DNA of 58,247 nt, taken from the NCBI GenBank assembly GCA_024680795.1, contig JAILBR010000069.1:1-58247 (forward strand), in the 5' to 3' direction. The stretch's first letter is position 1. Each line of letters begins with the position of its first letter. A program made the position numbers and the translations under genes. Positions 1 through 58,247 of this stretch are shown in pieces. The stretch is from Bacilli bacterium (GTDB lineage: Bacteria > Bacillota_I > Bacilli_A > RFN20 > CAG-826). A model generated the notes under the pieces. The model did no database searches. It was given only the letters and a program-made list of their open reading frames with translations, and had not been told where the DNA came from.

Positions 1-25
1 GGTTCGATCCCGTCAGTACCCACCA
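1..25 (+). tRNA. 3' part of a tRNA (T-arm, acceptor strand and encoded CCA), truncated by window start
   Basis: GGTTCGATCCCGTCAGTACCCACCA: T-loop TTCGATC followed by acceptor strand, discriminator and CCA. Confidence 0.75.
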
Positions 26-67
26 AAAAGAAAAAATGGGCAGCGAAAGTTGCCCTTTAAAATACAT

Positions 68-141
68 GCAACCATGGTTTAATGGTAGAACGTTAGCTTC
101 CCAAGCTGATTGTACGGGTTCGATTCCCGCTGGTTGCTCCA
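68..141 (+). tRNA. tRNA-Gly (anticodon CCC)
   Basis: Cloverleaf by eye: acceptor GCAACCA/TGGTTGC, anticodon loop TTCCCAA, T-loop TTCGATT, encoded CCA. Confidence 0.9.
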
Positions 142-257
142 AGTGTATGAATGCCTTGATTTTATCAGGGCTTTTTAATTATTTTCAAAAAAGATTGGGA
201 TATGAATGTTTAGGCCTTAAAATAGAATTAATAAACATAGTTTAAGAGGTAATAGTT

Positions 258-773
258 ATGTTAGAATCAATTAAAAATAGAAGAACTTGTCGTAATTATG
301 ATATTAATAAAATAGTAGAAGAAGAAAAAATAAATGAGATAGTAAATGCTGGATTATTAGCTCCAAGTGGAATGAATCGACAAACTCCGGTTGCGATTGT
401 TATCAAAGATAGAGCGACCAGAAATAGACTAGCAAAATTGAATTCCAAAGCACTAGGGAGAGATGCGGATACATTTTATGGAGCCCCTGTCATTATTATG
501 GTGATTGCTCATAAAGAAGGCTTATCATATCACGATGGGGCAGCGATGATGGAAAATATGTTAATTGAGGCCACTAATCAGGGATTATGTTCTGGCTGGA
601 TTCATCGCGCAGACGAAGAAATTAAAAGTGAAGAAGGAAGAGAAATTCTTTCTTTTACTGGCTTAAATTTTGATGATTATGTTGGAATTGGCCACGTCAT
701 TATTGGCTATCCATTAGGAGAACCAATTTATAGAGAAAAAGAGATTAAATCAGGAAGAGTTTTTATTAAATAA
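258..773 (+). CDS. nitroreductase family protein
   Basis: ESIKNRRTCRNYDINKIVEEEKINEIVNAGLLAPSGMNRQ motif, C-terminal HVIIGYP. Confidence 0.9.
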   Translation: MLESIKNRRTCRNYDINKIVEEEKINEIVNAGLLAPSGMNRQTPVAIVIKDRATRNRLAKLNSKALGRDADTFYGAPVIIMVIAHKEGLSYHDGAAMMENMLIEATNQGLCSGWIHRADEEIKSEEGREILSFTGLNFDDYVGIGHVIIGYPLGEPIYREKEIKSGRVFIK

Positions 774-817
774 AAAGAGCCCAAATATATGGACTCAAAT
801 CTTAATAGCAATTCAAA

Positions 818-2302
818 TTATTCATTATCCGACTTGGTCGGATTTTTTGTTTTAAATATCATGATAAATAGATAAGTTAAGAAGAGAAGCGCTGACAAGA
901 TACCGCCAACTAAATAGGCAACCCAAATAGGAATAAATCTTCCTAATGAAATATTTGGTTCGCCAAAAATATAAGTGATTACTACCACGGTCATGATAGT
1001 AGCAGGTATTGCGGTGAATAGTGAACGATACTTATTCAAACCATCTTTTAGTAGATAGAAGGTTGAGACCCATAGACAAGCTGCTGCTAATAGTTGGTTG
1101 CTCCATGCGAACCACCGCCACAGCAAATTAAAGTTCGTGAAATCAGCAAAATTCCAAATGCTAATACCAATAATTATTCCGAATAGTGGTAGTGTTAATA
1201 TCAATCTATTTTTAATCTTTTTCTGATCGAGATGGAACCATTCTCCAACAATCAATCTGCAACTTCGTAATGCGGTATCGCCACTAGTAATTGGACAGAT
1301 AACAACGCCAATAACCGCTAAAACCGTACCGACCGGACCCAAGAGTGCAGAAGAGATTTCTTGGACAGATTTAGAACTGCCACCAATAACGGCAAGTTGA
1401 CTCCATCCTTCAGCACCATCAACATGATAAAATGCCATGGCTGCGGCAGCCCAAATTAAAGCGATAATGCCTTCGGCCACCATTGCACCATAGAAAACTT
1501 GTCTTCCTTCTTTTTCACTTTTGATACATTTAGCAATCATTGGTGATTGAGTAGCGTGGAACCCACTTACTGCGCCACAAGCGACAGTTGTAAACATAAA
1601 TGGCCACCAAGGAAGGCTTCCATTTTGAGATGAAAAGTCGCGGAAATTATAAATAATTTCTAGCATTGGATATTGGTCTTGCTGGAATAAAACCCCGCAA
1701 ATAACGGCAACCGCCATGATAATCAAAATGATTCCAAATACTGGATAAGCTTTGCCAATAATTTTATCGATTGGGACAATTGCGCTTAATAAATAATAAG
1801 CGAGAATAATAGCCATCCAAATCCATGCAAAGACATGCCCGCTTGTTAATGATTCTAATAATGAAGCGGGTGAAACAACGAATACGGCAGTAACGAGTAC
1901 TAATAATACTATGGAGAAAATACGCATGACAAATTCCATAGCTTTGCCGATGTATTTTCCGGAAAGTCTAACGATAGATTCTCCATTATTTCGGCTAGAA
2001 ATCATGCCAGAGAAGTAATCATGAACTGCCCCACCTAAAATGCAGCCAGCCACAATCCAAACAAAAACGATTGGTCCAAATAAAGCACCACTGATTGCTC
2101 CAAAGATTGGTCCAGTACCAGCAATATTTAATAATTCAATAAGAAATGCTTTCCATTTTGGCAGAGGAGTGATATCTACTCCATCTGGATTACGCATTGC
2201 TGGAGTTTGTCTATCGTCGATAGCAAAAATCTTCTCGGAAACCCGAGAATAGATAAAATAACCACCGACAAGCACTGCTAGTGCAATGAAAAATGTCCAC
2301 AT
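818..2302 (-). CDS. cstA: carbon starvation protein CstA-family peptide/pyruvate transporter
   Basis: LLNIAGTGPIFGAISGALFGP, GCILGGAVHDYFSGMISSRNNGESI and many TM segments, typical of CstA. Confidence 0.9.
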   Translation of the reverse strand: MWTFFIALAVLVGGYFIYSRVSEKIFAIDDRQTPAMRNPDGVDITPLPKWKAFLIELLNIAGTGPIFGAISGALFGPIVFVWIVAGCILGGAVHDYFSGMISSRNNGESIVRLSGKYIGKAMEFVMRIFSIVLLVLVTAVFVVSPASLLESLTSGHVFAWIWMAIILAYYLLSAIVPIDKIIGKAYPVFGIILIIMAVAVICGVLFQQDQYPMLEIIYNFRDFSSQNGSLPWWPFMFTTVACGAVSGFHATQSPMIAKCIKSEKEGRQVFYGAMVAEGIIALIWAAAAMAFYHVDGAEGWSQLAVIGGSSKSVQEISSALLGPVGTVLAVIGVVICPITSGDTALRSCRLIVGEWFHLDQKKIKNRLILTLPLFGIIIGISIWNFADFTNFNLLWRWFAWSNQLLAAACLWVSTFYLLKDGLNKYRSLFTAIPATIMTVVVITYIFGEPNISLGRFIPIWVAYLVGGILSALLFLTYLFIMIFKTKNPTKSDNE

Positions 2303-2458
2303 ATCATTAAAATAATAAACCGTTTTGAAGAGATGGTGTAATATTCTTGATTTCTTTTTATATATATGTACATCTTGGATGAGAGCGAAAAATTAAATTA
2401 ATTTTTATATACATGATCGGTATTTTTTTGATACAATACGATAACATCGAGGCAAAAA

Positions 2459-3322
2459 ATGACTTGGGATTTATTTCTAGCTATATTCTTAGATGCATTA
2501 AAAGATAGCGCGTTAGTGCTAGCGTTTGTCTTTTTATTTCATGTCATTTTGGCTTTCTTTGAAGACAAACTTGCAAAGATTTTGGTCCGAAAACGCTACA
2601 CAGGTCCCTTATTTGGTTCTTTATTTGGAATGATTCCTCAATGTGGCACCAGTGTTTTAGCCGCTGATTTATATATCAAAAAATACATCACTTTAGGTAC
2701 GATAGTGGCAGTGTTTCTTTCCTGTAGTGATGAGGCACTAATTTTATTATTGACTAGACCAAGTGAGAAAACATGGCTCGTTATTCCTCTAGTTTTATCC
2801 AAATTTTTGATTGGCTTTGCCATTGGTATTTTGGTTGATTTGATTTATCGCAAACAAGAAACTGTTGAGCCAGAAAAAGAACTCGAAGATGTTATTTGTG
2901 AAGAACATCATCACCATAATGTTCATTTACATAAATACTTAATCCATCCACTTATTCATGCTTTAGAAATCTTTGCCTATGTTCTTGTAATAAACATTAT
3001 CTTAGGACTAATAATTGGCTCAGTTGGCGAAGAAAACTTTGCTAACTTTATCACTTCGAATCGTTATGTCGCTCCAATCTTTGCCTCCTTGATTGGATTA
3101 ATTCCTAACTGTGCAAGTAGTGTACTTTTAAGTGAACTTTTCCTAGGCGGTAATTTATCTTTTGGAGCACTTGTTGCTGGTTTATTGGTCAATTCTGGAC
3201 TAGGTATCGCTATGCTTTTAAAAAGCAAATCAACATTAAAGAAGGCTGGCATTATTTTAGCGATTTGCTTTGCAACATCTATTTTCTTTGGCTACATTAT
3301 TTGTCTTATTTCGGGGTTTTAA
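2459..3322 (+). CDS. putative 10-TM metal (manganese/arsenic) exporter, ArsP_2-like
   Basis: Duplicated motif IPQCGTSVLAADLY / IPNCASSVLLSELF, central His-rich loop EEHHHHNVHLHK. Confidence 0.75.
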   Translation: MTWDLFLAIFLDALKDSALVLAFVFLFHVILAFFEDKLAKILVRKRYTGPLFGSLFGMIPQCGTSVLAADLYIKKYITLGTIVAVFLSCSDEALILLLTRPSEKTWLVIPLVLSKFLIGFAIGILVDLIYRKQETVEPEKELEDVICEEHHHHNVHLHKYLIHPLIHALEIFAYVLVINIILGLIIGSVGEENFANFITSNRYVAPIFASLIGLIPNCASSVLLSELFLGGNLSFGALVAGLLVNSGLGIAMLLKSKSTLKKAGIILAICFATSIFFGYIICLISGF

Positions 3323-3325
3323 AAT

Positions 3326-4210
3326 ATGAAGAAAAAAATTTCAGGATTACTAATTTTATTAATTGTGTACTTAATCGCTGCTCTTATCGGAGTTTTATAT
3401 TTTATTGCGATGAGAAAGTATGGTTTAAACGTGCTAGTGAGTGTTTTACTTGCTGATATGCTTGCTACCATTTTTGTTTGGCTGATGGGCATTTTATTTA
3501 AAACCTCATCTGTCTATGATCCATATTGGTCTTTACAAACCTTTGTTATTTATGTTTCTTTAGTCAGTTATTTTAATAATTGGAACTTAGGAACAATTCT
3601 TGTTTTGGTGGCTATTATCATTTATTCGATTAGATTGACTGGTAATTTTATTATTGGTTTTGACTCACTATCTTATGTTGACTGGCGATATAAAATGCTT
3701 AAAGAAAAGAGTGGAAAGCTATATCAGCTAGTTAACCTATTTGGCATTTGTATGTTTCCAACTTTAGTGGTGTACGCTGCTAGTGTTCCACTTATGATTT
3801 ACGCGGAGATTGGCGTGTTTTCGCCACTAAATATCATCGGTTTAGCGGTGGTTATAGGCGGAGTAGTTTTAGAACTCATTTCTGATATGCAGATGAAAAA
3901 ATTTATTTCTATTAGAAAAGATAGAAGTGAAATTATTAACATTGGTTTATGGAAATATTCCCGTCATCCAAATTATTTAGGGGAGATTATGATTTGGTTT
4001 GGCTTTGCCTTCATTTTAATCTTCTCATATCCGGTTTATTGGTATTATCTTGCCGGAGCGGTTATCAATCTTTTGATGTTCTTGTTTATTTCTATTCCTA
4101 TGGAAGAAAAACATCTTTTGGAATATAAGCCAGGGATTATTGATTATCAAAAGAGCACCAGTATGTTACTACTTCTCCCAAGAAAAAGGCAAAAGGCCGC
4201 TGGAGAATAA
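3326..4210 (+). CDS. DUF1295 / steroid 5-alpha-reductase C-terminal-like membrane protein
   Basis: WKYSRHPNYLGEIMIWFGFAF motif and multiple TM helices. Confidence 0.8.
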   Translation: MKKKISGLLILLIVYLIAALIGVLYFIAMRKYGLNVLVSVLLADMLATIFVWLMGILFKTSSVYDPYWSLQTFVIYVSLVSYFNNWNLGTILVLVAIIIYSIRLTGNFIIGFDSLSYVDWRYKMLKEKSGKLYQLVNLFGICMFPTLVVYAASVPLMIYAEIGVFSPLNIIGLAVVIGGVVLELISDMQMKKFISIRKDRSEIINIGLWKYSRHPNYLGEIMIWFGFAFILIFSYPVYWYYLAGAVINLLMFLFISIPMEEKHLLEYKPGIIDYQKSTSMLLLLPRKRQKAAGE

Positions 4211-4268
4211 AAAATATTAATTACCCCCTAGGAGAAAGAATTATTCTATATTAGAATGTCTATTGGTT

Positions 4269-4523
4269 ATGGCAGTTACAAGAGTAGAAAAATATAAAGA
4301 TTATCGTAAATCTATACTTACAGATGGCGACCCAGTTGTGAAAACCGCAATTGAGACTTCTTTAGAATCGACTTCAATCGAAAGCAACTCCGCTCCTTCT
4401 TATCAAGAAGCAGCCTTTTTAAGGAAACTTCAATTTAAAAAATGGTTCATCATCATTTCTTTATCTACCTTTGTAGTTGCAATTATCATCTTGACTATTG
4501 TGTTTGGAAATATCTTATTTTAA
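4269..4523 (+). CDS. small single-TM hypothetical protein
   Basis: ORF immediately upstream of cmk; C-terminal TM helix WFIIISLSTFVVAIIILTIVFG. ATG at 4269 preferred over the TTG at 4263. Confidence 0.55.
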   Translation: MAVTRVEKYKDYRKSILTDGDPVVKTAIETSLESTSIESNSAPSYQEAAFLRKLQFKKWFIIISLSTFVVAIIILTIVFGNILF

Positions 4524-4538
4524 AGGATGGCAAAATTT

Positions 4539-5216
4539 ATGAAAGTTACAGTTGCAATTGATGGTCCAGCCGCTGCTGGAAAATCAACAGTCGCTAAATT
4601 AGTAGCTAAAAAACTCGGTTACGTTTATATCGATACAGGCGCAATGTATCGTGCATATACATGGTATTGCATGGAAAAAGGTGTTGATTGCCAAGACCAT
4701 GATGCATGTATCAATTTTGTTGGTGAAGTCAGTATCGTTTTAAAGGAAGACGGCGCCGTTTTATGTAATGACATCGATGTAACTAGAGCCATCAGAGAAC
4801 CAAGAGTGTCGGGTAATGTTTCCTATATTGCTTCTTATAAAGAAATCAGATTATTCCTCGTTGATCAACAACGTAAAATGGCGGAATCAAATTCGGTCAT
4901 CATGGATGGAAGAGATATTGGCACATACGTTTTACCTAACGCTGATGTAAAGATTTTCCAAATCGCTTCTGTCGAGACAAGAGCAAAACGCCGCTATGAC
5001 GAAAATATTTCCAAAGGCATCACATGCACTTTAGAAGAAATTGAAGAAGATGTAAGAAAAAGAGATTATATCGATTCACATCGTGATTTTGCTCCACTTA
5101 CTTGCGCAGAAGACGCAATCACTTTGGACACCTCAAATATGAGTATCGAAGAAGTAGTGGACGCAATTATTAACATAATTGATAAAAGATTAAAGGAAAA
5201 ATATCCAAATGCCTAA
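4539..5216 (+). CDS. cmk: cytidylate kinase
   Basis: VTVAIDGPAAAGKSTVAK P-loop, GRDIGTYVLPNADVKIF, KRDYIDSHRDFAPL. Start at 4539 chosen by homology; the ORF begins at 4527. Confidence 0.95.
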   Translation: MKVTVAIDGPAAAGKSTVAKLVAKKLGYVYIDTGAMYRAYTWYCMEKGVDCQDHDACINFVGEVSIVLKEDGAVLCNDIDVTRAIREPRVSGNVSYIASYKEIRLFLVDQQRKMAESNSVIMDGRDIGTYVLPNADVKIFQIASVETRAKRRYDENISKGITCTLEEIEEDVRKRDYIDSHRDFAPLTCAEDAITLDTSNMSIEEVVDAIINIIDKRLKEKYPNA

Positions 5217-6528
5217 AACAGTCGTCGCTATTGTTGGAACTCCTAACGTTGGTAAGTCAACGATTTTTAATCGTCTTATCGGCGATAGAAGAGCAATTGT
5301 AGATGATGAAGCAGGCATTACAAGAGATAGATTATATGGAACTGTCAACTGGTTAAATAAGACTTTCACTCTTATTGATACTGGTGGTATTGAAATCGCG
5401 GATAAACCATTTCAAGAGCAAATTAGAATTCAAGCAAACATTGCCATTGAAGAAGCTAACATTATCATTTTTGTCACAGATGGCAGATTAGGTGTCACCA
5501 AAGATGACAGAATGATTGCTAGGATTTTACAAAAAGTAAAAAAGCCGATTATTTTAGTCGTTAACAAAATTGACGAAGGTGCTTTTGCTCCTAGCGCTGC
5601 TGAATTTTATTCTTTAGGTTTAGGTGAACCGATCCCTGTTAGTGGACTTCATGGAGTGGGCATTGGTGAAGTTTTAAATCGCATTATCGATAATGTAACT
5701 GAAGAAAAAGAAGAATTAGATGAAGAAGTTATTACTTTCTCTTTAATTGGCAGACCAAATGTTGGTAAGTCATCTTTAACTAATGCAATTTTGAATCAAG
5801 AAAGAGTTATCGTTAGTGATATTTCTGGAACAACAAGAGATTCGATTGATACTCCTTTTATTAGAGAAGGACAAAAATATGTTGCTATCGATACAGCAGG
5901 GTTAAAGAAAAAAGGCAAAATCTATGAGGCGGTTGATAAATATTCCGCGATTAGAGCGTTAAAGGCTATTGAGAGAAGTGAGATTGTTCTTCTAGTTTTA
6001 GATGGCCACCAAGGTATCACTGATCAAGATAAGCATGTTATTCAATATGCGACTGATCTACATAAAGCAATTATTATTGTTGTTAATAAATGGGACCTTG
6101 TGGATAAAGACACAAACACAATGTCTTCATTTACTAAAGATATTAAGAAAGAGTATAAATTCTTAGATTATGCACCTATCGTTTATTTAAGTGCGTTAAC
6201 TAAAAGAAGAGTTAATACTTTATTTGATGCTTTAAAGCAAGTTCATGAAGCTTATTACACAAGGATTAAAACATCTTTATTAAATGATGTGATGCAAGAA
6301 GCGCAAGTGATGAATCAATCTCCAGATTTCAATGGAGGAAGACTTAAAATCTATTTTGCAAGCCAAGTTTCAACTGCTCCTCCACACATTGTTTTGATGG
6401 TTAATGACCCACAATATATGCACTTTTCATATCAACGTTATTTAGAGAATAAACTTCGCGAAGTGTTCAATTTTGAGGGCACTCCGATAAAAATATCTTT
6501 AAAAAAACATAGCAAAAAAGACAAATAA
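5209..6528 (+). CDS. der: ribosome biogenesis GTPase Der (EngA), two tandem G domains
   Basis: GTPNVGKSTIFNRL and GRPNVGKSSLTNAIL, C-terminal KH-like domain. Confidence 0.97.
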   Translation: MPKTVVAIVGTPNVGKSTIFNRLIGDRRAIVDDEAGITRDRLYGTVNWLNKTFTLIDTGGIEIADKPFQEQIRIQANIAIEEANIIIFVTDGRLGVTKDDRMIARILQKVKKPIILVVNKIDEGAFAPSAAEFYSLGLGEPIPVSGLHGVGIGEVLNRIIDNVTEEKEELDEEVITFSLIGRPNVGKSSLTNAILNQERVIVSDISGTTRDSIDTPFIREGQKYVAIDTAGLKKKGKIYEAVDKYSAIRALKAIERSEIVLLVLDGHQGITDQDKHVIQYATDLHKAIIIVVNKWDLVDKDTNTMSSFTKDIKKEYKFLDYAPIVYLSALTKRRVNTLFDALKQVHEAYYTRIKTSLLNDVMQEAQVMNQSPDFNGGRLKIYFASQVSTAPPHIVLMVNDPQYMHFSYQRYLENKLREVFNFEGTPIKISLKKHSKKDK

Positions 6529-6567
6529 GTGATTATATATTTAATGTATTAATAGGGAGAGATACGT

Positions 6568-6852
6568 ATGCAAAAACTTAATAAGAATGAGATTATCGAT
6601 TTGGTAGCCGAAAATACTCATTTATCAAAAGCAGATGCAAAAGCAGCTGTTGATGAGACATTTGATTTAATTACCGAAGCTCTATTAAGAGGTGAAAGTG
6701 TTAATATCAAAAACTTCTGTGTCTTTGAACCAAAAACCAAAGCCGGCAGAAAGGGAACTCATCCAAAACAACACACATTAATTGATATCAAACCAAAACA
6801 CACCGTCACAATTCATTTAGCAAAAGAATTCAAAAATAAATTGAACGGTTAG
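6568..6852 (+). CDS. hup: HU family DNA-binding protein
   Basis: MQKLNKNEIIDLVAENTHLSKADAKAAVDETF, KNFCVFEPKTKAGRKGTHP. Confidence 0.93.
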   Translation: MQKLNKNEIIDLVAENTHLSKADAKAAVDETFDLITEALLRGESVNIKNFCVFEPKTKAGRKGTHPKQHTLIDIKPKHTVTIHLAKEFKNKLNG

Positions 6853-6863
6853 TTGAAAGATAG

Positions 6864-6896
6864 ACCAAGTGAAATAAAATCACTTGGTTTTTCTTT
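6864..6896 (+). terminator. intrinsic terminator after hup
   Basis: ACCAAGTGA-aataaaa-TCACTTGGTTTTT. Confidence 0.85.
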
Positions 6897-6921
6897 GCCT
6901 AAAATATAGTATGATTTTGGT

Positions 6922-7578
6922 ATGGAAGAAAAATTATTGGTCTTTGAATATTTAGCAAATCTCTTTAAAAAGAATGGCTTTAATCTATATTTAGTTGGTG
7001 GAACAGTAAGAGATTATTTATTAAAACTTCCGCTTGATGATTTTGATGTGGTAACAAACGCTACTCCTGATGACATGCATAAGTTTCTATTGGATGCCTC
7101 ATATACTTTCGAAAAATACGGAAGTGTTAGATGCATCTTTAATAAAACCAAATTTGATATCACAACTTTAAGAAAAGAAAATTCATATAGCGATTCTAGA
7201 CATCCTTCAAAGATAGAATTCTGTGATTCTTTAGAGGAAGATGTTTTAAGAAGAGACTTTACCATCAATGCTTTATATATGGATAAAGAAGGAAAAGTAT
7301 ATGACTTTGTTGATGGCCAAAAGGATTTGAAAGATAAAATTATTAAGATGATTGGCGATCCTGATAAAAGAATAAAAGAAGATCCTTTACGCATAATTCG
7401 AGCTTTCCGTTTTGCGGTTTCTTTATCCTTTTTCATCGATAAACCCCTCATGGATGCCATTTTACGTAACAAAGAACTAGTAAAAAAACTTAATCCAGAA
7501 AAAGTTAATCAGGACATCAAAAAATGTTCCAATCCAGAAAAACTATTAGAAAATCTAAAAGATTTAGACATTTTGTGA
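6922..7578 (+). CDS. short CCA tRNA nucleotidyltransferase / poly(A) polymerase head-domain protein
   Basis: LVGGTVRDYLLKLPLDDFDVVTNATPDDM, RRDFTINALYMD, EDPLRIIRAFRFA; only 218 aa. Confidence 0.88.
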   Translation: MEEKLLVFEYLANLFKKNGFNLYLVGGTVRDYLLKLPLDDFDVVTNATPDDMHKFLLDASYTFEKYGSVRCIFNKTKFDITTLRKENSYSDSRHPSKIEFCDSLEEDVLRRDFTINALYMDKEGKVYDFVDGQKDLKDKIIKMIGDPDKRIKEDPLRIIRAFRFAVSLSFFIDKPLMDAILRNKELVKKLNPEKVNQDIKKCSNPEKLLENLKDLDIL

Positions 7579-7591
7579 TAAAGTATTAAAC

Positions 7592-8248
7592 ATGATTACC
7601 GAAGCAATCGATTTTAGATTCCTATTAATTGAAAACTATAAAAAGTTAAAAATAAACGAAGTGGAACTAGCTACCATCTTTGTTATTGACCATTTGATTG
7701 GACAAGGCAATCCTTTTGTTACTTCTGATTTATTATCCTTAAAGATGTCTTTAGATGTTAAGGAAATCGATAAAGTTTTAGCGGGACTTATCACCAAAGG
7801 ATTTTTTGAATATAAAACAATTGGAAAAAAGACTGTTGCGACTTTAGAACCACTCAAACAAAAACTATATCGTGAGTTCCAAATCTATCTCTCTAAAGAG
7901 GAAGAAGAAAAGAGTAGCCAAAGAATCACTGAAGAATTAGAAAACATTTATCAAACTTTTGAAAAATTACTCGGAAGAAGTCTTTCACCAGTTGAAATCG
8001 CTAAGATACATGAATGGGTTTCTTATGGCTATAGTGACAAAATGATTATCGATGCTTTAAAAGAAGCATTATCAAAAGGCAAAAAATCACTGAGAAGTGT
8101 AGATAAGATCCTTTTGAGCTGGGCACAAAGAGATGATTTGATGTCAGAAGGTCATACCCCATTAAATGATGAATGGGATAAAAACTTAGAAGAAACAATT
8201 AAGATTGCTAAAACACCTTGGATTAAAAAGCCAGACGAAGATGACTAA
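7592..8248 (+). CDS. dnaD: DnaD/DnaB-like replication initiation protein
   Basis: DnaD-domain C-terminus FEKLLGRSLSPVEIAKIHEWVSYGYSDKMIIDALKEAL; directly upstream of nth, as in Bacilli. Confidence 0.85.
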   Translation: MITEAIDFRFLLIENYKKLKINEVELATIFVIDHLIGQGNPFVTSDLLSLKMSLDVKEIDKVLAGLITKGFFEYKTIGKKTVATLEPLKQKLYREFQIYLSKEEEEKSSQRITEELENIYQTFEKLLGRSLSPVEIAKIHEWVSYGYSDKMIIDALKEALSKGKKSLRSVDKILLSWAQRDDLMSEGHTPLNDEWDKNLEETIKIAKTPWIKKPDEDD

Positions 8249-8867
8249 AAATCAAAAAGTTGATTTACTTTTAGAATTTGCAGATTCACTTTTCCCTGAT
8301 GCAAAATGTGAACTTTTTTATAATCAAGATTATGAACTCGCTATTGCAGTGATGCTTTCTGCTCAAACAACTGATAAAGCAGTTAATCTAGTGACAAAAG
8401 AATTATTTTCGAACTATTTAAGTTTGAAATCTCTCGATGAAGCCCCCTTAAATGACATAGAAAACATCATCAAATCCATTGGGCTATATAAGAACAAAGC
8501 AAGGAACATAAAAGGCATTGCAAGAGTGCTTTTAGAAGACTTTAATGGTGTTCTTCCTAGTGACAAAGATGAACTACAAACCTTGCCTGGCATTGGCAAT
8601 AAGTCAGCAGGAGTTATCCGCTGTGAAATCTTCAAAATTCCAGATTTACCAGTAGACACACATATCATTAGAATTACTAACCGACTGGGCTTAGCAAATA
8701 AAAGCGATACACCACTAGATATTGAGATGACATTAAAAAAGCTTATCCCAGAAGAGAGATGGATTAAAACTCATCACCAGCTCATTCATTTTGGCCGATA
8801 TTTTTGCTTGGCAAAAAATCCTCATTGCGAGGATTGTAAACTTAGAGATATTTGCAATAAAAATTAA
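8241..8867 (+). CDS. nth: endonuclease III
   Basis: LPGIGNKSAGVIRCEIF HhH motif, VDTHIIRITNRLGL, Fe-S ligands C-x6-C-x2-C-x5-C. Start at 8241 (MTKNQK). Confidence 0.95.
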   Translation: MTKNQKVDLLLEFADSLFPDAKCELFYNQDYELAIAVMLSAQTTDKAVNLVTKELFSNYLSLKSLDEAPLNDIENIIKSIGLYKNKARNIKGIARVLLEDFNGVLPSDKDELQTLPGIGNKSAGVIRCEIFKIPDLPVDTHIIRITNRLGLANKSDTPLDIEMTLKKLIPEERWIKTHHQLIHFGRYFCLAKNPHCEDCKLRDICNKN

Positions 8868-9457
8868 AAATATTTTTTATCAATAGCGTCGATATATTTA
8901 AGACGTGGATTATAACTTCTTTCAACTTCGATTCCGTTTTCTTCAAAACATGATAGAGGAATCGATTTTCTTTCTCCGTGTTCATAAAAATGGATGACAT
9001 AACTAGCGTCTAATAAGTAAACTTTATCGAGCGACTCAAATTGAATGATGAAAAAAGCGATTCCTTCATGATAGATGACCATCTTCAAATGTTCAATTTG
9101 ATGCTTGGTAATGTTATTTAATGGGAAAGAAGTTTTATTTTTAGTGTTCTTGGCTTCAAAATCGATATATTTACCTTTATACACTCCGTTATAGTCGGTT
9201 GTAGATTGAGTTTCAAAATAGGCATGAGTAATCATGGCCCCTTTTGAATAATCGACTTTAACCACGTTTATTGGTGTAGGCCTTTTTGAAATTAAGCAGA
9301 TTCCTCTTTCTTTATAATAATCGTTAGAGACATTGATATCATTTTCAAAACTCATTCCTCTATTTGCACTGGAGATTGATATCTCGGTTTTATTCTTTTT
9401 CGAGGAACGTTTCTTTTCTTCCTTTTTATATGGTTGACCGTTTGGATAATTAATCAT
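8864..9457 (-). CDS. recU: Holliday junction resolvase RecU
   Basis: NRGMSFENDINVSNDYYKERGICLISKRPTPINVVKVDY, GVYKGKYIDFEAKNT. Confidence 0.95.
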   Translation of the reverse strand: MINYPNGQPYKKEEKKRSSKKNKTEISISSANRGMSFENDINVSNDYYKERGICLISKRPTPINVVKVDYSKGAMITHAYFETQSTTDYNGVYKGKYIDFEAKNTKNKTSFPLNNITKHQIEHLKMVIYHEGIAFFIIQFESLDKVYLLDASYVIHFYEHGERKSIPLSCFEENGIEVERSYNPRLKYIDAIDKKYF

Positions 9458-9458
9458 C

Positions 9459-10184
9459 TTATTCTAAATATTTATCTACTTCACTTCGGTAGTCCTTAGC
9501 ATCAACGCTTTCTCCGTTAGCGAGCTTTTTAAGTATTTCTCTAACTGGGACAGGTATTTTTGTATCTTTAGAAAGGGCGTTCATATAGGAAACTGCCACC
9601 TTGTCTTTTTGTTTTAAAAATGCATCATAGATGTTCATTAAATTAAAAGCATCATACATTGGATCATGAGCGGCGCCATCAAAAGTTAAACCAAAGAATT
9701 CAACATATTTTTCTAATGAATATGGATTGTTGTGTTCGTCTTTGACAAATTCGGAGATAAAAGCCTGAAGATCTAAGTAGTTCTTCATTATTGTCTTCGC
9801 GATTTCCGCATCTGCATCCATACTATGTGATAATGATTGACTAATAATTCTGATATCGTGATTTCCAAAGGTCACAAAGAGTGTCTTTTTAAAAGATAAA
9901 CCACAGTACTTCTTTATCTCTTGGAGGGCTTGTGAGAATGGGATGCCTTCTTTATCAAGGATTACTTTGTTGATGCCTGTTAAGTCTTCAACGAATTTAC
10001 CGATGTTAGAACGACACTTAACATATCGTTTAATTGGATTTTTATATTTTTTTATCGAAAGGTCACTTTTTAAAGTAGCAAAAACAGCCCCGAACGCGAT
10101 CATTTCATGGGTGAACTGTGTTCCTTCGAAATCTAAGAAACATAGATGTTTAAAACCTCTGAGTGCCTTTTTTAATTTATTCAC
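9459..10184 (-). CDS. DEDDh-type 3'-5' exonuclease domain protein
   Basis: CFLDFEGTQFTHEMIAFGAV, HDPMYDAFNLMNIYDAF exonuclease motifs. Confidence 0.8.
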   Translation of the reverse strand: MNKLKKALRGFKHLCFLDFEGTQFTHEMIAFGAVFATLKSDLSIKKYKNPIKRYVKCRSNIGKFVEDLTGINKVILDKEGIPFSQALQEIKKYCGLSFKKTLFVTFGNHDIRIISQSLSHSMDADAEIAKTIMKNYLDLQAFISEFVKDEHNNPYSLEKYVEFFGLTFDGAAHDPMYDAFNLMNIYDAFLKQKDKVAVSYMNALSKDTKIPVPVREILKKLANGESVDAKDYRSEVDKYLE

Positions 10185-10336
10185 GTATTAAATAGTAATT
10201 AATGAAGATTGTTTTTTCAAATGAAATAAACTTTATTGTAGTGTTTTTTCGACATTTTTAGGTAAGTTATTCTCGCAAAGGAGAAATATATGTAATTTTT
10301 ATAGAAAAAATTAATGATTTAAGAGATAATATATCT

Positions 10337-10729
10337 ATGCCAATAAAATTAAAGAACAGTAGCGAATTATTAGTTAACAAGGAATTCAAAATTTCTCCTA
10401 AAGGTTATAATGGACTTGAAGTTGATCAATTGCTTGACCAAATCATCAGGGATTATGAACTTGTGGAAAATAATTGCTTGCTATCTAAACAAGAAGCTGA
10501 GTCTTTGCAAAAGAAAATTGACGACTTAACTAAAGAAAATATTAGGCTATCGGTTGAACTTGATAATGAAAAAAGTCGATGGAAGTACATTAAGTCTGAT
10601 GGAAAAGATATCCATATCGATAACTTAGTGCTTCTTCAAAGAATTGGCAAATTAGAGCAAATCATTTATGAAAGGCTCCATATCAACCCAGATGAATTAA
10701 CAAAAAACTTCGATCCGGATGATTACTGA
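10337..10729 (+). CDS. DivIVA/GpsB-domain cell division protein
   Basis: N-terminal FKISPKGYNGLEVDQLLDQIIRDYE then coiled coil; directly upstream of rnpB, as gpsB is in Bacilli. Confidence 0.85.
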   Translation: MPIKLKNSSELLVNKEFKISPKGYNGLEVDQLLDQIIRDYELVENNCLLSKQEAESLQKKIDDLTKENIRLSVELDNEKSRWKYIKSDGKDIHIDNLVLLQRIGKLEQIIYERLHINPDELTKNFDPDDY

Positions 10730-11039
10730 CATTTGTTAGAGGAAAGTCCATGCTCGCACAGTCTGAGATGGCTGTAGTGTTTGCGCTAGCGGAACAAATA
10801 ACGCTAGGCACGTAGGAGTACGTGATGGCGGAGTGATACCTAAAGGGAAACCCATGGTCTAACTCCTGAAAGTGCCACAGTGACGTAGCTTATTTGAAAG
10901 AATAAGGTGGAACGCGGTAAACCCCACAAGCGAGAAACCCAAATTTGGTAGGGGAGGTCTGATAGAGAAATGAATCGATTCAGGCAGGGTAACCTAGATA
11001 AATTATCATCCTTGACAAAACATGGCTTACAGGATCGAA
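10709..11039 (+). ncRNA. rnpB: RNase P RNA, Bacillus type B
   Basis: GAGGAAAGTCCATGCTCGCAC, GAAAGTGCCACAGTGACG, GGAACGCGGTAAACCCC, AGCGAGAAACCCAAATTTGGTAGGGGA, ACAAAACATGGCTTACAG. P1 = 10709-10716/11032-11039, P2 = 10717-10725/~11003-11011, P3 = ctgac-attt-gttag. Confidence 0.95.
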
Positions 11040-11062
11040 CACTCACTAAAAGGAGAAAAAAG

Positions 11063-11716
11063 ATGAATTTACCAACCAAGATTACATTCTCAAGAATCAT
11101 TGCAATCGTCTTATTGATGATTACCCTTTTCGTTTTATCTTTAATTCCTGATATCAGCACACCTCTTTTAGGAAACACTAGAATTAATTTAATCTTCTTA
11201 GTGATTTTTGTCTTCTTTGTGCTAGCCAGTTATACTGACCATTTAGACGGAAAATTAGCTAGAAAAAATAATCAAGTTACTGACTTAGGAAAATTCCTTG
11301 ACCCAGTTGCTGATAAATTATTAGTTAACTCTATGCTCATCTTCTTAAGCGCACCAATGGTGTTTGCAAATTATAACGTTGAGCAAACCGTATTCATCCC
11401 AATCTGGTGTGTCATCATTATGGTGGCTAGAGATATCGTTGTTGATGCTTTAAGAAGCATTGCTTCGCAAAAAGGTATTGTGATTGCCGCAAACATCTTT
11501 GGCAAACTCAAAACCGTTCTACAAATGATTGCTATTTCAGCAGTGTTATTAAACGATTTCCCATTCCATTACATGTATCCAGAAAATACAAACCAATATT
11601 TGACCGTTACCGCTTTCTTAGTATACGCAGCCACATTAGTTTCCATGCTTTCTGGCATCATTTATGTCTGGCAAAATAGAAAAGCATTTTTACCTGAAAA
11701 ACCTGAAAACAAATAA
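11063..11716 (+). CDS. pgsA: CDP-diacylglycerol--glycerol-3-phosphate 3-phosphatidyltransferase
   Basis: LPTKITFSRI, DHLDGKLARKNNQVTDLGKFLDPVADKLL CDP-alcohol phosphotransferase motif; SD AAAGGAG upstream of 11063. Confidence 0.95.
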   Translation: MNLPTKITFSRIIAIVLLMITLFVLSLIPDISTPLLGNTRINLIFLVIFVFFVLASYTDHLDGKLARKNNQVTDLGKFLDPVADKLLVNSMLIFLSAPMVFANYNVEQTVFIPIWCVIIMVARDIVVDALRSIASQKGIVIAANIFGKLKTVLQMIAISAVLLNDFPFHYMYPENTNQYLTVTAFLVYAATLVSMLSGIIYVWQNRKAFLPEKPENK

Positions 11717-11718
11717 TT

Positions 11719-12186
11719 ATGACCGCAGAGAGAATCAACCAAATATTTAGAGAAAAAGGATTGTCATTAGGCTCAGTAGAGTCATTTACTGGCGGAAGCT
11801 TTGCTAGCGAAATCACTTCCGTAAGTGGGGCATCTCATTTCTTCAAAGGTGCATATGTTACTTATGCAACTGAAGAAAAACATCGTCTATTAGGTATCTC
11901 TTGGGACACAATTGATAAATATGGCGTTGTAAGTCAAGAAGTCGCAGGTGAAATGGCAGGGCATGGAAAGTTTCTTCTAAATGTTGATGTATGTGTCTCA
12001 TTTACAGGAAATGCAGGCCCAGAAGCGATGGAAAATAAGCCAGTTGGAGAAATCTATATTGGCATCGCTTTCCGCGACATGGTGCAAGTATTTGCGTATA
12101 ATCTTAACGGAAGTCGAAAAGAAATACAAAAACAAGCAATAAATATTGCTTATGAAATTCTTGAAAAAATTTTGGTCAAAAATTAG
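11719..12186 (+). CDS. CinA C-terminal domain (nicotinamide-nucleotide amidohydrolase)
   Basis: SVESFTGGSFASEITSVSGASHFFKGAYVTYATEEKHRLLGI, FTGNAGPE. Confidence 0.92.
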   Translation: MTAERINQIFREKGLSLGSVESFTGGSFASEITSVSGASHFFKGAYVTYATEEKHRLLGISWDTIDKYGVVSQEVAGEMAGHGKFLLNVDVCVSFTGNAGPEAMENKPVGEIYIGIAFRDMVQVFAYNLNGSRKEIQKQAINIAYEILEKILVKN

Positions 12187-12221
12187 AAAAAAACCACTAC
12201 TAGTTTAATAGGAGGCCTTTT

Positions 12222-13205
12222 ATGGAAAAAGAAAAAAGAGAACAAGATTTAGAAAGTGTTCTTAAACAAATTGAAAAGAATTTTGGTAAAGGAGCAATCA
12301 TGAGACTCGGCGATCGTGAAGCGATTAATGTCGATGTCATCCCAACTGGCTCTTTACTACTTGACGAAGCACTAGGTGTCGGCGGCTATCCAAAGGGACG
12401 TATCATTGAGATATTTGGACCTGAAAGTAGTGGTAAGACAACTCTTGCTTTGCACGCGATTGCTGAATGTCAAAAAGCTGGCGGAAAGGCAGCTTTCATC
12501 GATGCCGAACACGCAATCGACCCAACCTATGCAAAAGCACTGGGTGTCGATATTGATGATTTAATCCTTTCTCAACCTGATAGTGGCGAACAAGCTCTTG
12601 AAATTGCAGAAATGCTCGCTGATAGTAAAGCAATTGGCTTAATTGTTGTCGATAGCGTTGCTGCTTTAGTGCCACAAGCTGAACTCGATGGTGAAATGAT
12701 GGATTCTTCTGTCGGCTTACAAGCAAGACTCATGTCTAAAGCAATGAGAAAACTTGCTGGTATCTTAAATAAGAACAACTGCACGATGATTTTCATCAAC
12801 CAATTAAGAGAAAAAGTTGGTGTGATGTATGGCAATCCAGAAACAACTTCTGGTGGACGTGCTCTTAAGTTCTACGCCACAATTAGAATTGATATCAGAA
12901 GAACTGAAGCGATCAAGACTGGCAGTGATATCACTGGTAATACTTGCCGAGTTAAAATCGTCAAGAACAAAGTCGCCGCTCCATTCAAACAATGTGAAAT
13001 TGACATCATCTATGGTGAAGGTATTTCAAAAGATAGCGAAATCCTCGACCGTGCGATTGATTTAGGAATCGTCAAGAAATCTGGATCATGGTTTGAATAT
13101 GATGGCAAGAAGATTGCACAGGGCAGAGAAGCTGCGAAAGCATATATCAAAGCCAATGAAGATGTTAAAGAAGAATTGTTAAAAGCAATCAAAGAAGTTA
13201 AGTAA
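12222..13205 (+). CDS. recA: recombinase RecA
   Basis: [52 protein letters not shown]. Confidence 0.99.
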
Positions 13206-13224
13206 CAAATTCTTATCTAAAACG

Positions 13225-13256
13225 ACCTGGGGTTGAAAAATACTCCAGGTTTTTTA
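13225..13256 (+). terminator. intrinsic terminator after recA
   Basis: ACCTGG...CCAGGTTTTTT. Confidence 0.8.
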
Positions 13257-13453
13257 TAAAAATCTTTTTATCGTTTAGTCTTTTTATTATAATAAATTCG
13301 TACCCGTCGAAAGGTGCTTACCTATAGATTCTCACTAGAGAAATTGTTTTATCAGGCTTGCCTGTTATTATATATAATCCATATAACGATTGTTTTTGGA
13401 ATGATTAGGTAAAAATAGTCTTTTAGACTATATATTATAGAAAGGACAAACAA

Positions 13454-15028
13454 ATGTCAGTAGTATTAAATGGCTTCACAGAAGTCGGACTACCCATTAT
13501 TTGTGTTGTTGCTGGACTTTTTGTTGGAGCAGCGATTGTTTTCTTTGTTCCATTTTTCAAGAAACAAAGAGATACAAATAAAGGTGGCAAGATTATTAGA
13601 GAAGCCGAAATTAAAGCAGAACACATTGTTAAAAACGCTCAACTTGACGGCAAACAAGTTGTGAATGAAATGAAAAATGATGCCGACAAAGAAATCAAAG
13701 AGAAGAAAATCGAACTCTCACAGATGGAAAATAAACTCATGCAAAGAGAACAAAATATTGACCGTCGTGATGGTGCTCTATCGCAAAAAGAAGCTGCTCT
13801 TGATGAAAAGAACGAAAAACTAGACAAACGTTTAGTGGAAGTTAATAAGAAAGAGCAAATCCTTCAAGAAAAGATTGATTCCATTATTGTCGAGCTCGAA
13901 AAAGTTGCCCAAATGACTGTTCAAGAAGCGAGAGATGAATTATTCAATCGTGTGGAAGGAAAGATTTCTAGAGAGATCGCAACCTATATCAAAAATAAGG
14001 AAGATGAAGCTAAAGAAACCGCTTCCGCAAAAGCACAAGAATTACTCGCTTTAGCAATGAGCAAATACGCTCAAGAAACAACTCAAGATAGAACTGTTTC
14101 TGTTGTTGCACTTCCTAACGATGAAATGAAGGGTCGTATCATCGGCCGTGAAGGTAGAAATATCCGTACTCTTGAAACATTATTAGGTGTTGACTTAATT
14201 ATTGATGATACCCCAGAAGTTATTACAGTCAGCTGTTTCAACCCTATTAGAAGGGAAATCGCTAGATTATCCTTAGAAGCACTTATCAAAGATGGCCGTA
14301 TTCAACCAGGAAGAATTGAAGAGATTGTTGAAAAGTGCAAACAAGAAGTGGAAGAAAGCATCCATAAAACTGGTCAAGATGTGGCCTTCAAACTCGGCTT
14401 ACCAAGAATTAATAAAGAATTATTGGATTATGTTGGTAAGCTAAAATACCGTACAAGTTATGGCCAAAATGCTTTAGATCACTCTATTGAAGTTGCTTAT
14501 TTAGCAGGTACAATGGCGGCAGAACTTGGTTTAGATCAAAACCTCGCAAAACGCGCTGGCTTATTACATGATATCGGTAAGGCTCTCGACTTTGAAGTTG
14601 ATGGTAGTCACGTCGAATTAGGTGCAAGAATCGCTAAGAAATATGGTGAAAACGATGTCGTTGTTAACGCAATTGAATCTCACCATGGCGATGTTCCAGC
14701 CAAATACATTATCTCCCACTTAGTGCAAGCCGCTGATACTTTATCCGCTGCTAGACCTGGTGCGAGAAGTGAAATGCTTGAAAATTATATTCAAAGAATT
14801 GAAAAGCTTGAAGAAATTTGCCAATCATATGAAGGCGTTTCTCAAAGCTATGCTATGCAATCTGGTCGTGAATTACGTGTGATGGTAATTCCAGAAAAGA
14901 TCGATGACATTGGCGCTTTCAAATTAGCACGTGAAATCAAGGAAAGAATTGAAAATGAAATGACCTATCCTGGCCAAATCAAAGTCAGTGTTATCCGTGA
15001 ATACCGCGCTGTTGAAACTGCAAAATAA
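13454..15028 (+). CDS. rny: ribonuclease Y
   Basis: N-terminal TM, coiled coil, KH domain [31 protein letters not shown] domain [10 protein letters not shown]. Confidence 0.97.
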
Positions 15029-15048
15029 TCACATAGAAAAGAGTTAAT

Positions 15049-15849
15049 TTGAGAATTTTATTTATTGGCGACGTTGTCGGAAAGATTGGTCGCCGCATGA
15101 TTAGGGATTATCTCCCAGACATTGTTAAGAAAAATAATATCGATTTTGTTATCGCTAATGGCGAAAATGCCACCCATGGTAAAGGTTTAATTAGAAATCA
15201 TTACTTTGAACTTATCGATAGTGGGGTTGATGTTGTTACTCTTGGCAATCATTATGATAATAAGTCTGATTTAAGAAGATATATTGATGGGGTCGATCGT
15301 TTGATTAGACCTCTCAATCTTCTCCATGATTATCCTGGGGAAGGGAGTATTGTCTTTGATGTCGATGGCATATCAATTCGTGTCACTAATATATTAGGAA
15401 CAGCGATGATGCCAGAAGAAGTCAACAATCCATATTACTCCATTATCGATTTATTATCTGATCCTGATGCGGAACAAGCAAATATCCATATTGTTGATTT
15501 TCATGCCGAAGCAACTGGAGAAAAGATTTGTTTCGCTCATGCCTTAGATGGCAAAGTTAGTGCGGTATTAGGAACCCATACCCATGTGCAAACTAAGGAC
15601 GCTCGTATATTAGAAGGTGGAACCGCCTTCATCTCTGATGTTGGCATGACTGGATTTGCCGATGGAGCGCTAGGGTTTGATATCGATACTGTCACTAATA
15701 AAATCATCTATGGCAATAAAGCTGTATTTGCCCTTCCTGAAAAGGGAAGAGGACTGCTTTCTGCGGTAGTTATGGAATTTGATAACTACTCCGGAAAATG
15801 CGAAGAAATCCACCCAATCTATTTTATTGAAGAAAAAAATGAAAACTAA
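15049..15849 (+). CDS. YmdB-family metallophosphoesterase (TIGR00282-like)
   Basis: MRILFIGDVVGKIGRRMI, NGENATHGKGL, LGTHTHVQT; TTG start. Confidence 0.93.
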   Translation: MRILFIGDVVGKIGRRMIRDYLPDIVKKNNIDFVIANGENATHGKGLIRNHYFELIDSGVDVVTLGNHYDNKSDLRRYIDGVDRLIRPLNLLHDYPGEGSIVFDVDGISIRVTNILGTAMMPEEVNNPYYSIIDLLSDPDAEQANIHIVDFHAEATGEKICFAHALDGKVSAVLGTHTHVQTKDARILEGGTAFISDVGMTGFADGALGFDIDTVTNKIIYGNKAVFALPEKGRGLLSAVVMEFDNYSGKCEEIHPIYFIEEKNEN

Positions 15850-17278
15850 AATTATCCACGCACCTGACCTAGCAAAAGCTAGAAATAGAACCAAAGAAGA
15901 AACTATCTTTTTATCATCTTCGTCTAAACATTTCGAGGAAATGAAAAAGCTTGCGACTGGTAAAAAGTATTTTATTCATACTTATGGATGCCAGGCTAAT
16001 ATTCGTGATGAAGAAACAATGCGTGGTGTTTTAGAATCTCTTGGATATGAAAGAAGTTTTGTTCCAAGCGAAAGCGATGTCATCATCCTTAATACTTGTG
16101 CAGTAAGAGAAAATGCTGAAGATAAAGTTTATGGTGAAATTGGAAATCTAAAGAAACTTAGAAAACAAAATAAGAGTATCACTTTTGCAATTTGTGGATG
16201 TGTGGTTGAACAACCAGAAATACTTGATTTATTAATGACTAAGTTCCCTGAGATTAATTTATTTTTTGGAACACATGAAATCCATTTATTAGTGGACCTA
16301 CTTTACCAAGCAAAGACCGAAGATGTGAGACTTGTCTGTGTTGAATCTAAAAAAGGTGAAGTAGTAGAAGGTTTGCCAACTAGTAGAAATAACTCATATA
16401 AAGCATTCGTAAATATCATTTATGGCTGTGATAAGTTCTGTACGTATTGCATTGTTCCTTATACTAGAGGCAAAGAAAGAAGCCGTAAGTTTAGTGACAT
16501 CATGGAAGAAGTAAGAGAACTTAAAAAGGCTAACTATCAAGAAATCACCTTCTTAGGTCAAAATGTTAATGCCTATGGAAAAGATTTAGATGAAGGTCAT
16601 GACTTCGCTGATGTATTAGAAGAAGCTGCTAAAATGGGCATTCCTCGTATTAGATTTACAACATCTCACCCATGGGATTTTTCCAGCAAGATGATTGACG
16701 TTATTGCTAAATACGACAACATCATGAAATGTATCCACCTCCCTGTCCAATCTGGAAGTAGTGAAGTGTTGCGCTTGATGGGTAGAAGATATTCCAGAGA
16801 AGACTATTTAAGACTTGTTAAAGAGATGAGAGATAAGATCCCAGGATTATCGCTTTCTACTGATATTATTGTTGGTTTCCCAAATGAAACAGAAGAGCAA
16901 TTTGATGAGACCTTAACTCTTGTAGATGAGGTTAAATATGAATCTGCCTTTACCTTCATTTATTCCCCAAGAAAGGGCACCCCTGCTGCGAAATTGGTGG
17001 ATAATATCACTTATGAAACTAAGTCAAGAAGGTTTAAAGAACTAGTTAAACATCTCGAAGTTCATATTGAAAAAGATGCGGCAAAATATATCGGAAACAC
17101 ATATAAAGTTTTAGTAGATGGAGTGAGCAAAACTGACTCAAATATGCTTTCTGGATATACCGAAAGTAATAAGCTTGTTCATTTTAAAGGTGATGAATCT
17201 TTAGTGGGCAAAATTGTGGATGTTAAAATCACAGAAAGTCATACCTATTCCTTAATTGGAGAACTAGTTAATGGATAA
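15839..17278 (+). CDS. miaB: tRNA-2-methylthio-N6-dimethylallyladenosine synthase
   Basis: YFIHTYGCQANIRDEE, YGCDKFCTYCIVPYTRGKERSR radical-SAM motif, TRAM domain; start at 15839. Confidence 0.96.
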   Translation: MKTKIIHAPDLAKARNRTKEETIFLSSSSKHFEEMKKLATGKKYFIHTYGCQANIRDEETMRGVLESLGYERSFVPSESDVIILNTCAVRENAEDKVYGEIGNLKKLRKQNKSITFAICGCVVEQPEILDLLMTKFPEINLFFGTHEIHLLVDLLYQAKTEDVRLVCVESKKGEVVEGLPTSRNNSYKAFVNIIYGCDKFCTYCIVPYTRGKERSRKFSDIMEEVRELKKANYQEITFLGQNVNAYGKDLDEGHDFADVLEEAAKMGIPRIRFTTSHPWDFSSKMIDVIAKYDNIMKCIHLPVQSGSSEVLRLMGRRYSREDYLRLVKEMRDKIPGLSLSTDIIVGFPNETEEQFDETLTLVDEVKYESAFTFIYSPRKGTPAAKLVDNITYETKSRRFKELVKHLEVHIEKDAAKYIGNTYKVLVDGVSKTDSNMLSGYTESNKLVHFKGDESLVGKIVDVKITESHTYSLIGELVNG

Positions 17279-17552
17279 GGTTATTGAAAAAGCCAAAGAA
17301 CTTAGAAAAGAGTTAGATTCTCTTCCTCTTTTTCAAGAATATAAAAGAGTCAAAGATTCTATTGAAAGTGATCAAGAAATTCAAGAGTTAAAAAAACAAA
17401 TCGTTAGAGCGAAATCTGAAGGAAGATTGGAAGACCATAAAAGGCTTCTAATCGAGTATAATAGCCACCCTTTAGTTAATAATCTCAATAGACTTGAAGA
17501 GGAAGTTAAAAACTACTTAACAGAAATATCGGAAATATTGAATGAGAAGTGA
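17271..17552 (+). CDS. YlbF/YmcA (Ric) family regulator
   Basis: KAKELRKELDSLPLFQEYKRVKDSIESDQEIQELKK; located directly after miaB as ymcA is in Bacilli. Confidence 0.8.
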   Translation: MDKVIEKAKELRKELDSLPLFQEYKRVKDSIESDQEIQELKKQIVRAKSEGRLEDHKRLLIEYNSHPLVNNLNRLEEEVKNYLTEISEILNEK

Positions 17553-17571
17553 TGAAATTCACTTCTTTTTT
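17545..17571 (+). terminator. intrinsic terminator overlapping the end of the ylbF/ymcA-like CDS
   Basis: AGAAGTGA-tgaaat-TCACTTCTTTTTT; the stop TGA (17550-17552) lies in the stem. Confidence 0.8.
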
Positions 17572-17596
17572 GTATATAATGTTTCTACTTTGAAAT

Positions 17597-18481
17597 ATGA
17601 TTTACGTTATTATTGGACCAACTTGCTCAGGAAAGACTAGCGCCGCTATCGCATTAAGCGAAAAACTTAACGCCTGCATCATTAATGGAGATGCTTTTCA
17701 AATTTATAAAGACATGGATATTGGAACTAGCAAAATTCCAAAAAGCCATCCATTATATAAAAAGCACTTACTTTTAGACATCGTTGAACCAAGCGAGACA
17801 TTCTCAGTCATGGAATACCAAAAACGCGGCAGAGAGTGGCTAATTTCGCTTTTAATGTTAGATGAGGATGTCATTATTGTTGGTGGAACTGGCCTATATA
17901 TCAAAGCCCTTTTATACGATTATAAATTCATTGAAGAAGAGCCTTACGATACGAGTGAATTGGAAAAACTAAACAATCATGAACTATATGAATTACTTAA
18001 ATCACTTGATGAAGAAGAGTCAAAAAAGATTCATGAAAATAATCGCAAGAGACTCATTCGCGCTATTTCGATGATTAGGAATAGTAATCAAAAAAAGAGC
18101 GAGATGATTGCTAACCAAAAACATGAACTTATATATCCAAAAGAAATGGTTAAATTCCTATATTTATCTCCTAATAGAGAAAAACTATATGACGACATCA
18201 ATGCTCGTGTAGTGGAAATGATAAATAATGGTCTTGTTGATGAGGTTAAAAACTTACTTAATAAATACGATTTATCAATAACCGCCAGACAAGGAATTGG
18301 ATATAAAGAAATAATATCTTATTTAGAAGGTGAGATTACTTTAGAAGAGGCAATTGCACTTATTCAAAAGCGGACTAGAAACTACGCAAAAAGGCAAGTT
18401 ACATTCTTTAAAAATCAATTTGAGGATTTAATTACATTTTCTTCTAAAGAAGAATTGCTAAATTATATAAAATCGTTATAA
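17597..18481 (+). CDS. miaA: tRNA dimethylallyltransferase
   Basis: VIIGPTCSGKTSAAIALSEKLNACIINGDAFQIYKDMDIGTSK, QKRTRNYAKRQVTFFKNQF. Confidence 0.96.
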   Translation: MIYVIIGPTCSGKTSAAIALSEKLNACIINGDAFQIYKDMDIGTSKIPKSHPLYKKHLLLDIVEPSETFSVMEYQKRGREWLISLLMLDEDVIIVGGTGLYIKALLYDYKFIEEEPYDTSELEKLNNHELYELLKSLDEEESKKIHENNRKRLIRAISMIRNSNQKKSEMIANQKHELIYPKEMVKFLYLSPNREKLYDDINARVVEMINNGLVDEVKNLLNKYDLSITARQGIGYKEIISYLEGEITLEEAIALIQKRTRNYAKRQVTFFKNQFEDLITFSSKEELLNYIKSL

Positions 18482-18504
18482 TAGATGAAAGCGAGGTATT
18501 AAAG

Positions 18505-20112
18505 ATGAACAATATCTATGAAATTGCTAAGAAAGCAAAGATTAATGAAAAGTATGTTATTCCTTACGGCTTAGATAAAGCTAAGATCGATTTATCAATC
18601 AACGAGGAATTAAAAAATAACCCAGATGGAAAATTAGTTTTAGTCACCGCTATTACTCCAACAAAAGCAGGTGAAGGCAAAACTACAACATCCATTGCTT
18701 TAACAGATGGCTTAAACGAAATTGGTATTAATTCTATGCTTTGTTTAAGAGAACCATCCCTTGGCCCTGTCTTTGGTTTAAAAGGTGGCGCTACTGGTGG
18801 TGGAAGAGCTTCTATTACTCCAAGTGAAGATATCAATCTTCATTTCACAGGTGATATGCATGCCTTAACCAGTTCAATTAACTTAATTGCTGCTATTATT
18901 GACAACCATATTTTCCAAGGCAATGAATTGAATATTGATCCAGAAAGAATCCTTTGGAAACGCGCTCTTGATATGAATGACCGTGCTCTTAGAAGTGTGA
19001 CAGTCAACCAAAAAGAAAAGAAGAGTGCTCCAAGACAAGATGAATTTGTCATCACAGTTGCTAGCGAAATGATGGCAGTGCTTTGCTTAGCAAGTGATCC
19101 AGAAGACTTTATTAGAAGAGTTAAAGAAATCGTTGTTGCTTATTCAAAAGATGGTAGACTCATCAAACTCAAAGAATTGAATATTTCTAACGCTATCTAT
19201 AAGCTAATGAAGAATGCATTCAACCCTAACCTTGTTCAAACATTAGAAGGCAACCCATGTTTCGTTCATGGCGGACCATTTGCAAATATCGCGCATGGTT
19301 GTAATTCCTTAATGGCCACAAAAATGGCGCTTAAATTAGCTCCTATCGTGGTTACAGAGGCAGGCTTCGGTGCTGACCTTGGCGCAGAGAAATTTTTAGA
19401 TATTAAATGCCGTGTTGGTGGCTTAAAACCTGACGCAGTGGTCATGGTTGCTACTATTAGGGCTTTAAAACTCCATGGTGGTCAGGCTTATGAAGAACTT
19501 GAAAATGAAAATATTGATGCTTTATTAAAAGGCTTACCAAACTTAAAGAGACATTTAGAAAATATTGCTAAATATGACATTCCAACCGTAGTTTGTATTA
19601 ATCACTTTGCAAGCGATACTGAAAAAGAAACCGAACTTTTAAGAAAATGGTGCTTAGAAAATAATTATGAAGTCGCTTTCTGTAGCGCATTTGCTGATGG
19701 CGCTAAAGGTGCAATCGAATTAGCAAAGAAAGTTAAAGAAACATTAGACACCAAAGAAAGCCATTACCATCCTCTATATGATGAAAAACTTCCAATCACA
19801 GAAAAGATTGAGATTGTTTGTAAAGAAATCTATAGAGCTAAAGAAGTCATTTATACTGATGATGCTTTAGACCAAATTGAAAGTTTCACAAAACTTGGTT
19901 ATGGACAAACTCCAGTATGTATCGCTAAAACTCCTCTTTCCTTCACCGACAATCCAAAAGTGTTAGGCGCTCCAGATGATTTTGTAGTCACAATTAGAGA
20001 AGTTAGACTTTCAGCCGGTGCAAACTTCATTGTTCCGCTCACAGGTGCTATCATGACAATGCCAGGCTTACCAAAGGTACCAGCGGCCGTGAAGATGGAA
20101 AATGAAAAATAA
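18505..20112 (+). CDS. fhs: formate--tetrahydrofolate ligase
   Basis: TAITPTKAGEGKTTTSIALTDGL, EPSLGPVFGLKGGATGGG. Confidence 0.97.
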   Translation: MNNIYEIAKKAKINEKYVIPYGLDKAKIDLSINEELKNNPDGKLVLVTAITPTKAGEGKTTTSIALTDGLNEIGINSMLCLREPSLGPVFGLKGGATGGGRASITPSEDINLHFTGDMHALTSSINLIAAIIDNHIFQGNELNIDPERILWKRALDMNDRALRSVTVNQKEKKSAPRQDEFVITVASEMMAVLCLASDPEDFIRRVKEIVVAYSKDGRLIKLKELNISNAIYKLMKNAFNPNLVQTLEGNPCFVHGGPFANIAHGCNSLMATKMALKLAPIVVTEAGFGADLGAEKFLDIKCRVGGLKPDAVVMVATIRALKLHGGQAYEELENENIDALLKGLPNLKRHLENIAKYDIPTVVCINHFASDTEKETELLRKWCLENNYEVAFCSAFADGAKGAIELAKKVKETLDTKESHYHPLYDEKLPITEKIEIVCKEIYRAKEVIYTDDALDQIESFTKLGYGQTPVCIAKTPLSFTDNPKVLGAPDDFVVTIREVRLSAGANFIVPLTGAIMTMPGLPKVPAAVKMENEK

Positions 20113-20135
20113 TTAAATTTTTTGGTCATAAAATC

Positions 20136-20172
20136 AAAAAAGTCCCCTATTAGTTTAATGAGGGGGCTTTTT
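20136..20172 (+). terminator. terminator-like hairpin between fhs and the ABC operon; its 3' arm contains the RBS
   Basis: AAAAAAGTCCCCT-12 nt loop-AGGGGGCTTTTT; downstream ATG at 20175. Confidence 0.7.
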
Positions 20173-20174
20173 AA

Positions 20175-22262
20175 ATGGCAAAAATAAAAATCAATAACGT
20201 ATCACGAAAATACGTAACCGGAAAGAACGAAGAGTTCTACGCAATAAGAAACATTTCTTTGATGTTTGATGATGCTGGCTTTGTATCAATAATTGGAAAA
20301 AGTGGCAGCGGCAAATCAACGGTTTTAAATTTGATATCTAGATTAGATTCACAAACAGAAGGAGATGTATTTTTTGATGGAAAAGACATCAGCAAACTAA
20401 AAGGAAAGGATAAAATAGATTTCTATACCAATAAAGTTGGTATCCTATTTCAAAACTATAACCTAATTGAAACTGAAACAGTGTTGATGAATGTCTCGTT
20501 AGCAGGACAAATCAAAGGATATGGAAAACAAAAATCTATAGAACTTGCTAAGGAAAAACTTAAACATGTTGGTATAAGAGAAAACCTGTTTGATAAAAAA
20601 GCATCTTTATTGTCGGGAGGGGAAAAACAGAGAGTAGCTTTAGCAAGATGTTTAATAAACGAGCAAGATGTTATTTTATGCGATGAACCAACCGGAGCAT
20701 TAGATAGTAATAACTCCATAAACGTAATGAAGATTTTAAAAGACTATTCATTGAATAGACTGGTAATCATGGTTTCTCATAACCCACAATTAGTGAATAA
20801 ATATAGTGATAGAATAATAAGCATTAAAGATGGAAGAATCGAAAGCGACGTTAACAAAAATGTGCAAGTTAAACCACTGATGCGTAAGAAATTTACAAAG
20901 AAAAAGTATAACTGGACAAATGATATATCGGCATCAAACATCAAAAGGAGATTAGGGAGAAATGTCTTCTCATTTTTTGCCTTATCTATTAGTTTAATAT
21001 CTGCTTTTATCGCCGTTGGTTTTTCTTATGGAAAGGATGAATCTTTAAGCGCTGCTACAAGAAAGCAGTTTGATTATTCAAGTGGAACAATAAGCAAACA
21101 AGAAGAAGTGTCTAAGGGATCGTTAATATCGTTAACAAGGAGCGTTAGACCAAAGTATGAAGACATAGCAAAAAACAAAATAATCGCGCAAAACTTTGAT
21201 ATTTCAGTTAATTTTGACGCAATTTTTCCTCCAAGACCAGCTATAGATTATGATGGAGAAAACATAGATGAATTAATAATGACACCCGTCTATTCATTTG
21301 ATAAAAAACATGTTGACCATACTTTGCTGATTGATGGTTATGTTCCTGATAACGACAGCTTAGACGAGATGGTTATTAACAAAAAGGCATTTGATATATT
21401 GAGTTCCAAAATACATAAATCTCCGATTAGCGAAAATATCAGAATAAGCAATAGAGTTGAGCTGACATATGTTGATTTCGATGGCACTTATATTGCTGAT
21501 TCTTTTGAGCTTGATCGACTTGTTAAGATTACCGGAGTCGTTGGGGAGATGGAATATTTACAAGAACCAAAAATATATTATTCATATAGTGCTTTGGAAG
21601 AACTAACAAAGTCATATATTCTTCCGAATCTTTCAACCTACATTGGTAATGATACAACTTGGTTTGATCGAATAAGTGATGCTGAAGATTTTGATTCTCT
21701 GACGAGCTTTTCTTATCGCATTTTTCTTAAGGAACACACGAATAATCAAACTTTTTCTAGCGAAGACTTTGGTGGATTAACTTTTTCCTCAACATCGTTA
21801 TTAATTAAAGAGTCACTAATGAATTTTATGGAAGTTGCCAAATATGGCATATTGATTTTCTTAATCATAACTATCTTAGGAACAATCCTTATTATTGGGA
21901 TAATGTCCTTTACGAGTTATTCAGAGGATCATAAAACTAGTGCTATATTAACGTGTTTGGGTGCAAGCAACGATGAGATTAAGCAAATATATTTGAATGA
22001 GTCATTACTTACCGGAATGATATCAATTCTATTTTCCCTTGTTTCTTCATTTGGCTTGTCATACTTAATCAACTATATAATTAATAATTTAACTGGTTTA
22101 ACGAATCTCATATCTATTCCTATTTATAGTTTTTTAAACATTCCTTTCTTATTTCCTCTTCTTGCAATTGCTTGTGGACTACTTTTTTCAGCTCTGGTGA
22201 CTATTACCCCGATTACTTTTTCAAAGAAAATCTCGTTAAAGGAGGAGTTACAAGCATTATGA
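20175..22262 (+). CDS. ABC transporter, N-terminal ATPase fused to FtsX/MacB-type permease
   Basis: GKSGSGKSTVLNLISRL, LLSGGEKQRVALARCLINEQDVILCDEPTGALD; one TM, an extracellular domain, then three TMs. Confidence 0.92.
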   Translation: MAKIKINNVSRKYVTGKNEEFYAIRNISLMFDDAGFVSIIGKSGSGKSTVLNLISRLDSQTEGDVFFDGKDISKLKGKDKIDFYTNKVGILFQNYNLIETETVLMNVSLAGQIKGYGKQKSIELAKEKLKHVGIRENLFDKKASLLSGGEKQRVALARCLINEQDVILCDEPTGALDSNNSINVMKILKDYSLNRLVIMVSHNPQLVNKYSDRIISIKDGRIESDVNKNVQVKPLMRKKFTKKKYNWTNDISASNIKRRLGRNVFSFFALSISLISAFIAVGFSYGKDESLSAATRKQFDYSSGTISKQEEVSKGSLISLTRSVRPKYEDIAKNKIIAQNFDISVNFDAIFPPRPAIDYDGENIDELIMTPVYSFDKKHVDHTLLIDGYVPDNDSLDEMVINKKAFDILSSKIHKSPISENIRISNRVELTYVDFDGTYIADSFELDRLVKITGVVGEMEYLQEPKIYYSYSALEELTKSYILPNLSTYIGNDTTWFDRISDAEDFDSLTSFSYRIFLKEHTNNQTFSSEDFGGLTFSSTSLLIKESLMNFMEVAKYGILIFLIITILGTILIIGIMSFTSYSEDHKTSAILTCLGASNDEIKQIYLNESLLTGMISILFSLVSSFGLSYLINYIINNLTGLTNLISIPIYSFLNIPFLFPLLAIACGLLFSALVTITPITFSKKISLKEELQAL

Positions 22263-25060
22263 TCGAACTTAAAAACGTCTGCAAAAGATTCGAAAATGGA
22301 GAATGCGTCTTAAAAAATATCAATTTATCTTTTCCTAGATATGGAATTGTTGTGATATATGGTCCTTCTGGGTGCGGTAAAACAACTTTACTAAATGTTA
22401 TTTCTTCCTTGTGCGACTTCGAAGGTGAAATATCCTTCAATGGAAAGAAGTACTCAAAAATGAGTAACGGCGAAAAAGATATATTGAGAAACACTAAAAT
22501 TGGGTTTATTTTTCAAGATTACAAATTGTTTGAGTTTGAAACAGTTAAAAACAATTTGATGTTAGCTTTAGATCTTAAAACAAGCGACAAAAAAAGCAAA
22601 AAAGAAAGAAGAGTTATTGACTTATTAAATGTAATAGGCCTTTCTTCAAAGGCAAATGAACTCGTAAGTAAATTATCAGGCGGAGAAAAACAAAGAGTGG
22701 CTATAGCAAGGGCAATATGTAATTCACCAAGTCTAGTCCTTGCTGATGAGCCAACCGGAAATTTAGATACTTCTAATAGTGAAGCAGTAATGAAAATAAT
22801 GGAGAGAATATCTAAAAACTCACTTGTGATTATGGTTAGTCATGATGAGAAACTTACTAAGAAATACGCTGATCAGATTATTTATATGAAAGACGGAGTC
22901 ATTGAAAAGAGTGAATACAATAACCATAACGATCATGCGGATATATTGCCTCTTATCCATCTAAACGGAAGAGATAATAAGGCTACTTTACCACTAGGAT
23001 TTTGCATAAGACATTCTTTTAATAATATTAAAAGAAGAAAATGGAGAACTGCCTTTGTGTTTTTAACTTCATCTCTTGGGCTTGTGAGCGTTGGCCTTGG
23101 CACAGTTCTTTCTGACATTATATCTACTAATTTATACAAGAGTTATTCTTCCATCATTGACGCCAATAAAGTAATTATTTCACCGAAAGAAAAAAGCGAA
23201 AGCAAAAGAGAACTACGGGCACTTTCTTATAATGAGGTGGATGAATTAGCTCACCTATATAGTGATAGTGTTGAAGATGTAGGAATATATTATTGGAATG
23301 ACTTTGATAAGATGTTTACTTCTTCAAACTTTGGCTTTGATAACGGAGTTAAAGAAAGCACATTACCAAATTTCCATCTAAAAAATATCAATGAGTACAT
23401 AGATTTGAAAGATGTTAAAGACCTTATATATCCAAAGCAAATAACTGCAGTTGATAATAACCAAGTGGTGCTTGGGCTAACATATCAAACTTTAAATGAG
23501 ATATGCTTTCAACTATCTATTAAAAGAACTGTGGATTCTTTATCATCATATTTAAAAGAGAAGGAATTAAATTTGGATATATATGCCTCCAATAATTCCT
23601 GGTCTTATGATATCGGTTTTTCGATAAATGTTGTTGGGTTCACTATGATTAACAAAAACGTATTAATCCACTCAAATCCCCAGTGGAATGAATATATTTT
23701 TGAAGAAAAGATGCATCTTTCTTCGACAGATTTATTAAATACAACAAGTAAAAATCCGTGGGATTTAAAGAAGAGTTATTATTTAGAATTCAAAAGAAAC
23801 AGAGATGTATTTTTGACAGATATTAAGTTTTCTAAAACATATAAAGATGTAGTTGCTGAAGTGCTGAACGATGAACATTATAGAACGCAGATGAATAATA
23901 TGGATTATGAGTTATGTAGAAGAGTGGCATTACTTTCCAGACAAAATAATCAGGGAGTAAATGGCTTTTATAATACGTATATTAAGAACTCCTCAAAAAA
24001 CATTAAAAGGATAATATATGGAAATAAGAATGCATATGCGATTTATCCAGATAACTTAATGATGGGGTTTGCTAAAACGACTTATTTATCAAATGATCTT
24101 CCTTATATTGAGGATGCGATAGATTTAACCGCTTATATCCGCTATGAAGAATCTATGAATGTTTCGGTTCCAGAATCGGTCATTGAAGGCCATTTTGCTA
24201 AAAGCAATATGCAAGGATTAACGTTTAATCCATCTTATAAATTGGTGGAGGGAAGGGAGCCTGATAATTATGGAGAAATAGTGGTTAGCAGAGCCATTGT
24301 TGAAAGATTGAAGATAGTTTCTCCTTTGAATAAAACTATCTACATCGCTTTTCCAGCCAAAGAAGAACTGCTTCCAAATGGATATTTATCACGAGATTAT
24401 CATGTTACTTCTATTAAAATAGTTGGCATTTCAGAATCAAATAGAATTGAAATATCGCATCGAGAAGAATGGTCGATTATGTTTTTTCAAACAAACCTAG
24501 GCATATCTAATTTAGATTTAGATATTGAAACAGTTGCAGCGGAGATAGATGAAAACAAAGAAGAACAAGTAATGAACCAATTATCACGAGCTTTTCCTCG
24601 TTTCGAAGTATCATCGCCAATAAGCAATGTTAAGGATAGCATTCAAAAAGTATGTGGCTATATCGAAAAAATACTACTGATTTTATCTATTAGCAGTGTA
24701 GTAATATCTTCCCTCTTGTTATCAATTTGTAACTATCTTCATTTTATAGAAATAAAAAAGGACATTGGTTTAGTTAGGTGTCTCGGGATTGATAAAAACG
24801 AAGCTAGTAAATTTGTTTTTGTGCACTCGATTATGCTTGGGATGATATCGGCAATAATTTCAACAGTTCAATTATTGGTTGTATGTTATTTTTTGTCTAA
24901 GTCGCTTTCAACGATGTTTGACATATCTTCAACCTTTATATTCAATGGTTTGGCCCTTCTTTATATGTTTGGACTTGCTTTAGTTGTTTCTATAGTTTCT
25001 TCTCTGATTATCAAAAAGAAGGTTAATAAATTAGACCCATTAGAATGTTTAAGATCCTAA
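22259..25060 (+). CDS. ABC transporter, N-terminal ATPase fused to FtsX/MacB-type permease with large extracytoplasmic domain
   Basis: GPSGCGKTTLLNVISSL, LSGGEKQRVAIARAICNSPSLVLADEPTGNLD; ATGA overlap with the preceding CDS. Confidence 0.92.
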   Translation: MIELKNVCKRFENGECVLKNINLSFPRYGIVVIYGPSGCGKTTLLNVISSLCDFEGEISFNGKKYSKMSNGEKDILRNTKIGFIFQDYKLFEFETVKNNLMLALDLKTSDKKSKKERRVIDLLNVIGLSSKANELVSKLSGGEKQRVAIARAICNSPSLVLADEPTGNLDTSNSEAVMKIMERISKNSLVIMVSHDEKLTKKYADQIIYMKDGVIEKSEYNNHNDHADILPLIHLNGRDNKATLPLGFCIRHSFNNIKRRKWRTAFVFLTSSLGLVSVGLGTVLSDIISTNLYKSYSSIIDANKVIISPKEKSESKRELRALSYNEVDELAHLYSDSVEDVGIYYWNDFDKMFTSSNFGFDNGVKESTLPNFHLKNINEYIDLKDVKDLIYPKQITAVDNNQVVLGLTYQTLNEICFQLSIKRTVDSLSSYLKEKELNLDIYASNNSWSYDIGFSINVVGFTMINKNVLIHSNPQWNEYIFEEKMHLSSTDLLNTTSKNPWDLKKSYYLEFKRNRDVFLTDIKFSKTYKDVVAEVLNDEHYRTQMNNMDYELCRRVALLSRQNNQGVNGFYNTYIKNSSKNIKRIIYGNKNAYAIYPDNLMMGFAKTTYLSNDLPYIEDAIDLTAYIRYEESMNVSVPESVIEGHFAKSNMQGLTFNPSYKLVEGREPDNYGEIVVSRAIVERLKIVSPLNKTIYIAFPAKEELLPNGYLSRDYHVTSIKIVGISESNRIEISHREEWSIMFFQTNLGISNLDLDIETVAAEIDENKEEQVMNQLSRAFPRFEVSSPISNVKDSIQKVCGYIEKILLILSISSVVISSLLLSICNYLHFIEIKKDIGLVRCLGIDKNEASKFVFVHSIMLGMISAIISTVQLLVVCYFLSKSLSTMFDISSTFIFNGLALLYMFGLALVVSIVSSLIIKKKVNKLDPLECLRS

Positions 25061-25138
25061 TAATATATATTATTCACTTGTAAAAATATTAGTATTGAAT
25101 ATAATATTCAAGGAAACAAGGATTTTAAGAAAAATATT

Positions 25139-26254
25139 ATGGGATTAAAAGCTGGAATTGTTGGACTACCAAATGTTGGTAAATCAACCTTATTTAACGC
25201 AATTACAAATTCGCATGTCGAAGCTGCTAACTATCCTTTTGCAACTATCAATCCAAATACTGGTGTAGTTAATGTTCCTGATGAGAGGTTAGATTTTTTA
25301 GTTAATATCTTTAAACCAGAAAGAACTATTCCTGCCACTGTGGAGTTTTATGATATTGCAGGACTTGTTAGAGGCGCTTCTAAGGGCGAAGGTTTAGGAA
25401 ATCAATTTCTTTCTCACATCCGCGAATGCGATGCGATTGTCGAAGTTGTTAGATGTTTTAAGAATCAAGATATCATTCATGTTGAGGGTGAAATTGATCC
25501 AATTAGAGACATCGAAGTTATAAACCTTGAACTTGTTATGGCGGATTTAGATACTGTTATAAAACGTATTGAAAAAATAGAAAATAAAGCACGTGTTGTC
25601 AAAGACAAAGAGTCTGTTTTAGAGATGAGTTTGCTAACTCCTATTAAAGAAGTTTTATTAAAAGGTGAAGCAGCTCGAACTGTTAAATTAACTCCTGAAC
25701 AAGAAGAGATTGTTAAGAACTATCACTTATTAACCAGGAAACCAATTATTTATGTCGCTAATGTTGGCGAAGACGACTTGTCTGATTTAGATAACTGTGA
25801 ACTTTTAAATAAAGTTAATGAATTCGCTAAAAACGAGGGTAGCCAAGTCATTCCTGTCAGTTGCGAAATAGAATCACAAATTAGTGAACTTCCGCCTGAT
25901 GAAAGAAGCATGTTTTTAGAAGAATTAAATATCAAAGAAAGCGGCCTTTCTAAGGTAATTAAGGCGACATATGCTTTGTTAAACCTATCAACTTTCTTTA
26001 CGGTTGGTGCTGATGAATGCCGCGCTTGGACGTTTAAAAACGGAATGAGTGCTCCTCAATGTGCAGGCGTAATTCATACCGATTTTGAAAGAGGTTTTAT
26101 TTGCGCTGAAGTGTATACATATGATGCGATTCATGAACACGGAAGTGAACTTGCTGTTAAAGAAGCGGGAAAACTAAGAACTGAAGGAAAAGGATATTAT
26201 CCCAAAGATGGAGATATAATGTTCTTCAAATTTAATGTATCGGGTAAAAAGTAA
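25139..26254 (+). CDS. ychF: Obg-like GTPase/ATPase YchF
   Basis: KAGIVGLPNVGKSTLFNAITNSHVEAANYPFATINPN. Confidence 0.97.
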   Translation: MGLKAGIVGLPNVGKSTLFNAITNSHVEAANYPFATINPNTGVVNVPDERLDFLVNIFKPERTIPATVEFYDIAGLVRGASKGEGLGNQFLSHIRECDAIVEVVRCFKNQDIIHVEGEIDPIRDIEVINLELVMADLDTVIKRIEKIENKARVVKDKESVLEMSLLTPIKEVLLKGEAARTVKLTPEQEEIVKNYHLLTRKPIIYVANVGEDDLSDLDNCELLNKVNEFAKNEGSQVIPVSCEIESQISELPPDERSMFLEELNIKESGLSKVIKATYALLNLSTFFTVGADECRAWTFKNGMSAPQCAGVIHTDFERGFICAEVYTYDAIHEHGSELAVKEAGKLRTEGKGYYPKDGDIMFFKFNVSGKK

Positions 26255-26730
26255 TGGAATATCGTGTTGGATTTAGTAAAGACATTCATCGTCTTGTTGA
26301 GGAAAGAAAACTTATCATTGCTGGAGTGGTCGTTCCTTTTGAAAAAGGAGAATTGGCTCATAGCGATGGTGATGTCGTTTATCATGCGATTGCCGAATCA
26401 ATCCTTGGTGCCTTAGCGTTAGGTGATTTAGGAAAACATTTCCCTGATACAAGCGAAGAAACAAAAGATATGGATAGCACTCTTATCGTTAAACATGTTA
26501 TTTCTTTGATGGAAGAGAAAGGATTCTCTGTTAATAACATTGATGTGTTTGTTTCCTTAGAAAAACCAAAATTAAAAAACTATATTGAACAGATGAGAGC
26601 AAATATTGCATCACTACTAAAAGTAGATGCCTCCTTGGTTTCTTTAAAAGCAGGAACTAACGAAGGATGTGGAGAAGTTGGTAGAGGAGAAGCAATTGAA
26701 GCGTCGTCAATTGTAATGTTAAAAAAATAA
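26254..26730 (+). CDS. ispF: 2-C-methyl-D-erythritol 2,4-cyclodiphosphate synthase
   Basis: LAHSDGDVVYHAIAESILGALALGDLGKHFPDT, KAGTNEGCGEVGRGEAI. Confidence 0.95.
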   Translation: MEYRVGFSKDIHRLVEERKLIIAGVVVPFEKGELAHSDGDVVYHAIAESILGALALGDLGKHFPDTSEETKDMDSTLIVKHVISLMEEKGFSVNNIDVFVSLEKPKLKNYIEQMRANIASLLKVDASLVSLKAGTNEGCGEVGRGEAIEASSIVMLKK

Positions 26731-26775
26731 AATTATTGCTAATTAATTAGTAATAAGTATAATAAAAGGTCAACT

Positions 26776-28404
26776 ATGGAAGTTAAAGAATTATTAAAAA
26801 CTAAGATTAAAGATGCTCTAAATAAACTTGGAGTTGATTTAGATATTAATCAAATCGACATTGAAAATAGCAAAGATCCAACTCATGGAGATTATGCCTC
26901 TAATGTTGCTTTAAAGAATGCTCGCTTAGTCAAAAAGCCACCAGTTGAATTGGCTAAAATGATTGAAAAAGAGATTGATATGGATGGTATCGATAAAATC
27001 GAAATTGCTGGTCCAGGCTTTATTAATTTCTATATGGCAAAAGGTTCCATCACTGGTGTTATAAAAAAGATTTTTGAACGAGGTGATGATTTTGGTAGAG
27101 GCGAAAAGAAAAATTGCAAAGTTAACGTCGAATTCGTTTCTGCCAACCCAACTGGTGATTTACATGTTGGTCACGCTAGAGGGGCAGCAATCGGTGATTC
27201 TATTTCTAGAATCCTCGAATTTGATGGCTATGATGTAACAAGAGAATATTATATAAATGATGCTGGCAACCAAATTGACCACTTGGCAGAATCAATATTA
27301 GAAAGGCTTAAAGAAGCGCTTGGAATGCCATTTGATTTGCCTGCCGATGGATACCATGGCGAAGATGTTAGATTAGTGGCTTTAGCAATCAAAGATGAGC
27401 TAGGTGATAGACTCCCTGAATGTTTAAAAGAGGAGGGGTTCATCGAGGAATTAAAGCTAAAAGGCATGGAATTAGAGCTTGAAAAAATTAGAATAGACTT
27501 GAAAACTTATGGCATAGTTTTTGATGTTTTCTCAAGCGAAAAAGCCATGAGAGCTAATGGTGCTGTTGAAAAAGAAATTGAATATCTTTCTGACCACATT
27601 TATGTCGACGACGGTGCTAAATATTTGAGAACTACTGATTTCCTTGACGACAAGGACAGAGTCATTGTGAAAAGAGATGGAAGTTATACTTATTTCCTTC
27701 CTGATATCGTTTATCACGTTAACAAATTAAGTCGTGGCTTTGATAAATTGATTGATGTTCTTGGCGCTGATCACCATGGATATATTAACCGTATGAAGAG
27801 CGCACTTATGATGCACGGTTATTCTAGTGATGCTCTTGAAATTGAATTGATTCAAATGGTTAGAATGATGAGAGATGGCGAGGAATTTAAATTATCTAAA
27901 CGTACTGGCAATGGCTATACATTAAGAGAATTGTGTGAAGATGTCGGTGTTGATGCAGCTAGATACTTCTTTGTGATGAGAGCGGCAAGCGGTCATCTCG
28001 ACTTTGATCTTGATTTAGCAGTCAAACAAAGTAGTGATAATCCTGTATACTACGCTCAATACGCTCATGCTAGATTATGTGCTGTTTTAGAAAAAGCTGA
28101 AGATATTTCTTTAGATGTTTCTTGTTCACATCTATCAGAACAAAGCGAACTTGACTTAGTCAAACAATTATCTTTGTTCCCTGATGCAGTCAAATCAGCA
28201 AGCAAGGAGCGTGCACCTTATAAAATTACTAACTACATTCATGATGTAGCAGAGAAAGTTCATTCTTTCTACACTGAATGTCGAGTTATAGATAGAGATA
28301 ACATAGAGGTTACCTCGTCAAGATTGGCTTTATGCCAAGCAACTAAAATTGTTTTAAAAAATGCGTTACATTTGGTCGGAGTTTCTGCTCCAGAACATAT
28401 GTAA
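26776..28404 (+). CDS. argS: arginyl-tRNA synthetase
   Basis: VEFVSANPTGDLHVGHARGAAIGDSI, FKLSKRTGNGYTLREL. Confidence 0.97.
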   Translation: MEVKELLKTKIKDALNKLGVDLDINQIDIENSKDPTHGDYASNVALKNARLVKKPPVELAKMIEKEIDMDGIDKIEIAGPGFINFYMAKGSITGVIKKIFERGDDFGRGEKKNCKVNVEFVSANPTGDLHVGHARGAAIGDSISRILEFDGYDVTREYYINDAGNQIDHLAESILERLKEALGMPFDLPADGYHGEDVRLVALAIKDELGDRLPECLKEEGFIEELKLKGMELELEKIRIDLKTYGIVFDVFSSEKAMRANGAVEKEIEYLSDHIYVDDGAKYLRTTDFLDDKDRVIVKRDGSYTYFLPDIVYHVNKLSRGFDKLIDVLGADHHGYINRMKSALMMHGYSSDALEIELIQMVRMMRDGEEFKLSKRTGNGYTLRELCEDVGVDAARYFFVMRAASGHLDFDLDLAVKQSSDNPVYYAQYAHARLCAVLEKAEDISLDVSCSHLSEQSELDLVKQLSLFPDAVKSASKERAPYKITNYIHDVAEKVHSFYTECRVIDRDNIEVTSSRLALCQATKIVLKNALHLVGVSAPEHM

Positions 28405-28418
28405 GGTGAAAGGAGAAT

Positions 28419-28826
28419 ATGAAGATGCAAAAATCATTAATCGAGTTGGCATTTGAATTTGTTCAAAGCCAAAAAGAACCAGTTTCTTTTGCTAAAATCT
28501 GGGCTTATGTTAAGCAAGAAGCAGGCTTAAGCGAAGAAGAAGCAGAAAGAAAAGCTGGACAATTCTTTACTAACATGATGCTTGATGGACGTTTTGTGAC
28601 TTTAGGCGACAATGAATGGGACTTAAGAAGCCGCCATACATTTGATAAAGTTCATATTGATATGAAAGACGTCTATAGCGATGTTGAAACTTCCGACGAC
28701 GATAATGAAGAAGAGGAAGAACAAAAAGAATACAATCAAATATTTGATGAAGGTAAAGATGATGATGGATACAAACAATCCGATGAGGACGATGAAGAAA
28801 ATCCTGATTCTGAAAGTGATTTTTAA
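28419..28826 (+). CDS. rpoE: DNA-directed RNA polymerase delta subunit
   Basis: SLIELAFEFVQSQKEPVSFAKIWAYVKQEAGLSEEEAERKAGQFFTNMMLDGRFV plus acidic C-terminal tail. Confidence 0.92.
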   Translation: MKMQKSLIELAFEFVQSQKEPVSFAKIWAYVKQEAGLSEEEAERKAGQFFTNMMLDGRFVTLGDNEWDLRSRHTFDKVHIDMKDVYSDVETSDDDNEEEEEQKEYNQIFDEGKDDDGYKQSDEDDEENPDSESDF

Positions 28827-28830
28827 TTAA

Positions 28831-29790
28831 ATGTTCAAAGAAATTCTTAGCATCATTGAAAAATACGATAACATCGTAATATTTGGCCATATCAATCCAG
28901 ATGGTGATTGTTATGGTTCAGCGGTCGCATTAAAGAGATCATTGTCACTTAAGTATCCTGAAAAACATATTTATATTGTGGGAACAGGATTACCAAGGTT
29001 TTTTGATATCTTGATGCCTATGGATATTGTCGACGATGAAACTCTTAAAAAGTCATTAGCTATCTTAGTTGACGCAAATGATTTATGGAGAATGGAAGAT
29101 CAACGCGTTCATATGTGTGCTGCATTCGTGAAAATTGATCACCACGTTGATACGGGTTCATTTACTGAAGGACCGTCGGTTGTTGATGAAGATGCAAACT
29201 CAACATGCGATATGATTACCGAGATGATTTTTCAAAATAATCTTCCAATCGATGAGGTTGTAGCTAATGCGCTTTATCTAGGCATTTTAACCGATAGTGG
29301 ACGATTCCAATTCGTTTTAGATTATCCAGAAACATTTGATCGCGTAAGTCAAATTTGCAAATGCGGTGCTGACCCCAAAAAATTAAATCGTATTTTGACA
29401 GCAGTAAGTGAAGACTCTCTTCAATCTAAAGCCTATGTTTATTCAAACTATAAGAAAACCGAAGATGGAGTCATGTATATCATTTATCGCAAAGAAACTC
29501 TTAAAAGACTTAAGATTGAAGCAAATAATGCCTCCAATCTCATTAACTTAATTGGTAATGTTGATGGATATCCGGTTTGGGCGTCGTTTGCAGAATATTC
29601 AGATGGAAGAGTCAGAGTAGAGTTCCGTAGTAACGGACCAGTTGTTCAACCATCTGCGATGAAAATTGGTGGTGGAGGTCATATGTATGCCTCGGGCGCC
29701 ACACTTCCTAAATTTGATCAACAAAAAATTGATAGCATCATTGAGGATTTAAACCAGACCGTCAAGGAATGGAAGGAAGGAAATAACTGA
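28831..29790 (+). CDS. nrnA: DHH/DHHA1 phosphoesterase, NrnA-like oligoribonuclease/pAp phosphatase
   Basis: FGHINPDGDCYGSAVALKRSL, KIDHHVDTGSF, KIGGGGHMYASGATLP. Confidence 0.92.
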   Translation: MFKEILSIIEKYDNIVIFGHINPDGDCYGSAVALKRSLSLKYPEKHIYIVGTGLPRFFDILMPMDIVDDETLKKSLAILVDANDLWRMEDQRVHMCAAFVKIDHHVDTGSFTEGPSVVDEDANSTCDMITEMIFQNNLPIDEVVANALYLGILTDSGRFQFVLDYPETFDRVSQICKCGADPKKLNRILTAVSEDSLQSKAYVYSNYKKTEDGVMYIIYRKETLKRLKIEANNASNLINLIGNVDGYPVWASFAEYSDGRVRVEFRSNGPVVQPSAMKIGGGGHMYASGATLPKFDQQKIDSIIEDLNQTVKEWKEGNN

Positions 29791-29792
29791 TT

Positions 29793-30572
29793 ATGTGGGA
29801 AAAAGAACTTCAGGCCGCAATTGAAGCAGGATTAAAAGCAAAGGACAAGATTCTTGAAATCTATCACCAAAAATTTGATGTAGAGATTAAGGAAGACAAT
29901 TCACCTGTTACTCTTGCCGATAAGACCGCTGACAAAATTATCAGTGAATATCTCCATGCTGCATTTCCAGAATATGCTTTCTTAACTGAAGAGAGCGATG
30001 ATAACCACGAGAGATTAAAAAATGATTTTGTTTGGATTATCGATCCTGTTGATGGCACTAAAGATTTTGTGGCCAGAGATGACCAATTCACCACAAATAT
30101 TGCCCTTGCGTATAAGCATAAAGTTGTAGTTGGAGTGGTGGTTGCTCCTGCTAGAGATGAATTATATTTCGCAAGCGCTGGAAATGGTGCATTTTATCAA
30201 AAACTCGGGCAAAAACCGGTTAAAATCCATGTAAATGATAAGTTAAATGACTTAACAGTGCTATTAAGCGTCTTCCATTTCACTAAGGAAGAAGAGGCAA
30301 TCATCAATAAGTATTCAGATCGTATTTCTGGAACAATGAGACTTGGCAGTTCTTTAAAACCATGCGCTATTGCTCACGGATTAGCAGAGATTACTTACCG
30401 TACTTCTCCATATACAAAAGAGTGGGATACGGCGGCTAGCCAAATCATTGTGGAAGAAGCTGGTGGATTATTTGTTGAGCCAGACGGCAAGCCAATCACA
30501 TATAACCGTGAAGATGTATATAATAGAAAAGGTTATGTGGTAGCAAATAGAAAAGAAAACATTCTTCTTTAA
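29793..30572 (+). CDS. inositol monophosphatase family, CysQ-like 3'(2'),5'-bisphosphate nucleotidase
   Basis: DNSPVTLADKTADKII, WIIDPVDGTKDFVARDDQFTTNIAL, WDTAASQIIVEEAGG. Confidence 0.9.
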   Translation: MWEKELQAAIEAGLKAKDKILEIYHQKFDVEIKEDNSPVTLADKTADKIISEYLHAAFPEYAFLTEESDDNHERLKNDFVWIIDPVDGTKDFVARDDQFTTNIALAYKHKVVVGVVVAPARDELYFASAGNGAFYQKLGQKPVKIHVNDKLNDLTVLLSVFHFTKEEEAIINKYSDRISGTMRLGSSLKPCAIAHGLAEITYRTSPYTKEWDTAASQIIVEEAGGLFVEPDGKPITYNREDVYNRKGYVVANRKENILL

Positions 30573-30582
30573 TTAAAAAAAT

Positions 30583-30612
30583 AACAACTTCCGAATAAGA
30601 AGTTGTTTTTTG
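30583..30612 (+). terminator. bidirectional intrinsic terminator (CysQ-like CDS on +, tRNA-Gln on -)
   Basis: AACAACTTC-cgaataa-GAAGTTGTTTTTT; A-rich 5' flank gives a U-tract on the other strand. Confidence 0.85.
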
Positions 30613-30617
30613 TTGTT

Positions 30618-30692
30618 TGGCTGGGGTACTTGGATTCGAACCAAGGAATGTCTGGTTCAGAGCCAGATGCCTTTCCGCTTGGCTATACCCCA
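30618..30692 (-). tRNA. tRNA-Gln (anticodon CTG)
   Basis: TGGGGTATAGCCAAGCGG..., anticodon loop CTCTGAA, acceptor TGGGGTA/TACCCCA, GCCA end. Confidence 0.93.
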
Positions 30693-31805
30693 TTATTGTG
30701 CTAAACGGACTTCGAGAACTCCTGGAACCTCTTCTTGAAGAACTACTTCGACTAAATCTTTAATGTCAGATGAAGCGTATGCGCATCCATCACATGCGCC
30801 ATGCATTTTGACATAGACAATACCATCTTTAAAATCGACGAATTCGCAATCTCCTCCATCTCTTCTTAAGAAGTGTCTAATTTTATCTAATGTTTCATTA
30901 ATGAGTGTAATTGTATCTTCTTCCATACTTTTATCCTTTATTTCTAAATGATATCCGTCATAAGCATCTTTCGCATTTTGAAGGAAGTGGTTGGCTACCA
31001 TCATGAAGTCGAAATTATGAGCCTTTCCTTCGCCACGATAATGCTTGGTGATTGCAACATTATACCACTGCAAGGAAATAAAAATCCTCCATAAATAGTA
31101 TCTTTTGATTTTATCTTCACTTGGATTGCCATTGAAGTAAACATCTAGCAATTTTCTTCCCTCGCTAACGGTGCCATTTCCAAAAGCAGCAATATCGTAG
31201 ATTGGATCATTATTTCCTACGAACTCGAAATCGATAAAGAAATATTCATCATCTGGAGTTTTGACAATATTACTTCTTTGGGCGTCATTATGACAAAGTG
31301 TCTTCATTTGTCTTTCGAGATATTCTTTTCTCTCAAAAAGGAAATGTCTTAACTCTTTATATCTAGGTGAAACATCATTTTGGAAAGATAATGCTTCTTT
31401 TTCATAAATGTTTTCGAAGCGGCCAAAAGGGTTATAGTCTTCCCTACTTAACATGATGGAATTATGAAGTTTATGGAAAAGAGTGGCTATTTTTTCATAA
31501 TCAAATGAAGCGATTTTATCGATGGAGGTGCCTTCGATGTACTCATTCATCTTAATTCCTGTATTCTCATCAAAGTAAATATTTTTACTTGTGATGCCTA
31601 ATGAGTAAGCGATTTGTTGATGTTCTTTTTCTAAGGGCCGATCAACCATTTCATTAGCTTGTTCAGTTGGAATATATAGAACGTATTTCATTCCGTTTCC
31701 ATCCTCAACGATATATGAAATATTCATCATTCCACCTAATAAAGGCTCGATGATTTCGCTATTATTTCCTAAGATTTCGTGAACTAATTTTGTAACTTTT
31801 TCCAT
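30693..31805 (-). CDS. fusion: LicA/choline-kinase-like (APH superfamily) phosphotransferase + C-terminal Nfu/NifU Fe-S scaffold domain
   Basis: Kinase: LCHNDAQRSNIVKTPDDEYFFIDFEFVGNNDPIYDIAAF. Nfu: LRRDGGDCEFVDFKDGIVYVKMHGACDGCAYASSDIKDLVEVVLQEEVPGVLEV. One continuous frame. Confidence 0.88.
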   Translation of the reverse strand: MEKVTKLVHEILGNNSEIIEPLLGGMMNISYIVEDGNGMKYVLYIPTEQANEMVDRPLEKEHQQIAYSLGITSKNIYFDENTGIKMNEYIEGTSIDKIASFDYEKIATLFHKLHNSIMLSREDYNPFGRFENIYEKEALSFQNDVSPRYKELRHFLFERKEYLERQMKTLCHNDAQRSNIVKTPDDEYFFIDFEFVGNNDPIYDIAAFGNGTVSEGRKLLDVYFNGNPSEDKIKRYYLWRIFISLQWYNVAITKHYRGEGKAHNFDFMMVANHFLQNAKDAYDGYHLEIKDKSMEEDTITLINETLDKIRHFLRRDGGDCEFVDFKDGIVYVKMHGACDGCAYASSDIKDLVEVVLQEEVPGVLEVRLAQ

Positions 31806-31863
31806 AATTGCGAGATTTATTATATCACCACATTATAATTTTGATATAAAATTATTATTCGAA

Positions 31864-32376
31864 ATGAAAATAAAAAGATTATTGATTATTATTTTTGGAG
31901 TTATCGCCTTAGTAATAAACGTATTGATTATCGTTGAAAGTTGCATTGGTGGAGATGGAAGTGGAAGTCAATCGCTTGGCTTCACCAATTTTGTTGTTTC
32001 TATTCTAGAAAGAATTGCTCCAGGAGCGTCATTTTTAGAAGATAAAGAACATCTACATTCAGTAATTAGAAAACTATTTGGACACTTCTTACTTTTTGGT
32101 TTGGCAGGAATTTTTAACACCTTGACTATTTTATTTATTTTTATAGATAACGAGAATAAAAAAGACATTTTTAAGGCTTTAGTCTCATTCGGGATAGGCT
32201 TTACGCTTGCTTTAGTTTCTGAATTAATCCAAATTTTTGTTCCTGGGAGAGCAGGAGTTTTTACTGATGTGCTCATAGATTTTTCTGGTTTCTTACTATT
32301 TTCGTTAATAACCTTTGGTTTTTATCTTTTGATATACTATAATATCAAATCGAAGTATATTCAGGAGGGCGCGTAA
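31864..32376 (+). CDS. VanZ-like family membrane protein
   Basis: KLFGHFLLFGLAGIFNTL ... ALVSELIQIFVPGRAGVFTDVLIDFSGFLLF. Confidence 0.85.
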   Translation: MKIKRLLIIIFGVIALVINVLIIVESCIGGDGSGSQSLGFTNFVVSILERIAPGASFLEDKEHLHSVIRKLFGHFLLFGLAGIFNTLTILFIFIDNENKKDIFKALVSFGIGFTLALVSELIQIFVPGRAGVFTDVLIDFSGFLLFSLITFGFYLLIYYNIKSKYIQEGA

Positions 32377-34178
32377 TGTTCTTACTTTGGGGCAAACATA
32401 TCCGTAAGTATTATCTGAGATATTTTATCTTTGTCCTTTTAGGCGTTGCCGCTTTAATTTCTGTTGATTATATTCAATTAAGAATCCCTGAAATAATTGG
32501 TGAGATAGTTGATAAACTCAATCAAGAAGGATCAATTGATATCAACTCAGCTTATTTTGCTAACCTAATTAAAGAAGTCTTTATTGTTGCCGCTGTTATG
32601 TTTGGTGGAAGAATTGTATGGCGTCTTTCACTTTTCTATGCATCCCATAGAATTGAAGAAAGAATAAGAAATGAAATGTTCTTAAAAGCCGAGAGATTAG
32701 ATTTATCTTATTATCATGATAATAAAGTTGGGACCATTATGAGCTGGTTCACTAACGATGTTGAATCTCTATCCGAATTTTTAGGATGGGGAACCTTGAT
32801 GATGATTGATGGTGTTTTCTTAACCACTTTAGCGTTAACCAAGATGTTCCTTCTTGATTATAGCTTATCTCTCATCATGCTTTTGCCAATTGCCCTTATC
32901 GTCTTATGGGGTGCTTTAGTGGAAAGCAAGATGTCAAAAATTTGGAGATTGAGACAAGAAAGTAACGATGATCTATACGATTATTCGCAAGAAAACTTTA
33001 CTGGTATTCGTGTTATCAAAGCATTCGTTAAAGAAAATCAACAAATCATCGAGTTCTCTAAACACGCACGTAAAAACAGAGATATTAATGTCAAATTCAC
33101 CGCTGTATCAGTCTTCTTTGATGTCATCATTGAAATTATTATTGCTGGTATCGCCGCCATCTTGATTGGTTTTGGTGGTTGGTTTGTATATGGCACAGTG
33201 ACAGGGACACCTATTTCCTTGTTTGGTAGAGAAGTATTATTAGAGCCAGGTCAACTTGTTACTTTCTATGGATATTTTGATTCACTTATCTGGCCATTAA
33301 TTGCTTTAGGACAAGTTGTTACTATGTTCTCACAAGCGCGTACATCATATTCTAGAATAGAACATTATTTAGATTCTGATGAGAGACTACTTGAGGCTGT
33401 AGATGCGGTTGATGTTGATATAACTGGAAAAATCGAGTTCAAAGACTTCTCATTTAAATATAAAGATAGCGAAATTGATAGTTTATCAAACATTTCCTTA
33501 ACAATTAATCCTGGTGAAAACATCGGCATCATTGGTACGGTTGGAAGTGGTAAATCAACATTAGTTAATGCTTTAGTTAGATTATTCAATGTCGAAGAAG
33601 GGACATTATTCATCGACGATGTTGATATTATGAAAATCAAAATTGCATCTTTAAGAAATGGTGTTTCTATTGCCCCTCAGGACAATTTCTTATTCTCAGA
33701 TACAATTAAAAACAATATTGCTTTCTCTGATGTAGATCGAGATATTGAAGAGGTTAGAAATGCCGCTAGATTTGCTGACGTTGATACTGATATTTCTCAA
33801 TTTGAGGAGGGATATGATTCGTTAATGGGCGAAAATGGTCATACAGTAAGTGGTGGTCAAAAACAAAGAATCTCCCTTGCAAGAGCCTATTTAAAGAGCG
33901 CTCCAATTTTGATTTTAGATGACTCCGTTAGTGCGGTTGACTTAAAAACCGAAGAAAGAATTTTAGATAACATTAAAGAAAAACGTGCAGGTAAAACTAC
34001 GATTATTATCGCTTCTAGAGTTTCTACCGTTATGGAGCTTGATAAAGTTATCGTTTTAAAGAACGGCACTTTAGAAGCATTTGATACACCAAAGAACCTT
34101 AAAAAGAATAGTGAGACCTTTAGCAAGATGGTCATGCTGCAAGAACTTGAAAAGGAGAAAGGAGCAAATAATGGCTGA
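32376..34178 (+). CDS. ABC exporter half-transporter (BmrC-like heterodimer subunit)
   Basis: TMD plus GTVGSGKSTLVNALVRLF, VSGGQKQRISLARAYLKSAPILILDDSVSAVD. Confidence 0.92.
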   Translation: MFLLWGKHIRKYYLRYFIFVLLGVAALISVDYIQLRIPEIIGEIVDKLNQEGSIDINSAYFANLIKEVFIVAAVMFGGRIVWRLSLFYASHRIEERIRNEMFLKAERLDLSYYHDNKVGTIMSWFTNDVESLSEFLGWGTLMMIDGVFLTTLALTKMFLLDYSLSLIMLLPIALIVLWGALVESKMSKIWRLRQESNDDLYDYSQENFTGIRVIKAFVKENQQIIEFSKHARKNRDINVKFTAVSVFFDVIIEIIIAGIAAILIGFGGWFVYGTVTGTPISLFGREVLLEPGQLVTFYGYFDSLIWPLIALGQVVTMFSQARTSYSRIEHYLDSDERLLEAVDAVDVDITGKIEFKDFSFKYKDSEIDSLSNISLTINPGENIGIIGTVGSGKSTLVNALVRLFNVEEGTLFIDDVDIMKIKIASLRNGVSIAPQDNFLFSDTIKNNIAFSDVDRDIEEVRNAARFADVDTDISQFEEGYDSLMGENGHTVSGGQKQRISLARAYLKSAPILILDDSVSAVDLKTEERILDNIKEKRAGKTTIIIASRVSTVMELDKVIVLKNGTLEAFDTPKNLKKNSETFSKMVMLQELEKEKGANNG

Positions 34179-35925
34179 TGGCATTTTAGTAGACAAAAAG
34201 ATACCACTTAGAGTAGTAGTGTCTCGTACTTTAAAATATGCATCCCAAGAAAAGGGAGCCTTTATTGGCGCCTTCATTCTTTTACTCGTTAACGTTTTCC
34301 TTGGTGTCTTGCTCCCTAGAATAACCGGATATTTTACCGATCACCTTACTTCTGATGTTATCTCGATGCAAACTATTATCATTATTGCGGTGGCGTCAGT
34401 AGTTATCTCGATTGTTAACCAAGGATTATTATTCTGGGAAAATATGATTTTGACTAAAGCTGGTCAAAAGATTGTTTATAAATTAAGAATGGAAGTCTTT
34501 GAACACATCGAAAGTATGAGTCAAAATCAATTTAATGAGATGCCTGTTGGCTCATTAGTTACCAGAGTATGCAACTACACATCTCAATTAAGTGCTTTCT
34601 TCACTAATGTCTTAGTGTCTATCTTAAGAAATGTCTTAACTATTGTTGTTGTCTATATTTGGATGATGGTTTTATCTTGGCAGCTCGGATTAATTTTGTT
34701 CGGCGTTGTCATTATCGTTTTCGTTATCTCTTTCTTCTTCTCAAAGATTGTTCATAAGTTATTCTCTAATGAGAGAAAACAAATTTCAGCGATGAATACT
34801 TATATCAATGAATCTCTCTCTGGTATGAAGATTATTCAAATCTTCAATCAAGAGCAAAGATATGCGAAGAGATTCTTTGGCGAGAATAGAAAATACTTCA
34901 ATTATAGATTCTCTATCATTAGTGCTTTCTCGGTTTATCGTCCGCTAATTTCCTTTATCTATATCGCAAGCGTAGCATTGATTTTGTCCGCTGGTATTGG
35001 ATTTGGACTAACCGCTGGAACAATCGTCGCTTTCTATCTATATCTAGGATATTTCTTCCAACCTGTTCAAAACTTAGCCGATCAACTCAATAACATCACT
35101 AGAGCAATGACCGCGATTGAAAGATTATTTAATCTTTTAGATATTCCTCCAGAGGTGTTAGATGTTGAGGATGCAGTGGAAATCGATGAGTTTAAAGGGA
35201 AGATTGAATTTAGAAATGTTTACTTTGCATATGAAAAAGAAAACTGGGTTTTAAAAGATGTCAGTTTTGTTATCAATCCAAAAGAAACAGCGGCCTTTGT
35301 TGGTGCAACTGGTAGTGGAAAGACCACAATTCTTGGCTTAATTGTTAGAAACTTTGAAGCTCAAAAAGGTGAAATCTTAATTGATGATATCGATATCAAA
35401 AAGATTAAAATCTCTTCTTTAAGAAGAGCAGTTGGTCAAATGCTACAAGAAGTATTCCTTTTCACCGGTTCCATCAAGGACAACATTACTTTATTTGATG
35501 AAGAATATAGTGATGAAGAAGTTTATGAATCAATTGACTATGTCAATGCTGGAAAATTCATCCGTGGATTACCTGAAAAGATTAACACCAAAGTTATTGA
35601 AAAAGGTGAGAACTTCTCAGCTGGACAAAGACAACTTTTATCATTCGCTAGAACAGTTTTACATAAACCACAAATTATGATTCTTGATGAAGCCACTGCA
35701 AATATCGATACGGAAACAGAAGTTGTTATTCAAAAGTCTCTAGAGAATATTAAAAATATCGGAACGATGTTAGTGGTAGCCCATAGACTATCAACTATTC
35801 AACATTCCGATAAGATTTTCGTATTGGCTAAGGGTGAAATCATCGAAAGAGGAAATCACCAAGAACTACTCAAGCAACACGGCTATTATTACAAACTATA
35901 TAAGTTGCAATTTGAGAATAATTAA
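34171..35925 (+). CDS. ABC exporter half-transporter (BmrD-like heterodimer partner)
   Basis: GATGSGKTTILGLIVRNF, FSAGQRQLLSFARTVLHKPQIMILDEATANID. Start at 34171 with SD AAAGGAG; 8-nt overlap with upstream gene. Confidence 0.92.
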   Translation: MADGILVDKKIPLRVVVSRTLKYASQEKGAFIGAFILLLVNVFLGVLLPRITGYFTDHLTSDVISMQTIIIIAVASVVISIVNQGLLFWENMILTKAGQKIVYKLRMEVFEHIESMSQNQFNEMPVGSLVTRVCNYTSQLSAFFTNVLVSILRNVLTIVVVYIWMMVLSWQLGLILFGVVIIVFVISFFFSKIVHKLFSNERKQISAMNTYINESLSGMKIIQIFNQEQRYAKRFFGENRKYFNYRFSIISAFSVYRPLISFIYIASVALILSAGIGFGLTAGTIVAFYLYLGYFFQPVQNLADQLNNITRAMTAIERLFNLLDIPPEVLDVEDAVEIDEFKGKIEFRNVYFAYEKENWVLKDVSFVINPKETAAFVGATGSGKTTILGLIVRNFEAQKGEILIDDIDIKKIKISSLRRAVGQMLQEVFLFTGSIKDNITLFDEEYSDEEVYESIDYVNAGKFIRGLPEKINTKVIEKGENFSAGQRQLLSFARTVLHKPQIMILDEATANIDTETEVVIQKSLENIKNIGTMLVVAHRLSTIQHSDKIFVLAKGEIIERGNHQELLKQHGYYYKLYKLQFENN

Positions 35926-37226
35926 CGTTTAAGCATTTTATCAGCGATACCGATAAATGCATAATTGTTTGCGCCCTTAACTAGGTTATATTCATCTCCT
36001 AATTGTTTCGCGCATGCGTATATATTATTAAAGATATTAGACATGATGTCAGACAAACGATGGTCCACATCTTCAAAGGACCATTTTTCATTTTTGGCAT
36101 TTTGTTCGATCTCTAATCCAGATACAGCCACCCCGCCAGCGTTACTGGCTTTACCAGGTGAATAAATGACTTTATTTTTGATGAATAGATTAGCGGCTTC
36201 AATAGTGCAAGGCATATTTGCGCCTTCGAAAACCCCGACACAGCCCCCCTCAATTAACTTCTTAGCGTCATTTTCATCTAATTCAAATTGTGTGGCGCAT
36301 GGGAAAGCAACATCACATTTGACTGACCAAATTTCTCTACTTGGAAGAACTTCAACATTATCTTTTAATTCAGCGTATTCTTTAATTCTGCCTCTTCTAT
36401 CTTCTTTAAGAGCGCGCATAGTTTCAAAATCAATTCCATCAGGTGCATAAATCGCATTTGATGAATCGTTCATAGCGACCACTTTGCCACCTAACTCTGT
36501 TACTTTCTTTAGACAATATAAAGCGACATTGCCACTTCCAGAAACGATAACTCTTTTTCCTTTTAAAGAATCGTTTTTATATTTTTTAAGAGCTTCTTTA
36601 GCAAAATATGTAACTCCAAAACCAGTCGCTTCGGTTCTACATAAAGAACCACCTAAATCTAATGGCTTACCAGTTAATGAACAATCTGATTTTCCACTAT
36701 ATTCTTTATAGGCTTCATATAGGAATCTAATTTCTCTTCCGCCGACCCCAATATCACCAGCTGGAACATCTTTATCAGCGCCGATATATGGATATAATTC
36801 TTTCATAAAGGCATAGCAGAATCTTTTAACTTCTTCATCGCTCTTTCCTTTAGGATCGAAGTCACTGCCACCTTTACCTCCTCCCATAGGGAGAGTGGTT
36901 AAATAGTTTTTAAATATTTGTTCAAATGCTAAGAATTTTAAGATAGACAAATTGACAGAAGGATGAAATCTTAATCCGCCTTTATAAACACCATTGACGT
37001 TATTAAATTGGACGCGGTAGCCTTTATTAGTTTGTTCTACCCCTTTATCATCAACCCATTTAACATCAAATGTGATAACACGATCAGGAACAATGACTTT
37101 ATCAAATAAATCAAAATCTAAATATTCCTTTTTATTTAAGATAGACGAATCTAAAGAAGAAAACATTTCTTCGAGCGCAACCTTGAATTCAGGTTCGTTT
37201 TTGTATTTTTCAAAGTCCATAATCAT
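35922..37226 (-). CDS. gdhA: NAD(P)-specific glutamate dehydrogenase
   Basis: YRVQFNNVNGVYKGGLRFHPSVNLSILKFLAFEQIFKN, LPMGGGKGGSDFDPKGKSD. Confidence 0.96.
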   Translation of the reverse strand: MIMDFEKYKNEPEFKVALEEMFSSLDSSILNKKEYLDFDLFDKVIVPDRVITFDVKWVDDKGVEQTNKGYRVQFNNVNGVYKGGLRFHPSVNLSILKFLAFEQIFKNYLTTLPMGGGKGGSDFDPKGKSDEEVKRFCYAFMKELYPYIGADKDVPAGDIGVGGREIRFLYEAYKEYSGKSDCSLTGKPLDLGGSLCRTEATGFGVTYFAKEALKKYKNDSLKGKRVIVSGSGNVALYCLKKVTELGGKVVAMNDSSNAIYAPDGIDFETMRALKEDRRGRIKEYAELKDNVEVLPSREIWSVKCDVAFPCATQFELDENDAKKLIEGGCVGVFEGANMPCTIEAANLFIKNKVIYSPGKASNAGGVAVSGLEIEQNAKNEKWSFEDVDHRLSDIMSNIFNNIYACAKQLGDEYNLVKGANNYAFIGIADKMLKR

Positions 37227-37256
37227 AGCTCCTATAAAAAAACATTATTTATTATA

Positions 37257-37284
37257 AGAAAAAAGCCCGAATAATTCGAGCCTA
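37257..37284 (-). terminator. intrinsic terminator of the tRNA cluster
   Basis: Minus strand GCTCGAA-tta-TTCGGGCTTTTTT. Confidence 0.75.
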
Positions 37285-37297
37285 ATTTTAACAATCT

Positions 37298-37384
37298 TGG
37301 TGCCCGGGACCGGAATCGAACCGGTACGAGTGTTACCTCGCAAGATTTTAAGTCTTGTGCGTCTACCTGTTCCGCCACCTGGGC
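37298..37384 (-). tRNA. tRNA-Leu (anticodon TAA)
   Basis: Long variable arm, loop CTTAAAA, GCCCAGG/CCCGGGC acceptor with one A-C mismatch, ACCA end. Confidence 0.93.
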
Positions 37385-37393
37385 AACTAAGAG

Positions 37394-37469
37394 TGGTGAC
37401 TCGCCGGAGATTCGAACTCCGGACCCCTTGATTAAAAGTCAAGTGCTCTACCGACTGAGCTAGCGAGTC
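37394..37469 (-). tRNA. tRNA-Lys (anticodon TTT)
   Basis: GACTCGC/GCGAGTC acceptor, loop CTTTTAA, ACCA. Confidence 0.95.
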
Positions 37470-37477
37470 AGTTTCAA

Positions 37478-37552
37478 TGGCTGGGGTGACTGGAATCGAA
37501 CCAGTGAATGACAGAGTCAAAGTCTGTTGCCTTACCGCTTGGCCACACCCCA
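37478..37552 (-). tRNA. tRNA-Gln (anticodon TTG)
   Basis: TGGGGTG/CACCCCA acceptor, loop CTTTGAC, GCCA. Confidence 0.93.
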
Positions 37553-37558
37553 ATGTGG

Positions 37559-37642
37559 TGGTGGAGGGGGGCAGATTCGAACCGCCGAACCCGTAGGAGC
37601 TGATTTACAGTCAGCCGCGTTTAGCCTCTTCGCTACCCCTCC
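37559..37642 (-). tRNA. tRNA-Tyr (anticodon GTA)
   Basis: GGAGGGG/CCCCTCC acceptor, loop CTGTAAA, long variable arm, ACCA. Confidence 0.93.
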
Positions 37643-37666
37643 ATCTCAGACTTCGCATATCATTTT

Positions 37667-37742
37667 TGGTGGATGCTGAGGGGCTCGAACCCACGACCCC
37701 CACCTTGTAAGGGTGGTGCTCTCCCGGCTGAGCTAAGCATCC
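37667..37742 (-). tRNA. tRNA-Val (anticodon TAC)
   Basis: GGATGCT/AGCATCC acceptor, loop CTTACAA, ACCA. Confidence 0.95.
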
Positions 37743-37793
37743 GCTAATGCAGATACGCAAGACATAATATACCATTATGCTTTCTATAAATCA

Positions 37794-37822
37794 ACAAAAA
37801 AAGCACCAATTTTCATGGCGCT
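37794..37822 (-). terminator. intrinsic terminator of pgi
   Basis: Minus strand AGCGCCA-tgaaaat-TGGTGCTTTTTTT. Confidence 0.75.
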
Positions 37823-37848
37823 CTTTTCATATAGCAACTATATAATAG

Positions 37849-39129
37849 TTAATAGCCTTTTTTGCCTAGTAAGTGGAACATATTCTTTTTATAAATTTCC
37901 ACTCCAGGTTGATTGAATGGGTTGATTTCAAGCAAATATGCACTCATCGCACAGCATCTCATAAAGAAGTAGAAGAGATATCCTAATGTGCCAGCGTTCA
38001 TGCTATCGATAGTGATAATATTGCATGGGACACCACCATCCTCTTGGTGAGCTTTGAGTGTTCCTTGATATGCCATTTGATTAACAAATGATAATGTTTT
38101 GCCTTCTAAATAATTTAAGCCATCAAGATCTAAATCATCGTGAGGAATCTTAACATCTAATTCTGGATTTAAAACATTGATAACTGTTTCAAATAGAATT
38201 GGTGAACCATCTTGGAGGAATTGACCTAAAGAGTGTAAGTCAGTTGAAAAAGTAACGCTTCCGGGTAGTAAGCCTTTCTTTTCTTTTCCTTCACTTTCAC
38301 CGAATAGTTGTTTTAACCATTCTGATAATTGGCTCATTTGCGGTTCATATGTAACAAACATTTCAACTGCTTTACCATTTCTATACATATAGTCACGGCT
38401 GACAGCGTATCTATAACATTTGTTCTTTTTTAAATCATCGTTATCGAATTCTTTTCTTGCTAAGGCAGCGCCTTCTAACATTGCTTTAACATCAACACCA
38501 GCGGCTGCCAAGGAGAATAATCCAACTGGAGTTAAAACTGAGAATCTACCACCGATATTGCTTGGTAAGACATAGGTTGCATAGCCTTCATTATTACATA
38601 ATGTTTTAAGGGCACCTTTTTCTTTATCTGTAACAGCGTAGATAGCTTTTCTACTTGCTTCTTTACCAACTTTTCTTTCAAGTAAGTCTTTTAATAATCT
38701 AAAAGCAATAGAAGTTTCGGTAGTGGTACCGCTCTTAGAAATAACGTTGATAGCAAAATTCTTATTTTCTAAATAATTTAAGACTTGCTTTGTGTAATTT
38801 GGTGAAAATGTTTGACCCATGAAGATGATTTCTAATTTGTCATCACTCTTCACACCCTTTAATGCATCTAAAGCACATTTGGCGCCTAAATAACTTCCAC
38901 CGATACCACAGACTACTAATACGTCAAAGTTATCTCTAACATATTGAGCGTCTTTAAGAAGTCTTTCTAATTCTTCTTTGTCATAATCAACTGGCCAATC
39001 TTTCCAACCAACATAGTCGTTTCCTAGACCAGTTGCTTCATCAATCATCTTATTGATTTTAGTAACTTTTTCTTGATACTTAACAATCTCTTCTTCACTA
39101 ATAACGTTGCTGACATCAACTTTAATCAT
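37849..39129 (-). CDS. pgi: glucose-6-phosphate isomerase
   Basis: VVCGIGGSYLGAKCALDAL, VISKSGTTTETSIAFRLLK, NPFNQPGVE. Confidence 0.97.
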   Translation of the reverse strand: MIKVDVSNVISEEEIVKYQEKVTKINKMIDEATGLGNDYVGWKDWPVDYDKEELERLLKDAQYVRDNFDVLVVCGIGGSYLGAKCALDALKGVKSDDKLEIIFMGQTFSPNYTKQVLNYLENKNFAINVISKSGTTTETSIAFRLLKDLLERKVGKEASRKAIYAVTDKEKGALKTLCNNEGYATYVLPSNIGGRFSVLTPVGLFSLAAAGVDVKAMLEGAALARKEFDNDDLKKNKCYRYAVSRDYMYRNGKAVEMFVTYEPQMSQLSEWLKQLFGESEGKEKKGLLPGSVTFSTDLHSLGQFLQDGSPILFETVINVLNPELDVKIPHDDLDLDGLNYLEGKTLSFVNQMAYQGTLKAHQEDGGVPCNIITIDSMNAGTLGYLFYFFMRCCAMSAYLLEINPFNQPGVEIYKKNMFHLLGKKGY

Positions 39130-39496
39130 TTTTGTTTCTCGCTTTCTTGAGTGTTTCCTCTATCCACTCGGGGAGTTTTGCTTCCAATGAAGAAAAATCA
39201 GCCTCATCAAATTGAGGAACTCTTTTTTGAGAGTTGTCATGAGTGCTATATCTTTCTTCTTCAGGAACTTGTTTAAAGGAGACTCTTAAAAAACCATTAT
39301 ATGGATCAATTTCAATAACCTTAACCTTGATTACATCACCAACAGAACCAAATAGTTCAATATCTCTTACATAGTTATCAGAAATTTCTGAAATATGTAA
39401 AAGCCCCTTTGAACCATCTTCAAAGGTGAGAAATAAGGCGTAAGGTCTGATTTGATTAACGGTTCCTAATACCAAATCTCCGATTTCGAATCCCAT
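39122..39496 (-). CDS. S1 RNA-binding domain protein (GSP13/YugI-like)
   Basis: GDLVLGTVNQIRPYALFLTFEDGSKGLLHISEISDNYVRDI. Confidence 0.88.
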   Translation of the reverse strand: MGFEIGDLVLGTVNQIRPYALFLTFEDGSKGLLHISEISDNYVRDIELFGSVGDVIKVKVIEIDPYNGFLRVSFKQVPEEERYSTHDNSQKRVPQFDEADFSSLEAKLPEWIEETLKKARNKND

Positions 39497-39520
39497 GTAA
39501 AATACTTTACCACTTATAAA

Positions 39521-39553
39521 ATAAAAAAGGTAGAAATTGATAAATCTACCTTT
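39521..39553 (-). terminator. intrinsic terminator downstream of HAD gene
   Basis: AAAGGTAGA...TCTACCTTT inverted repeat flanked by A/T tracts. Confidence 0.65.
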
Positions 39554-39564
39554 ATTTTATTTGG

Positions 39565-40398
39565 TTATTTTCTCGCCAAGGCTTTCTCTTGTTCTTCAAG
39601 AGTGGTGCGGCTGGAAACACTATCAATAATTAGTTTTAAGACCTTTTCCATGTCGCTTCCTTCGGAGTAGTCTGCTTTGCAGACAAATCGACATCTCTTA
39701 TCTTCTTTAATCTGTTTAACGCTCTCTTTATTAGAGTCTGTATAAACACCGATGGAATACCCTCTATTTTTATTGACCAATGTCATACAAGCAACATCTG
39801 TCATTCCATCACCGAGATAAACAATGTTAGTGTAAGGAATTCTTAATCCGCCTTCTTGAATTTTGGAGTTAACGGAATCATCATCCTTAATGTTTGTTGC
39901 TCCTTTAGCGATTCTAAAGAAGAACTGTGTTTTTTGTGTATAGTTGATAGCGAGTTTTGGCCAAACAGGAACGCCATTTTCATAATAGAATTCACATCCA
40001 TAAACTTTGGTGAATTTATCATAAACAGAACAGCCTTCTAGGATTTCTTTTGTTCCACTTGAGACGAGGTAATGTTCAACTTTGACACCTTTCGAGGCAC
40101 CATATTCATTAATTCTTTCAAACCAACTTTCAACTCCTGGATGATATTGAATTGCTTTTCCACATTCTCTTAAGAATGAACGTGTTAATTTAATTCCTTT
40201 TTCATTAGCCATTTTTATCATCATGTACATATAAGAAAGGATTCTTTCACAGCCCGTTTTACTTGAGAATTCTCCAGTTGCACCCCAGAAATCGTTTGGT
40301 GTCATTCCAAGGGCGGGAATAAACGAATAATTTTGCATATCGGTTGTCGAAAGAGTTTTATCAAAATCGTACATGATAGCCACAATTGGTTTTGCCAT
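39565..40398 (-). CDS. HAD-superfamily hydrolase (phosphoserine phosphatase-like)
   Basis: IMYDFDKTLSTTDMQ, LVSSGTKEILEG, IVYLGDGMTDVACM. Confidence 0.85.
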   Translation of the reverse strand: MAKPIVAIMYDFDKTLSTTDMQNYSFIPALGMTPNDFWGATGEFSSKTGCERILSYMYMMIKMANEKGIKLTRSFLRECGKAIQYHPGVESWFERINEYGASKGVKVEHYLVSSGTKEILEGCSVYDKFTKVYGCEFYYENGVPVWPKLAINYTQKTQFFFRIAKGATNIKDDDSVNSKIQEGGLRIPYTNIVYLGDGMTDVACMTLVNKNRGYSIGVYTDSNKESVKQIKEDKRCRFVCKADYSEGSDMEKVLKLIIDSVSSRTTLEEQEKALARK

Positions 40399-40577
40399 AA
40401 TTTTACCTCTCGAAATATTATCTCATAAACGATAATATTAGTCAATAAAATCACTTTTATGTTAAATGGGACAATTCCCAAATAGCAAAACAACCAACAA
40501 TCTTTGAGAGCATATCACTTGTAAGAAAATATATTTTCTTCTACAATTAATATTGTCATTTAAGGAGTTTAAATACT

Positions 40578-42182
40578 ATGGAAAAGAAAAAACCAGTTAT
40601 CTTATGTATCATGGATGGTTTCGGTATTAGACATGATCCTCACGGAAACGCAGTTTATGATGCCAAAAAGCCACACCTAGATGCTTATTTCAAGAATTAT
40701 TCTTATACAGAGATCAATGCTTCTGGAGAATATGTCGGCTTACCAGATGGACAAATGGGTAACTCTGAAGTTGGCCATATGAACATGGGCGCAGGCAGAA
40801 TTGTTTATCAATCATTAACCTTAATTAATAAGGCAATTAAAGATGGAGATTTCTTTAAAAATCCAGTTTATCTCGAAGCTATTGAATACGCTAAAAAGAA
40901 TCATTCCAAATTGCATATTTTTGGGTTAGTAAGTGATGGTGGTGTCCACTCTCACTTAAATCACATCCTTGCCATGATTGAAATGGCTGCTAAGAGCGGA
41001 TTGGATGATGTCTATATGCACTGCTTTATGGATGGAAGAGATGTTGATCCTCAAGCTGGCGCTAGTTACATCGATGCTATTCAAGCAAAAATGGACGAAT
41101 TACACTTTGGCCACATCGCTGATATCGGTGGTAGATATTGGGGTATGGATAGAGACAAGAACATGGACCGTGTTGATGTTGCTTATCGCTGCATGGTCGA
41201 TCACGATGGCCCAAGCTTTACCGACTACCACGATTTCTTCAAATCACAATACCAAGAATTACCAAAAATGGGTAAAGATCCAAGTGACGAATTCTTAATT
41301 CCACACTTTAACGCAAATGTCGATGGAAGAATCCAAGATAATGATGTAATTATCTTCATGAATTACCGTCCAGATAGAGCAATTCAAATTTCTACATTAT
41401 TCACAAATCCAATGTTCTATCAAAACCCACCTCTAAAGGCTGATGGTACACCTGCATTTAAAGCATATGCACCTGCTCATCCTTTAAAGAATATCTTCTA
41501 TGTTTGTACAATGAAATACGCTGACAGCGTTAAAGGAAAGATTGCATTTGAACTTCCAAAATTAACCAATATTTTAGGCGTTTTCCTTGCAGATCACGGC
41601 TATTCTCAACTTAGAATTGCTGAAACGGAGAAGTACGCTCATGTCACATTCTTCTTTGATGGCACTATGAATTTTGATGGTGTCGAAAGACCAGAATTAA
41701 AGAATTGTAGAAGAGTTCTTATCAACTCACCAAAAGTTGCAACATACGATATGCAACCAGAAATGAGCGCCTATCTCGTGCTTGATGCATTAATGAAAGA
41801 GCTCAATAAGTTTGACCTCGATGTTGTTATCTTGAACTTTGCTAACTGTGATATGGTTGGCCATACTGCAGTTCATGATGCATGTGTTAAAGCGGTGGAA
41901 ACTGTTGATGAATGCGTTGGCAAGATTGTTGATTGGTGTGAAGAAAACGGCGCTACTTTATTAGTTACTGCAGACCATGGTAACGCTGAAGAAATTTTAG
42001 ATGCAAATGATAAACCAATGACTGCACATACTACAAACTTAGTTCCATTCTGTATTAATAGAAAAGGATTAAAACTAAGAAAAGAAGGTGGCAAGCTCGC
42101 TGATATCGCTCCAACTATGTTGGAATTATTAGGAGCCGAAAAACCAGCAGAAATGACTGGCGAATCACTCATTGAAAAATAA
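40578..42182 (+). CDS. gpmI: 2,3-bisphosphoglycerate-independent phosphoglycerate mutase
   Basis: MDGFGIRHDPHGNAV, GQMGNSEVGHMNMGAGRIVYQ, LLVTADHGNAEEI. Confidence 0.97.
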   Translation: MEKKKPVILCIMDGFGIRHDPHGNAVYDAKKPHLDAYFKNYSYTEINASGEYVGLPDGQMGNSEVGHMNMGAGRIVYQSLTLINKAIKDGDFFKNPVYLEAIEYAKKNHSKLHIFGLVSDGGVHSHLNHILAMIEMAAKSGLDDVYMHCFMDGRDVDPQAGASYIDAIQAKMDELHFGHIADIGGRYWGMDRDKNMDRVDVAYRCMVDHDGPSFTDYHDFFKSQYQELPKMGKDPSDEFLIPHFNANVDGRIQDNDVIIFMNYRPDRAIQISTLFTNPMFYQNPPLKADGTPAFKAYAPAHPLKNIFYVCTMKYADSVKGKIAFELPKLTNILGVFLADHGYSQLRIAETEKYAHVTFFFDGTMNFDGVERPELKNCRRVLINSPKVATYDMQPEMSAYLVLDALMKELNKFDLDVVILNFANCDMVGHTAVHDACVKAVETVDECVGKIVDWCEENGATLLVTADHGNAEEILDANDKPMTAHTTNLVPFCINRKGLKLRKEGGKLADIAPTMLELLGAEKPAEMTGESLIEK

Positions 42183-42193
42183 GGAAATAAATA

Positions 42194-43903
42194 ATGAAAG
42201 AATTAAAGTTAACATTTGAAGAATTTCCATTAAATGTTCCAAGCGAAAAAAGAATAGTTAATAAATTAGAATCTTTAGTTAATGAACTAGAAGAATGCGG
42301 AAGTTTCTTAACCGCAAAACCAGTCATTAAAAAGTGGAACAAATATATGGAAGATTTATCTACTGATATCTCAGTCATATATGTGAGATATTCTTTAGAT
42401 ACAAAAAATCCAGTTTATAAAAAAGCACAAGACAAAGTGGATGAAATCATGCCACTTATCTCAAACTACTCCACTAAATTTGAAAAGATTTTGCTTAAAG
42501 CAAAGTATCGTAAACAACTAGAAGAAGCATTTGGTAAATATCTTTTCAAAATGTATGAAGCCCACCAAAAAATTTTCGATGAAAAGATCATCCCAGAACT
42601 CATTGAAGAAAATAAGTTATCGAGCAAATACGATGAAATCATGGGTGGTGCTCAAATCGAATTTAGAGGCGAAGTATATAACACCTCTCAATTAGGCAAG
42701 TTCCTTTGCGATAGTGATCGCGCAACTAGAAAAGAAGCTGCACAAGCATTCGACAAATGGCTTGGCGAACACGAAAAAGAAATTGGCGATATTTATGGTC
42801 AACTTGTCACCATTAGAAACACAATCGCAAAGAAATTAGGATTCAAAAACTTTACAGATCTCGGTTATCTTAGACTTGGAAGAACTGATTACGCTGCTAA
42901 AGAAGTCAAAGGATATCGTGAACAAATTAAAGCAGAAGTGGTACCTATTTGCCAAAAATTATACAAGACTCAAATGAAAAATCTTGGCATCAAGAATCCA
43001 CAATATTTTGATTACAATTTAAAATTCAAGAGTGGAAATCCAACTCCAAAAGGCGGAACTCAAGATTTGGTTAATGCCGCTAAAGACATGTATGAAGATA
43101 TGTCTAAGGAAAGTGGAGAATTCATTAACTTCATGATTGACCATCATCTGATGGATCTTGAAGCAAGACCAGGAAAGGCACCGGGTGGATATTGCACATC
43201 CTTTCCAAGATATAAGGCTCCATTCATCTTCTCAAACTTTAATGGAACTGATGGAGATGTCAATGTTTTAACTCATGAAGGCGGACATGCTTTCCAAGCA
43301 TACTTAAGCGCCGATATTAAAATCCCAGAATATCAAAGCCCAACTCTTGAGAGTTGCGAAATTCACTCTATGAGTATGGAATTCTTTGCTTGGCCATATA
43401 TGAAAGCCTTCTTTGGTGAAGATGAAGAGAAATATAGATATGTCCATCTTGCTGATGCAATTGAATTCTTGCCATACGGAATTACTATTGATGAATTCCA
43501 ACACTGGGTATATGAACATCCAGAAGCAACTCATGAAGAGAGATGTGCAAAATATTTAGAAATCGAAAAAGCTAACCTTCCTCATAAGAAATATGATGAT
43601 TGCCCAACATTGGCGAAAGGAACATGGTGGCTAAGACAAGGACACGTCTTCGGATCCCCATTCTACTATATTGATTACACCCTAGCACAAGTTGTGGCGT
43701 TCCAATTCTTAGCGGAAGATTTAAAAAATCACGATAAGGCTTGGAAAAAATATGTCAAGCTTTGTAAGATGGGTGGCAAATTACCATTCACCGGACTATT
43801 AGAAAAGGCACATTTAAGAAATCCATTTGAAGATGGAAATGTAAAAAAGAACATTAAACCTCTACTAAAAGTTCTCAAGGAATTTGATACTTCAAAATTC
43901 TAG
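42194..43903 (+). CDS. M3 family oligoendopeptidase
   Basis: DVNVLTHEGGHAFQAYLS zinc motif (HExxH variant HEGGH), ESCEIHSMSMEFF. Confidence 0.93.
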   Translation: MKELKLTFEEFPLNVPSEKRIVNKLESLVNELEECGSFLTAKPVIKKWNKYMEDLSTDISVIYVRYSLDTKNPVYKKAQDKVDEIMPLISNYSTKFEKILLKAKYRKQLEEAFGKYLFKMYEAHQKIFDEKIIPELIEENKLSSKYDEIMGGAQIEFRGEVYNTSQLGKFLCDSDRATRKEAAQAFDKWLGEHEKEIGDIYGQLVTIRNTIAKKLGFKNFTDLGYLRLGRTDYAAKEVKGYREQIKAEVVPICQKLYKTQMKNLGIKNPQYFDYNLKFKSGNPTPKGGTQDLVNAAKDMYEDMSKESGEFINFMIDHHLMDLEARPGKAPGGYCTSFPRYKAPFIFSNFNGTDGDVNVLTHEGGHAFQAYLSADIKIPEYQSPTLESCEIHSMSMEFFAWPYMKAFFGEDEEKYRYVHLADAIEFLPYGITIDEFQHWVYEHPEATHEERCAKYLEIEKANLPHKKYDDCPTLAKGTWWLRQGHVFGSPFYYIDYTLAQVVAFQFLAEDLKNHDKAWKKYVKLCKMGGKLPFTGLLEKAHLRNPFEDGNVKKNIKPLLKVLKEFDTSKF

Positions 43904-43917
43904 TTTATATCCAAAAT

Positions 43918-43950
43918 AGCGCGAGTATGTTTGATATTCGCGCTTTATTT
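43918..43950 (+). terminator. intrinsic terminator after the M3 peptidase
   Basis: AGCGCGA-loop-TCGCGCTTTATTTT. Confidence 0.75.
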
Positions 43951-44079
43951 TGCTTTTAAGACATATAACAGTTCATTTCAAATTTACATAATTGTCCCAT
44001 TTGCATAATTAAAAATACTTTTTTATCGTTTGATTTTTCAAAAAATATAACTATATTTATATAGAAAGGAGAATACGAA

Positions 44080-44622
44080 ATGAAAAAGTTCTTACAATTG
44101 TCCGGTCTCATTTCACTTGCTGCAGCAGCAGTTGCTTTCATTTTAGTTTTAATTACACATGGTGTTGTTAAAGTTGGTTCTGAAGCTGGCAACTGGTATG
44201 GCACACCTGCTGTTTTATTTGGCAATGGTAATGCTCATGCAGAAGGCAGCGTTCCAATCCTTGGAACATTGACCGGATATTACTCATTTAATGGACAAGG
44301 TTCATCATCTGCTCTTGCTTCTTGGATCTTCTCTTTAATTGCTATTCTTGGTTTATTAGCTGGTGCTATTTTACCATTCTTAAAGGTTAAAGGATTTGAC
44401 AAGTTTGCTGGTTTGGTTAACTTATGTTCCGTTGTTTTATTGTTAACAGCTGGTATTTTGCTTTTCTTCACTGTTACCAATTTCTTCAACGTCAACGGTT
44501 CAACTGATACAGATGGTTGGGCATTAGGTGGCGGCTGGGTTATCGCTGCAATTCTTTATATCGCAGCTGGTGCTATCGCAATTTGTCCTGCAGTCGCTGA
44601 TTTTGTTAGCAAAAAGAAATAA
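44080..44622 (+). CDS. tetraspan membrane protein of unknown function
   Basis: Four predicted TM segments; strong SD AAAGGAG; no recognised motif. Confidence 0.65.
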   Translation: MKKFLQLSGLISLAAAAVAFILVLITHGVVKVGSEAGNWYGTPAVLFGNGNAHAEGSVPILGTLTGYYSFNGQGSSSALASWIFSLIAILGLLAGAILPFLKVKGFDKFAGLVNLCSVVLLLTAGILLFFTVTNFFNVNGSTDTDGWALGGGWVIAAILYIAAGAIAICPAVADFVSKKK

Positions 44623-44652
44623 TCAATAACTTTACAAGTTAGATTGAAATTA

Positions 44653-44678
44653 GGCGTTACTTATGTAGCGTCTTTTTT
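44653..44678 (+). terminator. intrinsic terminator
   Basis: GCGTTAC-ttat-GTAGCGTCTTTTTT. Confidence 0.75.
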
Positions 44679-44743
44679 CTTCGAAAAATACTAAATAATT
44701 AATTGGATATTAATGATATAATATATTCTAAGAGGAAAATCAT

Positions 44744-45445
44744 ATGCTAGTTTGTATAATTTTGATTTCTTTAGGCGCACTTGCTTTAGTTTTTTATTTA
44801 CTTGAGAAATGCAAAAACTATTCTCTTAAAGGAGTACTACTTAAAACAGTTGTATCTCTATTATTCATTGCAACTGCGATTGCGGCAGCATATCAAAACC
44901 TAGGCCATCCTCTTCATTATTTTGTCATTGCTGGATTAATTCTAGGATTACTTGGCGATATATGGCTCGATTTGAAATATGTCTATCCAAAAGATGATAA
45001 GTTGTATACTTATGCCGGATTTACTGTGTTCGCTATCGGACATATCTTATACATTATTGGAATGATGATAGAGTTCTTTGATCAAGGAAACTGGGTTTAT
45101 TTCCTTATCCCTGTTGCGGTAGCAATAGTTTTCTCTGTCGCTAATCTACTCTTATCAAAACCAATGAAGCTTGATTTCAAAGATATGAAATGGATAGTTT
45201 TCGCTTATGCATTCTTACTCGCTTTAAATCCAGCAACTTCATTGATACTCTGTATAAATACAGGTTGGAGTCATAATACTTTAATTATGCTATTTGTTGG
45301 TGGAGTGCTATTTGCAATCTCTGATTTAGTTTTAAGCAATACATATTTTGGTGAGAACCACGAAAAACCAATTGATTTTATTCTTAATTACATAACATAT
45401 TATGGAGCGCAATTTATAATTGCATTCTCATTAATGTTTTTATAA
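44744..45445 (+). CDS. YhhN family (lysoplasmalogenase-like) membrane protein
   Basis: GLILGLLGDIWLDLK, FAIGHILYI, LFAISDLVLS. Confidence 0.8.
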   Translation: MLVCIILISLGALALVFYLLEKCKNYSLKGVLLKTVVSLLFIATAIAAAYQNLGHPLHYFVIAGLILGLLGDIWLDLKYVYPKDDKLYTYAGFTVFAIGHILYIIGMMIEFFDQGNWVYFLIPVAVAIVFSVANLLLSKPMKLDFKDMKWIVFAYAFLLALNPATSLILCINTGWSHNTLIMLFVGGVLFAISDLVLSNTYFGENHEKPIDFILNYITYYGAQFIIAFSLMFL

Positions 45446-45448
45446 AAA

Positions 45449-45486
45449 ACTCCCATCTCATCATAACGATTTGGGAGTAATTTTCT
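45449..45486 (+). terminator. intrinsic terminator after YhhN-family gene
   Basis: ACTCCCA-loop-TGGGAGTAATTTT. Confidence 0.65.
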
Positions 45487-45489
45487 ATT

Positions 45490-45573
45490 TGGTGCGCGGG
45501 ATGAGAATCGAACTCACACGGGAATCCCATACGCCCCTCAAACGTACGCGTCTACCAGTTCCGCCACCTGCGC
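45490..45573 (-). tRNA. tRNA-Leu (anticodon GAG)
   Basis: GCGCAGG/CCCGCGC acceptor with one A-C mismatch, loop TTGAGGG, long variable arm, ACCA. Confidence 0.92.
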
Positions 45574-45685
45574 ATTACCAAGTTGCTCGAATATTATAAG
45601 ATAAAGAAATTATAAAAAACAAGACTATAATGATTTTTTCAATGATATTTGATAAAATATCTTTTGTTAAAAGAAGGTATACAAA

Positions 45686-46258
45686 ATGAAAGAAATTTTA
45701 GTTGAAACCAGTGCAAGACATATTCATGTCACTGAAGAACAATTCAAAACATTATTTGGTGCTGATGCAAAATTAGAAGTTAGAGCACCATTATCACAAC
45801 CAGGTCAATTCGTTTCTTTTTCAAGACTCGATATCGTTGGACCTAAAAAGACAATTCCAAATGTTTCCATTCTTGGGCCTTTTAGAAAAGCAGGCCAAGT
45901 TGAAGTTTCTGCTACTGATGCAAGAACACTAGGCGTTCCAGCAGTTGTTAGAGAATCAGGCGATTTAGCAGGTTCCCCAGCAATTAAACTTGTTGGCCCA
46001 GCTGGCGAAGTTGAGTTAGCAGAAGGATGCATCGTCGCAAAGAGACATATCCATATGACTCCTGCTGATGCAGAAGAATTTGGTGTCAAGAATGGTGAAA
46101 TCGTTAAAGTAGAAGTTGATAATCCAGGAAGAAGCTTAATCTTTGGTGATGTCGTTGTTAGAGTTAGAGATGACTTTGCTCTAGCAATGCACATTGATAC
46201 AGACGAAAGTAACGCAGCTGGATGTGCTGGTACTGTCTACGGAAAGATTGTTAAGTAA
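45686..46258 (+). CDS. pduL: PduL-type phosphate acyltransferase
   Basis: VETSARHIHVTEEQFKTLFG, IVAKRHIHMTPADAEEFGVKNGE, AMHIDTDESNAAG. Confidence 0.92.
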   Translation: MKEILVETSARHIHVTEEQFKTLFGADAKLEVRAPLSQPGQFVSFSRLDIVGPKKTIPNVSILGPFRKAGQVEVSATDARTLGVPAVVRESGDLAGSPAIKLVGPAGEVELAEGCIVAKRHIHMTPADAEEFGVKNGEIVKVEVDNPGRSLIFGDVVVRVRDDFALAMHIDTDESNAAGCAGTVYGKIVK

Positions 46259-46509
46259 TGGAAGAAACAATTCATATTGTTCCTAGAAATGTTTGCTCTG
46301 TCGACATGTATGTCACTCACGAAGATGGCATTATTAAAAATGTTAAAATCGTGCGCGGATGTCCAGGCAACACTCAAGGCGTAGCTGCTTTATTAGTGGG
46401 CATGCCATTAGAAGAAGCGGTGCGTAGACTTGATGGCATTCAATGTAGAAATGGCACCTCTTGTCCTGATCAATTAGCAAAAGGTTTAAAAGAATACTTG
46501 AATAAATAA
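46258..46509 (+). CDS. TSCPD domain protein (TIGR03905-like)
   Basis: VRGCPGNTQGVAALLVGMPLEEAVRRLDGIQCRNGTSCPDQLAKGL. Confidence 0.9.
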   Translation: MEETIHIVPRNVCSVDMYVTHEDGIIKNVKIVRGCPGNTQGVAALLVGMPLEEAVRRLDGIQCRNGTSCPDQLAKGLKEYLNK

Positions 46510-46532
46510 ATTTATTAATTTATAGTATATAG

Positions 46533-46678
46533 ACTTATCAAGAATCGTGTAGTAGGGATGAAAGAACACGATAGCAACTCTCGAAAGAGTAAGTGCTCTC
46601 CTAAGCAAGGACCCAGAACCTTGAACGATAAGTATGAGAAGATTTTAAGAACTTCTCCCGTTCTGGGAGGAGTTTTTT
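46533..46678 (+). promoter_or_regulatory. SAM-I-clan riboswitch (reduced P2) with intrinsic terminator, upstream of metK
   Basis: P1 ACTTATC/GATAAGT, GCAAC core, AAGTGCT, P3 ACTCT-CGAA-AGAGT, P4 CAAGG/CCTTG, terminator ACTTCTCCC-gttct-GGGAGGAGTTTTTT, antiterminator GAGAAG/CTTCTC. Confidence 0.88.
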
Positions 46679-46697
46679 ATAAAAGGAAAGTATCAAA

Positions 46698-47858
46698 ATG
46701 TTAGAGAAGAAATTATTTACATCAGAATCAGTTAGTGAAGGACATCCAGACAAAGTTTGCGATCAAATTAGTGATGCAGTTTTAGATGCGTGTTTGGCTG
46801 TTGACCCAGATAGTCACGTTGCGTGTGAAGTGTTTGCAACTGGAAACTATGTTTTGGTTGGCGGAGAAATTACATGTAAAGGTAGCATTGATGTAACCCA
46901 CATTGTCAAAAGTGTTTTAAAGAAAATTGGTTATGATAGACCAGAATTAGGCTGTGACTATCATACAGTTCAAGTGGACAATAGAATTCAACTTCAATCC
47001 CCAGACATTAACCAAGGTGTTGATCGCGGAAATCCTGAAGAACAAGGCGCTGGTGACCAGGGAATTATGTTCGGTTATGCAACCAATGAAACTGAAGGTT
47101 TGATGCCTTTAGCGATTTCCATTGCTCATAAATTAGTTAGAGAAGCAACTGACCAAAGACACAAAGGATTATTTAAGGGTGCACGTCCTGATATGAAGTC
47201 ACAAGTCACTATCGATTATACTGATAAAGCAAATCCAAGAATTGATACAATCCTAATGTCTGTTCAACATGATGAAGATATAAATGAAGATGAATTTAGA
47301 GCGTATATTCACCAAAATATCATGCAAAAAGTTGCTAAAAGTTTTGGTTTTAACGTTGATTTCAAATATTTAATCAACCCAACTGGACGTTTTGTTATTG
47401 GCGGTCCAGCTGGTGATACTGGCTTAACTGGCAGAAAGATTATTGTCGATACTTATGGCGGATCTGCTCATCATGGCGGTGGCGCTTTCTCTGGCAAAGA
47501 CCCTTCTAAAGTTGACCGCTCGGGTGCCTATATGGCTAGATATATAGCTAAAAACTTAGTGGCTGCTGGTGTGGCTGATCGATTAGAAGTGCAACTCAGT
47601 TATGCGATTGGTGTGGCCGAACCTATTTCCGTCAGTGTTGAAACTTTTAGAACCGGAAAAATATCCGATTTAGAGATTGTTCATATTATTAAAGAAGTGT
47701 TTGATTGTAGACCAGGAATGATTATTCAGCATTTCTCTTTAAAACAACCTACATTTAAATATCAAGATATAGTAAACTATGGTCATTTAGGAAGACCAGA
47801 TGTTGCCTTGCCTTGGGAAAAACTAGATAAAGTAGACGAAATAAAGAAGTATTTATAA
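46698..47858 (+). CDS. metK: S-adenosylmethionine synthetase
   Basis: FTSESVSEGHPDKVCDQISDAVLDA, GAGDQGIMFGYA, GGGAFSGKDPSKVDRS. Confidence 0.98.
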   Translation: MLEKKLFTSESVSEGHPDKVCDQISDAVLDACLAVDPDSHVACEVFATGNYVLVGGEITCKGSIDVTHIVKSVLKKIGYDRPELGCDYHTVQVDNRIQLQSPDINQGVDRGNPEEQGAGDQGIMFGYATNETEGLMPLAISIAHKLVREATDQRHKGLFKGARPDMKSQVTIDYTDKANPRIDTILMSVQHDEDINEDEFRAYIHQNIMQKVAKSFGFNVDFKYLINPTGRFVIGGPAGDTGLTGRKIIVDTYGGSAHHGGGAFSGKDPSKVDRSGAYMARYIAKNLVAAGVADRLEVQLSYAIGVAEPISVSVETFRTGKISDLEIVHIIKEVFDCRPGMIIQHFSLKQPTFKYQDIVNYGHLGRPDVALPWEKLDKVDEIKKYL

Positions 47859-48757
47859 TGAAAGACGAAGTATTAATCTCTGTACTTATCCCTGTTTATA
47901 ATCAGGAAAAATATATTGCTAAGTGTTTGGATTCATTGATTGACCAAACATTTACTTTCAAGTATCAGATTTTAGTACTTGATGATGGTTCGACCGATAG
48001 AACTCCAAAGATTTTAAAGAAATATTCTCGCTATGGATCTTTTATTAAGATTTTCCATAAAGAAAATGAAAAGTCTATCGCAAAGGCGCGTAATTATTTA
48101 TTAGACAAAGTTGATACTAAATATTTTATATTTGTTGATAGCGATGATATTGTCTCGCCATTATATTTGGAGTGTTTATACGCAGCCATTAGAAAAGATA
48201 ATTCCGATATCTCTTGTTGCGGATATGTGATGATTAAACAGTTTTCCAATAATCCTAATCTAAGAAGATATTTACAGCTCAATCGTAAAGACGCTCTTCA
48301 TGAAATGATTTTAGGAACTCGTGGGCAGTATATTCTTTGGAATAAACTTATCAAAACTAATCTCATTAAAAATATAAGATTTTATGATCTCAGTTATGGC
48401 GAAGATTTTTGTTTTGTGTTTGATGTGATGCAAAATAATGTCAAAGTATCATTTATTCAAAATAGATTATATTTCTACCGTTTCTTCGTTAATAGAATAC
48501 AAAAAGAGAAAGTTGATGATAAAAAGAAAAACTATCTTAACAAGATGATTGAGATGGAAAAAGATAAGAAGTATTCAAAAGATAAAGATTTATTATCTAG
48601 CTGGATATATGTTACTGCTAGCTATTACTGGCTTATTTCTGGCACTGAACCCAGCTATCGTAAATTCTTATTAGACGCAATGAGAAAAAGAAGAACCATC
48701 TATTATTCACAAAGTCCTGATATCCCTAAAAAATTCCTAAAAATGATTTTCGGATAA
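47858..48757 (+). CDS. family 2 glycosyltransferase
   Basis: ISVLIPVYNQEKYIAKCLDSLIDQTF...LDDGSTDRTPKI, FVDSDD. Confidence 0.93.
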   Translation: MKDEVLISVLIPVYNQEKYIAKCLDSLIDQTFTFKYQILVLDDGSTDRTPKILKKYSRYGSFIKIFHKENEKSIAKARNYLLDKVDTKYFIFVDSDDIVSPLYLECLYAAIRKDNSDISCCGYVMIKQFSNNPNLRRYLQLNRKDALHEMILGTRGQYILWNKLIKTNLIKNIRFYDLSYGEDFCFVFDVMQNNVKVSFIQNRLYFYRFFVNRIQKEKVDDKKKNYLNKMIEMEKDKKYSKDKDLLSSWIYVTASYYWLISGTEPSYRKFLLDAMRKRRTIYYSQSPDIPKKFLKMIFG

Positions 48758-48845
48758 GAAAAAACCACTAATTATTTATTTATAAATATAATGTGGTCTA
48801 TAATTAAAGTGTGATCCAAATCAAATTTGGAAAGGAGATATTAAC

Positions 48846-49397
48846 ATGAAATACCAAATTATCGGTAAGAACATCGAAGTTACTGAAGGAATTTCGCATG
48901 CCCTTACATCCAAGCTCTCTAAGATGGACAAATTCTTCCTCATTAAAGATGATGTCGAATGTAGAGTTGTTGTTTCAGCACACAACTTAGTCCAAAAAGT
49001 CGAGGTCACAATCTTCTTACCTCAAATGCCTTTAAGAGCGGAAGTCGAAGATCCAGACTTATACGCTGCTATCGATTTAGCAATCGACAAGTTAGAAGGC
49101 CAAATGAGAAAAATCAAAACAAGAATGGACCGCTCTAACGGAAAATTATCTCTTGGAAAAGCAATCGACTTTGACCAAATTCAAGAAGAAAAAGCTGAAG
49201 AAGGCGACGATGTCATCGTTAGATTAAAATCATATTACCTAACACCAATGAGCATCGACGAAGCAATCACTAGAATGGAAGCTCTCGGACACCCATTCTT
49301 CATGTATTTAGATGAAGAAGATGACCGCATCTCTACTGTCTATATTCGTAATGATGGTGGCTACGGCGTCATCCAAGCGGAGAACCCAATTAAATAA
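48846..49397 (+). CDS. hpf: ribosome hibernation promoting factor, long form
   Basis: N-terminal YfiA-like fold plus C-terminal RLKSYYLTPMSIDEAITRMEALGHPFFMYLDEEDDRISTVYIRNDGGYGVIQ. Confidence 0.93.
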   Translation: MKYQIIGKNIEVTEGISHALTSKLSKMDKFFLIKDDVECRVVVSAHNLVQKVEVTIFLPQMPLRAEVEDPDLYAAIDLAIDKLEGQMRKIKTRMDRSNGKLSLGKAIDFDQIQEEKAEEGDDVIVRLKSYYLTPMSIDEAITRMEALGHPFFMYLDEEDDRISTVYIRNDGGYGVIQAENPIK

Positions 49398-49420
49398 TCT
49401 ATATTATAAATATATAGATG

Positions 49421-49452
49421 AGGTGGAACATTAAGTTTCACCTTTTCTTTTT
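49421..49452 (+). terminator. intrinsic terminator after hpf
   Basis: AGGTGGAA-cattaag-TTTCACCTTTTCTTTTT. Confidence 0.7.
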
Positions 49453-49470
49453 AAAAAATGAAAAGAGTTT

Positions 49471-49499
49471 TTTACTTATTACATGCATGTGTGTATAAT
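49471..49499 (+). promoter_or_regulatory. sigmaA-type promoter: -35 TTTACT, 17-nt spacer, extended -10 TGTGTATAAT
   Basis: Hexamers at 49471-49476 and 49494-49499, exactly 17 nt apart. Confidence 0.65.
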
Positions 49500-49515
49500 A
49501 TTCAAGCAAGCAAAA

Positions 49516-49568
49516 TTCAGGTTGATAGATATTGTCCGCGGGTGAAATACCCTATCAACTGTATTGAA
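49516..49568 (+). other. structured 5' leader of unknown class
   Basis: GTTGATAG(49521-28)/CTATCAAC(49552-59) long-range stem enclosing GGGT-gaaat-ACCC hairpin; outer TTCA/TGAA. Confidence 0.5.
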
Positions 49569-49579
49569 GGAGGCTGATT

Positions 49580-50431
49580 ATGAAAAATATTAATCAATAC
49601 AATTTCGACATCATCCACGTTGCTACACATTTAAGAGATACTCTTGAATACGTTTTACCACGCGACCACGATGCAAGAATTTATGAACAAAGAAAACAAG
49701 TTCTTACTAAAGGATTAGAACCAGAAACACCTCTTGGAAAGTTCTTAGAAGCAAACAAAGACAAATTTGAAGAAACCATCAGCAAATACAAAGAACTTTT
49801 AGATGAAGTTTATGGTGACGATTCTACAATTTTAGTCAAAACCGCAGAAGGCAAAATTAGAGTTGACCATTCTCAACACTTAAAAATCTATGAATATGTC
49901 AACGCTATCATGGAACCATTAAGAGACATCATCTATTTCCATGTCAACTTAGCAAGAAGACAAAACGAAAATGAACCAATCATTGAAGATTTAATGAAAG
50001 TTGATGATTCTTATTATCGTGTCTTCTCATTCTTACTTATTATGCAAGATTTCCAAAAATCATTCTTTGAATTCCAAAAAGTGATGAGAGAATCTAATGG
50101 ACAGCCAACTCCACAATCTAACTACATCGTTCAAAACGAATTACAAGTTATGGCAAATATTTTAAGAAATATTAGAAGCCACAACCACTGCACAGACAAT
50201 AAGACTTTAGATACATTAGATGAATGCTTAAAAGTCGTGGAAATGTCTGAAGGTAAGAGAGATAGAAGAGACGACAAACCATTCCCAGAATTATTCAAGG
50301 AAGCCCTTGAACAAACAGATGCATTCTTAAAAGAATTAGCACCAAAATGGCAAGAATTATTCAATAGAGCTCTTCAAGAAATGCTTGCTGACATCCGCAA
50401 TTCATCAAACAATAAACCAGTAGGAGCATAA
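49580..50431 (+). CDS. uncharacterised soluble protein (283 aa)
   Basis: Strong SD GAAGGAGG; coding-like composition; no recognised family. Confidence 0.8.
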   Translation: MKNINQYNFDIIHVATHLRDTLEYVLPRDHDARIYEQRKQVLTKGLEPETPLGKFLEANKDKFEETISKYKELLDEVYGDDSTILVKTAEGKIRVDHSQHLKIYEYVNAIMEPLRDIIYFHVNLARRQNENEPIIEDLMKVDDSYYRVFSFLLIMQDFQKSFFEFQKVMRESNGQPTPQSNYIVQNELQVMANILRNIRSHNHCTDNKTLDTLDECLKVVEMSEGKRDRRDDKPFPELFKEALEQTDAFLKELAPKWQELFNRALQEMLADIRNSSNNKPVGA

Positions 50432-50437
50432 TGATAT

Positions 50438-50821
50438 ATGGCAGAAAAGAAATTTAAACTTCCAATCACCATTTTTGAATTAGTCGTTTATATCCTTGCT
50501 GGACTAATGTCTATTTGGGGACTTGTTTATATCGCATTAGGTGTTGCTTGCTTATTCCTAAGATTTGATAATGCTTTAGTGTTAGCGGATTTAAATATTA
50601 AAGCTGGCACAAACAATATGGGTTTCTTAGAACAAGGTATTATGGTCCTATTCATTGGTGTTGCAGTAGCGGTTATCGTTTTACTTGTTAACGCTAAAAC
50701 AGCGGATCGTGAATACGAAAAAGAACAAAGAAGAAAAGCTGCTAGATTCAATCGTAATAAGAAGAATCCTGATGAAACACAAGAAACAATCGTGGAAGTT
50801 GAATCTACTCCTGTCGAATAA
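50438..50821 (+). CDS. uncharacterised two-TM protein with charged cytoplasmic tail
   Basis: 6-nt gap to previous gene, whose last codons carry the SD (GTAGGAGC); two hydrophobic segments. Confidence 0.75.
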   Translation: MAEKKFKLPITIFELVVYILAGLMSIWGLVYIALGVACLFLRFDNALVLADLNIKAGTNNMGFLEQGIMVLFIGVAVAVIVLLVNAKTADREYEKEQRRKAARFNRNKKNPDETQETIVEVESTPVE

Positions 50822-50843
50822 TCATTAACCAAAATAAAAAAAT

Positions 50844-50874
50844 ATCGGATCAGAAATTCTGGTCCGATTTTTTG
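50844..50874 (+). terminator. bidirectional terminator between convergent genes
   Basis: ATCGGATCAGAA...TTCTGGTCCGATTTTTT. Confidence 0.8.
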
Positions 50875-51993
50875 TTAGTCTGAGAAGTCGTTATCTTGAA
50901 CTATAATCACTTGATATTCAGGATACTTTTCTTTTATATAAGCTTCAATCGAAGCAATAATTTGCTGAGGGTCGATATCCTTTCCGAAGTGTATAACTAA
51001 ATCAAAGTTAATAATCTTATTATCTTTATCAATATAGAAGGCGTGTATCTCTTTTATTTCTTTATATTCTTTAACTTTCTTAAATACATCATCCCTAATA
51101 ACTGTATATTCAGGATAGTCATTATATGAAGCATAAATGCCGACAGTTAAAATGACACCGTATTTTAAATATGCTTCTCCAGAAATCGCTCTAGTTAATG
51201 GGTGAATCTCTTTAGCGGTCATTTTATCATCTACTTCAATATGAACTGATCCAATCACGCGATTAGGGCCGTAGTTATTAAGGATTAAGTCGTAAACGCC
51301 TTTAACTCCTGGGAACGACGCTACCAATTCTTTGATACCATTTGTGATTTCACTATTGGCTCTTTGACCAATAATATTACTAACGGATTCCATAAGTACT
51401 CCGATGCCGCTTTTAATGATAAATAAGCCAATTAAGATACCAATATATCCTTCGATATATACATTAGCAAACATTGCCACTAATGCACCAACAAGAGTAC
51501 CAGCTGATAATAATGCATCAAATAAAGCATCGAGACCGCTTCCGCTTAATGCATCAGAATGTGTTTCCTTGCCCATTTTTTTAAAGAATAAACCAAGAAT
51601 TACTTTTATAACAATACCAATAGAAACGACGATTAAAGAAATGTTATTGTAGGTTGGAGTTTCATGGTTAACTAGAGCCATAATTGATTCATAAATCGCC
51701 ATGATACCCGCTACTAAAATAATAACAGCGATGACTAAAGAAGTAAGGTATTCAACTCTTCCGTGGCCATATGGATGTTTTTTATCAGGTTTCTTACCAG
51801 CTAGTTTAGTTCCAATAATGGTAATAACGCTACTTAAGGCATCACTTAGGTTATTGATGGCGTCCATAATGATAGAGATACTGTTAGCCAGTAATCCGAT
51901 AGTGGCTTTTAGAGCGACAAGCAAAATATTACCTCCAACGCCGATGAAGGATGTGGTAATAATTTTCTTCTCACGATTCATTTTGTTAAACAT
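50875..51993 (-). CDS. cation diffusion facilitator family transporter
   Basis: ISIIMDAINNLSDALSSVITIIGTKLAGKKPDKKHPYGHGRVEYL. Confidence 0.95.
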   Translation of the reverse strand: MFNKMNREKKIITTSFIGVGGNILLVALKATIGLLANSISIIMDAINNLSDALSSVITIIGTKLAGKKPDKKHPYGHGRVEYLTSLVIAVIILVAGIMAIYESIMALVNHETPTYNNISLIVVSIGIVIKVILGLFFKKMGKETHSDALSGSGLDALFDALLSAGTLVGALVAMFANVYIEGYIGILIGLFIIKSGIGVLMESVSNIIGQRANSEITNGIKELVASFPGVKGVYDLILNNYGPNRVIGSVHIEVDDKMTAKEIHPLTRAISGEAYLKYGVILTVGIYASYNDYPEYTVIRDDVFKKVKEYKEIKEIHAFYIDKDNKIINFDLVIHFGKDIDPQQIIASIEAYIKEKYPEYQVIIVQDNDFSD

Positions 51994-52041
51994 AAAAACA
52001 CCAGCAAATAATGGATATTTTACCGAAATTGCTTGAGAAAA

Positions 52042-52524
52042 CTATTTATTTTCTACTGCAGCTCTAACAGCGGCTTCAAAAGCTTCTGGCTTATCTTTTG
52101 GCTCGAATCTTGCGATAACATTGCCTTCTCTATCTACTAAGAATTTTGTGAAGTTCCACTTGACAGCCTTATATTTCTTTTGCTCATTTTGTGAACATAA
52201 ATATGTGAATAGTGGCTCTGCCTTGTCACCCTTAACTTCGATCTTTTTAAATCTTGGGAACTGCGTATTGAACTTGATTGAACAGAATTGATTGATCTCT
52301 TCATCAGTCCCAGGAGCTTGACGGAAGAACTGATTACATGGGAAATCTAGAATCTCAAAACCTTGATTTCTATATGTCTCATATAACTTTTCTAATCCAT
52401 CGTATTGTGGGGTAAAGCCACAACCGGTTGCAGTATTAACAATTAATAATACTTTTCCTTTAAAGTTTGATAGTTGAAAATCGTTTCCTTTTTGATCTTT
52501 AACGACAAAATCATAGACTGACAT
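52042..52524 (-). CDS. glutathione peroxidase family protein (Cys type)
   Basis: LLIVNTATGCGFTPQYDGLEKLYETYRNQGFEILDFPCNQF, VKWNFTKFLVDREG. Confidence 0.95.
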   Translation of the reverse strand: MSVYDFVVKDQKGNDFQLSNFKGKVLLIVNTATGCGFTPQYDGLEKLYETYRNQGFEILDFPCNQFFRQAPGTDEEINQFCSIKFNTQFPRFKKIEVKGDKAEPLFTYLCSQNEQKKYKAVKWNFTKFLVDREGNVIARFEPKDKPEAFEAAVRAAVENK

Positions 52525-52542
52525 AATTTATATCCTCCTAAA

Positions 52543-53577
52543 TTAGAAACATTTTTGTTTTCTTTGCCTTTTGCAGTTTTCAATATTTGAGCAATGATAG
52601 CAAAGTTCATTTTCATTACTTTCTTGAGCGTAGTAATTCAAAATATTTTGTGTTGTTGTATCGGCGATGTTATTTAAAGCTTCTTCAGTTAAGAATGCTT
52701 GGTGCGATGTCACTAAGACATTAGGCATCGAAAGAAGATTTCTAAATACATCATCATCTAGAATATGCCCTGACTTGTCTTGGAAGAAGATGTTGCTTTC
52801 TTCTTCATAGACATCTAAACACGCAAAGCCGACTTTACGGGATTTAATTTGATTTAAAAGTGCGGACGCATCAATTAGTCCGCCACGAGATGTGTTGATA
52901 ATACCAACACCCTTTTTCATTTTGGACATTGATTCATCATTAATCATGTGAAAACTTTCATCTGTTAATGGGCAGTGTAGTGAAATAAAATCACTATTTG
53001 CAAATAGTTCATCTAAAGAAACATATTCATAATCGAGTTTTGGGTTTGGGAATTTATCATAAGCAAGAACTCTCATTCCAAAACCTTTACAAATGTTGGC
53101 AAAGATTTGTCCGATCTTACCGGTTCCAATAACGCCTACTGTTTTGCCGTGTAAATCGACGCCAGTTAAGCCACTTAAGGAGAAATTATATTCTCTTGTT
53201 CTGATATATGCTTTATGAATTCTCCTATTCATCGTTAATAGCATAGAAACAGCATGTTCTGCTACAGCGTATGGTGAATAGGCAGGAACTCGATAAACAT
53301 GGATTTTTCCAAAGGCTGCCTTGACATCGACATTATTAAAACCAGCACAACGTAAAACCACAAACTTAATTCCAAGACTATATAGCTCTTTTATTACTTT
53401 CTCATTTACGTTGTCATTAACAAACACACACACCCCATCGTAACCCTTTGCTAGTGAGACGGTGTCCTCGTTTAATTTTGATTCGTAAAATTTGAATTCA
53501 ATATTTCTTTCTTTTCCATATTTTTCAAAACTAGGAATGTCATATGGTTTTGCGTCGTAAAATGCTACTTTGATCAT
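52543..53577 (-). CDS. D-2-hydroxyacid (D-lactate) dehydrogenase with Cys-rich C-terminal tail
   Basis: KTVGVIGTGKIGQIFANICKGFGMRVLAYD Rossmann motif, SLHCPLTDESFHMI, INTSRGGLID; tail CYHCSNIENCKRQRKQKCF. Confidence 0.92.
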   Translation of the reverse strand: MIKVAFYDAKPYDIPSFEKYGKERNIEFKFYESKLNEDTVSLAKGYDGVCVFVNDNVNEKVIKELYSLGIKFVVLRCAGFNNVDVKAAFGKIHVYRVPAYSPYAVAEHAVSMLLTMNRRIHKAYIRTREYNFSLSGLTGVDLHGKTVGVIGTGKIGQIFANICKGFGMRVLAYDKFPNPKLDYEYVSLDELFANSDFISLHCPLTDESFHMINDESMSKMKKGVGIINTSRGGLIDASALLNQIKSRKVGFACLDVYEEESNIFFQDKSGHILDDDVFRNLLSMPNVLVTSHQAFLTEEALNNIADTTTQNILNYYAQESNENELCYHCSNIENCKRQRKQKCF

Positions 53578-53672
53578 ATAAAAATGCCTCTTGTTAATAT
53601 TTTTTCATATTATTAGAAATAAAACAAAGAATATACACCTTGAATTATTAAAATTTTCAAATATAATATTCC

Positions 53673-54236
53673 GTGGCTATGGAAAAGAAAAGAATTGAAA
53701 CTAGAACAATTGTCGCAACAGGTATATTAGTAGCTGTAGAAATTATATTGCAACTTCTCAGCACAATTATTCCTACCGGTGTTAACCTTAATCTCGCTCT
53801 TATTCCAATCACAATTGGAGCAGTTTTATATGGCCCATGGGTTGGTGCTTTCTTGGGTTTGGTTTGCGGAGCAACAATTTTAGCCTCACCTAACACAGTG
53901 ACAGTCTTTATGTCAATTTCTCCTGTTGGAACTTTCTTAGCTTGTTTATTAAAAACAACATTTGCGGGTTTCTTTGCGGGACTAGTTGCTAAGGCTCTTA
54001 AAGAAAAGAACCACTTCTTAGGAGTTGTCCTTGCTTCAATCATTGTCCCAGTTGTTAATACATTAATATTTGTTCTTGTTACATTCTTCTTCTTTATGGA
54101 CGGGCTAGGTTTACCAGACTTCTGGTCGATATTCACAGTCCTAATTGGACTAAACTTCATCTTTGAAATAATAACAAATGTGATAGTGGTTCCATCCCTA
54201 TATAAAGTGCTTGAACAAGTGTCAAAGAAAAAGTGA
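53673..54236 (+). CDS. ECF transporter S component (substrate unknown)
   Basis: LNLALIPITIGAVLYGPWVGAFLGLVCGATIL, six predicted TM segments. Confidence 0.82.
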   Translation: MAMEKKRIETRTIVATGILVAVEIILQLLSTIIPTGVNLNLALIPITIGAVLYGPWVGAFLGLVCGATILASPNTVTVFMSISPVGTFLACLLKTTFAGFFAGLVAKALKEKNHFLGVVLASIIVPVVNTLIFVLVTFFFFMDGLGLPDFWSIFTVLIGLNFIFEIITNVIVVPSLYKVLEQVSKKK

Positions 54237-54262
54237 TTGCATAGCAACCACTTATTTTTTTG
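54231..54262 (+). terminator. intrinsic terminator overlapping the S-component stop codon
   Basis: AAGTGATTGC-ata-GCAACCACTTATTTTTTT. Confidence 0.8.
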
Positions 54263-54273
54263 TTTTGGAATTT

Positions 54274-55176
54274 CTATTTCTCGATGAATTCTAAGATAAA
54301 GTTATAAACATCTTTTTTATCTATTTCATTTAAGATTTCATGTCTCATATGAGATAGAGTTTTAACTTCAATATTTTTAAAGCCGGCTTTTTGTAAAACG
54401 TTAAGGGAAGCCGCTCTTCCTTTTTCGCCACCAGTGCAAGGATCGTCTTCTCCACTTATGAGATAGAAAGGCAATTCTGCTTTCACATTTTTATATAATC
54501 CTGGCTTATTGATATCGCCAACTAGATGGAATAAAGCATTGTAACTTCCGATAGTGAATTCTTCACCACATAGAGGGTCTCTGTCGTAGTTTTTGACGTT
54601 CTCTTCGTTGTATGAGAGCCAATCTATAGGAGTATTTGCGTTTTCAACTGCCTTAGAGAATGGACCCATAACCATGCTTGTTAACATGTTAGAATAGCCT
54701 GCTCCACCTTTAAATAATCTAATAAATGCAGATAGGGCAGCACCGATTCCACCAACTGGTTGTGGGTTTGGATAACCAGATAAAATCACCTTTTGATATT
54801 CTTGGCTATGTTCTTGTAAGAATTTTCTCACAATAATAGTGCCCATTGAGTGGCCGAAATAGATGATAGGGAGATTTGGAAATCTATGTTTAATATATTC
54901 AAGGATGGCCTCCTCATCTTCCATTAATAATTTATGACCATTTTTATCAGCGATATGACTTAGTTTAGGAGCGCTTTTACCATGCCCTCTCATATCAGCG
55001 GTCACGACTGTATAGCCATTTTCTTGTAAGAAACTAGCAAACTCTTCATATCTCGCCTGATGCTCTTCCATACCATGTGTCATTTTAATGACAGCGCGTG
55101 GTTTTTTTGCTTCAAAAACTCTCACACTAAGTGAATATAAATCCCTACTAGGGACAATGATTTCTTCAAAACTCAT
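54274..55176 (-). CDS. alpha/beta hydrolase (monoacylglycerol lipase/lysophospholipase-like)
   Basis: MTHGMEEHQARYEEFASFL, DMRGHGKS, IIYFGHSMGTIIVRKFL. Confidence 0.9.
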   Translation of the reverse strand: MSFEEIIVPSRDLYSLSVRVFEAKKPRAVIKMTHGMEEHQARYEEFASFLQENGYTVVTADMRGHGKSAPKLSHIADKNGHKLLMEDEEAILEYIKHRFPNLPIIYFGHSMGTIIVRKFLQEHSQEYQKVILSGYPNPQPVGGIGAALSAFIRLFKGGAGYSNMLTSMVMGPFSKAVENANTPIDWLSYNEENVKNYDRDPLCGEEFTIGSYNALFHLVGDINKPGLYKNVKAELPFYLISGEDDPCTGGEKGRAASLNVLQKAGFKNIEVKTLSHMRHEILNEIDKKDVYNFILEFIEK

Positions 55177-55306
55177 ATTTATAACCTCATTTATTATTAT
55201 CGCATTATTGATATATTTGTGATAGAAAAAGTTATGCTTAGATATGATTTAAATATCATATTACAATCATCATTGATAGAATATATAAGACAAAGGAAGT
55301 AAATAT

Positions 55307-56512
55307 ATGGGTTTACGTTCAATTAAAGAGATTTTTATCACTGGTCATGGTCCATCAAGTAGCCACACAATGGGACCGTATTTCGCCACAAAATATATTA
55401 TTAATAAATATAAGGATAAAGGAATAAAAAGAATTGATGTCACTCTCTTTGGCTCTTTAGCGTTAACTGGCGCTGGCCACTTAACCGATAAAATTATTGA
55501 GTTAGGAATTAAAGACTATGAACACCAAGTAGTTTTCGATGAAAAAACTAGGAAGAAACATCCTAATACAATGAACTTCAAAATTTTTACCGAAAAGAAG
55601 ACCTATAGCGAGAACGTTGTATCTATCGGCGGAGGCACAATCGTCACTTCTGATAACGTTAAAACCTTAGTCAAAAAAGAAATCTATCCACATAAGAACA
55701 TGTCGGAAATAGAGGGGTTCTGTCGTGAAAATAAACTCTCTTTCTATGATTATGTGATAAAATACGAAGATGAAGATATCACCAAATATTTTAAAAAAGC
55801 TTTGAAGGCGATGGATGATGCAGTGGAACGTGGATTGATGGCGGAAGGCTACTTACCAGGATCACTAAAAGTCAAAAGAAAAGCTAAAGCTATGTATGAC
55901 GCCATGGAACAAACTTCTTTGGGAGTTAATGATGTGGCGATGAATGTCGCTATCCATTCTTTTGCAGTGGCGGAAGAAAACGCCGCTGGTGGCATCATTG
56001 TTACCGCTCCGACATGTGGAAGTGCTGGCGTTATTCCAGGATGTATCAAATATCTAAGAATGAAGCATGTTAGTGAAGATAACATTATAAAAGGCTTAAT
56101 GGTAGCGGGTTTATTTGGTATAGTTTGTAAGACAAATGCCTCTGTCAGTGGTGCGGAAGCTGGTTGCCAAGCTGAGATTGGTGTTGCTTGTTCGATGGGA
56201 GCAGCGATGATTGCGTTCTGTTTTGGCAAGCGTATGACAGATATCATTCAAAGCGCAGAGATTGCTCTTGAGCATTCTTTAGGCTTAACTTGTGACCCTG
56301 TAGAAGGATATGTACAAATTCCATGTATTGAAAGATGTGCATTGTATGCGATTAAGGCCATTAACGCCGTGAAACTCGCAATCATTATCCCTGATGATGA
56401 TATCCATGTCAGTTATGATGATTCGGTGAGAACGATGTATAAAACTGGCCTAGATATGAACAAAAAATATAAAGAAACTTCCCTAGGCGGTTTAGCGGAA
56501 ATATTAAAATAG
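55307..56512 (+). CDS. sdaA: L-serine dehydratase, iron-sulfur type, single chain
   Basis: TGHGPSSSHTMGPYFA, APTCGSAGVIPG, TNASVSGAEAGCQAEIGVACSMGAA, GLTCDPVEGYVQIPCIERCA. Confidence 0.94.
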   Translation: MGLRSIKEIFITGHGPSSSHTMGPYFATKYIINKYKDKGIKRIDVTLFGSLALTGAGHLTDKIIELGIKDYEHQVVFDEKTRKKHPNTMNFKIFTEKKTYSENVVSIGGGTIVTSDNVKTLVKKEIYPHKNMSEIEGFCRENKLSFYDYVIKYEDEDITKYFKKALKAMDDAVERGLMAEGYLPGSLKVKRKAKAMYDAMEQTSLGVNDVAMNVAIHSFAVAEENAAGGIIVTAPTCGSAGVIPGCIKYLRMKHVSEDNIIKGLMVAGLFGIVCKTNASVSGAEAGCQAEIGVACSMGAAMIAFCFGKRMTDIIQSAEIALEHSLGLTCDPVEGYVQIPCIERCALYAIKAINAVKLAIIIPDDDIHVSYDDSVRTMYKTGLDMNKKYKETSLGGLAEILK

Positions 56513-56579
56513 TTTTGTAAATCATTACCAATATTTTTCTATATTTGGTATGATTTTTTTATTATAGGAGGAAAAACCT

Positions 56580-57953
56580 ATGTATAGAAAGAATGCATGG
56601 AAAAAGTATGACGCTGCAAAAGAAAAAGAAGTAATGAAAATTGCAGAAGGTTATAAAGACTTTTTGTCTAATAGTAAAACTGAAAGACTTGCGACAAGAG
56701 AAGCGATTAAAAAGTTAGAAGAGCATGGATATGTTGAAGCTAGTAAAGCTAACTCTTTAAAGCCAGGAGATAAAATTTATTTTACTAACAAGAATAAAAA
56801 CATTTGTGCTTTTGTGATTGGCAATCGTCCAATTAAAGAAGGATTAAGAATTTTAGGTGCTCATATCGACTCTCCAAGAATCGATTTTAAAGAACATCCT
56901 TTATATGAAAAGAATGAATTTGCTTATGCAGATACTCACTACTATGGTGGTATCAAAAAATATCAATGGGTTACTATCCCACTAGCACTTCATGGAGTTG
57001 TTTGCAAAAAAGATGGTTCAGTCGTGGAAGTGAATATTGGTGAATCAGAAAAAGATCCAGTTGTTGGTATCTCTGATTTATTAATCCATTTAGCCGCTGA
57101 CCAAATGCAAAAGCCAGGTGCTAAAGTCATCGAAGGCGAAGCACTTGATGTCACATTAGGAAGTAAACCATTAAAAGGTAAAGATAGTGGTGCTGTCAAA
57201 GCTAATATCTTAAAGATTTTAGAAAAGAAATATGGCATCGATGAAGAAGACTTATTATCAGCAGAAATCGAAGTGGTTCCAGCTGGAAAAGCAAGAGATT
57301 ATGGCCTAGATTCATCTATGGTGGCTGGCTATGGTCATGATGATAGAAGCTGTGCTTATACATCCTTAATGGCGTTATTAGATGTTGAAAATCCTGAAGT
57401 TACAGGTTGCTGCATCTTAGTTGATAAAGAAGAAATTGGTAGTGTTGGTGCTACCGGTGCCCATTCCGTTTTCTTTGAAAACTGCATCGCTAGAATCTTA
57501 GCGTTATCCAAAGGCTCAAACGATGGTGTTTATATGGATGTAAGAGAAACTATGGAAAACTCTAAAATGCTTTCTAGTGATGTCTCTGCTGGTTTCGATC
57601 CTTTATATGCAGGCGCATTTGACCCAGTCAATGGAGCTTACTTCTCGTATGGTATTGTCTTTAACAAATATACTGGCAGTAGAGGTAAAGGTGGCAGTAA
57701 TGACGCTAACCCAGAATATTATGCTTGGATTAGAAAAGCTATGGATGATGCAGAAGTCTCATGGCAAAATGCTGAACTTGGTAGAGTTGACCAAGGTGGT
57801 GGCGGAACTATCGCTTACATTTTAGGAAACTACAATATGAATGTGATTGACGCTGGTATTCCAGTATTAAATATGCACGCTCCAATGGAAATTGTTTCTA
57901 AAGCAGATATTTACGAAGCATACCGCGGATATCTTGCTTTCTTAAAAGCATAA
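56580..57953 (+). CDS. M18 family aminopeptidase
   Basis: GAHIDSPRIDFKEHPLYE, YGHDDRSCAYTSL, DKEEIGSVGATGAHS, NMHAPMEIVSKADIYEAY. Confidence 0.94.
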   Translation: MYRKNAWKKYDAAKEKEVMKIAEGYKDFLSNSKTERLATREAIKKLEEHGYVEASKANSLKPGDKIYFTNKNKNICAFVIGNRPIKEGLRILGAHIDSPRIDFKEHPLYEKNEFAYADTHYYGGIKKYQWVTIPLALHGVVCKKDGSVVEVNIGESEKDPVVGISDLLIHLAADQMQKPGAKVIEGEALDVTLGSKPLKGKDSGAVKANILKILEKKYGIDEEDLLSAEIEVVPAGKARDYGLDSSMVAGYGHDDRSCAYTSLMALLDVENPEVTGCCILVDKEEIGSVGATGAHSVFFENCIARILALSKGSNDGVYMDVRETMENSKMLSSDVSAGFDPLYAGAFDPVNGAYFSYGIVFNKYTGSRGKGGSNDANPEYYAWIRKAMDDAEVSWQNAELGRVDQGGGGTIAYILGNYNMNVIDAGIPVLNMHAPMEIVSKADIYEAYRGYLAFLKA

Positions 57954-58031
57954 TTACATTATTTATAACGGCATTTATACATTTCTCTTTACAAAGTAAA
58001 TCGAATTATTATAGTATAAATGTCGCGACTT

Positions 58032-58108
58032 GGCGAACGTGGTGAAGTGGTTAACACATCTGGCTGTGAACCAGACATTCGTGAGTTCGATTCTCATCGT
58101 TCGCCCCA
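58032..58108 (+). tRNA. tRNA-His (anticodon GTG)
   Basis: G-1 + GCGAACG/CGTTCGC acceptor, loop CTGTGAA, CCCA end. Confidence 0.94.
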
Positions 58109-58120
58109 GAATCGTAAAAT

Positions 58121-58150
58121 AATCCCTGATACAAAATCGGGGATTTTTCT
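58121..58150 (+). terminator. intrinsic terminator after tRNA-His
   Basis: AATCCCTGAT-acaaa-ATCGGGGATTTTT. Confidence 0.8.
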
Positions 58151-58162
58151 TATAATAGTGGT

Positions 58163-58247
58163 ATGAACACTTTGGAAATCATAGGCAATAATTACTTCGG
58201 GAAATACGATTGTATAAGAGAAGCGTCTCGAGCGGTTATTTTAAAAG
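58163..58247 (+). CDS. start of a CDS truncated by window end (possibly NUDIX-like)
   Basis: ATG followed by MNTLEIIGNNYFGKYDCIREASRAVILK, open to the window end. Confidence 0.5.
   Translation, partial: MNTLEIIGNNYFGKYDCIREASRAVILK

Follow-up and report, generated by a model that had tools for sequence, protein, structure and literature searches.

A gene that joins a kinase of the LicA/choline-kinase fold to a complete Nfu domain raises two questions: how such a fusion came about, and whether its halves act together or side by side. The gene lies on the minus strand of a 58,247-nt stretch of DNA from a Bacilli bacterium (contig JAILBR010000069.1; hereafter the window), and the original prediction, made from this sequence, had described it as one uninterrupted 370-aa frame encoding both a LicA/choline-kinase-like phosphotransferase and a full Nfu domain. 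Analysis of the open reading frame and the Pfam scores both bore this description out. The features of the gene and its flank are as follows.

30693..31805, minus strand: kinase-Nfu fusion gene, 370 aa (ORF and Pfam; same ORF in 18/19 genus genomes)
30942..31805, minus strand: kinase domain, residues 1-288 (Pfam APH/Choline_kinase, fold model, free-gene junctions and alignment A2)
31725..31727, minus strand: Met27, aligned with LicA Thr29 (alignment to 4r77)
31674..31676, minus strand: Tyr44, aligned with LicA Lys45 (alignment to 4r77)
31269..31292, minus strand: catalytic loop HNDAQRSN with H172, D174 and N179 (alignment A2)
31224..31232, minus strand: metal-binding D192-F-E194 (alignment A2)
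30927..30941, minus strand: junction or linker, residues 289-293, IKDKS (fold model, junction comparison and conservation)
30696..30926, minus strand: complete Nfu domain, residues 294-370 (Pfam NifU at 302-366 and junction comparison)
30783..30794, minus strand: CxxC with C338 and C341, presumed cluster ligands (invariant in fused proteins)
30618..30692, minus strand: tRNA-Gln(CTG) gene (ARAGORN)

Architecture and distribution of the fusion

The frame runs for 370 codons without a stop, and a profile scan placed three Pfam models above their cut-offs within this single ORF: APH at residues 19-226 (46.6 bits, cut-off 23.2), Choline_kinase at residues 19-209 (45.9 bits, cut-off 29) and a nearly full-length NifU match (PF01106) at residues 302-366 (76.1 bits, cut-off 27). 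The motifs quoted in the original prediction (HNDAQRSN, IDFEF, DPIYDIA and CxxC) were all found as described. Measured against free orthologues, such as the one at locus L099 that ends in DAFDGYQKEIK before its stop codon, the kinase domain of about 33 kDa is of full length. In an AlphaFold2 model built from 18 fused sequences (mean pLDDT 88.5, pTM 0.76), the last kinase helix (residues 267-288) is followed almost directly by the first Nfu helix (residues 292-315), which indicates a linker of about five residues. Mean identity was 73% in the kinase and 86% in Nfu, and fell to 58% in residues 288-297, the least conserved stretch of the protein. On the same strand, the first base of the neighboring tRNA-Gln(CTG) gene immediately follows the fusion gene's stop codon, and similar sequence is also found downstream of the gene in several relatives.

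The same open fusion was present in 18 of the 19 species-level genomes of the genus, in frames of 365-401 codons without stops; the lone genome without it, G005, is 72% complete. The 17 other fused proteins share 65-74% identity with that of the window, and the named records come from rumen and gut assemblies (rumen, goat, horse and other samples) of several projects, where they are labelled Bacilli, Bacillales or Erysipelotrichaceae bacterium. Between close pairs, dN/dS was 0.03-0.10 for the kinase and 0.00-0.13 for Nfu, and by this measure purifying selection is strong on both halves. The window's genome is fragmented (72 contigs, 74% complete) and might harbor an assembly error, frameshift or chimera, but the fusion must be genuine because the same junction recurs in 17 further genomes from several projects, at the protein identities given above and with low dN/dS in both halves, and with 18 genomes carrying the fusion we regard an artefact as ruled out, its probability being practically nil.

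Relatives were sampled in an order set of 97 related genomes and a class set of 197 genomes, the class figures referring to the best matches listed. No comparably long Nfu frame outside the genus appeared among the matches listed from either set, and within the genomes sampled the fusion is confined, among those matches, to a single genus. The listed Nfu frames of the other Bacilli sampled span 73-197 codons, in agreement with the earlier statement that Nfu proteins of Bacillota normally stand alone. A choline-kinase-Nfu architecture had also been thought to be without a published description, and a literature search of open-access papers found none. The architecture is real, apparently undescribed and unusual for Bacillota, and is composed of two known domains.

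Proposed origin from neighboring genes

Sister genera encode the kinase in a gene of its own, which usually stands third in line, after genes for a YegS-like diacylglycerol/lipid kinase (dagK) and a PlsC-type acyltransferase (plsC). This order was found in about 14 loci of relatives (L061, L063-L067, L101, L102, L106, L107, L109, L115, L116 and L118), sometimes with genes for a membrane protein and LemA after the kinase. The nfu gene of relatives adjoins a conserved block, ychF-ispF-argS-rpoE-nrnA-cysQ (gene names taken from sequence and searches), from which it usually differs in strand; in many cases it lies a few kb from the kinase gene and has the same direction. In some sister genera, the two genes are separated by 3-10 kb or fall on different contigs. 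At L102, L106, L107 and L109 the kinase is directly upstream of nfu with a gap of about 100 nt, and at L095 the gap is about 60 nt and a single TAA separates the two genes, whose frames are in register. An extended -10-like element, TGnTATTAT, occurs shortly before the nfu ATG at all five of these loci. In the fused genus the spacer between kinase and nfu is gone, and one fused subclade retains the start of the free gene in frame (ATT-ATG-GAT-GAC-ACA-GAA-AAA-TTA-ATT-ATT).

The fused kinases form one clade, corresponding to a single change on the tree (support 94/94; 200/200 bootstrap trees). We propose that the fusion arose once, from two neighboring genes. The third gene of the dagK-plsC-kinase (lipid) operon would have been brought into a position immediately before nfu, with both genes pointing the same way; two complete frames would then have been joined when the kinase lost its stop codon and the short spacer disappeared together with the promoter of nfu, as the arrangements in relatives suggest. 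If the fusion grew from such an operon neighborhood, chance proximity is sufficient as its origin. Most fused genomes still have a dagK-plsC pair elsewhere (e.g., G000:C7:47111-48883), with membrane-protein and lemA genes downstream and the kinase absent after plsC. A search for dagK gave no match in G016, G004 and G011, nor in the incomplete G005; the first three of these keep the kinase-Nfu gene.

Several further observations were made at these loci. A LicD-family gene lies near the free nfu in three sister genera (L061, L062 and L068), and in five genomes from family f5 of the same order (G081, G083, G089, G093 and G096) a pair of nfu-like genes is separated by a few hundred bases. Both at the fusion gene, where the element is upstream of position 31805 of the window, and at the nfu genes of L102, L106, L107 and L109, the start codon lies about 13-20 nt past an extended -10-like element and no Shine-Dalgarno sequence precedes it. 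This spacing and the missing Shine-Dalgarno sequence suggest that mRNAs in this group are leaderless or carry only very short leaders.

Catalytic site and substrate of the kinase half

The best PDB match of the kinase half was the choline kinase LicA (4r7b; Foldseek E 2.5e-16, TM 0.78 by target length), and its fold and its HxDxxxxN and DxE motifs place it in the APH/choline-kinase superfamily. Residues H172, D174, N179, D192 and E194 were invariant from the fused proteins through distant free relatives, and the last four correspond in the alignment to Asp176, Asn181, Asp194 and Glu196 of LicA. The fold, the Brenner loop and the DxE metal site are shared with LicA of Streptococcus pneumoniae (4r77, 4r78 and 4r7b), which differs in lacking the C-terminal Nfu domain and in much of its pocket. 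LicA binds choline through a pocket of Y197, E213, W251, W254, Y268 and V178. As we read the alignment, the fusion retains the tryptophan (W251 as W247) and an aromatic residue for Y197 (F195), but E213, W254 and V178 align with N210, V250 and Q176, and Y268 falls beyond the aligned part, so that most of a LicA-type choline pocket is missing from the fusion kinase.

The genome of the window encodes a separate 588-aa protein with HTH-like, nucleotidyltransferase and LicA-like parts (L147, G000:C40:205-1968), which carries GLTN, VYRHPG and W-x-x-W motifs and is a better choline-kinase candidate than the fusion. This protein is likely a LicC-LicA-type fusion. The description of the kinase half as a choline kinase, as originally given, therefore stands for its fold and superfamily, with LicA as the best PDB match, and was rejected for its function because the pocket is mostly lost and a better candidate is present. 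CcrZ likewise combines a choline-kinase fold with an altered pocket; being inactive on choline and active on ribose, it shows that a change of substrate is possible with this fold (PMC9135335). CcrZ differs in having no Nfu domain, and the fusion was rejected as a CcrZ orthologue since it reached 16.6 bits with the CcrZ model (NCBIfam NF046102), far under the cut-off of 400. We infer that the substrate of the kinase half is most likely not choline but another small molecule, with a lipid head group or another small alcohol as plausible candidates; the lipid-related part of this reading comes from an operon context that is no longer present in the fused genus.

The ATP-phosphate site also departs from LicA, with Met27 and Tyr44 in place of the P-loop Thr/Ser29 and Lys45. 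The P-loop hydroxyl is needed in LicA, where a T29A mutant keeps about 10% of its activity (PMC4364537). Methionine and tyrosine were found in all fused proteins and in all free relatives except five distant ones, of which L027 and L028 have threonine with tyrosine, and L029-L031 have serine with arginine. From the residues in these exceptions, the basic residue was apparently lost first and the P-loop hydroxyl second, and both replacements seem to be older than the fusion. Catalysis by the kinase half is not assured, as the equivalents of LicA Thr29 and Lys45 are gone.

Alternatively, the kinase half may have degenerated into a pseudokinase whose role is that of a targeting or binding domain for Nfu. 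The invariant Met27 and Tyr44 that stand in for LicA Thr29 and Lys45 would fit such a role, and NfuA provides a precedent, as its degenerate N-terminal A-type domain targets Nfu to clients (PMC8593673). We consider this reading somewhat unlikely: the residues of the catalytic loop and metal site (H172, D174, N179, D192 and E194) are invariant in fused proteins and free orthologues alike, and both replacements, being common to the free orthologues, predate the fusion. NfuA and NifU are likewise multidomain proteins with a C-terminal Nfu domain, but their N-terminal parts are Fe-S modules (a degenerate A-type domain and an IscU-like part, respectively), whereas that of the fusion is a kinase. 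With the NfuA model (TIGR03341) the fusion reached 22.9 bits against a cut-off of 269, its N-terminal half being APH/choline kinase.

The Nfu half and the question of coupling

Each of the 18 fused genomes contained exactly one Nfu by PF01106, always within the fusion. The original prediction had asked whether another nfu or sufU was present: the window's own genome has no second Nfu, and its SufU lies within an intact sufC-sufD-sufS-sufU-sufB operon on another contig. SufB and SufD were found in 18 of 19 genus genomes. A-type carriers (SufA type, PF01521) and the SufT family (PF01883) were absent from all 19, while both profiles gave matches in control genomes. The Nfu of the fusion is the only recognised Fe-S carrier of the genus among the families searched (PF01106, PF01521 and PF01883). 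In this the genus differs from Bacillus subtilis and Staphylococcus aureus, in which both SufA and Nfu have been characterised as carriers (PMC8593673).

The best solved match of the Nfu half was the S. epidermidis Nfu (PDB 1xhj), with which its CxxC aligns, and C338 and C341 were invariant in 18/18 fused proteins. A PF01106 score over the cut-off and a conserved CxxC identify it as an Nfu-type carrier that is predicted to bind and transfer clusters. Like stand-alone Nfu proteins of Bacillota (1xhj; S. aureus Nfu), it has a complete domain with the CxxC and DGGD motifs and occurs beside SUF; it differs from them in sitting behind a kinase and in being the sole recognised carrier. One suggestion had been that the protein is a kinase with its own cluster carrier. 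Because the Nfu half is the only Nfu of the whole genus, it is better read as a general carrier with an attached kinase.

We think it likely that the protein is bifunctional, the product of a single, genus-wide fusion in which both halves keep their ancestral tasks and are tethered by a short linker. The Nfu half most likely takes clusters made by SufBCD/SufS/SufU and would pass [4Fe-4S] clusters to client enzymes via its CxxC; judging from the Nfu family, it is probably a cluster-bridged dimer, which would pair the kinase halves too. The kinase half would phosphorylate a small, probably lipid-related alcohol with its rearranged ATP-phosphate site. The halves most probably work side by side, although coupling is possible. 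Given the neighborhood origin, the facts are sufficiently explained by a chance fusion that was then retained because both halves are indispensable.

The original prediction had also suggested that the fusion might tie Fe-S delivery to the phosphorylation of a small molecule. Functional coupling would mean that the cluster occupancy of Nfu (apo/holo, monomer/dimer) controls the kinase, or that the kinase steers delivery to membrane or lipid enzymes. Consistent with coupling, a fusion of two complete proteins persists across 18 species, purifying selection acts on both of its halves, re-separated halves were seen in no species of the genus, and the gene is retained in G016 and G004, which gave no dagK match. 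We nevertheless judge coupling unlikely. Proximity alone accounts for the origin, the separation of kinase and nfu in some sister genera argues against any necessary pairing of the two, conservation is lowest in the linker, and the indispensability of each half could by itself keep a fusion in place.

The gene might also give rise to two proteins, with internal initiation producing free Nfu besides the fusion. We scanned the 31 codons around the Nfu boundary for start codons in the 18 fused species. Eight species, including that of the window, have an ATG that coincides with the ancestral nfu start or adjoins it; in the window, this internal ATG at the Nfu start lies near the starts of free nfu genes and has AAAGGA 7 nt upstream. 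Seven species had no ATG, GTG or TTG within the 31 codons, and the remaining three had a start codon at another place within them. Free Nfu would thus be possible in the window's species but is no general feature of the genus, a general internal start being ruled out for at least those seven species, and we hold the two-product reading to be distinctly unlikely.

In a stricter form of coupling, the kinase would be gated by the Fe-S cluster, the cluster-bridged Nfu dimer acting as a switch, and the phosphorylation of a lipid-related metabolite would then report on Fe-S supply or respond to it. We consider this very unlikely; if true, carrier-borne clusters would be routed via a regulated kinase, since the cell has no other recognised carrier.

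The bifunctional protein of our preferred reading, in which the halves work side by side, came about by an ordinary route, which tempers the interest of a fusion that combines the genus's only recognised carrier with an unusual kinase subfamily. The genus presents a natural experiment, in which a general Fe-S carrier without recognised back-up is tethered throughout to a 33-kDa kinase, and the steps of the fusion are preserved in living relatives. The genus shows that Nfu can be something other than a small, free shuttle, and the fusion makes it testable whether joining a carrier to another protein implies coupling. It also draws attention to the dagK-plsC-kinase operon and to an atypical kinase subfamily, marked by methionine and tyrosine for threonine and lysine at the ATP-phosphate site, in which the catalytic loop and metal site are retained.
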